Shown here: positions 1-64,000 of the stretch, piece by piece
How the letters are laid out: every line of letters starts with the position of its first letter
How positions within the stretch are numbered: position 1 is the first letter of the stretch
NCBI GenBank assembly: GCA_019055375.1
Contig: JAHQIW010000141.1
Span: 593,094 to 657,093 of the forward strand
Direction of reading: 5' to 3'
Length of the DNA: 64,000 nt
Origin: Parelaphostrongylus tenuis
Lineage: Eukaryota > Nematoda > Chromadorea > Rhabditida > Metastrongylidae
Made by a program: the position numbers and the translations under genes
The notes under the pieces: generated by a model
The model's database searches: none
Seen by the model: only the letters and a program-made list of their open reading frames with translations
What the model was told of the DNA's origin: nothing

Positions 1-2375
1 TTTTGATGGTAGTTTCATTTTATCCGTTCCTAATACATTGATGATTTATTCATTAAGGAGGAAAGTGGAACCTATACGCGCTTGAGTAGAGTGAAGCTCT
101 TCTCTATAAACATTGAAAGGCAAGGAATTGGCCCGTGTTCGATATCAAAAGGTTGAATATAAAAGTTTCGATACGCGTAGTTACGTTTCGTGTTTTTTAA
201 ACTGACATGTCAGTACTTGAGGTACTGAGATTTCCTGCAGAAAATCATAGTAATTTGTGGCTTTTGTGGTTTTCGCCATTCCATGCTGCACTATTCCATC
301 ATGGACGATAGAGCATTGAGTTCGAGTCCAGATACAGAAAAATGAGCACAAAGACTCATATAAATGTCGTTATACCTGGTCCACCTATAACTCTTAAATT
401 CTCGCTATCAATCAGATGATCGAGTTAGCTTGCGTTTAGCATCCTCAACGGCAACCATCAAAGAGAATAGCACGGACAAATTTATTCTAAGCATATATAG
501 CTCCTTATCGAACTCTTTGATGCTAAGAAACACTCCAACTAAGGCCTATCAAATTGCGCCTTCACAATGCCTCTTATTGAGTCTACTACATAGTTATTCC
601 ATTTGTTCATAGGCAATCATTTTAAGTCTCCACCAATCTTCTAATAAGAGAACACAAAGCTTTGTTAACTGCCGTTCAGGGAATTGCCGTTGGTTGGCTG
701 GCTTGATAAAGTCGGCCATTATCATGAAATTCCATCGCAATTCATCAAACATATGATGCTAAGCGTGTAGTTCCACTGCTCCGGCGGGACTTTGATTGTC
801 ACGACGATTAGTTCACTGGAAATTCGGCAATGAAATGCTTAAAAATGCCCGAGGGTATTGGGAATGAATTCTCGATCCAAGGCAGGCGTTCGGGGAGCAG
901 CTACAGTAACGAAAAGTTATTTTGTAATATTTTTATCTGATGAGAGCAGAACGTTTGCTTAGATGCCACCAATTGCGCTGCTCAATCTATCATCCATGCT
1001 ATATGGAATAACTTTTCAAGACTCTTCACAAGCCTGAAAACGGCTTTATTTTATTTTCTCATTTTCTGCAGTTGTTTTTCTGCAATTATTCGAAGGTAAA
1101 CTTTCCTTTGTCTTTATTTAGTCGACAAGAAAGATCATGGCGTTATACATCTATTCTTAGTAGAACATTTTTTAAAAGCGACAGAATGGTTTTTTTCGGT
1201 TTGTCTGCTATTTAAACTGTTAGAAGAAAAATCAGCAGAAGAAAATTCAAATATTTCTTCTATCATATTTCATTCCACTTGGGCGTCGTAGTTTGATATG
1301 TCAACTTTACATTTGCACTGAGCCGCCATCACTTGTAGGTTATAAGGTTAGCACCGAAAATTCTGTTGTGGAGACGATAGTCTCAAAAAATTGAAGGGGA
1401 ATGGAGGAGACCTGCTCCCAACGGTGACAATATCACTTAGAACTTTGATTCAAACGGAGCTACCAGCAATTTTTTGAGAGGCGGCAGCAGAACAGAGACG
1501 GTTGCGAAGCACCTCAGACGAGTTGCGATCTCAGAAAGTGGATAAGTGACTAGTGCTAAAATAGTATCTGACTGGGAAGGCATAAAGATTTCATTGTTTT
1601 CTATCCTTCTAAAGAGCAGAAACAAGTGTTTACGATAAGAATAAGGTCAGACGGGATACGGTCATTGAGATTATCGTAGTTTTTACATCAGCATTATTAT
1701 TATTTGTAGTCATATCGGCGACTCTTGAGTCATAATAGATGTTATAATTTTCTTTCAGGCATTTCAAGACAATCTACACACTAGAATCGCCTTTTTCACT
1801 CATAATTCGGTGATCGCTCTGACAGTGTTTCCTTTATCTTTGCTGCTATTTTCCGAAAAGAAGATCCTTCCGAGTGGTTTTGAGCAATCATCTCGATGAC
1901 CATCAGTAGTCAACTAAGTGAATTACCTTCCGATTCTAGTAATTAGTGCAATTAGTCGTGACCGCTGACGACAATACGAGTTGGGTGCGAAGATTACGCG
2001 ACGTCGTGCCACACGTGCGCACAGCTCAAATTACCGTAAACAAAAACACACTGAACATCTGGACATAAGGAGGTACATTAGGTCACATGCAATGGCTCCA
2101 CGATGACGACCAGGGAACAACGATCACAGCGGTAGTAAAGGAAACTGCTCCTAGATACCGACGGAGCTGTATGCCATGCAAAGAAACCACCGTCGTCATG
2201 AAAGAAGAGTTTTACGAATAATCATAAGAAGATCGGTTGGGAATTCCAACTTTTCTTCGAATTTTTTGGAACTTGCCGAGAACGAGCGACTGTTCACCCA
2301 CTTTCTTGGTCGATAACATCTTATTTTTTGTGGAGGCCGCTTTGGATAAGAGTGAATTTTCCAATATCGCTGAGT
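1..2375. other. no gene recognised
   Basis: AT-rich sequence with open frames of at most about 62 codons on either strand, none with a domain or motif I recognise. I saw no tRNA-like, ribozyme-like or transposase-like sequence here. Confidence 0.5.
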
Positions 2376-2580
2376 TATGTGCAAAACTTTAAACGTTAGA
2401 CGGGATTCAAACCCTCATTTCACCCTTTCCGGGATCGCGTGCTAAGCATTACACTGTCGGCGCCCCCGAAAAGTGTGAAATGCGCGTTCGATTCCCGCCC
2501 GACGTTCAAAATTTTGCGCAATACTCAACAATAACGGATATATAGATTTGTAACATCATACCACCTCCAAAGCGATTCAT
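2376..2580. repeat. inverted pair of tRNA-derived repeats
   Basis: Two partial copies of a short tRNA-headed repeat lie head to head. The left copy reads on the minus strand: an A-box-like start near 2470, then the B-box-like GGGTTTGAATCCCG near 2400-2413. The right copy reads on the plus strand, with CGTTCGATTCCCGCC near 2486-2500, then the family tail TTTGCGCAATACTCAAC and TTTGTAACATCAT. The two halves are imperfect inverted repeats and could fold into one long hairpin. Compare the single copies at 3727 and 29089. Confidence 0.6.
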
Positions 2581-3726
2581 AAAAGGAATTTGGTCAATTT
2601 TCCACCGTTCGTGTCACAAATTAAAAATGGCGTCCAAATTTTTTTTATGGACTATCAGGTGTAGAAAATGACCTGTTACGAACCATGCCTGGCACGACAT
2701 TTGTGTTAGATAAGCTACAGGTAAAATAAAAAGTTTCATTTTTCTATTTTCTATCTTTTATATTTTTTTATAAAATTTCATAATATTTTTGAAAAAATTT
2801 TTATAATTTATGTACGGAATAAATTTTGCGGGTTCAATAGAAAACCGGAAAGAATGTGTATTGACATCGATGTGTAGGCTCGCTGATGGGTTATGACTTC
2901 GCTTGACAGCCAAACTCTTAGTAACAAGGGTGAACGACGATGGTAATAGACAGTAGCAATTTCAAAGCTGCAGTTTTTCAAATGTCAAGCTGTTAGGAGG
3001 TGAATGTCGTTGAGAAGATTTTTATATCAAGAAGCAGCATAGTCGCCAGTCTCGCGCACAAGCATATAACTTTCGTGTCAGCCATTTTCAGAGGTCGCCA
3101 AATTCATGAAAACTTTTCTTGATGACAGAAAATACACGGCTAGAAAAAAAGCTTTCGGACTTGGTGCCTCGAAGATAGCGAGGAACTCATGGCTCTGATA
3201 ACGTTCCTCCATTTGTCGACATTGCGCATCAGTTATATCACTGATGGTGAACACTGTAGTGTCAGCTTCAAAAGAACTTAATGACATTAGTCGATCAGCG
3301 GACTGATTTGCTATCATGAGGCGAGTGCATGATAGAGGCCCTTCATTGGATTAAGCAGTATATGCAAGCAGTGGAAAATATAAAAAAATGAAATATCACA
3401 CAATCGTAAAAGGAAATTTTTTGCGGTATAATATGCTCATTTGTCATGTTGTCTTATGAGCTCACATTAGCAAATCTGGCTTGTGTTTTTCCTCCAATGA
3501 CCTGTGACTTTTGGCACGTTCTATTTTACAATTTAATGCATAGAACCTGGATTGAGGATGCGTTCGTTGCAATCAAAATTGAAAAATTTATTTTATTTTC
3601 AGGATTAGCGCCGACAGTGAAGGACGAGCTAATGTCTTATTGGTTGAGCAAGTGTTTTCCATTCGCTATTTAGTTCTTCTGAGCTCCGGTTTTCTATAGT
3701 ATCTCAACCTCTAACGCTGATGCAGA
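2581..3726. other. no gene recognised
   Basis: Very AT-rich around 2730-2830. A 79-codon minus-strand open frame at 3078-3317 has no recognisable motif and I do not call it a gene. Confidence 0.45.
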
Positions 3727-3885
3727 GTGATGTGCAAAACCTTGTACGGGTCAGAGTACGCGCTCTCGGATAGAGTGAGATGTGGTTCCCAGTCCTGTCT
3801 GACGCAGAAGTTCTGCACATCACTCTACACCACTAAGTATATCTGTAACATCATAACCCCGCAGAAAGCGGACAAATAAATTGGA
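3727..3885 (+). repeat. tRNA-derived short repeat (SINE-like)
   Basis: Degenerate tRNA head: CAGAGTACGCGCTCTCGGAT corresponds to the D-arm and anticodon region, and GTGGTTCCCAGTCCTG sits at the B-box position. It is followed by the family tail GCACATCACTCTACACCA and ATATCTGTAACATCATAAC. The same head-plus-tail order occurs at 29089-29240 and, inverted, at 2376-2580. The B box is mutated, so pol III transcription is unlikely. Confidence 0.55.
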
Positions 3886-6084
3886 TTCGTGCTGTTGATT
3901 TATTATTTTATAAAGTTGGTAGAAGGGCGAAGTGGTCAATGATGAAACTAGGTGTAGGTTCAAATCCACTACTCTAAAACTCTCTTGCAACCTACGTGTG
4001 AACGCTTCAGATTGGTTATCTCCAAGATTGCAAAGAAATTCGACTTGACTGAACGTCTACGACATTAATAATGAAGACGTTGCAAAAGGAGCAAGCGAAA
4101 CAGCACGTGAAATGTTCTTAAGCCTATATGGACAATGAGTACAAAGAAACGAATCAGATGTAGAAAATGGTGGTATAATCACAGTGAATGTCGTGACTGG
4201 TCATGAAAATATAATTGAAAAGAAATTCTTAATTCAAATAAGCACTATTTATCTGGTCCACCCCTAGTCAATAACTCAATTTCTTACTTTTTATAAACGC
4301 CTTTCATTATCATGACAGTTACTGTCGAGCTGAGTTCTTGATAGATTTTCAAAGCTTTCAGTCTGATGCATATCTTCGTATCAATATTTCTTACTTGCTA
4401 TGACCAGACATCAGTTGTTGAAATCATTTCATTTCGCTCCGGTTCATTTCATAATTTACTAGGTAGTTGTCTTTAATCCGCTGTTTTTTCGATTGAAGAA
4501 AGAGAATTCTATTCGAATAGAGTTTCGAAAGACGAGCTTGAGTCAGAATCGGAAGCACTCGATCATCTCGACATATCAGTGGCGTGCCATCTCCTGCCGC
4601 TCTCCTCTTATGACTAGACCATAAATCCCCGCCGCCAGTCAAATGTCGTCCACTGCGTAATAGATATGCACATTCCAAAACAGAACAGCGAATCGAAAAC
4701 GTAGGGAACGAATGTCTTAGTCCCTGTTGGTAAGCCTAAAATGATGGTGAATCGCGGCGTTCAATGACGATAATTTCAGCACGGTATAAGATTCGATTAT
4801 GAATGAATCAAAAATGAATGAATCTTCCCTCACTCTTTCTCTCTCTCCTTCTCGTCATCTTTATTTCCTATAGAAAAGCGGTGTTCCCAATATTTTAGAG
4901 TCATTATATTCATTGACATTCCCATGCTTAGTGTTGAACTTATTCGAAGTCCAAAAGAATTTATTAAGTTGGATCTACTTCCATCGTGAACCATTAGGTC
5001 GCCAACTAAATATACGACTTTGACTTGACAATAATCTCAGTCTTCGTGAAATTGATTGCAAAAAAGGCTATGGAGTAGCAGCTCTATGGTTGAAAAACGC
5101 ATGATTTCATAACGATGACGAAAATCACCATCAAAATCCTCCAAATGCCGACTGTTTTTGCAACTTTCTCTGCTTGTTCAGTGACCTCTGAGTCATTTTT
5201 CATGTACGAGTGCTTTTTTTTTTCACCTTACAGGATGGTTGCTGGGTGACCTGATAATAATTTGAAACTCCAAAGCATTCCCAACTTACCTCGAATTTTT
5301 TAGAGATCGAGAAATGGCAACCATCTAGTGATATGCTGAGATTTTCTTTTGGTAATCTTGGAGTATATGTTGTTACTTTTTATTAATGAAATTCATAGAC
5401 TTCATCAAAAACCATGACAACTATAAAGATTCACCCTTTTTTCTAATTTAAGATTTATTCAAAACCCAGGACTATACCCCGCACTTCTACGCTAGTTTTT
5501 TTTGCTGTATGGAGTATTTTTTTTAGGACGAATCCAGTCTTGTGGAATACTAATGAGAGCTAAAAAAACCGAAAACTGTCTTGCAGTCGCCACTAAAGAC
5601 TGTTTGAAGGCAATAACTGCTGATGACTAAGGCAGCGATTTGGAAGCTCAGAGTAGAATAAGGCGTTATTATATGAATAGTTCGAAACTCCTCAAACATA
5701 GTAGAAATTCAAAAGTGTTCCACTAATAAGTGCATTATGTGTCAGATGGAAGCAAATAGATTGCCGTTATCGAGTCAGATCTGCATCTATTTTACACAAC
5801 AGATTCCATCCATTTCTTGATACTTCAAGGAAGAAGTAGATTCGACTCGACTGCTGATGAGAACGTCCTGTGGAGAGTTATACAAAGACAAGGCACTGAA
5901 ACAGTTCGTTCATCGAGTTTCCACTAAAATAAAGTTAAGAAAGCTGGCCCATCGTCGATAACGAGATGGTGATTGCCGTAGGTCTGTGTACAGTGTGACA
6001 TTTTTGACGTTTGCAAAATTGGAGATAGATTCGTTTATGTCAACTGAACCCTTGCACACAAAAACAATTCATGTAAACATCTTT
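3886..6084. other. no gene recognised
   Basis: Only short open frames. The longest is 84 codons on the minus strand at 4424-4678, with no motif I recognise. A CT-rich simple stretch lies at 4830-4860. Confidence 0.45.
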
Positions 6085-6292
6085 CGTTTCGAGCGTTTTT
6101 TTTTAAGACCACGCTCAAATTTCAACATGCCAGATAATCATTTTTGAGGCACTCATGTGGTCTGTTATATAGGGCTGACATATAGAGCCGACTATACCGC
6201 CCGACTGATGAGACTGTCAAGGTCGAAACACGTGTTTCGGGCTCCGTGACCACACTTGCGGACTCAAAAATGATTATCTAGCACATGTAAGC
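6085..6292 (+). mobile_element. hammerhead-bearing foldback element, short form
   Basis: The left arm (about 6130-6180, containing CAGATAATCATTTTTGAG and ATGTGGTCTG) and the right arm (about 6238-6285, containing GTGACCACA and CTCAAAAATGATTATCT) are imperfect inverted repeats of about 45 bp. A plus-strand hammerhead motif lies between them at 6199-6242. The outer sequence near 6105 (AAGACCACGCTCAAATTTCA) recurs at most other members of this family. The left ribozyme and internal body seen in longer members are missing, so this is an internally deleted copy. Confidence 0.7.
6199..6242 (+). ncRNA. hammerhead ribozyme, minimal type I
   Basis: All conserved parts are present. Stem I is GCCCGA (6199-6204) with TCGGGC (6237-6242), six pairs. 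The core is CTGATGA (6205-6211). Stem II is GAC/GTC around a seven-base loop. Core GAA is followed by stem III ACA-CG-TGT, with T as the cleavage-site base before stem I. Stem III has only three pairs and a two-base loop, but ACACGTGT is self-complementary, the arrangement known for hammerheads that cleave as dimers in Penelope-like elements. The cleavage ability is inferred, not shown. Confidence 0.8.
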
Positions 6293-7170
6293 ATCTGTTT
6301 TTTACTTTCTATTACACGACCTGTCGTCACAATATTATTGTGCGGATTTCAGCATTCTTACACTTAATTTCTCTCAACGTATTCGTCCTTCACAAAATTT
6401 CTTGAAGACTTCACGATCGCCTCGGTTTCTGCTTGAGGATTTCCTTTTCCTTATGATTGTTGTAGAATGGTGTTTGAGACAATCTTCTTTGCAGTCTAAG
6501 AGAGTCTGAAGCAATCGTAGGCTTCCGAATTGATTGACTGAAATAGGGTGTGGGGGAGCGAGTTAAACAGCTCCTTGCTTATCACCTTGTTTCCTGGTAC
6601 ATTATAATAGTAGCCTACTACGTTAATCCGTCCCCTCACTACCTTATTTGTTATTTATGTACAGCAAACTTTGGCATTGTTTCGACGCAATTTTTAAAAT
6701 TTACATTTATTACTTCACTGTAGACTTACATGTAGTGTAGCCTTTGTTCGATTGCATTTATCGAGATATATTGCTTGACGAAAAATCTTGGAAGATCTGA
6801 TGTAGAGCTGGAATTACAGAGAAGACTCGTGTTCTGTCAGGCCGTCCGTACATTGTAGGGCTCTGCTTTCACTTGGAAATGAAAGCAATGCAGCTGACAT
6901 CCGGGTGCTACACGGAGCAATGTCCAGACAGGTAAAGGAATATTTGAAGCTTGTTGATGCGTAACGACTGGTCACTTAAGTCTAGTAGCATCATCGATTT
7001 CCCTTTTCTCATGCGCCAGTCGGAGACTTCTACTTCAGCTGTGACGATAAAAGAGTATGAGAATATATGAGATTGTCTAACACTTTCTTCCACATTTCGA
7101 CACTGTAATTGATTTAATTATTATCAATCTGAGGACATCAGTTGATTAACAATATATTTCTATTCAACTG
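6293..7170. other. no gene recognised
   Basis: No coding motif or repeat family that I can name. Open frames are no longer than 61 codons. Confidence 0.45.
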
Positions 7171-7530
7171 TTTTCTGAGATCTCGCTTGAAACAATTTAA
7201 TCTAATCTCATATTTGAGCCTTTCGTGAAGTCTGATATGGCACTAATAGTGTTCGACGTACATTTTGGCTTTCAAGTCATGGTCACGGCCCACCAGCAGC
7301 ACATGCCTTTTGATTCAGCAAAGCCTCTACATATGAAGAAATCGGCGCCGAAGATCCTATAAACTGTCAGGTAATCTTTTTACCAGGCGTGCAGTTTAAG
7401 ATGTTCGACGCCGGTTCCCTTAGATGTAAGGGCTTGTTGAATCAAAAAGCACATGGCACTAATGAGGCGTGACACGGAAACCGCAATGTACCCTAGCACT
7501 ATTAGTGCCATATCAAACCTATTAATAGCT
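7171..7530. mobile_element. decayed foldback element of the hammerhead family
   Basis: The left end (CTGATATGGCACTAATAGTG, near 7230-7250) and the right end (CACTATTAGTGCCATATC, near 7497-7514) are inverted repeats. The right arm holds CACTAATGAGGCGTGACACG near 7459, a relic of the hammerhead core CTGATGAG with its G5 changed to A. The outer sequence near 7180-7230 resembles the left end of the element at 19545. No intact ribozyme remains. Confidence 0.55.
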
Positions 7531-10500
7531 CAAATTTTAATTATATATATAATATTAATTGTGTATATAATATATTAATTATGTTATATAATTTCAGGTT
7601 AATTAACAATATAAGCACCATCATAATCAATTGTATGCAAACATTTGGTGTGCGAAGATCGGATGCCTTCCTCACAGTTATTGCTGCAGCGTCAAAACTT
7701 GTGAAACGACATAGTAGAAGAAAATTAGATAGCGTTTTGCTTTTGGAATATTTATTGCACTGTTTTTCATTCTTATAGCGGATTTGTTTGTGCGTATGTA
7801 GTAAAATATGATTCTGAGAAAACGTCATTTGCAGGAACAGATGGAAAATTACTGTAGGAACTACTATAAAGGTTTCTGCAATAAAAATAACGTCAAAATC
7901 GCTCAGATTCTCACTTTTCAATACATTCAATACAAAAGCCACATAAGTGGGAAAACAACGCATATCAAAGGACACTGATTGTCGAGTGATCGTACAGTGA
8001 TCAGTGAGAGTACGCTTATAAAGATGCATAATTTGAAAAAACATTTTCCTGAAGTTCAGACCTTTTACACAAAATGTGGTATTTTTCCAGGTATTTATCG
8101 CCGGATAAGGGCCTGTAGCCGAGTTGCTAGTCATGCTCGACGCGGCTCGACGAGAAGTTGATCCCTCCAACAGTTTTCAACAATCAATGGCGGATGCCCT
8201 ATGGGACGCCTCAGCCTGATTATCCTCGTGATTGCAGGTAGATGCTCACTCACTGTTCTACGACGTTTGTCATTAAAAATCCTCCATCAAGTAATGAACG
8301 CGAGGAAGGACGTGTATATTAGAAGTATCGACATCCATTCAGTGAAAAAAAAAGATGAAAATCAACTGAATTGATAAAGTGAAATTCTTTCCAAATCTCT
8401 TGCGACTAGCAGCTTTGAAATAGCCTGCAAAAATGGTTCATCCCTGACAACTTCTCGCAGTAACATAAACAGTGTACACAGTAAGCTTCCGTCTTCTAGA
8501 ATATCATTGGCTGACATATCTTGTAGCAAATGCGGAATCACCGTATTCTGTGCACTTGGCACAACAGCTACTTTGCCAAACTGTCGACGTGTTAGCATTT
8601 GTTTGCCTTGCTAAAGCAGTTGTGTACACCTGAACTATGCGTAAGTCTTCCTTTGTCAAAACAATGAACAGACAAGAAATTAACAGCACTTAATGGCTTT
8701 CCTATAAGAGATGTGGCTTCTCGTACATAGTAATACCTACTCAGATGTTGGTTACGGTATTGGGTATGTGGTCGCGGAAGCGGATGCTATATTCAAAATA
8801 TCGTACCACCTTATAAATGATATAATAGCATGCCGCGTAATATTAGGTTTGAAGAGGACATAAGCGATGACTTTTACTCGATAGCTCAAATCAAGTAAAT
8901 TTCAATGACATGTTTAATTTCTCAAATAGCTTATTTTTGGTGCCGCACCAGTCAAAATAAGATTTTGTTTCTCATTCGAAGATTTCTCACTAAGTAAAAG
9001 TTTTGTTGCAACAGCTTTCAATCGTTAGATAGAGAAGATTTTTGCGATTATAATGGTATATTTGGCTTTCGAAAGGACTTAATCGAACTTTGTAAAGACC
9101 AAAAAAATATTGCGTTTCACACTCAGTGAGCACTTCTGATTGGCTAGGGTGTGTGCAGCTGTAATACCAATCCGCTGCATAAATCACATGTAGATTTTTT
9201 GATGAAAATCAGAGATCTCTTCGACGCTCCAGAATCTTTTCTACATGTCCATGTGCTTTCTCAACAAAAAAGATTCTTTGAAAATAAGTTATTGGGTTTG
9301 AAAGATTGACAATCTCACAATAAAATATAGATCACTGTTCAGGAGGCCAGAAAACTTTGATCGCATCCAAGAGTGATCCAACGACATCGTCACCTAATCG
9401 AAAATGGAGATTCCAATTGGAACATTGGCAAAAAATAAACGGAAGGTTGCAACAATCACATATTTTCACCTGCGATCATTTTACGTCACATAAGTTCAGT
9501 CAAGTAAGACTCCAAAAAATGACGTGGGGTCATTGCGAAATCCTATCCACATACCTGGCAATGCGTGGTGGCCAGGTGCCCTCGCTGCATTGCGCGCTCT
9601 AACTCATTTCAGCTCACTAAGAAGTCCTTTCGAAAGACCAAATACATCACTGGACTCAGCAGAAATCAGACTATCGAATGAATTCTAGTCTAAGAGAAAT
9701 GCTCTATCCGACGAAAGACACGTTGAAACGCCTCAAGTGTGGAACAAAATTTTATTGTGGCTGTTACAGCGAACCAAAAGGTTTTCTTCAAAACCGCCTA
9801 AGTGTATGGCTGGAATTGCCTAAATTTGAGCTATTCATCGAGCTAGAAAGAAACTTGGAAAATTGAAGAACACCCTTGTTCTGAAGGGGTGCGGCAAACC
9901 GCCATATTAAATAGAAACCCACTCTTCTTGTGCATTACAGAGCTCTAAGAAGTTCTTTATAGATAGCAAACACATTTTATTAATCTGAAAGATTTGCTCT
10001 ATCTAATGGTTAGTGTTATGAAAAACTTATCAGGCGAGAATTCTTCAAATGTGAAACAAATACTCATTTTGACTGGTATGGCGTTAAAAACAATTATTAT
10101 GAGAGACAAAATATGCCTCTAAAATTCACTTGATTTAAGTTATCAGAAAATTACATATTCGTCAGATAACAGCAAAGATTACTCTTTTATCAAAGGCTTC
10201 AAGTGGAGCCGCCATAGTGGAGCAGTACCAAGTCCACGAATCTCTATTATTTCCCCGTTCGTATCATAGTCCCGTGATATACTCTCGATCTCAACCACCT
10301 TAGAGTTTTAAAGAAATGCTTGATAAGGTATTTGACATCGGGACTTTGGTTACAGTGGCATTAAGAAAGAGTAGTAGCTGATAACTCCAATTAGCTTCAA
10401 CATTGAAAAAGCCAACAAGATGAGTCTCATTGCAACAATATTGATGGCAACTGAGAAAATTATTGTGAGCTTCGTATTAGGATAAGAACAACCACCTTTT

Positions 10501-11146
10501 TTTCTTCGATGTTTCTTCATAAATGACACACCTGGTACGTGTTCCTAAGAGTTATGGCACGAGCTTACAGCGCTTAGAGCTGTGTAACTGGGGATTTCCA
10601 TCTCGAGACTGCTGGGAAACAACTCAGCTATTTGTGTTTTGTGTTGATGTATATTTGTGACACTCAATAGGTTTGATAATAAAAGGGTTAGCTTAGTGTC
10701 TCATAGGCACAAAAGAACTATGTGGAGCACCACGCTAATCAGTGTAATGTCACCGATGTTGAGAAAGGATTTTGAACTTTCTTCCGAGCGTAGAAATAAC
10801 CTCACACGAGGAGACACTGGTGCCCTGAAGAAGGAGGGTTAAAGAGTGGCATACTTTTGAGCTACTTGCACGAATATCTGAATATCTGCAGTGACAACAT
10901 ATAAGCGAAAGTGTTAGCGGAAGATCAGTCAAACGATGTACTACCGTCGATAAACTGACAGCAATAAGTCATGCGAGCAGTGCAAAAGCATTTGTATCGA
11001 TTTCGAAATAAAGATAGACCGTTGATCATAGTTAACCTCTTTCAGAATGCTAACATTGCCAATTTTACGAATTCCAGGCTTTTTTCATAGTGAATTCAAT
11101 ATTTTCATAGTATTTAAGACTAGTTTTGAAATGCTAGATTTTTGCT
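7531..11146. other. no confident gene; dispersed repeat fragments
   Basis: A 209-codon minus-strand open frame (7541-8170) is low-complexity and AT-rich at its C-terminal end and matches nothing I recognise. A more coding-like plus-strand frame ends at 8219 and is listed separately. Segments near 9600-9880 and 9935-10020 (CTAAGAAGTYCTTT followed by GAAAGACCAAATACAT-like sequence) belong to a dispersed repeat also seen near 21900, 23740, 42820 and 49215. Confidence 0.4.
8112..8219 (+). CDS. possible terminal exon, unknown protein
   Basis: A frame of 35 codons ends in TGA at 8217-8219 and reads like ordinary globular protein: it includes AELLVMLDAARREVDPSN and then FQQSMADALWDASA at the C terminus. 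An in-frame stop lies just upstream at 8106-8108. The best splice acceptor nearby (TTTTTCCAG, about 8081-8089) lies before that stop, so the exon boundary is unresolved. No family is recognised and no other exon could be joined with confidence. It may be chance or a gene remnant. Confidence 0.18.
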   Translation, partial: PVAELLVMLDAARREVDPSNSFQQSMADALWDASA

Positions 11147-11200
11147 GGCGCATTCTTCAGGAATTGATCAACGCCGAGAGCTTTATCCTTTTTTTTTATT
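11147..11200 (+). repeat. 3' tail of the tRNA-derived SINE
   Basis: GGCGCATTCTTCAGGAATTG, then ATCAACGCCGAGAGCTTTAT and an oligo-T run match the last ~50 bases of the full copies at 24702, 25653 and 63596. The tRNA head is absent, as in a 5'-truncated insertion. Confidence 0.65.
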
Positions 11201-13789
11201 CATTATTGTCTCAGACAGTTTTGCGTCAACGAAGTAATTACGTAAGACCATCGCTCTATTCATCGATTCACAAAGTGGAAAAGAGCCTAAAAAAGCGGAA
11301 CAGGCTTGGAACAAGCGGATTAAAAGGAAACTCACATGTACAAATAAGTTAACGCATTGTCGTGATAAGATGAAAAATGCGCGTACCTCGTTGGAGAAGT
11401 TCATGCTAATCCCTCAATATTGAACAGTCAAGCATTAACAATGACAAACGGCACTTGTGCACAAAAATCACATTAGCTTTGTTTGGCTCCTTTTCGCGCG
11501 AGTTGTCTTGTATCGACGGCTATCAGCAAATTTTCGGTAGCGTTATATATTGAGTGAATCAGTCCGTGAATCATTTGCTAATTGCCAGCCTCCTCAACGT
11601 TTCAATTTATCGAAAACAGCCAATTTCTTGCATTTTTAATGATAAAACTCTGTTTTTGAGCCAATAGCAGGTTAGAATGCTTCACTAAAACGATTCGTTT
11701 TTATATATTGAGTGATTTCTAAGTTCCCTCTGTGTATGATGTTCGTCGAATGTTCTTATACGAACGAAGCTTCCCGTAGACACAGAATTCATGAATTTAA
11801 ATATGTATTGGTTATGATGTGTTACAAGTTTAGGACCATGACCACAAATCTTATCACATGTAATTATCTGATAACCTAATAGCAAGTTAACGAAATTAGA
11901 GTGCTTCCGTTCTTTCACATATTCAAAATTTTCAACGTCCAATTAATCGATGTTTCGTCTATTATATGCAGTTTACTTGAGTTGTTTAAGTACTTTGTTC
12001 ACATGTTCTGCGTACCTCATAAATACATTCCAAATGTGCCGTTAGACTCCTCGTCATTCTCGAAAATTTTGGACAGCATTATGGCAAACTAGGTGGCTTT
12101 GAGCGGCAGAAGAGACCTTCTAAGTGAATAAAAAAATGTGCCGACAGCGGTAATCTCTCTCAGCCTCAGCCGATCTACTTGCTTCTCAGCGAAGCTGTTA
12201 AAATCCCCTTCTAAATGGGCAACAATGCTGAAGTGCTTGCCTATGGTGTTGTTCGTCGTTTTCCCCATCCAGGATCCACTGTACTATGATGATTCTCGAG
12301 GAATCATATACCTATGTAGATATTTGACTGAGTAGAAGGTGAATCTCTAAGTAAAGTGATTGATTTGTAAAGATGAAAGCTCTGTTCTTTCAGAAATAAT
12401 CTATATTCCCTCAGATAACTAGGCTAACACGAAGCTGTTTTGAATGTTTTAATCGGCTTACGTTTCAACGTCACCCACTTCTCCAGAGCACCAACGATCG
12501 CGATGAATCGACCACTGACGAGTATTCACCTTATGTGGGTCCTCGTTGTCGCATCTAGTCGAATCCATGGAGAAGAGCCCCTCTCAAATGATGTGCACTA
12601 AAATGGTAGTTCCCCTTTTCATAGAGCGGTTGTCAATCTCTTGTCATACAGTTTCATCTGCCTTTATGATGCAATGCATCCTGCAGCAGTTGTTGAAAGT
12701 CAGCATATGATTCTTTTCAATCATTTTAACCATTTCGAGATAGGAGGTACTCCAGTAGCCATTCAAATGGCTGAGCGACGAGTATTAGGTTGTACTATGC
12801 CAAATCAAGCCTCTCACAAAGCTCTTTTGAGTTACTATTATGCCTTGATGCCATCATCGTCTTTTATGCCAAAATAATTTAATTTATGGTCTATAGTATT
12901 CCTGCTTGCTAATGAGTCTACACATTTTTCATCTAGTCTACTCGAATGGACCATTGCGATGCACAAAGTCATGTACATTGCAGTGAAGAAATTCATAATA
13001 TATTGCTTTATTTCTTATTATCGTATTTCTGCTTAGTTTTAACCGCCAAATGTCTAACTATTTAATGAACATTTTTACTTCTTTGCGATAGAAAACCGCT
13101 AGGTAAGCACAGCAGATGCTTATCAGTTGCTTTTGTTACGTCGTTACTGTCGTCTATTTGCATGGTGCCTGTGCAGTTAGATCCAATGTTCACCGTCTTG
13201 TCGATCACATGACCTCAATTTCATCAGTTAGTTTGGCTGTGAGTGACGGACACTTACACACTAATGGCTACGAAAAGTGAATTCACTGGTGCTGACTTCA
13301 TGAGACCAACGACGTTGACTAAAGCACCTAAACGTAACCAACATTCATCGAGCAGTTTCTGGCAACAAAATTGATATCCATATCAAACTTGATTGATTTA
13401 GCAGTCTCCAGCACATCCTATTATATCTCCTTAAACTATTGCAGGAAGGAAATGTTTTTTTTTTGAAATGATTGGGGTCATATTCGATGGTCAAGTACTT
13501 TTACTGAGCATCATATCAACGTTGCTTCAATTTTCTATATGTTATCTCACCTGGTTATGTAATAAAATGTGCATCTTAGACCTATATTTTACTTTGATTT
13601 TACTATTTTCTTCTTTCATTGATATGAACTATCGAATTTGTCTGCAACCAACCTTTGATAGGTTTGTCTTGGTATGCAAACATCGGCATTGAACCAAATT
13701 GAGCTGACAGCTTTCTCGATATGTATAACCTTTATTTATTTATTTATTCATTTAACCCATTCAATTATATTTTATCTATGCATAACCCA
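11201..13789. other. no confident gene
   Basis: Short open frames only. One small signal-peptide-like frame is listed at 12503-12601. The rest is AT-rich with no motif or repeat family I can name. Confidence 0.4.
12503..12601 (+). CDS. possible small secreted peptide or first exon
   Basis: A 32-codon frame begins at ATG 12503. Its first half looks like a signal peptide: a short basic start (MNRPL), a hydrophobic core (LMWVLVVA) and small polar residues before EEPLSNDVH. A splice-acceptor-like CACTTCTCCAG ends at 12486, 16 bases before the ATG, the usual arrangement for a spliced-leader site in nematodes. There is no homology I recognise, the peptide is very short, and no downstream exon is identified, so this is weak. 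Confidence 0.15.
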   Translation: MNRPLTSIHLMWVLVVASSRIHGEEPLSNDVH

Positions 13790-13862
13790 CACGACCTCGC
13801 TAGGGGTGAAAAGCGGCTTCGAATCCCGCCTGAGGTCGCTTTTTTTGCGTACCACGCAATCT
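13790..13862 (+). repeat. tRNA-derived repeat, B-box half
   Basis: CACGACCTCGCTAGGGGTGA followed by GGCTTCGAATCCCGCCTGAG gives a good B box (GGCTTCGAATC) and 3' acceptor-like pairing, ended by a T run (GCTTTTTTTGCG) that could serve as a pol III terminator. The A-box half is not recognisable, so it is a partial or rearranged copy rather than a tRNA gene. Confidence 0.45.
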
Positions 13863-14949
13863 ACCTAGATGTGCATACTAGATTTTTTTTTACTATTCAT
13901 CAAGGACCAATGTCTCAATCGTTACTTCTAATGCCTTTTTTCAGCGCCACTGTGCTACTCTTCCCAGTCTGTGTCCCATTGTTGCTCGGTTCTCTTTCTA
14001 ATGTTTCTGTGGCAATTTCCAATCACATACGGATTGACTGAGAAGCATGAATTGTCGAGGTATTGCGTTGCTTTCCCGGTGTTTTTTCGCCTCTTCACTG
14101 ATGACTCAACTCCTCATTTCGGCTGGCATCTCCCACATGAGAAGCGTCAACAATGTAGTATCACGTGGGATGGCTTGCGGTTTACAGCGACGTTAAGCGG
14201 TCCCGTTCTGAAGAATTCGATGGCATATTCATAATTAGCAGCTTCGTCGCTTCGGAAGTGACCTTCAGCCGTTTAGTTGTGTTTTCATTCGCAATTATTT
14301 CCATCGATCTGTCGCCGTTGTTCATCGTTTGCATTTCGACGTTCCTGATAAGTCGACCATCGGATGTTTTACCTAATTCTGCCGAAATTCTTCATATGAT
14401 CTGAAAATTTGGGAACGTGCAGAATTCAATCACCCAATGCGAAACCGATTCTATTATAATCGAATTTTGGGACCTCTAAAACATTTTTATGACACAAACG
14501 TTCAAGTCTAATCGATTTTATTCTTTCAACGAAAATTTCAAAATATTCAAGCGATCTTCCTCTATTCATACAGTGTCCATGGAATTAATATTCAAAGAAA
14601 GCAGGGAAGAATCTACAGTAAATTGACCTTTTTGGTATTGCTCGATTTCGTTACATTTCATCGAGACCTTCGAATTGCGAAAATACCAATTACGCCGAAG
14701 TGTTCCAGCATCGATACGAGATTCTCTTCATCTATAGAACTATATCTTGTATTTGAGCTTTACCAAACTTTTAAAATCATATTATTTCTAAGGTTGTGTA
14801 TTCTTTTATGATTCCGCTTATTCATTGTCAGTCGCCTATTCATAGTCAGAAAACTTCCTTCATCCCAAAATTTGATTCATTCTATATGATTGCCAAAATT
14901 GTGCTGCGATTACACTGTTGGCTTATATGAATATAATTATACCTTAATC
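13863..14949. other. no gene recognised
   Basis: Several overlapping open frames of 62-106 codons run between 13721 and 14404 in all three plus frames, which suggests chance rather than one gene. No motif is recognised. Confidence 0.4.
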
Positions 14950-15240
14950 TCGAGTGCTTTGTTTAGACCACGCTCAAATTTCAATATATGCACGAGTGCA
15001 AAACACTCTGTGTTAGGTGAATTTTTCACCTGACATAGAGTGTAAAGCGTACGTCGTCGATAACTATATATATAAGGAGTGTGACGCTCCCGAGAGAACT
15101 GACTATAAAAAGATCGACAGACGACGGGTTCTGCCCGGCTGATGAGTCTGTGAGGACGAAGCACGTGTCTCGCGCTGTACAAGAGCCCTTACCAGACCAC
15201 ATGACATGTTGGCTCAAATAATGATGAAAGGATATATGAA
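14950..15240 (+). mobile_element. hammerhead-bearing element, one arm and internal body
   Basis: It starts with the family outer sequence (GTGCTTTGTTTAGACCACGC near 14955-14975), then jumps to the internal body (CATAGAGTGTAAAGCGTACG near 15033, GTCGTCGATAACT). A plus-strand hammerhead and the right terminus (CAGACCACATGACATG, GGCTCAAATAATGATGAAAG) follow. The arrangement matches 38945-39250 closely. The left arm ribozyme is missing. Confidence 0.65.
15133..15175 (+). ncRNA. hammerhead ribozyme, slightly degenerate
   Basis: Stem I GCCCGG (15133-15138) pairs with TCGCGC (15170-15175) with one mismatch and one wobble. The core CTGATGA (15139-15145) is intact, and stem II is GTC/GAC with a six-base loop. 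The first stem III pair is changed: GAA is followed by G instead of A, giving a G-T wobble with the conserved T before the cleavage base C. The palindromic block CACGTG is kept. Reduced or no activity is expected. Confidence 0.65.
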
Positions 15241-18130
15241 TATAGTTTTCGTTATAATGCTTAACTTCTATTTAATGCCTATTCCTTATTCATTACAAGA
15301 TATGATGTGAAATACAACCACACGAATGCGAGGTACGAAAAAATTTCGAAACCACAGATGACCTTCGAACCCCAAGATCAGCTTTTCCGGGAGCTCACGC
15401 GTTAGCCATCACTCCAACAAATCCCTTCATTTACTTAACTCCCACCCAGTAACCTTGTTGGTGCTATCAGCAGTCACTCGTCAGTTGTATTGTTCTAGGG
15501 ACGACATAAGCTGGCAATTCGTCTACTGCTTCTATGATAAATTATCCATTCGTTAGTTTCCTTATCGTGTGTGAAGGTGTTTTTCTCAAGCATCGAATTA
15601 TACACCATAGCGGAATGATTCATGCCTGATCATGGTCTCAAAACTGAAAAGGAATCGATGCTTCCTCGCTGAGGCCGCTACGTGAACCCCTGCCTTTCTG
15701 GTAACAAAGTAGCTACACGCTGGCAATTGATGACTACTAGAAAAGCCTTAGTACGCCTTTTAGGAGTCCTGAGATGAGAAAGCTCACCCAGCTGGCACTT
15801 TTTGTAAAACGAATGTTGTGTTGGGGTCCTACGCTTCTTTGAGTTTGTAGAGTCCTCCTGTCATTGAAATGTTAATACTCGCTAGAAATGATGTTACTTT
15901 CGGAAGTTGTGGGCTGAAATAACAAGTTCGAAGAGTAGTCCGGTTCGTTTCTCGTTTGCTTAATAATTACCCGCAGCAGCTGTCTTTTTCCAGATCTGGC
16001 GAAGGACTGTTTATCATCATAAAGAAATCTCCTTAAGTTTATGAAATGCTGGACCTATCTGAACATTTTCCTATGTTGGTATTCTAAAGACCGATTAGGA
16101 AAGGCGTCCATGGTCGCTTAGGAGTCCAACTTATTCAATTAAAAGCCAATAAAATTTTAAAAGTTTCCTCAAACCTATGTCCTGCTGTGTTTCTGTGTTT
16201 ACATGAGCTTTTTACAAAGAAATATTATGAGTAAGGCTTCGGCTCCTTCTCCAACCTCAGTAGCGAAGAGATTCAACTTGATCGTCCACAGCCGTTTCTT
16301 CGTACCATGTGCAACACCACGCGAATGAAGTAACCTCACTTGATGGTGCACTTCTATATAGGACGGTTGCCGATCTAGTACCATTCATTGCGATCTTCCT
16401 CTATGACGAAAGCGTGTACTGACATTGCTTATCGTCCAATTCTCTTAGGTACATTTAATAGCGCAGCAATATATTTTTTAAAACCGGGCTCTCGTTAGGC
16501 TTTTGATCCATTTATGATAAGCCAGTCCGCGTCTGTTGCGTTCCTCTAACAGCGACGGCAGCCATCGCTTTTTGTTAGATTCTAATGGGCCAGCTGTACT
16601 AAAACATTGGGCTGTTTCGCATAGTTCCATATGACTGGTCTATTAGCTCTCGCACGTAGTTCCGTTTTTGAATCGTTGCATCGGATTGCGATGCTTTCGA
16701 TATCCGCTGTAGTCTGTTAGAAAACTACGAGCCCTCCAACTGTTCTAAACCAATCAATCTTATGGCCGAAATCTTTCATCAAAGCTATTCTCTCAGAAAA
16801 TTTTCGAGCATCTTTTCGATCGACCCTACTTTTCAATTTTATTTCATGTAAATTTGTCAGTTACACATCAAGATGGGTGATGAGTTGTGCATTAAACGGC
16901 TTATGATCAATTAATCTCTGGCTAATGGTGTAATCTTAGTGCCGTTGACAGGCCAACGTCTATGTGGCGACCGTCTTCTTGATCACACGAAATAGTTTTT
17001 GGTACTAATCAGAATGTTTGGCCCATATTCCTCCAGTAATCATAAAGGTCTCAACACATTTTTCCTGTGAATTGTTGGTAAAATGCATCAGTTTTAACTC
17101 AAATTACAAGATATCCATGCCATGATGTTCACTGGTTTTTCCAACGCTAGTGGATGACCGTCTTGAATGGAAAAGTGAGATTTTGGTATTTGTAAATGTG
17201 AAGTGCTGGCAAAAACCTAGAGATTAACCTTTGCCAGTGTTTCGCATTTTCAAACGTAGTATCCTCTGTTGTTATAACGTCAATGACAAATCCTAGTAGC
17301 AACTGTTTGTGCTTCAAAATAAAACCTTCTACTAATTGAAATGAAGAACGGAGAACGAGACTGAATTGTAAAAACTCATGGCCAAGCGCCACCACATCAT
17401 AATCGCTCTATTCTGCGATTTATGGATTTTTTTCTGCATAACAGTGCAGTGATCATCAATCGAGTCATGTGGTCGACTTCAATTATTGCGATCAGACCAA
17501 TAAGATGCTGCTCTTTCTGTAATCATGCAAATCATCGGCAGTGTAGGACATTCTAAATCCCTCTGGCCCCTCGCCATCTAATCTGTTACTGGATATATGA
17601 ATCACTGATCGACGATACATTGTTATTTTTAGGTCTAGGTTCCACTGAACAAAAATCGCTTGGTCGCTGTCATGTGACTTTCTTAATATACAACATCCGT
17701 TTTGGAAATATCTCGAAATAGTTTAATGGTTTCAGCCTATTTGATGCACCTATGTATTTCCAAATCTCTGATGGACGCATAATAACTTCTTGCAGAATTT
17801 CTAATTTTTGGTAGTAGGCACTAACAGATATGTGCGGAGCGGTATTCCTGATTATTTATTTTCCCTACTGCCTATTTACTCTCTTTCTAATGATTTTGTG
17901 TGTTGCCTTCCCCAACTTTTTTGTAGGGAAATCTATTCATGTTAAAAGGCGGGACATGGAAGATTATGCTGTATTATATTGATGTAAAAATTAGTTGAGT
18001 AAGAAAATATGTGAAATTATAACTTGGAAAATGTTTGAGGATGTGGACAGTCGTGAAAAGCCCAATTTCGTTTCTCCCGACTTCCTATTTTGTTTCTTCA
18101 AAATTGACTCGTTCATGGACTTTATTCTAG
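15241..18130. other. no gene recognised
   Basis: Open frames up to 82 codons (minus, 17147-17395), without recognisable motifs. This stretch lies directly upstream of the LIM-domain gene and may contain its promoter, but I could not identify regulatory elements. Confidence 0.4.
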
Positions 18131-18134
18131 AATT

Positions 18135-18142
18135 AGTCGCAG
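18135..18142 (+). promoter_or_regulatory. possible trans-splice acceptor
   Basis: AGTCGCAG ends at 18142, nine bases before the ATG of the LIM gene. Many nematode mRNAs receive a spliced leader at an AG this close to the start. The polypyrimidine context is weak; TTTATTCTAG ending at 18130 is an alternative. Inference only. Confidence 0.3.
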
Positions 18143-18151
18143 GTCCTGCAA

Positions 18152-21100
18152 ATGCCAAACTGTCCAGCTTGTCAGAAGCCAGTCTATTTTGGTACGAATT
18201 TTTCTCTATTATTTTTGCTTCACTATAGTTTCATCACCTAATTCTAGCCGGTTTCGATGTTCGCTATTTAATTCAATAGAGAGATCGTAGTCTCCTATGA
18301 AAAAGAAAGCGATCCTAGCTCTTCCAAACGACTGGTTATTCACTGTTTGTTAATGAGTAGTACTATGTTGTCGTATTTCATAAACCTGGAGGAACCTGCA
18401 TAGGACTGTTTTGACAATATTATTCGCAACCCATCCGACAATGACCGCTACAATATTTGAGTAATCATGATTAATATGAAATTAAAGGACAGAATCTCTT
18501 TTACAGCGATATTCTGACTTCTGGAAGTCTTCTTTTGTATTTCTAATTCTTTTGACAAATGAGGTTCAAAAGAAGGCGCAATAATATTAGAAAATATACT
18601 TCATTGCAACGACCGCGGGAACACTGGAGGCACTTCCGGAAAACCCATAGGTCGACGGATTTCTTTTTTAGCTCTATTATTTTTCGACGTTCCTCTTCAA
18701 AGTGGCCTTTGCATTCAGATTTTTTCATATTGTCACAAAGAGGTAGCGTATTAATGTTACTAGCCTGACTATGCTAAGCGTTTCGACGACTGCAAAAAAA
18801 ACTATTGCATTTGTAATTATTCCATGGCAACAGTTCACTTTACGTCATTGATTACAAAAATTCGTCATTGCTATTATGCTGTACACCATAATGCATGTGT
18901 TGCGTAGTAATTAGTGGTAACTTGTAATACACACATGACGTCGGTTCGATCGAGCCCTATGGGCAGACCAACCAAGCATGCCACGTGGTCAATAAGTTCG
19001 AAGCGTACTTCTTTCGAGAAAAAAGAAATGCTGGCTTGATACATCGATATGCCCCAAAAATCGATGTTTTGGCCAGAATAGATTAAATTACCTCTAGTGA
19101 GGCTTAATGAAGATGTGAAACGCCACCATTGAGGGATTAATCAACGCTAAACGCTCTATCTGCTTTCTTTTATTTTATTTCACAGCTTACCATACAGTCA
19201 TTTTGTGCGGTCAAAGATTCATATCTCTTTTATGGGAATGTCTGAGAACAGTTATGAAATAAGGCAGTTATCCGTTTTAGGTGAACGAATTTCGTCACTC
19301 GGAAAGGATTGGCATCGACCGTGCCTTCGTTGTTTCAACGAGTCCTGCAAGAAGACGCTAACCTCCGGCGGTCACGCAGAGGTGGTTACTGCATTATTAA
19401 TTATAGTACTAGGAACGATAATAATGAAATAGCAGTATCACATTTTTACCATGTTCAAAATCGCTAAAGTCATCTTTTTTGTCTTGCATAGCTTCTATAC
19501 GTCTACGTCAACACTGTCAGTATTACCTGTATATTCGATTCATTTTTGAGACCTCCCTTAAAACAATGTGTAATCTTATAACATATTTTATGCCTTACAT
19601 GAGGTCTGCTATGGTACTTATGAAACGCTAGAGACACGTGTTTCGGCCTTTCAGCCTCATCAGTAGCACGGTGCCTTTCGTTCGAGCCAATATCTTGCAA
19701 GGAGAGATACCCTTTACATATAAAGAAATCCACGAGGATGGTGTTACACTGCACGTGCAAGGTGAAAAAAAAACACTTCACACTGCAGAGATAACAAATC
19801 ACTACATGTCCAGTGATAAGATCAGCCTGCATTGCAGTGATTAACAGTCGATTGCTCATGGGTGCTAATTGAGGAATAACTTTATAATCAGAAATATGTT
19901 GTCAGATCATAACTGTTTTGAGCGAGTCAAAAAACAACCGACTACAAGGGTACTTTTTAACGCACCAGCCATTAGCAGTTGACTGTTGATTACTGCAATG
20001 TCGGGTGATCTTAAAACTGGATTTATAGTGATTGTTATCTCTGTAGTGTGGAGTGATTTTTCCCTTGCGCGTATAACGTAACATCTTTTCTGTCAATTTC
20101 TCCAGACACAGGGATATACCCCTTCAAACGAGTTTCACTCAAACGAAAGGCACCGTGCTACTGATGGAGCTGACAGGTCGGAAACACGTCTCTAGCATTT
20201 TATAAGTTCCGTAGCAGACCTCTTGGAAGCGATAATAAATTTTATCAGATTATATACTGTCATTATTGTTATCGCATCGTGGCTCAAAGCTGTTTTCGAA
20301 CGGTTTTATGAACGGCGATTCTTATCCGAGTTCCTCTCCAAGATTGTTCTCGAGCAAGCAGCGAGTTCGACATTTTAATTGCAAAAAGGTTACTATTACC
20401 AATCAGGAGCTACTTTTGAACGACGGCTTCGTTGGTCTTCGTCGGAGTCAGCGATTTACGATTTAGGAACGATACATATACCAGTTGCTGCTTTAAGAGG
20501 AAAAGAAACGTTGAGTTTAATAAATGGTCGTGAAGTGGGAAGCGCGTCTAATTAATCATATTTTCGATTACTTTGTTAGAACACATTTATCATTTGTTCT
20601 AAGTCGCTCATTGGTTGAATCTCTATCAATGAGACATGAAAAAACAAAACGTTTTTTATAAGTGCTTCTTTTCCGACTGTTGATCGATCTTTACACCTTT
20701 CGTTAGAATTGGCATCCTTTCCGCACCCCATTTATAGCTGGTGCTATAAAAACGATGACGTAACAATAAGAAGATAGTAGTTGCCGGTTAAACGTTTTCT
20801 TTCCCTTCAAGTTTTTGATGACATTTTCGAAAGTGAGATCTAACGAGATGCTAATGCTTGTTGAGGAGTTCCTTTGACATAACTAATTTTATCGTATTTT
20901 TTGTACAGACATGAGGTTGTTAAAAGTACGACTTGTCCAGTACAATATAGTAAAATAGGATTGGCTGACGTTTTGGCGTTTCGTCTTTTTCAAAGCCTCT
21001 GAAGTTGTCTATAATCCAGTCATCCAAACACCACCATCACTTAAATAGAGAGAAAAGCAAACACTGATTTTAATCGCATCAAAAATAGAGTAAATTTTTC

Positions 21101-23983
21101 ACATACTGCCCATAATGACTCTTCCACAGAGTTGCTCGAGTGGTGACCAACTATTTAGAATTCACATGGGCTACTAATGTCCTCTTAAGCTAAAATACAG
21201 TCTTCTGCTATGTATCAAATCACGCTTGATAACAAGACAGTCGTCTGTGCGGTTCATGAAGGCATCCATGGTATTTTACGAATAAGCTGCGAGTGTCTTA
21301 AGCGTTAAAGTTTTAGTTTTATTTCACACTCAAGCATTTTCAGCTAGAAAAGGTTTATCCTCAAATTTTAAAAACCATTTGATAGCACAAATCTTGACAA
21401 TTTCAATGATGTATGTTTTTGGGAAGGATTCCTTAGTGCGCTATAATAGTCAAAAAAAGACTGAGTATCGCAAGCTTGGCAACTGATAAAGGCGGTGGCC
21501 TAATGCCAATGTTGCAAAAGAATATCCTCATTGTGGCAAAAGTACGGTGGCTTGATGGCAGTTTGCGCTGTGGCAAAATCTAATTTTTTTGAAGATATCG
21601 CTCTAAAAATCAAATATACCATTGAGTTGCCGAATTTGTGCTACTGTATGATCACTAAAAGTCTAGAGGAAAAACTCTGTCCAGCGGAAAACCTTGAGGT
21701 GTGAAGATGATTTTATTTTTCCCGTTACAGCGCATTGAAAAGCTCAGTCCAGAAATAAATCAAACCATGGAAATTTTTGAATTTGAGCTATACGATTACG
21801 AAAACTCTGAAAAGAGCCAGAAGCGCGTTTCTCTCAAAGTCGAGATAGGATGCGGAAACGAAAACGATCCAAAGTTGTAAAGTCCACTCTTCTTTTGAGT
21901 GTTACGGCACAATAAGATGTCCTTTCCAAAAACAAAACACATTATTGAAACTGCCGAGATTCACGCTATCGAATGGTTATAAAAATAACAGAGAAAGACT
22001 TTGTTGGACGAAGAATGCTTGAGTATGAAGCAAAATTTCACTTCTACTGTTACAGTGCAATATTGGATTGGCAAGAAATTCTTCGGACTTCTTCGTTTTT
22101 ATGCAAGTCTATCCAGTTTTTTTTGACAAGTAAAAGAAATAAATGATTGATCAAGATGTTTTTTTTTCATCTTCAGTTATCTCTTCGCAGTGTTCCGCCG
22201 ATCATCAATGCGCGGCGGTAAAACTAAGTGTCTTTCAAGTCAAAGAATTCTTTAAGTGCTTCACCCACCTTACCAATGTTTTCAAAGCGCTTCCCTTCCA
22301 ATAAGTGTTGCAACGATTGGAAGAGGTCAAAATCACTAGGGGCCAGATCCGGATTGTTCGGCGGATGATCGACACGATTCCAGCCAAGTTCTTCAATCTT
22401 TGCATCTGAAATTCTCAAACGACGAGGCGTTGCATTGTCGTCCAAAAAAAAAAAAACAATTTAAAATCAGCGGCGGCAATCCAAATGTCGATTCATCTCA
22501 TCCAGTTGACAGCAATAAACCTTTGAATTGACTGTTTAGCCTTGCATGCGCGTCAGACTTCTGACCTTGAATTGATTGAAATGATCGAGAATTGCTGTTG
22601 TTCCAAACTTTTCGATCATCCAAGCCTCGTTAATCCGGCGGAATGTCTCAGCAGCACTAAACCCAAACGATATTGTTTTATCACCAACAATCGTTTTTGC
22701 TCTTAGGACAATTCCATCTTGAAACAAATGTATAAGTGTTATATATCAAAGTAACCGCAAGAAGTTGCTTTAAACGACAGTAAAAACAAAGACTTAAATC
22801 CATGAAAAATATTAACAAGAAGGAAGAAGTTCGAAAAATTTCTTACCAACTCAATGATTCTGAGGATGAAGTTAACCGTGAAAATTCTCGTGTAATAAGC
22901 TGTCAAAAAAGTATTAAAACTTTCAAAAATAGATACAATAAATTTGTTTTTTTCCACAGGGCTGACACAGGGTGGAGATAACGGAAAAGAATAGCTTCAA
23001 ATTTCCCGCCTAGGTGCTCTTTCATACGGACACAGAATAGCTTACTATTTCGCAGATACTTTCGTCGCTATCCGCTTCAAAGGAGATCAGGTGAACTGTC
23101 GTGCAATCACCGTCTTTACCGTGAGAGTATGGAAACACGTTTCGTACAGTCACCAGTGTCTGTGAGGAGAACAGCAGAAAGTAAAATCTCTGAAATCGGC
23201 TCCGCAGATAGTCATTTCCAATGGCTATAATATTCTAGCTTCTAGGACTAGGAGTAAAGCAACTGACACATCTAAACGATACTTCCAGCGGAAACAAAGC
23301 CCGTTTAATTAGCCCCTACCAAACGAAATGAGTTCAGCTATAGAATAATTTTGGAAGGGAAGTACTCAGAGAAACTGTAACAATGATTGAAATACTAGCA
23401 AGTACTATGCCAGTTTGTTCGCAATCGCTTGCATGCGCGACCTTTACTGACGACGAGGGTCATTATGACCCTCAGCTGAGCGCGCCGTTCGGACAGTTTC
23501 AAAGACTGATGCGTGCTCGAATACAAATTCGGGTTGTTTAAGTTCTCAGAGAACTCAGAGGAATATGATCACTGAAAAATGATAGACTAACGCTGATGAG
23601 ATTTTTGTATGAATGATTTGAGCAAGATTAACTCGTTTTGCACTCCAAAGTATGGAATTTCATGACATTGGTCCCAGGTCACCGCGTTTTTTTGCAACAT
23701 ACCAACTGACTGCGAAACGTAATCTTTATTTGACTACTATATCACAATAGGAAGTTCTTTTTTTCAAAAACAAAATTACTGAAGAAATTATCGAGATCTG
23801 AGCTATCGAACAACATCGACATAATTGATTTATTTATGTTTGGTGCTTAAAATATTGTCATTTGTTTTATAGCATGAAGGAAAGCCGTATTGCAATCGAT
23901 GTTACGGTGCTCTTTTTGGTCCGAAGGGCTACGGTCACGGCGGCACTGAAAGCCACACATTTCACGGAGGAGCCACCGGATAA
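18152..23983 (+). CDS. CRIP-family single LIM domain protein, three exons
   Basis: Coding exons are 18152-18191, 19281-19381 and 23873-23983; they join in frame to 83 residues. Donors are G|GTACGA and GAG|GTGGTT; acceptors are CCGTTTTAG and TTGTTTTATAG. The protein is one LIM zinc-binding domain over residues 4-57: CPAC at 4-7, then WHRPCLRC at 24-31 with ligands H25, C28 and C31, C36, and YCNRC at 53-57. A glycine-rich tail follows ([16 protein letters not shown]), the hallmark of CRIP1-like proteins (usual length about 77-86). C. elegans relatives of this type are EXC-9 and VALV-1; I do not decide which is the orthologue. CRIP proteins are small adaptor-like zinc proteins, in C. elegans linked to tubular excretory-canal and valve structure. 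C36 lies two residues further from C31 than in human CRIP1. The second intron (4.5 kb) is full of mobile elements, but the reading frame is intact. Confidence 0.93.
19118..19172 (+). repeat. 3' tail of the tRNA-derived SINE in intron 1
   Basis: ATTGAGGGATTAATCAACGC followed by TAAACGCTCTATCTGC resembles the SINE end (CCTCAGGGATTGATCAACGC, then AAGCTTTATC). It lies 109 bases before exon 2 of the LIM gene. The tRNA head is absent. Confidence 0.5.
19626..19668 (-). ncRNA. hammerhead ribozyme relic, left arm
   Basis: Read on the minus strand: CTGATGA is intact, stem II is GGC/GCC with a six-base loop, core GAA is intact, and stem III is ACA-CG-TGT. Stem I is reduced to GCTA/TAGC and two extra bases (TC) separate it from the expected cleavage base C. 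The core is therefore good but the junction is distorted. Confidence 0.55.
20157..20196 (+). ncRNA. hammerhead ribozyme relic, right arm
   Basis: GCTA, then CTGATGG (last core A changed to G), a stem II region, GGAAACACGT and CTCTAGC. It mirrors the left-arm motif at 19626 and shares its extra bases before TAGC, so that variant predates the copy. Core changes make activity unlikely. Confidence 0.45.
22140..22735 (-). pseudogene. mariner transposase relic, internally deleted
   Basis: On the minus strand, 22727-22545 encodes an N-terminal mariner-like block ([15 protein letters not shown]). Then 22530-22460 gives a middle block resembling [18 protein letters not shown]. After a frame break in an A run at 22444-22455, 22445-22224 gives DDNATPRR, matching the mariner LHDNARPH region, and [16 protein letters not shown], holding the third catalytic aspartate, then [20 protein letters not shown]. 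The region holding the first catalytic aspartate is deleted, and a stop and frame breaks follow. It cannot encode a working transposase. It lies in LIM gene intron 2, antisense to it. Confidence 0.85.
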
Positions 23984-24197
23984 GCAGTCATTCATCTAAG
24001 CACTTCGAATAATTACTCACTATTTTACCAAAACATAGTACTAAAATTTGTTCCGGAAAACCAACCATAGCAATCGATGTTAGATATCCAATCAATGATT
24101 AGTTTTGTACTGTTTCCTTTTTTTTTTCACAGTCATCTCCTATTCAGTTTCGTTAACCTTCTCTGCTAATTTTTTTTCTATTTTCTTAACCATTAGT

Positions 24198-24203
24198 AAT
24201 AAA
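24198..24203 (+). promoter_or_regulatory. possible poly(A) signal of the LIM gene
   Basis: AATAAA lies 215 bases after the LIM stop codon. It is the first canonical hexamer I see downstream; a variant hexamer closer to the stop cannot be excluded. Confidence 0.3.
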
Positions 24204-24701
24204 TATGGACTATTTTTCTTCTTTCTAAAAGTGAATTTTCAATGGGATGTCTGCAATGTTTCTTTAAACTTCCAGCACAACAGGAGACGGAATGGGGAGG
24301 GATTGCTCCTAGAATAGCCGTGGTCTAATCAGGAGGAGTATCAAATGCCATATATGGTGCCTCACAAGCTCCTAAGGTGGTCCTGATCAAATAACACGTG
24401 ACATTTTGATTTATTCTGAGCATTTCTTTCCCATTATCACGAATTACGAGTTTATATGGTTATAGATGAGGAAAAGGTGCAGCTTTTTGTGTTGTTCAGA
24501 CCCTTAGCGTGAACCATGCTTTTCACTCCGTTAAGCACTGCGGAGGTATATCGAATGGATATGTGACCTGAGCATCGTTATGGTGCATTTAATGGATACT
24601 AGACTCACACAAGAAGTTTCGGTGGCTTATCGATGTGTCAACCAGGTAATTTAACTTCACAGACAGATTTGTTATTAATTTACACACTTTATGGTGATGA
24701 A

Positions 24702-24979
24702 GAGCGCATGTGGCGCAGTGGTTAGAGGTGCTCTGCGTCGCACACGAGGTCAATGGTTCGATCTCGCGCTCATGGCTCACCAAGCCATCCATCCTTCCGG
24801 GGTCGGTAAATTGGTACCAGACAGGTCTCAGACTTGTCTGGGAGGATAAGCAGCACTGACTCGGTTCAGCGAGAGGCCACCGCGAGTCATTGTAAAGGCC
24901 TCAAACGGCGTTAAAAATTGAACTCGAATGCATGGCGCATCCCTCAGGGATTGATCAACGCCGAAAGCTTTGTCCTTTT
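24702..24979 (+). repeat. tRNA-derived SINE, full-length copy
   Basis: The tRNA-like head has an A box (TGGCGCAGTGGTTAGAGG) and a B box (GGTTCGATCTC) and is followed by a conserved body (GGCTCACCAAGCCATCCATC, CAGGTCTCAGACTTGTCTGG, GGATAAGCAGCACTGAC). It ends with GATTGATCAACGCCGAAAGC and an oligo-T run. The insertion is flanked by a perfect 14-bp target-site duplication, TTTATGGTGATGAA, at 24688-24701 and 24980-24993, which shows reverse-transcribed insertion using another element's machinery. Confidence 0.9.
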
Positions 24980-24993
24980 TTTATGGTGATGAA

Positions 24994-25079
24994 AAGATAG
25001 CGAGCTTGAAATACAAGAAGGGGAAATCCAGCGCTTGTTTGGAATGTTGAGTACTTCAAAGGCATGTAATTTTGGTTCT
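24994..25079. other. short intergenic stretch
   Basis: Nothing recognisable between the SINE and the next foldback arm. Confidence 0.4.
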
Positions 25080-25440
25080 CTCTGACTAGGGAGGAATAAA
25101 GGAAAAACCTGTCTCATTCGCTGGAGAAGAATTCTTCGTAGTAATGTTAGTAGCCATTCGTAAGCTGAGACTTAAGACTACAGGCCCACGTCTCCAGTTC
25201 TTCAAAACACCCTTTATACTGCTTTAGCATCCAGATCAAAAATTTCGTTTCACAGTCGTCTTTCGCCTTCATTTTTATCACGTTTATAATTCGCTGGAAG
25301 CTGAAAGCATATAAATGCGTAGAGAAACTTTCGTAGTATCTCAATCAATCGTTTTATCTGAGTTTCTTCCAGAGTGGAGGAAAAATTCCCGATTCTATAG
25401 AAATATATCGATCAATTCAAAAGTTCGACTTTCTATAAAT
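25080..25440. repeat. left arm of a long foldback element
   Basis: CCTGTCTCATTCGCTGGAGA near 25108-25127, followed by a block (GTTTATAATTCGCTGGAAGC near 25284, GCATATAAATGCGTAGAGAA) that aligns along its length with 34110-34430. The matching inverted arm is at 26230-26720, ending in CTCTCCAGCGAATGAGAACG. A SINE and microsatellites occupy the middle. Confidence 0.65.
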
Positions 25441-25605
25441 CTCGGCAATGTTAACTGATATATGAAAATGCAAAAAACTTGTCTTGATTAGCTAACGCGC
25501 GGTTGGTAAAGTAGTCGTTGTAATTCGGCTGACATTTCAGCGACCCGCCTTTTTCAGAGCCTGGACGTAGGTATTATTAGACTATTTGAATGATTCGGAG
25601 GATCT

Positions 25606-25608
<3 letters not shown>

Positions 25609-25637
<29 letters not shown>

Positions 25638-25652
25638 TATACATATATATAT
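25609..25652. repeat. (TA)n microsatellite, left of SINE
   Basis: An uninterrupted and then slightly interrupted TA run directly abuts the SINE start at 25653. Confidence 0.95.
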
Positions 25653-25958
25653 GAGCGCATGTGGCGCAGTGGTTAGAGGTGCCCTGCGTCGCACACGAGG
25701 TCAATGGTTCGATCTCGCGCTCATGGCTCACCAAGCCATCCATCCTTCCGGGGTCGGTAAATTGGTACCAGACAGGTCTCAGACTTGTCTGGGAGGATAA
25801 GCAGCACTGACTCGGTTCAGCGGGAGGCCTCCGAGAGTCAATGTAAAGGCCAGATGTGCATTCAATCTCCTCAAACGAAGTTAAAAATGGAAGTCGAATG
25901 CATGGCGCATTCCTCAGGATTGATCAACGCCGCAAGCTTTATCTATTTTTATCCTTTG
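25653..25958 (+). repeat. tRNA-derived SINE inserted in a (TA)n run
   Basis: Nearly identical to the copy at 24702 over the head and body: the A box TGGCGCAGTGGTTAGAGG, the B box GGTTCGATCTC, the GGATAAGCAGCACTGAC block, and the tail GATTGATCAACGCCGCAAGC with an oligo-T end. TA repeats lie on both sides, so the element seems to have landed inside a microsatellite and its target duplication is hidden in it. Compared with 24702 it keeps about 18 extra body bases near 25850. Confidence 0.9.
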
Positions 25959-25960
25959 TG

Positions 25961-25962
<2 letters not shown>

Positions 25963-26006
<44 letters not shown>
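25963..26006. repeat. (TA)n microsatellite, right of SINE
   Basis: TA repeat on the 3' side of the SINE, presumably the other half of the interrupted run. A third short TA run lies near 26186-26200. Confidence 0.95.
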
Positions 26007-26229
26007 CTGCCTAGGTCAGGTTGAAAAACCGAACGAAGAAAGGGCGCGAGATCTTGTGTGATGGCGACGCATTCGTCCTTTCGGTTCATTTCGGGGTTTT
26101 TGGCGTTTATCCAAAATGTCTCAAGAGTTTTGCGCGTTGATGTTTTTCATTCCTGCTCTAGATCGTGAGAGTCACATCAAAAAAGATATATATATATATC
26201 TGTGTATATCAAAAATACATCGATGGTAT

Positions 26230-26720
26230 CACTTCGCCCCACCTCTGCCCCGCCCCTGCCATAGCTCTCGTCTTATCGGATAGCCGGTAAACAACGTTGC
26301 CAAAAAGGTAATACTCAATCTTAGTTTCACCCATTTCCAGAAAATTAGCACATGGCTAGAATTAGCAAGTATTACGATATCGAATGATAACTAATAGTCT
26401 AAAGAAAGAGCTATGCCCAGAGAGGTTCAAAGCACAATTCAAAAGACTAGAAAATATCAAGAGATCAAAAGACCCTACCGAAAAGTAAACACGTTTTGAG
26501 TTTTTTGAGCTGGTGCTATCGTTTGAGCACTAGCACTCTAAGGGAGGAGCTTTGTCCAGCGAAATATAAGCGAGATAAGAGAAAAAACGCATACTATAGC
26601 ATTATAAATAGTGTTCTGAAAAACCAGCAACGTGGGATTCTAGCCTCAAGTATCAGCTTTCGGATAGGTACTAACACTCCTGTGGGAAATTACTCTCCAG
26701 CGAATGAGAACGGTTAATCA
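26230..26720. repeat. right arm of the long foldback element
   Basis: Aligns with 34600-34985: TCTAAGGGAGGAGCTTTGTC near 26538, AAATATAAGCGAGATAAGAG, GGATAGGTACTAACACTCCT near 26654, and the terminus CTCTCCAGCGAATGAGAACG. It is the reverse complement partner of 25080-25345. A 73-codon open frame here lies within the repeat and is not a gene. Confidence 0.65.
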
Positions 26721-29088
26721 TTTGCTCCCTCTTAATTAGAATGAACCGTTTTTTTCTGGAACCATCTTCAAACCATGCGTTATATTGCGGTAAGATGGCG
26801 CTCAAACTGCGCATGCAACGATGAAAGTATATCTTTTTGATATGGCTGGTTTGTGTACGAAGTCTGATTTGGTGAACTATTTTTCAGACGGTCACTCCTG
26901 CATGTAAACACTTGCAAACTACAATATGGTGACACAGCTTCTTCAATAGATTGGCTAGGCTAATCGCACTCTATTGAATGTCCAGCGAACGCTTGACATG
27001 AAGAGACTTCAGCGCATTTGGTGCAAAAAAAAATAGCTGTCTTTGCTCCTCAGCTTTTATCACAGCTGATGTTGAGCTCACCAGATCATTTCCTTCAGCA
27101 GCATGTGTTCTCATTCTATCGGGATTCAGTTTTATGACTTATTGGACCTTCGATTGGTGTTTTTTCTCCTTTTTTGACGTGGCTCAAATTTCAAAACCGA
27201 AAGCAATTAAACACATGGAATTTCATCCTGCAAGATGTCATTATTCTTTCAGTCTGTTGCTGTTTATGTGATCGTGCTTGTGTTTTACCAACCAATAGTT
27301 TGAACTTCCTAATTTACTTTCCGTTTATTTCCATCTCAAACGGATTCGAAATTAGATTTATATCTAACAAAAAAGGCTATATTAGCCTTCAGGGTGATGT
27401 GGCACAGCCTCCTTTGACACCGAGGAACTTTAATCATAATAATGCTGAGATACCAGGAAAGCTTGGAACCTCATGTTTTGTTTCATGAGCTCCAACCGTC
27501 GGAGTATATTTCCTGAGGTTTATGCTATTATGCTTCCTAATAATTTCAAGAAGAATGTTCAAAGCTAAGCGAGGTTAGTACACCAGGGCTATACACTCGT
27601 GTTTCTTAGGTATCGCCCTCCTCGTTAGTGACCCACGGCCCACATTAAGCCCTGCATTGTTGCAAGGAGGGAGGCGTATGTGGTGACGGCCAGTGTACAA
27701 CGACACTGGCTATTACCACTTCTCAGGTGGTCGATCTCGGCTGGTGGAACAAAATTGTTTCACAACATCTACTGTTTTCAAAACCTCGCAATAAACATTC
27801 AAAAGAATTTCAAAAAGAATGTTTAAAGCCTAAGCGAAGTTGGTACACGAGGTCCATGCACGCGTCTTTGCTTCTTATATCAATCCCATTGACGAGTGAT
27901 TGCTGGCAGGTATCTTAAGTTGAATCACGGCTGTGAGAAATCCAGGGTCTCCTCGAAGGAATAGTGTCAGCCTACTACCCCGGGACGGTATAATGGAAGT
28001 CCATGACACAAAAGTGATGCATGCCATTCGCGTGCATCTCAGCATTCAAATAATTATACTTCACGTCGCTCTCTACTATTAGAATATGAATAGACAGAAA
28101 GGGAAGTTAAAAATTCACATAAAGTTTTCATCTCCTGCACTGCTCTAATAATTGGTGGATCATTGTCTGTTATCGAAAAACGAGCTTCGTCGTAATTGCT
28201 TTATGATAGGAGGTTATGTTTTTCTATTTGTGTCGTTGTTAGTTATTCTGAAGGGCATTTTAGTTGATTGAAGACTCTAGCAGAACTCTGAACTTATGGA
28301 GAACACAAAATAGACATGATGCTTTCTCCACGTGCGAGCTTTCAGTTCGAAATAATCCAGTGCACACAGATGTAATGTCAGCGTGAAGACAGCTTCAAAC
28401 TTGACCCATTACGTAATGCGTATGCATCATAGTGTATGTGAATACGGTTCTTAAAGCTCCTTAACCTTCTGCGCACCACCGTTGACAGACAGGTGACGTC
28501 GCGCCGTCGCAACGCGGCACTTGCCGCAATCGATCTTGCGATTGGAACACGTAATCTTCCTCATTGTTGTAATTTCGTAATGTTCCATACTTTTGTAGTC
28601 ACTTAAAAGAGATTTTGTCATCAGTTAAAAAAAATATAAAACAAACAGTTTTCAATAGGACTATTTAATTAAAACACGTCTACTGTGGACAATATTTCGA
28701 TCATTGGATTCCTTAGTAGTGGTCAGGACTTCTATGAAGGTCAAACAAACTTTATTCTAGGGCGATCTTTTACTATAAGTACGTTTTCATGAGTCCCTTT
28801 AGTAATACTTTATTTTTTGCAGCGACAATATTTACTTAGCATTAAAATATCACTATATAATACCGAAAATTCCGCCGTGGAGTTGAAAAATGGACTGCAA
28901 TTGCAAAACGTTGCCTTTCATTGGTTAGTAAAACGTGGTATGGAGGTTGAACCAGCAACTAAGCTTAGTATCAAATTTGGCATTTCTTAAGCGATCGAAC
29001 GATTACAGAAACAGGATAATAAATGAAACAAATGTGAACTGCACTATCGGTGCCTGTTTTGCCATCACTCTTTCTACACTATAACTCA
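26721..29088. other. no gene recognised; one imperfect direct repeat
   Basis: The longest open frame is 104 codons (plus, 27174-27488) with no recognised motif. A direct repeat of about 60 bp is listed separately. A GC-rich patch lies at 28485-28550. Confidence 0.4.
27545..27875 (+). repeat. imperfect direct repeat pair, ~60 bp each
   Basis: 27545-27606 (AAGAATGTTCAAAGCTAAGC, GAGGTTAGTACACCAGGGCT) is repeated at 27807-27875 (AAGAATGTTTAAAGCCTAAG, CGAAGTTGGTACACGAGGTC). The spacing is about 263 bases. Origin unknown. Confidence 0.65.
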
Positions 29089-29242
29089 AAATAGGCGTCG
29101 ATCGTGCAATTGGTTAGTACGCGCCCTCAGAAAGGGTGAAATGTGGGTTCAATTCCCGTTTGACGTCGGCGTTTCGCACATCACTCAACATCATTGCTTA
29201 TATTTGTAGCATTATATCACAGTAAAATAAGCGATTGAATAA
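29089..29242 (+). repeat. tRNA-derived short repeat, best copy
   Basis: The head GGCGTCGATCGTGCAATTGG, TTAGTACGCG is an A-box-like D arm, and GTGGGTTCAATTCCCG is a near-perfect B box. Acceptor-like GGCGTC and GACGTC ends pair. The tail TTTCGCACATCACTCAACAT, then ATATTTGTAGCATTATATC, is shared with 2376-2580 and 3727-3885. The anticodon stem does not fold convincingly, so I call it a SINE-like repeat rather than a tRNA gene. Confidence 0.65.
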
Positions 29243-32200
29243 AAAAATTTTTCCTACATAACACTTGGAAATATATTCGCTTGTGGAAAGATGTGATTCC
29301 TAATGATGAAAACTAGGAGATTTTTCAACACATGGGTGTTCTTTATGGTAAAAAGGGTTTGAAAACCTTTACAAGAGTCTCTTTTGTGATATTCTATCAT
29401 TCGATAGTGGCCACCAATGCCCTCTCAAAACCTAAATTTACTGGATAATTACTCACACTTCCACTTGTGAGTGCCCGTAGAATATCCTAATTAGTTAAAC
29501 TATCTTTTGAGCCACTTAAGCTTATCTAAAGCTTTCTGCGACTTCCTGAAGCAAGCACTGAACGGTCATCTGAAGAAGCCAGTTCGTCGCGTCGAAGCTG
29601 ATCGTTGAATTCTAAATCGAAACTTACTCAAATGCACTCTGTAAACGGAGAAGAAGTTATGTGGCTATATAATTGTTGACACCACCCATGTCAATAACGT
29701 TAGGTAGTTTGTTTCTCGGTACTCTGAATAATGACATGAATAAATGATCACATTGCGAGACAATTAGTGATGTTCATGGATTGCTGCAGCTGAAGATGGG
29801 TTATTAAATTGAAAAAACCGGAATAAAGAAGACTTAGACACAGCCTTTGAAATCTTCTCACCCGCACAGAGAAGATATTGACTGAGATACGTACTTATCC
29901 TGATGGTCTCCTGTATCCAGTGATTGGGCGCGCGATGCAAGACGCAAGTGGTCTTTGATTAGATCTCACATTTTGGACAAACCAAGCTCGCTATCTTTTG
30001 TATAACTTGGTTCTAAACCAAGCTAGACCGGTTGGAACATTTAGATGATGCATCGGTGGACTATCACAAGCTATGACGCTACAAGCTATGGAGTGGGCAG
30101 TAGTATGTCTCTTTCTGTGGGATCGATCAATGCGGACCATTTTATTCCTTGTCATTTTACTTCTCTAGATGAAAAAGTTCTCTGTTCATAAGATTCCATA
30201 CATTTCTTATGTTATCTGTACTTAAAATTATGATGGGTCTGCCCTACTCTTCGAATTATCTCGTAAATTACTGTTCTGAGAAACTTGAAACTTTTATGAG
30301 AAAAGAAAATCTGTTCGCATCACTAATTCTGCTGATTGTAAGTTCTATTTCTAAGACATACCTCTTATCTAGTATTTTGCTTAGTGCGATCTTCATTTTG
30401 GTGCGATGAATGTGTAATATTTATCGGTTATCGAAAGTCAATTTTCATACAACATTCGTTCGCGAAGCTATTCTGTAGGTTTGTTGACAATCCTCTAGGA
30501 AGATTCAAAATTTACAGAACATTCAACGACAAAGGAACAACACATTGATCGTTATTCACAGTTGGTGATAGCAGGCGTTCAGATAGTTCGTCAACGAGGT
30601 TTGAATGTCGTTGATTCGGACAAGATGCGTCAACACCTCCACCATCTTCTTGATTTCGCATATCTGCTGTGATTGTGAACCGCTGAAACAACAAGTCATT
30701 CGTCTCTCGACCACTTTACTTTTCCAAGTATTTCCAACAGATGACACTGTTATCACAGACATAAAGAACACTTCCACCTGTTTCACTCCGGAAAAGATTT
30801 GAACAGTGAGCACGATTGAAATCTGATTTTTATCAGTTGCAGTATGACTATTTCAATCACTTCAATAAGTATGAAGAAACCTATAAAAAACAGATTTTCT
30901 GACTTAGAATATTCCTCGGTCGTCGACGAGAAAGTTAGCTATTCTGGAGGCTTCTAACGAGAGTTGAGTAGATATTTCCGCCTTTCCGCTTCTTGCATAA
31001 CTTCTATTTACTGCTCACACAACAATTTTTTTTATTAACACTGAAACGATAATGCTCAGCCACTCATGTACTTCACTGTTTTTAGAAGAGGCTCTTCTAG
31101 ATTATCCGATTTCCAATTAGTAGCAATGAAGATTTCCACAACTTTTTTTACAACGGAGCTTGAACCTCTCATTTGCTACCGCTATTGCAATGAATGTTGC
31201 CCTGCTTGCTGATGCCGTGATTCTAAAATTCTTTGAAAATTTGAAAAAAGCCAATTAACTCAATAATACATACTATGTAATCGGTTGTATACATAGCCAA
31301 CTTTTTTAGACATGATTTGACATTGAAACTACAAAATCACTTACAGTTTTGCTTGAAAAGAGCGGATTTGGGGTCACATCTACTAAAAATTCATATTTGT
31401 CAGATTTTAACAAAAACTGTTTTGTCATTTGACAGATATTTATCTCTATTTGGAATGGATTCGCGCTCGAATTTTCAGTAAGTATGTGGAAAGCGAATTA
31501 ACTAGAATTTTGTGCAATAATATAGCACCGATCGTTAAGCCATTTTGCTCCATTCTATGTGGACCCCCTCCTCTTATATTTCCATTCCTTTGGGGACAAC
31601 GAATAGGTAACAGTAAAGGATTGCAAAGGCTTCCTTTGATCTAGTCGACGACTTTCAAAGTTGGCAGCCTGAAAAGACTCTGCAGGTGTCCCAATGCCTT
31701 TCAGAAACATACCCGAAAGAGGCAACGTTCTAAAGTGTCAGCCAAACTCATGCACAAATCTAAAGACTTTCGTGGATGGGAATACGAGATAGCGTAAAGG
31801 ATGGATGATTCAGTAGGATCCGTGTAATATCTTATGCTGGCTCATATGAGGGAAGCAATAAATCAATGACTAGTGTGGTAGTTTTTATTACAGAGCACTC
31901 GGTTTGACTTGTCTAATTTAAGGGTGACAACTTAACGCTAAATCGAGAAGCGAACTGAGGCGATCGTGAATAGCGAGGATAGGCTGGCTTATATTGGCGA
32001 AATATCGAAGTACTTCGATGAAGATGTATACCGCGAGAACGGTGTGTTCCTCTTATTCCATTGCTCGGTGAATGTCATCTGTGTGAGAGCGCAAGTGCAG
32101 AGAACAGCGAAGAGGACGGTGCTCAGTACGAATCGCATTATGCTCTAAAATATCATTGTTAATTAGGATATTCATACAGTACCAGTTCATAAGCGAACGA

Positions 32201-33465
32201 GATGCATAAAAGAACGTGTATTGCGAAGTTATTGAAAAGGTGTAAGAGATCCTAACGATCGCTTATAAGTTTATTTTCTTCAAAATTTCTGAAAATTGTC
32301 CACAACATAGCAAATGTCTTAACAACAATAACATAGAAGCACAAATGAGCGTATCGGACAACAATGATTAGGTGTTCTTTAATGGGTACTGACAGGAAAT
32401 GAGCTCGAGAAATTTTGAAAAAAGATCAAGAATGCCAAAAAAGCCAAAAAGAATTCAACTAGGCTCCTACTATGCAGTTAGTGTTTTACGACTCTGGCAG
32501 AAAAAAAAGCATAATAAATCACTTCGTTCAATGTTTCACTGTCTGCCTGAGATGAAAAGTATTATGATATAAAACGAGTAAGTTCAATTAGTGGCGAGAT
32601 TTGTCTAATTCATTAAGTAAGAGCAAATGTTGCTCAGATTCCAGGGTGTCCCATGAACACGCGTCTAATCTTCAAATTTCGATTCCGAGCTCCTTATTCA
32701 TCCAGACTCGGCGGAGGACTGAGTGGAAAGATTGAAGCATTGAGTTGATGACAAAGGTAGACACTCCGAAACTCATCACATAGACCAAATATCCAATAGA
32801 TCACATCAAAGATGCTATGAATTGAGCTGAATCTATGGCACGTCCCTATGTGATTGGTGTACGCTGATTACTTTATCCTACACTCACCTTTATGTTTACC
32901 GAATATGTTTGCTGAAATGGAATACTTTTTTCCATTCAATAGATTGAAGGAGAATCATCTTTAACGTCGTGAGAAAGATAATTAGAACATGTCTTTCAGA
33001 AAGCACAGTCAGTATAACAAGATAAAAGATAAATGAAAATGAGCAATTGTGGCATTGCACTTATCTTCTGAAAATTCAGTGGAAGCATTGTATTGAAAAT
33101 TAGCGAAAAGAAATAAAAACATAACAAGTATAACGAACATTTTTCTGCAGGAAATTGAATAGTTGAGTTGTTTTAATGTATTTTATTATCATTATGAGAA
33201 ACCTCAGTCTTTTTAATAACAAAATTAATTGTGGTGCTCCGATGTATTCAATTTTCCTCATGGGAGGCCATCACGTGTGCACTGCAAAGTACCTTACTAT
33301 GAAAGAAATGTAAGATAGGAATCGCGCAAAAGTCGCATATTTTTCTATGAGTATTGAACTAGTTTTAGTCACTATAGTTCCACAATGAGTGGAACACATG
33401 GCACCTAGTGAGAAGCCTTACGTATGAAGGCCACAATAGATGAACAATAGAAATTTAGGCGTCTG
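29243..33465. other. no confident gene
   Basis: Short open frames only, up to 85 codons, several overlapping near 30512-30813 on both strands. One coding-like patch is listed at 31943-32039. Confidence 0.4.
31943..32039 (+). CDS. possible internal exon, unknown protein
   Basis: An open frame follows a TAA at 31940-31942 and reads IEKRTEAIVNSEDRLAYIGE, then ISKYFDEDVYREN, an ordinary charged protein composition unlike the AT-rich noise around it. A usable donor (GAGAACG|GTGTGTT) follows at 32040. No clear acceptor was found upstream and no family is recognised. Confidence 0.15.
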
Positions 33466-33650
33466 ATATCATGTTTCAAGTTTTTCAAAAACTACGGAAT
33501 GACAACTTGGTGGTGTACGCACGTTTCGGCGTACTCGCACGCTCATCAGTACCTTTGCCCTCTCCTCACCCCGGCTGCTATGAGCGATTAAGGCCGAAGA
33601 AGTATCACTTTACGTCAAGTGAAACGACCACTTAATATTATGTCTTAGAG
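33466..33650 (-). mobile_element. single-arm element of a second hammerhead lineage
   Basis: A hammerhead on the minus strand is flanked by sequence (CTCATCAGTACCTTTGCCCT) that does not match the main foldback family. No opposing arm is found nearby. The resemblance to 48655-48850 is in the ribozyme: a four-pair stem II and an ACG/CGT stem III. Confidence 0.5.
33511..33555 (-). ncRNA. hammerhead ribozyme, second lineage
   Basis: On the minus strand: CTGATGA (33549-33543), stem II GCGT/ACGC around GCGAGT with one bulged C, the core GAA, and stem III ACG-TG-CGT followed by A as the cleavage base. Stem I is short (GGTA with ACACC) and has a mismatch next to the cleavage site. The core is intact; the stem I defect makes activity uncertain. 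Confidence 0.6.
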
Positions 33651-34104
33651 GACTGGCTGTCAATTTTATGGCTTACCGCTGCTACAGGTCACGTGTAATA
33701 ATACCTTCCAATAGCCTACTTTGAGATCTAGCCTAGGAAGTCAGTTTGGTTAGATGTTTTAGTCGTTTAACTCTACCAGTTCTGTTCTGACTTCTTAAAT
33801 AAACAAGTGTGTCAGTTGAAGTCCTGTTTGTTCCAGTCATGTGCAATGGTTACTCACCATGCTTTGCTCATTTCGTGGAGGACTAGAATCGTTGCCATAT
33901 GTTTAGTAGTTTTGCAGTTGCATGCCTGAAATGTTAAAGAACCCCGTGGCCGGTAGTGCTAGTCCAACTGTTTTCAGTACCTCTTATAATGTTGCTGACT
34001 TTGATTTCTAATGTCTTGTGTGTGCAGAAAACCCACACCCTTAATAGTTGAGGTGGGTCCAAACTAGCAGGTTCAATATCATTACTCGGTACTCAGACAT
34101 TTGA
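33651..34104. other. no gene recognised
   Basis: No motif or repeat family that I can name. Confidence 0.4.
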
Positions 34105-34985
34105 CAGGGATAAATGAATACTCGACCTCACTCGCTGGACAGGAATTCTTTATAGCAGTTTAGTAATTATTCGATAGTTTAAACCTCTGAACCTCGGGCT
34201 AGAGTCGTACGTGGCCGGTTTTCAAAAAAACTTTATATAACGTCAAATTAAAATTATGTTTACATTCTCAACGTGCGCTTTCGTCTTTCCTAGGTGTGTA
34301 ATCCGCGGAAAGCACGGAAAGCATATGAACGTGTAGAGAAAATCTTGTAGTATCTAAGTCAATAGTACTTTATGAAGCTTCTTTTGAAGCACAGAAAAAT
34401 TCCCAGTTAAAAACAAGTTGAATCCCACATTTCTAACGCATCAGAGCATCGAGCAATCGTCCCACCTACCAACTCGTGGGTTGGCCGATAAACAAGCTCA
34501 CCGAGTATATGAAACTAGATCTTATTCCCTGCTATACTACAGTGAAACGGTCTTTTTAGAAAATGAGTAAAGCGTCGGAGTTATTGGAGCCTACGCTATC
34601 GAGTGATTACTAAAAGTCTAAAAAGAGAGCTCTGTCAGGCGAGGTGTAAAACATAAAATTTTCAGTTCCTCCTACAGCGATATAAAAAAAGTTCCCCAAA
34701 AAGCAAACACATTTTGAGATTCTTCGAGACTTGTGCTATCGAAGCAGTACTGATACTGGTACTGAGCACTCTAAGGAAGCGGCTTAGTCTGTGCAATATA
34801 AGTCAGATAAGAAAAGAAAACGCGTGAATGTGTGGAATATAATTTTATTTTGGACTTTATAGAGTTATAAAAGGGAGTTTTGAAAAATCGACTATATGCT
34901 GCTCTAACCAGAGGTTTATACCTTCAAATGATTACTAACACTCCGACGAAAATGTCTTGTCCAGCGAATGAGGTCGGATATCCTT
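34105..34985. mobile_element. long foldback (inverted-repeat) element
   Basis: The left end (CGACCTCACTCGCTGGACAG near 34128-34147) and the right end (CTTGTCCAGCGAATGAGGTC near 34956-34975) are inverted copies, and the symmetry continues inward for 200 bases or more (AAAATTATGTTTACA on the left, TGTGGAATATAATTTTATTT on the right). No open frame or transposase is present. Related copies are at 25080-26720 and 46340-47115. It is probably a non-autonomous foldback DNA element; the target-site duplication is not resolved. Confidence 0.7.
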
Positions 34986-37900
34986 TTATTCTCGCTCTAA
35001 TATATAACTACCCACTACTCTTTCATTAATCAGTAAACTTCTAACTGCTTTTCAATGCTTGCTTAGTAACCGAAATGCAGAGGACTGTGCTAGGCTTGAG
35101 TGTTTTGAGTGAAAGAAGAAGGTTGGCGATGGTGCAGGTGCCATTGTACTCTACATAGTTTCCGATACCATTGTACATTTCCCATAACCTTTACTCCCTT
35201 CTGCTTAACTATACAGGGCATATATTCACACATTCATGCTAACGTTCTCTCATTATCCTGATTGCACCCACGGGGCTTTCTTGTCGTATGCAGAAATGGT
35301 GTGAGTACAAAATAATTTCTCATCAATTTCTTTGAGTTGGACAAGAAAACCAAACTTTCCATAGGCGTTGTTGAGACTGCATAGCCTTCATTAGGCCTGT
35401 GACTGATCTGATAAGCTTATATCATTAGAAAAGAGAACATAATGAATCTACTGGGCATCAACTTTCATTCATAGGCTGCCATATTCGGGCCTTCATTACA
35501 ATATCGAGAATAGCGCTTAAAATAAAAATGAAGTTACACGGCCTCTGCTGTAATACATGAAGAATCTTCGTGATTAGAGTCGAGAAGAGGAGCCGACTTA
35601 CTACGATTGCTTCTATTTCAAGAGAATTAAATGGTCCTTCTTCAGTCGATGAACCTGCGATAACGGCCCATGTTGCACTTTTCGCAAAAATTAATGATTT
35701 TCCTGTTCACATAGATATGTTATCACTTAGTAAACACTTTACGTAATTGCACTCTTTCGTAGAGCGGTTTAACAGTCCCTGATGAGTTACACTTGATTAT
35801 GAAGATTCAAGCGATAGACATTGGACGGATTGTCGGCAGTCATTATTGTCATATTATATTCATTTTCTTGTCTCTACATGCTCTGACCTTTCTATGCAAC
35901 TGATTTTAGAAAACAGAACTAGACTGTTCTTAGAGGTCGGAATGAGTTTAGCCAACACTTACCTTCATTTAGAGTGAAACCGATGCATCAGTTCAGAGTG
36001 CACCAGAAGATAGTCCACTGGTCTTTGTCGAGCCAAGTGGAGAAAAGATGGCCAAACTTTCTTCTACGAGATCCGAAATCGAACGAGAACATGAACAGAG
36101 AGATTGTATGAAGGGCAAAATTAGTACCGACTTTCTAAGCTCGAAGCCACAAACTATAGCCATTTCCGCAGTTTAGACCACAACTGACCTTTAGCCGGAA
36201 TGAAGAGGGCGATCTTAGTGCGGTTATTCTTCCCAACCAGAAACGATTTAGAACAGCTACCTACGATATTGTTCAATTGTTTAGTTTAGTACATCTTATA
36301 AGTCCTTCACGAGAAATATCGTTCATAACAAGGAAAACTGATAAAGCCTGATCAATTAATGAAATAGAGTTCAATAGAGGTTGCATCACTAAAGCCACAT
36401 CTTTCGTTTGCATTTACAAAAGGCTTTTCAACAACATTGAAGATGGCGTCATGATGTTTGCCCGTAGAATTGAAATTTAACCAATTTCCAGCTTTGATTT
36501 ACTGCTTTTATCATGGCAGGGAACGAATAAAATATAACCATAAGAATGCTGAGATATGGTTAAACAATTGAAACCAAAGATGACTATAAATGTACTATTA
36601 CAGGGGTCCGTGTGCCACGCACCTCACCATCGAGGCTTAAAAGTCAAGCCAATCGTACACTCTGGTATCGCAAAAAAGCCATGGTGGCAAAGCTCCTTCA
36701 GTGCTCCGTTGCCATTCCAGTGGAAAAATTTGGTCAACGGGGAGATATCATTTTCGACTAAATTGTTGATATCGTGTCGCAGTTGATGATGAAGTTATCC
36801 GAATAGGTAAAAGCTTACGCGTTGTAGAAAAAGTCTTAGTAAACATTGCTTTTGTTAACTTCGCCATATTAAAAAGTTCAAATCAATCATAAGTGCAATG
36901 AAAATGTGAAAAACCGCGGAACTAGCATTGTACCATCCATTTTTTGACGTCGTCATTTGTTTACAAGGTATTACTAAAGCAATTAGCATGTTCAAGAGGC
37001 TTAATGAAGCTTAAAAAAGAGTAGGCGAGCATATTCTCCAGAGGACGCGGTGTTCATTGAAAGCCACTTGACGACAGACAATATTTGAAATGGATAGTTT
37101 CTGCCTATGGAGACAGCGATATCTGTGGCGCTAGGGCATTAGATGGGCATTGAATCCCACATGAATGGAGAATTATCCAGAGGGCGGGGAGCAGCACAAA
37201 TTTTATTTGAGAAATCATAGACTAACTAGTCGAGCCAGACATTTGCACTCACCGGTCTGATTTACCAGTGCTCTTATCTTTTCTGTAGTGTGAGATTTAA
37301 GTTGAGAAGATAACTGCGTTGAAACTTCAGCACTTCACCTCGCATTCAATAACAATTGCTATGATTACGGAGACTACGTCGCTTACATTTCTCACATAGG
37401 AAGTTATAAAGAAGGGATTCTACAGTTCATCAAAGCGGTCATAGCTGTTCAGAGAAGTCATCGAATTTTGATAAAGCGGAAACTACGCTTACGTTCCCCT
37501 CTCAACGAGCCTCTTGTCTGTGAAAAGGTCGTAGCTTAATGCTTCAACAACGTCAAAAATTCTGCGCAGCATTCATATAGCATTTTAAGGACGTTTTCTT
37601 AGATTTAATTATGCAAGCGACACCTAGTGAGACTGCACTGTTCACACCTTCGCGAGTTCCTCTAGTTCTGGGAGCGAAATATATGTGATGAGATTATCCG
37701 GTTACTATTGGGGGGAATCGAGAAATAGAGATCAAAAAAACAAGCGAGCGTGCTTTAAGATCATGAAAGAACCCTAAGTGACTAGATCGAAGAAAGTTTA
37801 GTGGCTCCATATAACCAACTTTGTTCGTAACAGTATGTGGTTTATGGTATGATGCCCGCGGTAAACAGCATATGAGCATATGAGATGGTGGGCTTTGCAG

Positions 37901-38260
37901 GAGAGTTTACTGAATGGAAAGTTCACTAGGACCCACATATCTCGACTAGTTAAGCTACGTAGTTTTCGGGCATAATTTAACCACTGTACAATAATTTCAA
38001 AAAGCTGTAGTTACTTTTGGGATTGTTCAGCACTGCTGATGGCCGTTTTGAGCTGATGAGACTGTAGATCGTGCACTATTCAAGCATGGCCAACCGACGA
38101 AAAATTCAAATGCTGTATTCTAATATTTTTGTCAAGGTGATTAGTGAATGATATTATAGCTCAAAATCGTGGACAAATTTAGTAATCACCTAGTAATTTA
38201 CAAGGAAATAGCGCTGTCTTTCGTTAGAATTATGGAGATTCTGGCTTGAAAAAAAGCAGA
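34986..38260. other. no gene recognised
   Basis: The longest open frame is 76 codons (plus, 36556-36786), without a recognised motif. No repeat family identified. Confidence 0.4.
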
Positions 38261-38331
38261 CGCCTAGAAGCACTGATGTATGCTTGATAATTCTTTGACT
38301 ATGCATGAGATCTGTTATGGGCACTTATCCA

Positions 38332-38372
38332 GTGCAATATGTGCTTTAGCCTTGCAGCTTCATTATTTGCAC
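38332..38372 (-). ncRNA. decayed hammerhead, old left arm
   Basis: Stem I GTGCAA/TTGCAC is still six perfect pairs, but the core has become AAATAATGA and GCTAAAG, so the catalytic bases are lost. It is kept here as evidence of family membership. Confidence 0.4.
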
Positions 38373-38662
38373 GGTGTGTTTTCGTACAGTCAGCTCCTCG
38401 GAGATTAACTCTTAAGATAGAAGAGTCGACAACGAACGTCTCACACGCGCCGTTTAGGGTTGAAATCATCGGAGGGGCACTGTTATACACTCAACTGCTC
38501 TTGGCTGGTAATCGTCAAATATCGTAAATTTCGTTTTGAGTGTTTCTTGAGACCCGCTTAGATTTCAATATTGGTCTCAGGAAATACTCGAAACATAAGG
38601 TATGATCCTTTCATTATTATTTGAGCCAACTTGTTATGTGATCTGGTAAAGGCTCTTGTACA

Positions 38663-38705
38663 GCCCGATACACGTGTTTCGCCCTTACAGACTCGTCAGC
38701 CGGGC
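38663..38705 (-). ncRNA. hammerhead ribozyme, minimal type I, well preserved
   Basis: On the minus strand: stem I GCCCGG/TCGGGC (six pairs, one wobble), the core CTGACGA (position 7 may be any base, so C is allowed), stem II GTC/GGC with a six-base loop, the core GAA, stem III ACA-CG-TGT, and cleavage base A. All catalytic positions are present. As elsewhere in the family, stem III is palindromic (ACACGTGT), fitting cleavage as a dimer. Confidence 0.8.
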
Positions 38706-39119
38706 AGATCCCGTCGTCTTTCGATCTTTTTATAGTCAGTTCTCTCGGGAGCCTTACACTCCTTATGGAGAGTCATCGAAGACTAACGTTTTACACTCTA
38801 TGTCAATTGAAATTTTCACCCCAACACAGAGTGTTGTCGGGCTGTACAAGAGCCCTTACCAGACCACATGACAAGTTGACTCAAATAATAATGAAAGGAT
38901 CTATTAAAATTTGAGCGTGGTCTAAACAAAGCACTCGAAATAAAGGTATAATTATGATAAAAATACCAGCCAAAGAGCAATCGAGTGCGCAACACTCTGT
39001 GTTAGGTGAAAATTTCACTTGACATAGAGTTTGAGACGTTCTTCTTCGATGACTCCCTATAAGGAGTGTAAGGCTCCCGAGAGAACTGACTATAAAAAGA
39101 TCGAGAGACGACGGGTTTT

Positions 39120-39162
39120 GCCCGGCTGACGAGTTTGTAAGGACAAAACACGTGCATCGGAC
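39120..39162 (+). ncRNA. hammerhead ribozyme, degenerate
   Basis: Stem I GCCCGG/TCGGAC (one mismatch), core CTGACGA intact, stem II GTTTGTAAGGAC. The second core strand is AAAA instead of GAAA, and the conserved T closing stem III is C. Probably inactive; it is the opposite-strand partner of 38663-38705. Confidence 0.55.
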
Positions 39163-39371
39163 TGTACAAGAGCTCTTACCAGACCACATGACAAGCTGGC
39201 TCAAATATTAATAGAAGGATCTATTGAAATTTGAGCGTGGTCTAAACAAAGCACTTGAAATAAAGGCATAAGGTATGATATTTTACGATTACCAGCCAAG
39301 AACAATCGAGTGTACAACACTATACGGTCGGCATTTTATCACTTATCGACCTGACTGATCGAAAAGGCACT

Positions 39372-39419
39372 ATACAGCTGACGACGTTGCAAGGCCGAAA
39401 CATGTGTATTTCACTGTAT
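39372..39419 (+). ncRNA. hammerhead-like motif, old right arm
   Basis: ATACAG and CTGTAT form six perfect stem I pairs. CTGACGA and GAAA cores are both intact, and stem III is ACA-TG-TGT. However, five extra bases (TTTCA) separate the cleavage base from stem I. Its catalytic state cannot be judged by eye. Confidence 0.5.
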
Positions 39420-39495
39420 CAGTGCCCATAGCAGACCATATGCATGGCTCGGAGATAACTATCAGGCTTGTTAAAATTTAAGCATGGTCTCAAGA

Positions 39496-41035
39496 AGCAT
39501 TCGAACCAAAAAACATTAATATATTTTTCCAAATCTCTCATTCTTATGATTCAACTTTCATTTGGTGCTTACTCTTTTCTTATGGTGATGTATGATGTAA
39601 AGAACAACCATATGAATGCTGAGATGCGAGCAAAAATCAGTTTCTCAGATGAGCATCAGATCCGCATAAATTATTTCCGAGAATAACTTGAACTCGTTTG
39701 CGCTACTAAGACCCATGCTCTACTTTTCTTTGCCGGGTGATTGCTTATAGTATCACTGAGGTTGAAACATAGATCAGGGAACGGCAATGCTAATGTCTTG
39801 GTGGTGCGGTGCATAACAGGATCCCATTGCAAAGTTTATCATGGGTTCACAACTCACCTGACGCTCCGACTTTTACTCTCATTTTTAGTTGGAACTTGAA
39901 TCACGGAAAAAGAGAAAGCTGGAAGTAAATGGCGAGTAGTGCTGACTGGCATCAAAACTATTCACATGCAATGGATTTTACAAGAGAGATATTTTGTAGT
40001 CATCGACACGAAAATTATGAGACTTTTCGCTTGCAATTAGACCTGTTGAAATAGTATTGAATGCATTGCATCTGAGAGCTTCCTAACTAGGAAAACCTTA
40101 TCAACAAAGAACAGCTAGAAGAGTGGTATTTGAATGAGCACACCACGAATTTCGAAACACGCTCTTTGAGGTTCACTTCTAATATTTTTGAGCTGACAAG
40201 TTAGAGAGTTGTTACAGGACAGTGCGATGAATGAACACTAGCGAAAACATGGCCACAAGTTCGACACCGCCCCTCAGGGCTTAGTGCGCCCGCCCTCACT
40301 TCAAAATATGTCTAGATTTAGATTGGTACGACGTGGGACCGCCCATGAGCGATCTTCCACTACTCTCGTCTTGAGCGTAAATTCATGCTTACTGAGTCAG
40401 TGTAACCTTTTGAATATCAAGTATTACTGGAACGAAGTCGAAAAATAGAAAACCGAAGATAAAAAATGATGAAGAGCATACGACAATTATAGTTAATAGG
40501 AGGCATTGTTTTTATGGTTTCTGGTGAGCATAGTTGTTTTCTTGTTCTTGTTTTGACTTCTTTGTCAAAACTGGTATTTCGAAAGGGCCGATAGAACTTA
40601 TAGAGGCTGGGATCCAAAAGAAAAATTTCCTGCTTGACATCTGTTTTATTTACTTTTTCATCTTATTAGTGTTTTTTTTTCGCTTCAAAGGCTGTCGGTT
40701 TCCTTGATCTGACAAGTGCTACAGAATTAGTGATAAAGAGCAGAGTTAACTCTGAGACTGCGCATTCTCAATGGATATTTGTCCACGTAGGTCTAACCTA
40801 TTGTTTTCTTTCTTGCAAAATGTTTTGATTTTCAGGTAGTTAAGTGCCTCTCGCCTTTTGTGGAGATTTACTCTGAAGGTTGGTCTAAAGGACTCTAAAG
40901 ATTATTAGTTATCACAATGACTGTCAGCTTAACTGGGTTTATGAAACGAATTCGCATACCAGACCTGACCTGTTAAAGGTTTGTGGTTAATAGCTAACAT
41001 AGAGATGTTGAAGAATGAGTGATGGCGCAAATGTG
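39496..41035. other. no gene recognised
   Basis: Open frames up to 72 codons without motifs. Confidence 0.4.
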
Positions 41036-41150
41036 CCTCGGTGGTGTAGTGGTAGAGCACGCGTCTCCGGATAGGAAGAAACGCGGGTTGGATTCCCGCC
41101 TAAGGCCCGCTTTTGCTCACCTCTCAATTCTCTTAAAAATAACTAAAGGT
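41036..41150 (+). repeat. tRNA-like sequence, SINE-type head
   Basis: GCCTCGGTGGTGTAGTGGTA gives an acceptor strand and a good A box, and GCGGGTTGGATTCCCGCC gives a paired T arm with a near-consensus B box. CTAAGGC then partly re-pairs with GCCTCGG. The anticodon arm (GCGTCTCCGGATAGG) does not form a clean five-pair stem and seven-base loop. A tail with GCTCACCTCTCAATT follows. I favour a tRNA-derived repeat over a functional tRNA. Confidence 0.6.
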
Positions 41151-41358
41151 TGGAGTAACACAATTCTTGTTCACCTTTGCAAAGTCATAAAGGAATACTA
41201 CGACACGTAATCACAAGCTTACACTTCAATGTTCATCTGTGTGAAGTGATTAACTTTAAATGCAAATGTAAAGCTTTGCTTCTACTGAGTAGGATAGACC
41301 GTACAATTTCTCAGCCGACTTGTCGTCGATCTCAAAAGCAGGCACCACAGTTCCAGTT

Positions 41359-41620
41359 TACTCAGAGAAGATTTCAATATGTGGGTCTCATGATACTGGT
41401 GAGGTTGTTCGCAGCATTCTTAGAACTCTATAATTGCTTTTAATTAGCGGTGGTGAATGATTGTGTGAGCTCAGAGCTGATCTAACGCACTATCAATCCG
41501 CTCTAGTTTCCTTGGAGAACGTTTCAAGATATGGTCGCACTCATGATACTAGCGAAGTGGTTCGTAGCGTTCTCAGAACTGCAAAATTGCTTACTTTCGA
41601 GTAGTGGTAGATGAATAATT
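41359..41620 (+). repeat. imperfect tandem duplication, ~150-bp unit
   Basis: 41371-41464 (TTTCAATATGTGGGTCTCAT, GATACTGGTGAGGTTGTTCG, CAGCATTCTTAGAACT) recurs at 41521-41620 (TTTCAAGATATGGTCGCACT, CATGATACTAGCGAAGTGGT, TCGTAGCGTTCTCAGAACT). The offset is about 150-153 bases. No coding meaning seen. Confidence 0.75.
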
Positions 41621-44600
41621 TGAGGCTTGGTGAACAATGGGAATAACAACTTTATTGTTCTCTGTACACCTTTTGTTGCAATATGCAAAAAGATACGACT
41701 TCAGACTCTGAGGGAAAGTTTTCGATTATTTAGTAGTTGTAACTTATCCTATCTAGACAATTTTCGGGTTGAAAAATAGAACTATAAAAAAGAGTCGGGA
41801 GAACTCATTTTCCGTATACCAAAATTTACGAGAAAGGAAACAGGAAAGAGGCATAAGTTTGCTCATCTCTATGATACCGACTCCTTGCTCACTGCTGAAG
41901 AGTACGAGATAAACCACTGCTATGATTTCGTGCCGTTGGCAACAACAAATCATCAGTAGTCCAACGGAAAATTAAACTTATAGTGAAAGGTTTTTTCGCT
42001 TTTCTTTGGACTCCTTCTAGTTATTCAATAGCGAAATCTCGACGAAGTATTGAGATAAAATGTACTTGAATTCTAAAAGGACTGCTATTCCTCTGTAAAG
42101 GTAAGAAGACTGTTGCGTTCCACTTTCTGTATACTGTTTTTTCCACGGCTTAGTCACTTCATGGACTTTTAGCAAAGTTTTGGTGGTTATTTGACAGCTT
42201 AAATTTTATTAATTCTGAAAGTGGGCTTGATTTTCGCATAGATTCCATGGATTGCTGTAGGTTGAAAATTAAATCATATCTTACACTCGGAAAAATACGT
42301 GCCAAAAGTATGAGGTATGAGGTATGAGTATGAGCATGAAAGGGAAAGTGTGAAATATCAGAACATAAGGCAAAATCTAAAACGTTTTGCGAAAAGAAAG
42401 AGAATTCCGAATAAATGGCAAAATTTTCGTCCTTTTGGGACGGTTAGCTGAAATCTTTACGCTCAAGCGAATTGAGAGGAATGCGATTTTTGTTGTATAG
42501 ATAGGGATTTTTCTTCCTTTTAAGAAAATTCCTGAACTTCTAAATTCTCAAACATGTATTATACACACAAAAAGGATTTCGTTCTATCGTTATACAGTTA
42601 CTAGTTGTTTAATTCATTTATGTTGCCGTAAGCAGTTATGAGGTTTAGGTAGCGATTTAATTGCTCCGATTGTGAAATTTTCAAAATTTAAACCCAACTT
42701 TGGAATTCTTGAGGTATAAGCTACCAATGACTGTTTATAAAAAGCCATTCACAGGCTTTAGCCAGGCAAACAATAACGGCAATATCAAACATCTTTTTTT
42801 TTTTCACCGCTACAGTCCACTAAGAAGGCCTTTTGAGAAACCAATTACAGCTTACATTGCCGTTTTTCAAGCTTTTGAGAAACTGCTTAAGCTGTAATAA
42901 GGAAAATTTCTGTCTGGAAAAAATTCCAAGGGTGTATGCGTCAATTTTACAAAATGTACTTCTGCCCCCAAAAGCTTGAACAACGCCACAATTATGGAAA
43001 GAAGTCTAACGTCACGTTAACGGATTGAAAATCAGATTTTGATCTGGATCAAATCAAGTGGGGTCCTTGTTTAGAAATTCTGCTTTTTGACCCAGAAATT
43101 TGCCGCATATTAGGCTTCTAAAAGGTTTGTAATAAGGCAGAGCGTATATTAATAGAGGTTTTTGGAAGGAAAAGCGTTTTATTGGAAGAGTCGCCATAAA
43201 TCCATGGCCATATTGTTGTGTTGCGATTACCAATGAATGGCGTCGTACATTCGGTGATTCGATATGGAAAACGAGGATGAACGGGAAAAATAAAAAGTAG
43301 CGTACTATATCACAAAGGCAATTTCTTAACAGCAAAATGCTGTTACGCATTTGGATGTAGGATTGATGTGGAAAAGTACTCTGAACTGGCAGGTAAACAT
43401 TCCGACATCAAACATGCCCATTAAATACCTTGACGTACACATGTGTTTTCGTCGTCTCTGCCTCTTGGGACCAACGATTTGTGCTCTTATCTACTATATT
43501 TATTAGCCTAACTCCGCAGAAGTGACCAAAAATACCTCTCAGACTTCTTCTAAGTCGACAAATAGCTACAGACCCCTATACGAAAATCTCCTTCAAATTC
43601 ACAAAGGCCTGTATCACACTCAAGAACGTTCTAGTAAAGCTATCTTATTACTCCACGGTGGATAGGCTCGACCAACTATCATGAAACAGAGAAGCTCATC
43701 AATTAGTAGCTGAAGATACCAAGTCCGCAGTTCATTCTGGACTGCAAATGCAAAGACTTCAGTCAGAACTGAATTAAAGAAAGTGGAGCTATGAGAAGGT
43801 TTTACGCCTTTCTAATTGTGCGTCTAAGATAAGCGTATATTTTTTCAAAAGCTTTCAAACTAAAAGCATCTTCTATTGATCTAATCACTACAAACTAGTA
43901 CTTAGTGGAGTTGATTCTGAAAAGTTTGAGATTGGTGAAAAAGCTAGGATGGACCTTCCAAGCATAGACGGCCCAATTTTCAAATAGTTCTTTTTCTCAC
44001 GATGATAAATTTTGCCACTCATTTAACGAAGAAATTATATAGTGCTCCTATGGTTTTGTGATTTTGATCCATCGTACTGCTTTGATCCAATCTGCAGCCA
44101 ATTAAAATCTCGTAGAAAGGAAACATTGACGGATAAGTCACATAACTAGTTCAACGGCACAAAATAAAAACAAAAATGCGAAGAATGAAAATGAAGAAAA
44201 TGGACGGAACGACTCTTCAAAACACAACCATTATGGTCTCAGCATATACTGTAGTGTGTGAAGAATTTTAAGCAGACTACGATAGACGGAAGTTTGTTTG
44301 CTACGAGAAGAGTGTCGAGAAGTTGTTAAGATTATTGATGAAGTGGTGTTGTCGTTTGATAATGAATAGAGTCCGTTGTGGATACAATAAGTGTATTTCA
44401 CTCGACATACGAAATTAGTTTTCTACAGCACTGAAAGCGTCCAATTAGTGGTGCTCGCTGATGAATCCTGTTCAATCTACATCGAAAAAAAATTATAGCG
44501 GCTTCACTCCGTTATATGAGAATCTCTGAGTATTTTCGACTTTTTACTTTTCACTTCTACTATTGAATTATCTGTTTCTCGATGAACACAAAGTCAGTGT

Positions 44601-44700
44601 GGTCATGATGAACGAGACCAGTCTCGCCTAGAGGACGTTTATCCCGCACTGGCCCGCATTGTCATGATTCAAAAGTGAGATCCCTTCACAGAACCCATAC
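41621..44700. other. no gene recognised; repeat fragment
   Basis: A dispersed-repeat fragment lies near 42810 (CTACAGTCCACTAAGAAGGC), also seen near 9605 and 49215. A 98-codon minus-strand frame (43054-43350) has no recognised motif. Confidence 0.4.
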
Positions 44701-44710
44701 TGACATCAAG

Positions 44711-44908
44711 TGAGAAAGTACTACTGCTGTTTCAGCCTCAGAAGCAGCTTTTCTTTCACCACCACTAACAAAGGAATTAAACTGCTAGCAAGTGGGAAGA
44801 TATTAGTTGCTGCTTTAACTTTGGAGCCATATTTTCGTTCCTACATGTTGATAGCAAATGGAAAGCTTTTACTGCTGTTTCCAACCTCAGAAACAGCTTT
44901 CTTTTCCT
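44711..44908 (+). repeat. short tandem repeats, two clear copies and one diverged
   Basis: TACTGCTGTTTCAGCCTCAG, AAGCAGCTTTTCTTTC (44719-44757) recurs as TACTGCTGTTTCCAACCTCA, GAAACAGCTTTCTTTTCC (44870-44908). A diverged copy of the leading part lies near 44783-44825 (GCTAGCAAGTGGGAAGATAT). The 70-75-codon open frames here are by-products of the repeat. Confidence 0.6.
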
Positions 44909-45240
44909 GTGCTGTCTTTTGAAGACATAGGAAAGCATATCATTGCCATGTAGGTGTTTTCTTCTAATTGTACACATAATGCGGCGCATTTTGACGCTCA
45001 GCAAGTACTGGGTTAGGGATAAAGTTCCTTAACACCCGTGATTCACATTGTATCAGTTACTGTAAATTCAGAATACCTCAGGAATATTTCCATAGAAAGC
45101 TCCCACGATGACGCTCGTTATAGTGCATCAAATGTAATTTATTCCTCGGATATCAAATGATGACATTAATTTGTCAAAATCGAGCGCCTGTTTCGGCAAG
45201 AGACACTGTCAAAACCTCACACCGAAAAGAAGACTAAACA

Positions 45241-45525
45241 AAAGTCTCTGAACAAATTGGGGGTAGTCGAGGTCTTGCCGCGCAGCCTACAGTCCAGATG
45301 CTGCGCTAATCCGATTACGGTCCGACTTCCGCCGTAATGAAACATTTCCTACGTCGACGCCGATTCGAGACATTTGATTTCGAGGTTGAAGAGGTATCTC
45401 AGGAGTTTCCTAATTCAATGCCCATGGAATGATATTTCGAGCAGATTCGGAAGGTTGTAGATCGTTGGTAGAAATCGTGGATAATGATGATCTTTATTTT
45501 GAAAAATTATTATTGTTGTCCTAAA
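45241..45525 (+). pseudogene. mariner transposase, 3' fragment
   Basis: The C-terminal part of a mariner transposase with frame breaks. TACAGTCCAGATGC encodes the YSPD motif with the third catalytic aspartate. After frameshifts comes HFLRRRRFET, then EVEEVSQEF, a premature stop, YFEQIRKVVDRW and a second stop. Everything 5' of the YSPD region is missing. It differs in sequence from the relic at 22140-22735 and from the element at 50801-52054, so three mariner lineages are present. Confidence 0.8.
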
Positions 45526-46335
45526 TAAATTTATGTATAAATTTCAAAGTTTCAGCAGGTGCTGAGAAACTTTTTCCTAAACCTAATAAATTCATTACCA
45601 TATGTCAAACATCACAACTGACAGTTGCCTTTCTAAATAGATGTAGCAGTGATTATGTATTAGCTAGCATCGATGCCTCTGAAGTGACTATCGAATATCA
45701 ATGTTTGTCTCATGTTCATATATGAAGTGAAATAAAAGCTAAATAGTGCCTATGACGACAAAGTGCCTTTTTGAGAAATACTCTTAATAATTTCTTACTC
45801 AGCCATCTTAAGAGGCAATTCCTTGATCATTTTTTTTCCTAGACGTATACAGGCAGCAATTTGGAGCATAATAATTGTCAAGGCACCTTTCCTATACGTA
45901 AATTATTATAAAATTGTAAAATTATAACGAAGATCTAGTCTAATGCGCAGTATGTTTAATCATTGGGTTATCGATGGCTGGTATTGCTTCAAGGCACAGT
46001 GCACTTCAATATCCAAAAACTGGAGCCAGAACATGGAGTTTGACCATAACTGACCCAATGAATTCCAAGTGCGTCTTTTGCCTCGGATAGCTTAATACTT
46101 AGCAGACATTTACATTGATACTAATGCTTAATTGAGTCAAAAAACGTCACGTATTGAATTGAAACTCATATTTTTCAACTGTTAGCTTTAGCGTGAGAAA
46201 GTTTGTTTTGCATCATGTACTTTCAAAAATGACTTATCTCCATGAGATGCGGTGCCAAATATGTATGGTGAAAAGCTGTTTCTTTACACTTTAACTCGGT
46301 TACAAAACAAGGTGAGGGAATTTTTAATAATCATT
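45526..46335. other. no gene recognised
   Basis: Nothing recognisable; the terminal repeat of the mariner fragment could not be defined. Confidence 0.4.
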
Positions 46336-47115
46336 TCGAAAGATTGAATCTCTGGCTAGAGCCCTACGTGGTCGGTTTTTCAGAATACGCTTTTATTGCG
46401 CTGTAAAATCCAAAATAAAATTATGTTCTACCACGACCACGTGTTTTTTTTTCTTATCTCGCTCATATTTCGCTGGAACAAACTCTTTCCCTAAGTTTCT
46501 AGTACACATTTTTATAGCACAAGCTTCAAAGATCTCAAAAATATGTTTGCTCTTTGAAAAGCTCTTTTGATTATTGTATCTCCTTTTAGCCTTTATTTGT
46601 GCTTTGAATTCGCCGGATAACGGCTTTTTGTCTAAGTCTTAGTATTCATCCGATATCGCAAGGTTTTCCGATTCTACCCATGCGCTCATTTTCTGGAAAT
46701 ACGATTGATCAGTGGAAAATACGATCGAATTTTAACTTTTCGGCAACGTTGTTTATCGACTATTCGACAAAGCGAGGGCCGCCGCAGGGCGGGACGAGGC
46801 GGCACGATCGATACATTGCTATTCATTGGGAATTTTTCCTCCGCTTTGTAAGGAACTCCTGATGAAAACGACTGACTAAGATACTGCGCAAGTTCCTCTA
46901 CACAATGATACGCTTTTCGGCTCTAGCGAGTTATAACGCTTCGTAAAAATGAAGGCGAAAGAGCGAGCGTGATACAAAATTATATTCTGGATGCTACTGC
47001 ATTATGAAGAAGTGTTTTGGAAAAACGGCGAAATGGAGTTGCTGAAATTTAAGCTTTCGAATGATTACCAACACTTTCTATGAAAATTTTTGTGCAGCAA
47101 ATAAAACCGGCTCAA
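46336..47115. mobile_element. long foldback element copy, diverged
   Basis: The left part (CTAGAGCCCTACGTGGTCGG near 46359, AAATAAAATTATGTTCTACC near 46412) and the right part (AAAATTATATTCTGGATGCT near 46976, GATTACCAACACTTTC near 47061) match the family at 34105-34985 in opposite orientation. A central GC-rich block (GCAACGTTGTTTATCGACTA, then GGGCCGCCGCAGGGCGGGAC, 46743-46800) is the reverse complement of a block near 26235-26305. Confidence 0.55.
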
Positions 47116-48029
47116 AAATTTGTCTCCGTTCAATCGAATTGGCGCCCAAAAACTTTTTAGAGGATTTTCTGTCCACATAAGGTGTAACTTTAGCTCACTG
47201 TCCAAAGAGATTCAGATTGGCCTCCAAAAATTAGCGAAGCACTACCTGAAAGGTTTCAAAAAAAGTTTGCGCTCAATAAACACTATGACCTTTTAGTGGA
47301 CTTAACTATTCCGGGTCGAAAAATAGTGTTATCTAGGAACTTTTTTGCCTATATAAACGCTAAACAATTTGACACTAAAAGATTCGCCTCTGCTTCACCA
47401 TAAAATGTTTGTGTACAGTAATTAGCAGACATATTCACGCTTCCTCAGAATTTTAATTTCGAAGACAACTTTTAAATGTTATTAGACAAGAAACAGTCCG
47501 TATTTCTTCACTCGAGGTAATGATTATATAAGTCGCTTATCGCATTCCAATCTTCAACCATCTGGGGATAAGGTTTTTTTTCGTCTTTTTTAGACTCTAA
47601 GCAAGTTTTCGATAGCACAAATATCGGCAGATTTAATAATTCTCTCGTTTTCTAAAAATTTCTTGCTGCTCTGCAGTAGCGAAAAATAATATTGAGTGAC
47701 ACTCAGTGCTTTTCCCTCCAGTTTATCGCTGGAGAGTATTTGTCCTCCAAATTCTGTGATCATGCCGATAGCGCAAATCACGTCGATCTCGTTGAGGTTT
47801 GTTCTATAGAAAGGCTTTCTTAGCCGCGGCGTGTAGAAGCAACGATTAAAATCAAGTTGCACCACTCGGAACGTAGTGTTTGCTCCGCTATAGTTGTTGA
47901 ACGATCTGGGTGATTAAGATCTCGCAAAGTTTCATCAACATAAAGGCACGGAGGCCGCTGTAGTTTGTGTGAATAGTCTTTTAAACGGATTTTCATTACT
48001 CATCTGATAACATAAATTCAGATGATCAC
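47116..48029. other. no gene recognised
   Basis: Diverged fragments of the dispersed repeats (GATAGCACAAATATCGGCAG near 47612). A 91-codon minus frame at 47590-47865 overlaps them and is not called. Confidence 0.4.
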
Positions 48030-48555
48030 ATGACATGTTTTGAGCTTTTCTGAGATCTGGTAGGGCACTTATATAGTACCAGACAGTCCCGTTTCGCTTT
48101 TAAGGCTCAAAAGTATCACATAAAATTACTCCTTCATTTGACTGCTTCTCATAGACCTCGCTCAGGAACAAAAGTAATCCGATTATTATATAACATGTTT
48201 CGAGCCTTTTGCGACGGTCTGGTAGGGCACTTATGAAGTACGAAACGGGGCCCGTTCCACATCACCCTTGCGGGCCTCATTAGTAGAACGGTGGTCTTTC
48301 GGTTCAGCCGATTAATATACCATCTACCTTTCAGTTCAACCGATCCGATATATCACGTGATTTGCTTATTCGGCGCCGATTCCTCCATGAGTACTGGTGT
48401 AATTCCCAAAGGCATCGCCTGAACCGAAAGACACCGTAACTACTAATGAGCCCATAAGGGTGAGACGGGCCCGTTTAGTTACTGTATAAGTGCCATAGCA
48501 AACCTCGCAAAAAGGCTAGAAACATTTTATGTAATTACCAGATTATTTTTGATGT
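48030..48555. mobile_element. foldback element with altered hammerhead arms
   Basis: The left arm (GGTCTGGTAGGGCACTTATG near 48218, minus-strand ribozyme-like block, GGTCTTTCGGTTCAGCCGAT near 48292) mirrors the right arm (CCTGAACCGAAAGACACCGT near 48418, plus-strand block, AAGTGCCATAGCAAACCTCG near 48489). A partial extra left terminus lies at 48030-48130. The architecture matches the main family; the ribozyme block has changed sequence (next entry). Confidence 0.65.
48436..48482 (+). ncRNA. hammerhead fold with mutated core
   Basis: The helices are intact: stem I GTAACTA/TAGTTAC (seven pairs), stem II GCCC/GGGT around ATAA, and a ten-base palindromic stem III ACGGGCCCGT followed by T as the cleavage-position base. 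The core reads CTAATGA instead of CTGANGA and GAG instead of GAA. These are changes at essential positions, so self-cleavage is unlikely. The preserved pairing with a wholly different stem sequence is notable. Confidence 0.5.
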
Positions 48556-48667
48556 CTGAAGCGAGGTGTATAAAAACAGTCGAATGAAGAGATAAATTCA
48601 GAAGATTTGAAGCAAAAATAGACTGTTGAGAGTATTGAGAGGTTTTCCCCCGAGGTTGGTACGTTAG

Positions 48668-48713
48668 AGCCAAAACGTACTTTCTGGCGGTATCGCTCGC
48701 TTCATCAGTGGCC
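48668..48713 (-). ncRNA. hammerhead ribozyme, second lineage, left arm
   Basis: On the minus strand: stem I GGCCA/TTGGC, core CTGATGA intact, stem II region GCGAGCGATACCGC, an extra A before GAAA, then GTACGTTTT leading to stem I. Stem III no longer pairs fully (ACGTACGT is the likely ancestor). Partly decayed. Confidence 0.5.
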
Positions 48714-48795
48714 TACGCAATACACTGAACTTTATACCATGGTATTGTCATAGCAGGGATGGGAAGATCTCTATTTCATGGTGTGCAGTGACGTG

Positions 48796-48838
48796 GGCCA
48801 TGATGAAGCGGCAATACCGCCGAAACGCACGTATGGTT
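48796..48838 (+). ncRNA. hammerhead ribozyme, second lineage, right arm
   Basis: Stem I GGCCA with TGG(TT), TGATGA (the first core C is deleted), stem II GCGG/CCGC around CAATA, core GAA, stem III ACG-CA-CGT, and cleavage base A. The loss of one core base probably inactivates it. Confidence 0.55.
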
Positions 48839-48850
48839 TGACGTGTTAAC

Positions 48851-49504
48851 AAACGCTACAAACATTCTCACAAACTACATTGAATGTTTATTAGGAGGAT
48901 TGAAAACAGCACCATAAAAAGAACTTAAAGTTTCGTTCATATATTTTGGTAAGGTTTTTTATAGAGCATTGGAATGAGCGAAAAGATGATAATGTCTCGC
49001 AACTTATAGCTTAGGCTTAGTAGCAGGTTTATATGCGGGCAATATAAAGTGTCAAAAGCCTGACACCACGGAACGATGGAATAGACCTTTTTTATAAGAG
49101 TTCTGGCACGGATAACATAGGAATTTTTGTGGAAAAAGATAAAAATTCTAGTTGGATAAAGAAAAAACACGCGATAAGGAGGATCACAGATGGAATAAGA
49201 TTTTATGTTTACTACAGGGAACTAAGAAGGCCACTCAAGAAACAACGTCTAGCGTCCAAAAGCGCTGAAATTTGTGTTCACCGAACGAATATCTAAAGTA
49301 TGGAACGAGAGCAAAAAATTCCCTGATTCTATAGGATTGAAAAATGTGTTGCAATAACCGACTTATGCTGAAATGGTTTTGCTCACAAATGAAAACAATC
49401 CAATAAAGTTGTTTGATTGTCAGACCACTCTGGTTCAAAATAAGCATTTAGTCAGAATTCATTTTATTAGACCGCTTGTTGTGGGTGGTACGATGTTTCA
49501 ATAA
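48851..49504. other. no gene recognised; repeat fragment
   Basis: CTACAGGGAACTAAGAAGGC near 49213 is a copy of the dispersed repeat fragment at 42810. Minus-strand frames of 70-77 codons carry no motif. Confidence 0.4.
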
Positions 49505-49715
49505 ACCCAATAATGTGGAGATGTGTTGCAAAACATTTGCGTCAGTCTGAGATTTCGAACCCACATTTCGCTCATTTCAGGGAGGCGTGCTGAACCGTTG
49601 CACTAGCGACGCCCGTTTTGACACCACTCTCTGCTACGCTACAAACGCGTTATACTGTCAATCAGCTAACCGTCTACGGTCTGGCGTGGGCATTCACCAT
49701 CGATATTGGATCCTT
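49505..49715 (-). repeat. tRNA-derived repeat, longer subtype
   Basis: On the minus strand: GGGCGTCGCTAGTGCAACGG, TTCAGCACGC gives the A-box half and GTGGGTTCGAAATCTCA the B box, then a tail through TGCAACACATCTCCACAT. Sequence 5' of the head (CATCGATATTGGAT to CGCTACAAACGCG on the plus strand, 49622-49712) is shared with 58130-58245, so this subtype carries an extra upstream block. Confidence 0.6.
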
Positions 49716-50798
49716 TTATACTGCCAGATATTGGGTTACAATAATCAGCATTTAGTGTTACAAAATTCCTGATGGATGATGGACACTGTAATGGACACTG
49801 AGCACACAAGGTATTTCTCCTAGCGTGTTTCAATCTCTTGAACCAAATGACAGTCTGCTTCCTAAAAAACGTCTAACTTGAAGTTATATATGAAGACGCT
49901 TAATATACAGTGAGATCACACTCATTTGAGACACACTACTGCTATTTTCATCTTACTACATGTCAAGATCATTTTTATCTGAATCGCTCTTTTTTTCACT
50001 TTTAACTCAAGAGACTCCGACTACTATATATCAACCTTGTCTTCTTCATCCGCTGTAGACCTCTGTTAAAAAACTTCTCTTTGTTGCCGTGAATATTTCA
50101 TAATTTACTGGCTATTTAGTTATTCAGACAACCGTAAATGGGATCATTGGGAAGGAAATTACACACAACAATAAAAACGACGAAGCTCGATTGAGGTCTA
50201 AAAGCAGCAAAAGCCCGAAGATTTATTAAAATGAACGGAGGGCGGAAAAACGACTTCAATTTCGCGAAAAATCATGCGGAAATCGAACTGAAATGGCGAA
50301 AGCCAATGGCAAAGTAAGTAAATCGAACATAGTGGATGACTCCAGTTTGGTAAAAGTGCTTTGTTTATGGTGAGCTCATTCTCTTCTCTTTTCCACTATG
50401 TTTGTAGACGTGTATCACAGGGTTAGAGGTGGCCTATCGTGCAGTAAATTTTTTCTTGGTACGATCCCAAACACACAATTAAATAAACATTCCATCTCTG
50501 CAAAGCCGACAAAGTGGTATTAGACTTGTATGGGAATATGGGAGCATTGACTGAACGCACACCGGTAGGCCATCGCATGTCATTGTATATGCAGAACAAG
50601 CATCCAATCACCTCTACGATGCTACGGATGAATAAAATGCAAAGCAATTTCTTGAAAGCATTGCGCTACACCAAACGCTTCATTTACTTTCTTTCTGAAT
50701 TATTCTAGTCGGATTTGACTTGCTTGAATCATATTACAATTATATCACATATGTACCGTAAGCTGATTGTAACGTAGCAGCTCTTGAATAGAATAACA
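49716..50798. other. no gene recognised
   Basis: Open frames up to 74 codons on both strands near 50423-50708 overlap each other and show no motif. Confidence 0.4.
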
Positions 50799-50800
50799 TA

Positions 50801-50832
50801 CAGGGCGCGCAAAAAAGTCCTAGTAATTTTCT
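50801..50832 (+). repeat. mariner terminal inverted repeat, left
   Basis: Aligns with the reverse complement of 52023-52054 at most positions, starting CAGRGYGCGCAAAAA. It abuts TA at 50799-50800. Confidence 0.85.
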
Positions 50833-52022
50833 CAGATATATCAACAACAAAAATTAGCGCTCAATACAATTAATTCATTCAATTGAAGGAATAATTACAT
50901 TTTCTAGATTGTCAGTTTATAGCAAGAGACAAAAAGTTTATAACAAATACTCAAAACCCTCTCTATGGCCTCTACATCTATAAAGTCGCTTGCGAAATTT
51001 ACAACGATGCTTGCCACCCGCTTACACCTTGATTTCGTCCAAAGCGCGTGTCAAAGCCGTTTTTAACGCGTCTATGGTAGTGTATCAAGTAGCCGAGATT
51101 TTATTCTCCGGTACAGACCACACGGAGTACCTAATCTATACAGTGGAGAACCCGTGAGTTCGACGACTAAATATCCTTACCCCAGAAGCCTGGAGACAGT
51201 TCGTGACAGATGGCAGCCGTTGAGAGGGCCCGAATGCGCAGGACTCAGTTCTGCTGAAGCATAAGTCGTCTGCGTCAAAATGTTAAGTAGTCCAAAGCTT
51301 CGGTACGTCACGCAGAACTTGTTGCCGATCGCTGGAAGAGCTGAGTTTGACGTTTTATGCTTATGAGATTAACAGCGTCTTTTCTATGGCGCAAATGCTG
51401 AACCAGACCATTACAAAGACTAAGGAATGACTGCGACCCATGATTTTTTGTTACTGCGGACTTCCGCTGATCCTTCTTGAAAAGCTGACGTCGATTCCGG
51501 CAATCTCTCTCAGAAGAATAATTCGGCAAGCTACTGAAACCATTATTCCTCCATCGTTTTTGTCCAGAAAGTGAGCACGAGCAATCTTGTAACTGAGGAG
51601 CGCCTATTTTTGCCAATGTTTCGAACTCTCCATCTGCTCATTCCGAGCTCCCCGAGCCATTTTGCGCATCAAATATCCCGGATTTCGCTGAACTTGGCAG
51701 CGGATCTCTTAATGCTTTCCGGAGTAGACGAGGTGGTTGGACCATCTTTCGAGGACGCCCCTCATTCCCTCCAATCTCTTGAAACGTTCACGGCTCTGAA
51801 GACACTTGCTGTCTTGTAACCACTTAATTTTGACAATGTCGGCCGTTTTCATTCCCTCCTTGTGCAACTCGATTACTGCGATACGTTGATTTTCAAGATC
51901 CATAACTTTTACACACCTGAAAATAGACATAAAAATAAAACAGATTGTAGACCACAATTGAACAAAAAATCAAAAAAAATCATCATTATTCACATAAATA
52001 CAATATGTCAATACTAAAACTA

Positions 52023-52054
52023 TACAAAATTGTCAAAACTTTTTGCGCACTCTG
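52023..52054 (-). repeat. mariner terminal inverted repeat, right
   Basis: The inverted partner of 50801-50832, followed by TA at 52055-52056. Confidence 0.85.
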
Positions 52055-52056
52055 TA

Positions 52057-52604
52057 AATAGAGTTATAATAAGTGCGTTTCAGAATCGCCGAAAAAATCG
52101 TTGTTTTTGATCGAATAAACCAAAAAACAAGTAGTACAGAAAACTGGAAGGCAAGTGACTCAGTGAAACAGAAACATACTGAAGAAGGGAAAACTAAAAA
52201 TAGATCAAAACCTACCTGAACAAAAATGATATTAGGCAGAAACCACTAAACTAGAATGAAAGAAATAAAGCATCCTTCAAGGTCCTAAGTCTGTTTTTCG
52301 AATATAAAAATAACAGAAAAGCTTTCTCATAGGTAATGAGATATCTGAAACATTTCGTCTCGAAAAAACAAAAGAAATTTATAGTCAGGAGCTCAATCAT
52401 CTTTCATGAATGGGCAATTAACTTGGATTAAATGAGTTGACGAACTAATCTTTGTTGTATCAATTTTTTTATAGATCAACACTTCCTCCAATCAGCTATT
52501 TTGGACTTCGCTTTGAATTAATACATCCTGACATCATATGTTAAGCCTTTCTTAAAGACCATAATTTTCGCGGCTTCAAACAAAATGAGAGGTGTTTTGG
52601 TGAG
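52057..52604. other. no gene recognised
   Basis: AT-rich, without long open frames or named repeats. Confidence 0.4.
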
Positions 52605-52862
52605 TTCTTCATTGGACATAGAGTGTAAAACGTACGTCGTCGCTAACTCTTATTGAGAGGACTGGAGCACCCACAGAGATTAGCAAAGAGGAGAAAGGGT
52701 AACTGCCCCGACTGACGAGAACGCAAGATCGAAACACGTGTATCGGGCTCTATAAGTCAGCCCTCATGACAGACCACTGACATGCGTGGCTCAAATAATG
52801 ATTATCAGGCATATTGGAATTTGAGCTGTGGTCTTAATCAAACACTCGAAACAAAAGTATTA
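52605..52862 (+). mobile_element. hammerhead-bearing element, right arm with body
   Basis: Internal body (CATAGAGTGTAAAACGTACG, TCGTCG at 52617-52642), a plus-strand hammerhead, then the family right terminus: GACAGACCACTGACATGC, GTGGCTCAAATAATGATTAT, CAGGCATATTGGAATTTGAG, CTGTGGTCTTAATCAAACAC. No left arm is found, so this is a one-armed or truncated member. Confidence 0.7.
52705..52748 (+). ncRNA. hammerhead ribozyme, minimal type I, intact core
   Basis: Stem I CCCGA/TCGGG with flanking G/C extends to about six pairs. Core CTGACGA (52712-52718), core GAA, stem III ACA-CG-TGT, and cleavage base A are all intact. Stem II is weak, with only two outer pairs (GA/TC) closing GAACGCAAGATC. All catalytic bases are present; a weak stem II may lower activity. 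Confidence 0.75.
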
Positions 52863-55800
52863 ATAAAAGTTTACAATAAAAGATTAAAATTCAACCATGC
52901 AGTGATATATGTAACACTAACAGATAAAAGATATAAGCTGTACTAGTAGATTGTACCATTCATCAAAAGCTAGACTACGTGGTTTTTTTTTGGAATCTAA
53001 TGTTTTGCTTGATTTTTGATGCCTGACGTGATTTATTTCTGTACACATCAGCAAGAGTCTATGTCAGAATTTGAGCTAAAAAACATTATTTACCGATATA
53101 AGACCACACCTTCACCATTTAATCTTGATCCTTCATTGCATTTACGTCACGCTGTCTACTTAATTGTGCATGACCTTTGTGTGCTCATTAAAGTAGGATT
53201 TGCTATCGGAGGGATTAATGACCTGAAGAAGCGCGACAGAATAGCTCATTGTGCACTTTGGGAATCTTCCTTTATAAATGAAAGGATATTCAGGAATTTA
53301 TCTCGAAAAACCAAAATACACGGTTGAGATTCTCGAAACATATCCAATCTTTGAGATTCAGAAGAATAAATATGCCGAAGCATAGAGAAGTTTGTTATAT
53401 GCAATGAGCAGCAGGTTATATATGTGAGAAGAGCTGTGGAATGCACTCAATGATGATATAGGGATTCTCAAGATACAAGCACGTAATTACAGCTGGCACA
53501 CACTATCATTTACGGGTAGAAAACATTCAGAGATTCCACATTATGCCTCATTGTTATTACGTTCATAGAGACCATGCACTATGGACAATGATTTCATGGA
53601 AAAAATACGAATAGAAAATGTCCCTGAGACTAAGTCTATTCAAAAAAGTGGGTGTTCAAGTGTGTCCCAAAATATAACTATTGAAAATGCGGACAACACC
53701 TAGTACTTGCAGATTGTGTTTTTCTAAGACTTGGATTATTCTAATGATATTGCTAAAAGCTCATATGGCCTGTATTCACAATTAGTTCTCTCAAACGCAT
53801 TTCGCTCTGTTTCTTCGAAAGTGGTACCTATAAAAATGGTTAGATTCATGTGGGGAGTTCAACGACGGATTCGAAGCGTATCATAGTCTCATTTTCTTGG
53901 TGTGCTGAAGAATTATCGAAAAACGAAAATGATTGCTCCTAATTTGTAGGATAGCAATAATAGGGCGTTCCCACGTCCTACACTACGGGAAGCACTTAAC
54001 CCACTCTTGTCGATCGAGGAAGGGTACAGTAGCCTGATATACGACACTTATGACACCGACACCGATTTATGAGCGGTAGTGTTGCGATCAGTCTATCAAT
54101 GGCTCAAGGATGAAGTAGCAAGTCAATGTAAAGCACTAATAAAAATTAGCATAGGGCATTATGCCACTAATACGTCGACTTGTTCTTACCACTTTCCTTT
54201 ATCCGTATAGCTAATCTCGTACTTCTGAATCAACCGCTTTCTAGCGAAAATAGTCGTTTTGAAGTAGTCAATTTCTTGAGCTGCGGATTTGTGGCACATA
54301 TGTAACTGTACACACAAATAGATCTTGAGAGAAAAGTAGAAGAAAAATAAATAATATGTCAATCACTGGTAAATTTGCGAGGGATTAAAGCTTAATTTTG
54401 ATCTGAACGCATTAATATCTTTGTAATGGAGAAAAAAATCATTCATTAAATAGCTTTACGGGAACAAACGCATTAAAAAGTCTAATGTTGTTTACTTACT
54501 CTATCTTTGCCACCTTATAATGAAAATGATTGAATCTAGTTCTCATTTTTATTCATCTACAATCAACAGAAATTTTAGTAGATTTAAACGCGCAGAAGAG
54601 ACCATGAACATCAAAATGGACTCAATAGTACCAGTGTGAAGTGATAGTTGAGCTATCCGAATCACTATGGTGTGAGAACGGTAAGAAAATAATGTGAGTT
54701 ATGATTTAGTTTAAATACCTAGAATCTCTTGACAACTGGATGATGAGAGCAGCCTGAGCGGGGTGAACGGCAACCTATGAAGAATGAGTACAGTGTAGAC
54801 AAAAAGGTGCGGAGTTATTACAATCACTTCCTTTGCTTCGTTTGAACGGACTGGTCATTATGACGGAGTGAAATAAAACACAAGGATCGTGAAGAAAGGT
54901 GCAGTCAACAATCTGCCAGAAAGCGGGAAAACTTCTATTCTTGGTAACAATTGGGATAAAAACTTCATCGCTCTTTTCTTATGATGAAGATATAAGACGT
55001 TTTGAGTTTTTAACTGTTCTACTCTTAAATACATGTTGTCTCGATTGGTTCTCTTCTGTTATTTGGAGACGACTGGAAGAAACGATGCCTTTCGCTGAAC
55101 AAAGACTTTCCACTGCTTTTCTGTTAATCATTCGAAGCTCAAATTTCTGGCTACTGCTCTGCTTCTCTGTCGTTTCGAAAAGTCCGTTGATAACGCTGTA
55201 GGAAGAAGAAATCTTTTGTATCTTACACACGCATATTTTTCGCAGGACAGAGCTCTTTCTTCAACTTGTGAGCAACCATTTGATAGCCTAAGTTTCGACA
55301 ACTTGAACACTGCGTTTATTTTCTCGAAATGCAGTTTCTCGCGGTGTAGCAGAAAGTAAGATTGTACTTCACATAGGCGGGCAATTTTTTTCGGCTAGTC
55401 TACGGGCTGGGCGAAGTAGAGGGGGGAGGGTGGAGAAGCGGTGAGGGGGCGTTGGCCGTGGATTCCATACACGATCGAGTGACACGATACACATGTGGAG
55501 TGCAAATTTTGTACTTTGATTCAAGATTTTTTCCAGATAAAAGTATAATTCTGATACTACAACGATTTCCTTTACACACTCATATGCTTTCCTTCCTTCT
55601 TTCCAACTGTACACATGATACAAATGAAAGCACGTGGAGAGTGTGAAACGTGATCTTATTTTGAACGCTACAGGTCTACAAAGTGGTTTTTCAAAAAAGG
55701 CCACGCAGCGCAAGGGCTAGAGATTCAACTTCTCGATTCAAAAAAAATTACTAACACCCTTATACAAAGTTCTTGCTCAGAAAAAAGGATCGTTTCTTCT

Positions 55801-58040
55801 TTCGCTGCCAGATAACAAGAAAGAAACTTTCCTTTCGTTTACGCTAGCTAGCGTTTCATCAGATTCTGCTGCCTTTAGATCGGGAAACAATCAGACTGAC
55901 GTGTACTCTGCTCAGTCAGATACTTTTATAATCTCAGCAGAAAAACTTGGAATGTAAACTGCATCATAATGGAAAAACAGGCCATACACAACACTGCTTT
56001 TCAAATAATTCCTCCATATACTGATGGAAACCACTCACGGAATTTACAAAAGTAATTAATGTGCATTCTTCTCATCAATTCATTGGAGCTATGCCGCTCC
56101 GATAGGTGCCTTACTTTTTTCCGCAGGTTTATCAAGGTGTACACAAGTCTTTCTTGTAGCGCTTGTATCAGTCATAGCTAAAGGTAAGGAGATGCTATGA
56201 TATGGGCCGCTCATGGAAAGTTATATTTTGAAAAATCTCCTACTTGGTCGTTCAAAACCTCAGTTTGTTCATCTTGCTCATTTTCGGTGACGTAGTTTGT
56301 TGCAACTATCCAGATGGCGAATTCATTAAAAGGGCAGCTATTTTTGAACCACTCGAGGTTTTGCATCTTTAATATATTACATAAGCTATAGAGTAAATGT
56401 AAGAGTTTACTAAAACACTTCTGCGCACAATAGTGTATCATTAGAAGTGAGGCTCTTATAGGTATCGAACTTTTTTCTTAGTGATATAGAATTTCATACC
56501 ACAGTCATTTGTAATCTTCTGCATATCATTTTATAAAGCAACCCGTAGATAGCGTTGTATTCTAAGAATAATATATTATCTATATACATGCACAAAAAGT
56601 CATTCAATCTCAACAACCTCTATGCATGTATCACTTTTCTCGTACAAACCTTAAGTACTACAAATCTGTATCTTCGCTAATTTGGCCAGCTCGAAGCAAG
56701 GAAGTTGTAACACAGTGGTCGGTGATGCAATGTACCAGGGAAGAAGATGATAAGCAGGGCACTGGCTCGTTTCGCTCCTTCAACACGGTAGTGTAATCAA
56801 TTTACGAAAGCATCAGAGAACGTTCTAGCTCCTCTATACCGACTTTGAGACTGCAAAGAGTACTATCTCGGCCAGCTTTGTACTCATAGAGAAGACGAAA
56901 TCCTCAGCACGGATGAAGAACACGTGAAATTTTTGAGGACCGAAGGGTGAAAAACGAAAGGTTTGATGTTAAGAAACTTTTGTGAAGGATGAATACGAAA
57001 GGACGAGTCAAATGCAGAAAAAGTTAGATTCTACACAGTACGTCATGATTATGATTTGCAGGCAGATCGCGCATAAAATGCTTTGAAGCAAGCTTTTTAC
57101 ATTTGGAATTCCTTCATTATACTTCTCACAGATCTTTTGTTGCCGGTAAGTGTTTTTTGAAAGTCGTTTTTTGTTGGATAAACAATTTTCAGCATGCTTC
57201 TAGTACTCGCTCGGAAGCTTGAATTACCGAAAACTCACAGTGTACTTGCTTTTTGCAAACACCTCACAACGCGATAGCAGTAGAAATAGAATTGCATTTT
57301 ACACGCGAATCGCATCATCGCGCGCATATTTTGCATGGGGAAAAGCTCTTTCCTAAACTGTTGGTGACCACCCGGCAGTGTATTCTCGCATTTTCAAAAG
57401 TGCACTTGCTTTCTAAGAGGCCTTTTTCACAGCGTTGAAGCACAGAAAATAATAAAATAATGAATAAAAATAATATGTGTTCTACACAGCGCGTATTTTT
57501 CACAGGACGGAGCTCTTCTTTCGGACCATCAATAAATATTTGATGGCATAAATCACGACGATTCCTACGCTTTGCTTGTTATCTTAAAGATCCTCTTATT
57601 TCGCTGCAGTAGAGAAAAGAAGTTCGAGTTTCACATGCGCTCTGCATTGGTTTTGAGCATGGGTTTGTGAGTTGCTGTGGATTGTATTCGATCGACGACC
57701 GCGCCTGCGCAATTTTTCCACTTGCCCACATGTGAGGGCGCAATTTTTATCAATGAAATTAGGATTTATCTTCGCTCTGACAAGAATCTAAGTGAAACAT
57801 GTGACCTGAGATACTCTAAGTTTCCTCTGGACGTTCATATGCCTCTCGTGTTTAGGCTTAAGCTGTTTGAGCTTAGAATTAGTAGCCGGTTATTTCGGAA
57901 ATATATAATGAAAATAGAAAGGTGGGTTCACGGAACGATAGAACGAAGTTTCTTTCTGCAGTTTTCGACACAAAGAATCAAAGTTTTCACAAAGTAGAGG
58001 AAAATTTTTGAATAATTAACAACAACATACCCTATTATGT
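52863..58040. other. no confident gene; foldback fragments and a G-rich patch
   Basis: Unassigned open frames include 103 codons (plus, 53016-53327), 100 codons (plus, 54899-55201), 114 codons (minus, 55369-55713) and 106 codons (plus, 57677-57997); none shows a motif I know. The regions 54960-55800 and 57130-57720 carry fragments of the long foldback family (CATTTGATAGCCTAAGTTTC near 55269; AAATTACTAACACCC near 55745). The minus frame at 55369 lies in that repeat. Confidence 0.4.
55396..55451 (+). other. G-rich patch, possible G-quadruplex
   Basis: GGGCTGGGCG, then GAGGGGGGAGGGTGG and GAGGGGGCG provide at least four runs of three or more G within about 45 bases on the plus strand, in otherwise AT-rich DNA. 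It lies inside a foldback-family fragment. Confidence 0.5.
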
Positions 58041-58061
58041 TGAGTGCTCTGTAAAAACTTC

Positions 58062-58250
58062 TGCGTCAGGGCGCAACTTCGAATCCGCATTTCACCCTAT
58101 ACAAGGGTGCTTGCTCTAACTCATCGTACTACTGACGCTCATTTCGCCAGCCAGTCTTTATTCGCTACAACGCATTTGTCTCTCAGCAACCAACCCGTCA
58201 ACGGCTTGGCTTGGGTAGTTGGCATCGATATTGAACCCAGCCACGCTGAC
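58062..58250 (-). repeat. tRNA-derived repeat, longer subtype
   Basis: On the minus strand: the A-box half is diverged (GAGCGTCAGTAGTACGATGA, GTTAGAGCAAGC), then GAAATGCGGATTCGAAGTTG at the B box. The upstream block (plus-strand CATCGATATTGAACCCAG back to CGCTACAACGC, 58160-58245) is shared with 49622-49715. A 113-codon plus-strand frame overlaps this repeat and is not a gene. Confidence 0.55.
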
Positions 58251-59918
58251 AGGTATTGGATGATTAAAAAATTTTTTTATTCAACCGCTTTCAGCGGTAG
58301 CATGATTATATATAACCGAAAAAACGCAGAGAGTTTACATATCATTCAACATCGTTGGGTATATAAAACATTCCACCACCGCTAAAAACGGTTAAATGAG
58401 AAGATCTGGTGAATAAGACAATCTGCAACGACAACGCACGACGCTTATGACACGCATTTTTGCATTATTCTACCGCTACAACGCCATATGAGAATCTTTA
58501 GAAAATATAAAAAATGTTCCCAGTTCTGCGTGCTTTGAGTTTTTGGATGACTACTTGAGCTTATAGTGCAAATCTTTATTTGGCAAAAAGTTCTCTTCAA
58601 GAAGCCATTTCCGATGACGAAAAAGTACCTTTCTCACAATTAAAAGTAAGGCTATAACTGTGCAGAATGTGCGTAGCTTTTTTACGTCACACGCAGGAGT
58701 TATTTACGTGCTCAAAGCAAATGGGAGTTCAGAGAGGTTCATAGATTATGCACAAAGCAAGAGTAACATAGGTTTTTTTCGACTTACAAAGAAAACCGAC
58801 ACAAAGAAAAACCGACTCATTGAGCGGAAATTGTGTTAAAAAAGAGCAAAGCGAAGGATATCGAAGCTGTCTACACGCACGAGCATTCCTTCGAAGTGCA
58901 TTAAACGTTCTTTTCAAATAAAATTCGGTTATTCTTCACAGTCTAGGAATATTTCAGCGCTTTTGTCGCGCTTTCCATGTCTCACAATCTTCTTTGCAAG
59001 CTTATAAGCTTGCGGTGCATAAATAATAACTCTTGTGTGCGAAGAAAAACCATCTACGTACATGCTTCACAGTTATAAGAGAAATCTCTGATTGCGAGAA
59101 GCAACCCGAAGATTTTCAAAATGTTAGAGTTTTGCTTTAGCCTAATTATGGTCAAAACAAAAAAAAAACACTTATTTGAAGCACTGAAGTTTGCACTGAG
59201 GGATGATATATGCATGTAGACTGTTGAAAATGTATGGGTTTCTGTATCTATATCTATGATTTTTATTTTATACTGCCTTTTACTACAGTCTCTTGCGCGG
59301 ATCTCAGTAATTCTAGCATTCGATTCGTTTCCTCACAGCCATCGCCCCAAACGTGCTCGAATATTTTGCATGTTCTTCCGACTGCTACTTGGGAATTTCG
59401 ACTTTTTCATGGATGCCATTTTTACTGATTAGGCATATCTTCATGCATATTCAGAAGAACCCGAGCTAGAGTGTTTCGTAGAGAGTCCGTTGACCGGTTG
59501 CAAGAGAGTGTTGGAGGAAGCAATTGAACTATTACGTTGTTACGTGATAGTCTGAATCACAAATCACTCGGTCACCTCACCTCCCATCCCACTTCATGTT
59601 TTATTCATACACAAATATATTTCTTTTTACATATTTATGCATTAACCATATATGTGCATTTATACATACACTGCAAAATGGCACGCAAAACATTGCTTAC
59701 GGATACGATAATAAAATCTTAATGCACTTTAAAAAATTAGGCGTCTGTGGAGACCTCTCTCTTTCGAAAAAATATATTTTATGCGCATAGGTTTCTTTTC
59801 ACAGTTTTTGTGGCAACCGGTAGCTTACGCAATGTAGATATCAAATCACGAGATATGGATATAAAATCTCAATTAGCCTCAAAAAAGCTGTTTTCTTAAT
59901 AACGTTTGTTTTGAGTGT
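58251..59918. other. no gene recognised
   Basis: AT-rich with open frames up to 64 codons. CTACAACGCCATATGAGAAT near 58490 is a fragment of the dispersed repeat also seen near 21900. Confidence 0.4.
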
Positions 59919-60000
59919 CTTCTTGAGACCACGCAAAAACTTCAATATGCCTATAATTATCTATCGAGACAAGTAAGTGGTCTGTTATGGGACTCATAGA

Positions 60001-60046
60001 GCCCAATACACGTGTGTTTCGCGCTTGATAGCCTCGTCAGTTGGGC
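60001..60046 (-). ncRNA. hammerhead ribozyme, left arm, intact core
   Basis: On the minus strand: stem I GCCCAA/TTGGGC is six perfect pairs. Core CTGACGA and GAA are intact. Stem II contains GCT/AGC with one bulged base. Stem III is extended to four pairs, ACAC-AC-GTGT, and the cleavage base is A. This is the only copy in the window whose stem III could form a stable hairpin by itself, since one CA step has been added. Confidence 0.78.
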
Positions 60047-60326
60047 AGTTCCCTTCGTCTTAGCCAATTCTCTTGGTGGGAAGCTAACTTCCTTACATAG
60101 AGTAGGCGACGATGTACTATTTACACGTGCCATCAAGTGAAAGAAATAACTGGATAGGCAATGTTTTTACGCTCGATTGCTCTCGAATGGTATTTGTGAA
60201 TTACTATACTGTATGCTACCGTATGATTTCCTTCACTTGACGACACGTGTAAGTAGTACGTCGTTTCCTGCTCTATGTAAGAGGGTTGAGTTCCCACCAG
60301 GAAGATTGGCTAAGACGAAGGGCACT

Positions 60327-60370
60327 GTCCAACTGACGAGGCTGCCAAGGCCGGAACACATGTATTGGGC
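60327..60370 (+). ncRNA. hammerhead ribozyme, right arm, one core change
   Basis: Stem I GTCCAA/TTGGGC (six pairs, one wobble), core CTGACGA, stem II GGC/GCC with a seven-base loop, stem III ACA-CA-TGT, cleavage base A. The second core strand is GGA instead of GAA, a change at a catalytic position. The stem I base differences from the left arm are partly compensatory (C to T still pairs with G). Confidence 0.65.
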
Positions 60371-60440
60371 TCCACAAGTGCCCATAAGAGGCCACATGAA
60401 TGGCTCAAAACATAATTGTCAGGCATACTGTTTTTTAAAT

Positions 60441-61127
60441 GATTTGTGATAACTTTTTGCCACAAAGGAGATTGAAATAAACTCTCTGAGAGATTTTGCA
60501 TGAGTTTATACTATCGATTCACTACAAGCACTCTGGAAGAAGAATTCGTATGCTGAAGTTGACCATCTGAAAATATGTGATTATCATGTATGAGACTTCC
60601 TTGTCATTGTGCTGAAAAACAGAGAAGATAGATCAAGACACAACGGAGAAGACTAAGAGCATAAGTCATCATCCTCGGGCAGCGATTTGAACCATTGGAT
60701 CAAAAGATTAGAGGTTTTTTTCGAAGTTTCGGAAATTGAGAAATGAAATGCATTGAGGATGCTTGGCCACACTTCGCACTTCCATATCTCAGGCTCAATA
60801 TTTGATCTGATAGAAGACTTAAAAAACAAATCAGTGAGTGTTTAGATTGCTTTTCGATCAAAAACTCGCACAAAATGTTTTTTGATGGTCTATGAAAGTG
60901 TTTAACTCAGTAGATTACATGGTGGTGGAAGGTGAAACCACCGAGTCCGGCAGCTATCGAGAATAAATATTGTATCAACAACTTTGCGTCTGCTCATCAA
61001 GGAAACAATGATCAGCCCCGAAAAAGTAAAACGAGGATTCAATTCTCGCATGAAATTCAAAGTTTTCGATGTCGCTCAGGATTATTTCACACTATATATA
61101 TATATATATATTCTCTTAGAAGGATAT
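60441..61127. other. no gene recognised; short (TA)n
   Basis: Contains a TA run at about 61093-61110, immediately before the next foldback element. Open frames are no longer than 65 codons. Confidence 0.45.
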
Positions 61128-61675
61128 GACTTGTTTTGAGCCATTAAGTCTAGTGCTATATAGGCGCCTATTTTGTCCTATTAGGACTCATCAGTTGCGC
61201 CCTCCCTCAGTTCCGTCGATCCCTTGAGGCTAAATAATCCTTCAAAGGAATCGACGCCAATTAAAAATAATAACCCCACGTCGGATGATGGTATTACTTT
61301 TTTCTTAGGCACTAGTAATCATTCGAAATTCAACGTTCTTATCGTATAGAAACTGACATATGCACTAAGAATATTTGACCATGTAGAGAAAATCATGGAG
61401 CATCAGAGAAACACAAAGAACCTAAATTTTTCTTTTGCTTTCTAAGTAGGGAAAAACCTTAGTTGAAATCTTGACACTGAACATTTAGTGATCTATCTAC
61501 TCTGCAGTGTGCGAAGGTAACATGTTCGTCGACGATTCCTCTATGTAAGTGGGTTTTGTCCTAAAAGCGGATTGGCTCATACGAAAGGCACCGTGCAACC
61601 GACAAGGTTGGAATGCCGATATAGAAGTTTTGCATTGTATAGGTGCCAATAAGAAACTTCATGGAAGGCATAAAA
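61128..61675. mobile_element. diverged hammerhead-family foldback element
   Basis: Left terminus GACTTGTTTTGAGCCATTAA (61127) then a minus-strand ribozyme-like block; right arm GCGGATTGGCTCATACGAAA (61567), GGCACCGTGCAACCGACAAG, GTGCCAATAAGAAACTTCAT (61643). The left and right arms are strongly diverged from each other. The body includes GTTCGTCGACGATTCCTCTA near 61528. Confidence 0.55.
61153..61200 (-). ncRNA. hammerhead-like fold, decayed
   Basis: On the minus strand: CTGATGA intact, stem II GTCCT/AGGAC with a three-base loop (five perfect pairs), and a twelve-base palindrome ATAGGCGCCTAT at the stem III position. The second core strand is AAAA instead of GAAA, and stem I pairs poorly. Likely inactive, but helix II and palindrome III are strikingly preserved. 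Confidence 0.5.
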
Positions 61676-62369
61676 ATCACTGTCTGATTTCACTGCGTCG
61701 AGTTTGAGATTTGTACAAAGCTCACAGCTGAAGACTGCTCTTGATAAGAAGACTGCAACAATGGTTAGGGATTTGTAGCACAATTAAAAAATGACGAAAG
61801 AGATGGCCGAATCACAAAGTCATTGCTCATATGAAGGGCTTGGTCAAACTTCCTGTTATTGTGACAGTAAAAGGAAAGCTAAATGGAGACGTTTTTAAAT
61901 GCTAAGAAAACACCGAAAAATGATTCTATACTTGTACAGAAAAATGGAAACACTGACTTTATAAATTGGTAGATTCCGCATTACCGCTATAACGAATTCT
62001 GCTTCATACTAGGCAGTGAGTACATCTGATAAGTATCCAAGCGAGTAAGGTGGCGCACTGCAGAGGACTATTCAATCATTCAATGCACTTTCTACAACGA
62101 GCACATAAAAGATGAAGTGAATGCACATTTCCGGCATGCAAGATCAGTTTTAAAAAATGTGAAAGATTTCAATTAAAAATGAGCACTATTTGGAAACAGA
62201 GCAGAGGAAAACTACATATTCAATACGGCTGAGTGATACGCGAGATCTGAAAGTCAGGCTGGAATTTGAGTTTCACCCATAGCGGAAGGCGGGGTACTAA
62301 CACCATACACCGAGGCCATTGCTCTTCTATAGTTCTTTTTGCAAAATAATGTTTGAGACCTATCTAGTA

Positions 62370-62655
62370 ATTGATATTTGAGTCAAGATGTCATATGGTC
62401 TGTCACAGGGCAAAATTATAGAGCCCGGTACACGTGCTTTGACCATAAACAGTCTCATCAGTCAGACGGTACTCTTCGCCTTTTGCCGATCCTCCTAAAG
62501 TGCTCAGTCCCCTATACTAAGAGTAGCCGACGACAAACATCCTACATCGTCCATTAAGTGAAATTATCACCGAATGGACAGTATTATAATGATAGTCACG
62601 AGATATGTTAAAATTTTGAGCGTGGCCTCAAGAAAACACTTGAAAACAGAAGGTT
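62370..62655. mobile_element. hammerhead-family element, left arm, body and right terminus
   Basis: Left arm TGATATTTGAGTCAAGATGT (62370), CATATGGTCTGTCACAGGGC, minus-strand hammerhead relic, CTTCGCCTTTTGCCGATCCT (62475), body AGAGTAGCCGACGACAAACA (62520). It then jumps to the right terminus TTTTGAGCGTGGCCTCAAGA (62614). The right ribozyme is missing. Confidence 0.65.
62423..62467 (-). ncRNA. hammerhead ribozyme, degenerate
   Basis: On the minus strand: CTGATGA intact (62461-62455), stem II GAC/GTC with an eight-base loop, and palindromic CACGTG kept. The second core strand is AAAG instead of GAAA, and stem I (GTCTGA against CCGGGC) is largely unpaired. Probably inactive. Confidence 0.5.
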
Positions 62656-63595
62656 TAAGTCTAGTCAACAACCAATCATCAATGGATTTGCTTTGGCAAT
62701 CAGAAAAAAATGGTACTGAGAAGCCAGTTAAATGTACAGTCAACATTATTAAATAAATAGTTATGACACCACTGCTGTGCTGGAAAGGCAGGAATGGAAA
62801 ATTCTTGCAGAAAAAAAGATTTTCTGCGTAGGTTTCGGAAACAAATGCTCTTCTCCACTACGAGGATTTAATTTATAGAGTGGCTTTCTCACGTTCGGGA
62901 GGAACGAAGTTGACGAGCTTGTTTAGGGCCTGCGTTAATGCCACACAAGGATTATCGTTGATAAAAACACTCACTGTTCTCCATGGAGGGCAATTTGTGC
63001 GTGAGACAATCCATTTTTATTTTCCGTTTATCAACGAAACAGTTGACTAGTTCGCATGACGAAAGACTCTCAGAAAAGAATCCAGTGGTTAAGCCTGTAA
63101 GATATAACAATGCTCGTAGGAAATATCAATCGCATAGTAAAATCTCAAAAAAGTTTGTAGCTTTTGGACATTATGTTTTGCAGGCAAAAATGTCATTCAT
63201 GATTTTCCAACTAAGTCAATATATAGTCTTGTCTGTATTTGTCAAATCCGACCCATTGACGGTTGATTGTCCTGAAGACTCCCGATACCTTATATTGCAA
63301 ACAGTGATAGCAAAGCGAGTGCCTGGGTCTTACAGTGGTCAGCACGCGCTTCCCCGACATGGGTAGAACGCGGAATTCCTAGAGCAATAATGATTTTAAA
63401 AAGCACTAACGACCGACTGGGTCGGGCTGATGAATGGTTTTGTCATGTCAGGTTGGCGACAGGTTATTTTCAAAGATGAAATATAAAGCTCTCGGATGTG
63501 ATAGTCCCTGGTGGAATAATAAGAAGAACGACCTTACCAGACATTTCTATAGGCGAGTGAATGCACATCATTTGGCTCTTATATCGAATCACATA
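62656..63595. other. no confident gene
   Basis: A 127-codon plus-strand frame (62983-63366) is the longest here; it shows no recognised motif and its 3' part (CAGTGGTCAGCACGCGCTTC, near 63335) resembles the A-box half of the tRNA-derived repeats. I do not call it a gene. Confidence 0.4.
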
Positions 63596-63893
63596 GAGCG
63601 CATGCAACACAGTGTTAGATGTGCTTCGCATCGCCCACACGAGGTCAGTGATTTGATCCTCGCGCTCATGGCTCACCAAGCCATCCATCCTCCAGGGTTG
63701 GTAAGGGTACCAGACTAGTCCCAGCTTGTCTAGGAGGATAAGCAGCACTGACTTGGTTTAGCAGAAGCCACCTCGAATCATCGTAAAGAACCTATGCATT
63801 CAATCACATCTCAAACGAAGTTAAAAATTGAAGACGAATACATGGCGCATCCCTCAGGGATTAATCAACGCCAAGAGCTTTAATCTTTTGTCC
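63596..63893 (+). repeat. tRNA-derived SINE, diverged copy
   Basis: Shares the body with 24702 and 25653: GGCTCACCAAGCCATCCATC, GGATAAGCAGCACTGAC, then ATCCCTCAGGGATTAATCAA and an oligo-T-containing tail. The A box (CATGCAACACAGTGTTAGAT) and B box (GTGATTTGATCCTCG) are mutated, so this is an older copy. An imperfect target duplication, ATCGAATCACA before and ATTGAATCACA after (ending about 63907), brackets it. Confidence 0.85.
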
Positions 63894-63963
63894 TTTATTG
63901 AATCACAGTGGTCTTAACCAATGTGTCGATAAACCGTCTGGTTCGGAGTATCGCTTCCGTCAA

Positions 63964-64000
63964 AGGTCGGGGTTGGGAGAGGATAAGGGGGGGAAAGGGG
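63964..64000 (+). other. G-rich end of window, possible G-quadruplex
   Basis: GGTCGGGGTTGGGAGAGGAT, then AAGGGGGGGAAAGGGG gives four runs of three or more G within about 35 bases at the very edge of the window, so its full extent is unknown. Confidence 0.5.

Follow-up and report, generated by a model that had tools for sequence, protein, structure and literature searches.

Head-to-head hammerhead foldbacks that share the insertion signature of Penelope-like elements and are probably mobilized by them

Introduction

How does a foldback element come to carry a hammerhead motif in each of its two arms, on opposite strands, and what kind of element is it? The question is raised by the two-armed element at 59902-60432 of the window, by which we mean the whole stretch of 64,000 nucleotides analyzed here. 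A preliminary description of this DNA compared the element with Penelope-like retroelements (PLEs) and retrozymes. Animal retrozymes have been described as direct tandem repeats, and the passages on inversion or opposite orientation in that work contain no inverted retrozyme form (Cervera and de la Pena, 2020; PMC7229834). PLEs have been named as the likely mobilizers of animal retrozymes on the basis of co-occurrence (PMC7761336). Among rotifer PLEs, head-to-head inverted copies are the most frequent form, and Arkhipova et al. (2013) reported the PLE tail on one inverted terminal repeat and duplications of 8-10 bp in some cases, and proposed self-priming (PMC3846280); the qualitative PLE form, head-to-head with a tail on one inverted terminal repeat, is thus already published. 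More recently, Frangieh et al. (2024; PMC11167929) reported, for a PLE protein in purified form, that both strands of the target are cut and then extended, and that reverse transcription starts internally at two adjacent sites, the intervening stretch being the PLE tail; they predict a dimer, saw no difference in start site between the top strand and the bottom strand, and found that insertion in vitro does not require the ribozyme. Our literature search, with most subscription papers outside its reach, found no paper on two-armed retrozymes or on a counted rule for their two ends of the sort given below.

Results

Both arms of the focal element, the left on the minus strand and the right on the plus strand, are homologous to a 320-nt retrozyme unit and form an inverted repeat (60010-60147/60226-60363, 82% over 138 nt). 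Hammerhead-like motifs that align with those of other arms lie at 59999-60047 on the minus strand, with stem I CCCAA/TTGGG and an irregular stem II, and at 60326-60373 on the plus strand, where the motif scan found GGA in place of the core GAA. Neither arm was matched by Rfam at E<=10. The substitution of the conserved GAA, the irregular stem II and the lack of an Rfam match at that threshold make both ribozymes look decayed; the preliminary description of an inverted repeat with one opposed hammerhead per arm holds for the arms and the opposite-strand motifs. The outer ends are of the two kinds defined below, T on the left (with the tail) and N on the right, the N end being placed by visual comparison with the 52.7-kb copy. 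Remnants of a target-site duplication flank the element on the plus strand, CTGTTTTCTTAAT at 59888-59900 and CTGTTTTTTAAAT at 60428-60440; they match at 11 of 13 positions, a score reached by about 1% of 300 window pairs drawn at random.

The same plan had been claimed for four further loci of the window. Inverted arms are present at three of them. The copy at 38604-39321 has a minus arm (38605-38837) and a plus arm of 1.5 units (38837-39321), with hammerheads at 38661-38707(-) and 39118-39164(+) and arms 89% identical over 38604-38820/39005-39221. Further fragments lie beside it at 38261-38400 and 39377-39504, and the interval first given, 38261-39495, is a composite that takes in these fragments as well as the two-armed copy. 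An older two-armed copy of another subfamily, recognized by self-alignment and motif scan, occupies 19518-20262 (hammerhead on the minus strand at 19623-19671; arms 19563-19635/20188-20260, 79%), with a duplication remnant ACTGTCAGTATT/ACTGTCATTATT that matches at 11 of 12 positions. Another older copy, with both arms recognized by self-alignment, lies at 48123-48600 (arms 48169-48260/48460-48551, 74%); it is an exception in that tails seem present on both arms, and a duplication was looked for and not found. The fourth locus, 61128-61675, was rejected as a two-armed copy, its two pieces failing to align with one another: the left piece has 90% identity to genomic loci L005/L006, and the right piece is like other subfamilies, with 67-68% to the 60-kb and 19-kb elements.

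Other copies in the window complete the picture. A young two-armed copy at 14933-15237, absent from the preliminary description, was found by unit mapping and by a match to the Rfam type III model. It is 95% identical to the reference unit and has a short minus arm (14933-14989, outer end T), a plus arm with a hammerhead (14993-15237, outer end N) and an intact 12-bp duplication, TATATGAATATA, at 14924-14935 and 15233-15244. A one-armed copy on the plus strand (52599-52865) has a hammerhead with an intact core at 52704-52750. A short copy (6081-6250) consists of a minus piece, 6081-6189, followed by a plus hammerhead at 6197-6244, also with an intact core. A decayed copy at 62368-62645 was recognized by unit mapping, with a hammerhead-like part on the minus strand (62375-62481) and a plus piece at 62612-62645. 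The plus arm of the 38-kb copy begins at 38838, the first base past the predicted cleavage site, which is possibly the trace of cDNA made from a cleaved RNA, or chance. An inner junction at the cleavage site was considered as a rule from this copy and from the piece ending at 6189 and was rejected: the inner arm ends of mapped copies are scattered along the unit, and with about 60-80 inner ends the chance that one of them hits the cleavage site exactly is roughly one in four to one in five.

Two further features of the window were also recorded. Exons at 19151-19432 and around 18161 resemble a LIM-domain protein, presumably of the CRIP type, and the 19.5-kb two-armed element stands directly after the second LIM-like exon, probably in an intron. 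Two tRNA-Ser-like sequences, at 29094-29168 and 41035-41108 (anticodons aga and gga), are either genes or tRNA-derived repeats.

The hammerhead assignment was examined by several routes. A motif scan of the window gave six type I matches at score >=10, compared with a mean of 0.4 in 10 Markov-shuffled windows, and placed type I motifs on opposite strands within the window elements. Across 23 arms from the window and the genome, the three stems contain 33 compensatory cells vs 11.5 +/- 2.8 in shuffled alignments and have a covariation score of 0.340 vs 0.178 (0/500 shuffles as high in either case), values that kinship of the arms alone can raise. For the same stems, pairs with changes on both sides (6; 91/500) and the number of pair types (17; 344/500) were within the shuffle range. 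At E<=10, Rfam found two hammerheads in the window altogether, one with the type I model at 38663-38705(-) (27.3 bits, E 0.018, gathering score 34) and one with the type III model at 15120-15167(+) (24.3 bits, E 0.97). Outside the window, eight matches to the type I model exceeded gathering, at 34.9-38.8 bits; they came from 7 of the 20 genomic loci sampled and included both arms of L015. Genome-wide, at least 20 matches were over the cut-off. Judged from their sequences, the elements carry a putative type I hammerhead, with the core CUGANGA...GAA, three stems, and an opening at stem I. Matches to miRNA, lncRNA and snRNA models in the window and the sampled loci were rejected as false; they are below gathering, and many fall on inverted or AT repeats. 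A second hammerhead subfamily (L001-L008, for example L002, L003 and L007) has a longer, loop-free stem III, ACAGGCGCCTGT-like, and is often found as inverted pairs; such a stem III might favor dimeric ribozymes.

We then asked how common the inverted form is in the genome, which has 481.5 Mb in 5,105 contigs, with the window in contig C88. A 30-nt pattern of one hammerhead subfamily has 4,401 exact matches genome-wide (2,226 + 2,175), and the reversed pattern, as a control, has none in the same genome. The first 53 of 100 listed places among the 4,401, taken in list order, yielded 44 distinct loci, six duplicates (L016, L023, L024, L027, L036 and L038) having been dropped. The reference unit was the 320 nt of a real tandem array, L061:931-1250. 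By mapping to this unit and by self-alignment, 32 of the 44 loci are two-armed on our own calls; six of them rest on self-alignment alone (L017, L021, L040, L046, L055 and L058; 26/44 without these), three on mapping alone (L020, L032 and L051), and the calls for L013, L017 and L055 are weak. The sampled loci bear out the earlier proposal that the inverted form is the common one. Loci L059-L071, picked for their clustered hammerheads, were used for ends and duplications and kept out of the two-armed fraction. The arms also have a nearly constant polarity. Opposite-strand hammerhead neighbors less than 700 bp apart are divergent in 17 cases and convergent in one among the 100 listed places, and divergent in 11 and convergent in none among 61 further places for one variant, so that 28 of the 29 point apart; the sole convergent pair is the junction of two adjacent two-armed insertions (L022). 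Likewise, 40 of 41 mapped two-stranded clusters run minus then plus, L066 being more complex. Same-strand neighbors number nine among the 161 places, and tandem copies exist (L061, L062). The unit is strongly self-paired in its predicted fold (z -4.4).

Two observations were made in passing at the genomic loci. The same two-armed element is present at L003 and L004 (G000:C821, 12500 and 31757), 19 kb from each other and in opposite orientations; the alignment figures of the two are identical, which suggests a larger inverted duplication. L115 (G000:C3131, ~160-24504) is a tandem array, with a period of 568 bp, of SL1-like RNA genes with the leader GGTTTAATTACCCAAGTTTGAG; the match reaches 47 bits vs the Rfam gathering score of 75, the remainder of the RNA being divergent. 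SL1 marks nematodes; taken with the LIM-like exon near 19.3 kb, the array indicates an animal host, probably a nematode.

Insertion structure was analyzed in 79 clusters, after eight loci had been dropped (six duplicates plus L004 and L006), and 78 of them have enough flank for a duplication test. A single 11-14-bp duplication surrounds 14 of 41 two-stranded clusters and 5 of 37 one-stranded clusters, 19 of 78 in total, and 0.12% of mispaired flanks reach 11 bp. Examples are TCAAAACCTTTA (L022), GATTTCCCATCG (L035), ATAGTAATAACT (L037) and GATTTTCTTTGCT (L057), besides that of the 14933-15237 copy of the window.

The outer ends fall at two places of the unit. With u1 as the C of CTGATGA and predicted cleavage after u31, 73 of 82 outer ends lie within an N window, u80-125 (mostly 82-109), or a T window, u130-170 (mostly 139-156); the two windows make up 27% of the unit and were set after the ends had been seen. 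N ends are about 50-80 nt, and T ends 108-125 nt, past the predicted ribozyme cleavage site. Both ends could be classed in 32 two-stranded clusters, nine of the 41 having been left out beforehand for an end outside both windows, and 30 of the 32 combine an N end with a T end (P = 1.2e-7 under independent halves); the exceptions are L012 (NN) and L051 (TT). One-stranded clusters have 15 N, 15 T and 8 other ends. Similar motifs occur at N and T (GAAAGGATATAT and TAAAGGTATAAT), in the predicted apical loops of two adjoining hairpins. The first priming hairpin is conserved, with 94% of cells paired and five pairs recovered by RNAalifold; its covariation, with one of the 14 pairs on a gap column, is not significant.

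Arm likeness was also compared with a view to one circular RNA as the possible template of both arms. The arms of one insertion resemble each other more than arms of different insertions do: their likeness is 0.932 vs 0.891 with right arms permuted, and 0 of 10,000 permutations were as high (19 insertions). Repeated passes within one arm beat the arm-to-arm likeness in 9 of 13 arms by small margins (16 arms, three of them without a second arm). L061 and L062 contain identical full units, which fits a circular template and equally a homogeneous tandem source.

PLEs of the same genome were then compared with these elements. GIY-YIG domains are abundant, with 150 scored matches among 1,723 first-look candidates, all those listed being above the cut-off. 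The copy L076 has an open frame of 893 aa with profile matches to RVT_1 (1.1e-11) and GIY-YIG (2.4e-7), a reverse transcriptase with a GIY-YIG endonuclease as in an autonomous PLE, together with an inverted 1.4-kb arm that is 99.4% identical to its own 3' part. A minimal hammerhead-like motif 3' of the frame is presumably the PLE hammerhead. Among the 150 scored matches of the 1,723, GIY-YIG pairs less than 5 kb apart comprise 20 divergent, 0 convergent and 2 same-strand pairs. The preliminary description took the inverted form to run against the habit of Penelope-like elements; the divergent pairs of this genome contradict it, and rotifer PLEs are alike (PMC3846280). Outer ends were compared in 19 further PLE pairs, of which 18 were assessable, leaving out C411 (L111/L112). 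A tail of about 47 nt is present on one arm and absent from the other in 18/18 assessable pairs, or 19/19 with L076. Duplications of 12-14 bp surround 14 of the 18, mispairings reaching at most 11. The motif ends are 55-56 nt (no tail) and 102-104 nt (tail) past the predicted PLE cleavage site.

The retrozyme insertions thus have the features of a PLE insertion, namely head-to-head arms, a tail on one arm and a target duplication. No homology accompanies this likeness: a profile search of retrozyme against PLE priming regions returned only the retrozyme nested in L111 (7e-6), the next best being 0.57, and pairwise scores were at chance. A 21-nt likeness near 48.6 kb was rejected as priming-region homology, being at chance level with the profile search negative. 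The nested copy itself (G000:C411:53570-53940) lies near the no-tail end region of a PLE arm.

Discussion

We concluded that the foldbacks are in all likelihood hammerhead-bearing, non-autonomous retroelements of the animal-retrozyme kind. The PLEs resident in that genome probably insert them in trans: at a target break staggered by about 12 bp, RNA would be copied onto the two broken ends, each end starting at its own RNA site. The argument for PLE mobilization is that retrozymes and PLEs share orientation, duplication length, the rule of one tail and one no-tail end, and similar distances from the ribozyme. The kinship in kind proposed earlier is upheld. Like animal non-LTR retrozymes, the elements are short (~320 nt here, RNAs of ~170-400 nt there), low in GC and noncoding-looking, with a type I hammerhead, a highly self-paired predicted RNA, duplications of more than 4 bp (11-14 bp in 19/78 clusters here) and PLEs alongside (PMC7229834, PMC7761336). 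Animal retrozymes are described as direct tandem units of about 150-450 bp; the unit here is 320 nt and occurs in tandem at L061 and L062, yet most of the sampled copies are head-to-head foldbacks with one end of each kind. The elements resemble GIY-YIG PLEs in their head-to-head copies, duplications, one-end tail and a hammerhead upstream of two start sites at similar distances (PMC3846280, PMC11167929). PLEs differ in encoding a reverse transcriptase and an endonuclease and in having a minimal hammerhead, whereas the hammerhead of the retrozyme units is fuller, they encode neither protein, and sequence homology between the two was not detectable; a unit of 320 nt is too short for reverse transcriptase plus endonuclease and could not be an autonomous PLE. 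Plant LTR retrozymes are likewise non-autonomous hammerhead retroelements, but they have type III hammerheads in LTRs, 4-bp duplications and a proposed Ty3-Gypsy partner (PMC7761336, PMC4918200).

The shared signature and the published biochemistry together suggest how such an insertion may proceed. A PLE protein would bind the retrozyme RNA downstream of the hammerhead and cut both target strands about 12 nt apart, and each target 3' end would prime at a different one of the two RNA sites, one arm apiece. As read from the sequences, each cDNA appears to run 5'-ward, at times over more than one unit (L061, L062), and to stop at varied places. The two cDNAs would then be joined at the inner junction, which would leave RNA 5' ends inside and 3' ends outside. 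With insertion from both target ends, the foldback would be the normal product. The one-of-each rule is left unexplained by the findings of Frangieh et al. cited above, since start sites are alike on both strands and the ribozyme is dispensable in vitro (PMC11167929); a dimer with one subunit per start site would explain it. Because the rule holds in PLEs too, the protein, with one subunit per site, explains it better than a circular template does.

Self-priming is an unlikely account of these structures. In this scheme the inverted repeat arises when a single cDNA, or an antisense RNA as suggested for rotifer PLEs, bends back on itself and uses its first arm as the template for a second. The idea was put forward for PLEs because of palindromes seen where their copies join in inverted form (PMC3846280), and a short palindrome, CAACACTCTGTGTTG, is present at the junction of the 38-kb copy. 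Self-priming nevertheless predicts second arms with varied ends, and what is seen are two fixed sites, one each, in 30/32 retrozymes and 19/19 PLE pairs. At L062, a single locus, one arm has two units without a difference in 323 nt, and the other arm differs from them at about six positions over 319 nt, which also speaks against one arm being copied from the other.

Twin priming by a LINE-type reverse transcriptase in place of PLEs we hold to be quite improbable. In L1 twin priming, too, both target strands prime on one RNA, and an inverted 5' part comes to lie within one duplication. We know of no L1 twin priming with two fixed start sites and one-of-each use. Human L1 twin priming does yield 5'-inverted inserts with duplications (PMC2837659). 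In a comparison that covered the PLEs of the genome, however, the retrozymes and those PLEs share both the pair of fixed ends and their one-of-each use.

That tandem copies became inverted by chance rearrangement, or only seem inverted through misassembly, is very improbable; tandem copies do exist (the nine same-strand neighbors among 161 places, and L061), but inverted copies are the sample majority, almost all are divergent, and 14 of 41 have one duplication around the pair. Foldback DNA transposons or MITE-like elements, mobilized by a transposase and carrying the hammerhead along passively, would share the inverted-repeat form and the duplications, but this reading is scarcely credible. 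Such transposons have constant identical termini and a fixed-length duplication, whereas here the N and T ends lie about 50 nt apart and vary by several nt, the duplications measure 11-14 bp, inner starts are scattered, arms can be longer than one unit, and one-armed and tandem copies exist.

If PLE-driven insertion from both target ends is correct, it has consequences for the ribozymes. When both strands of three copies were folded in silico, the minimum-energy structures of all six strands had 5-6 of the six stem-I bases of the sense ribozyme paired with the opposite arm. With the stem-I strand so paired on both strands, cleavage would be disfavored in two-armed transcripts, and foldback and cleavage would compete, as the preliminary description had anticipated. 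A strand of such a copy usually has a single sense ribozyme, with a complementary arm facing it, and from this we infer that the majority of two-armed copies are dead ends. For unit-length RNA to be released, one arm would have to contain two sense ribozymes. The motif scan found at least two in one arm of the two-armed loci L009, L026, L051, L053, L062 and L067; such arms are possible sources, and their presence is compatible with a life cycle that few insertions carry forward. More tentatively, and short of an even expectation, one two-headed PLE reaction may serve for both the PLEs' own insertions and those of retrozymes: two subunits on the no-tail and tail sites would each cut and extend one strand, and the outcome of each complete event would be a foldback that has a no-tail arm and a tail arm. 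On this view retrozymes would be parasites of PLEs whose normal product is a self-silencing mirror repeat, with only the rarer tandem arms feeding new unit-length ribozyme RNA.

A family of more than 4,000 hammerheads in one genome, the sampled copies of which have a PLE-type insertion signature, adds evidence from insertion structure to that from co-occurrence for PLE mobilization, evidence that is short of proof. A single purified protein and a single short RNA would suffice to test the retrozyme-PLE partnership. The rule of one end of each kind is relevant, too, to the question of why PLEs sit inverted, and it fits copying from both target ends better than self-priming.
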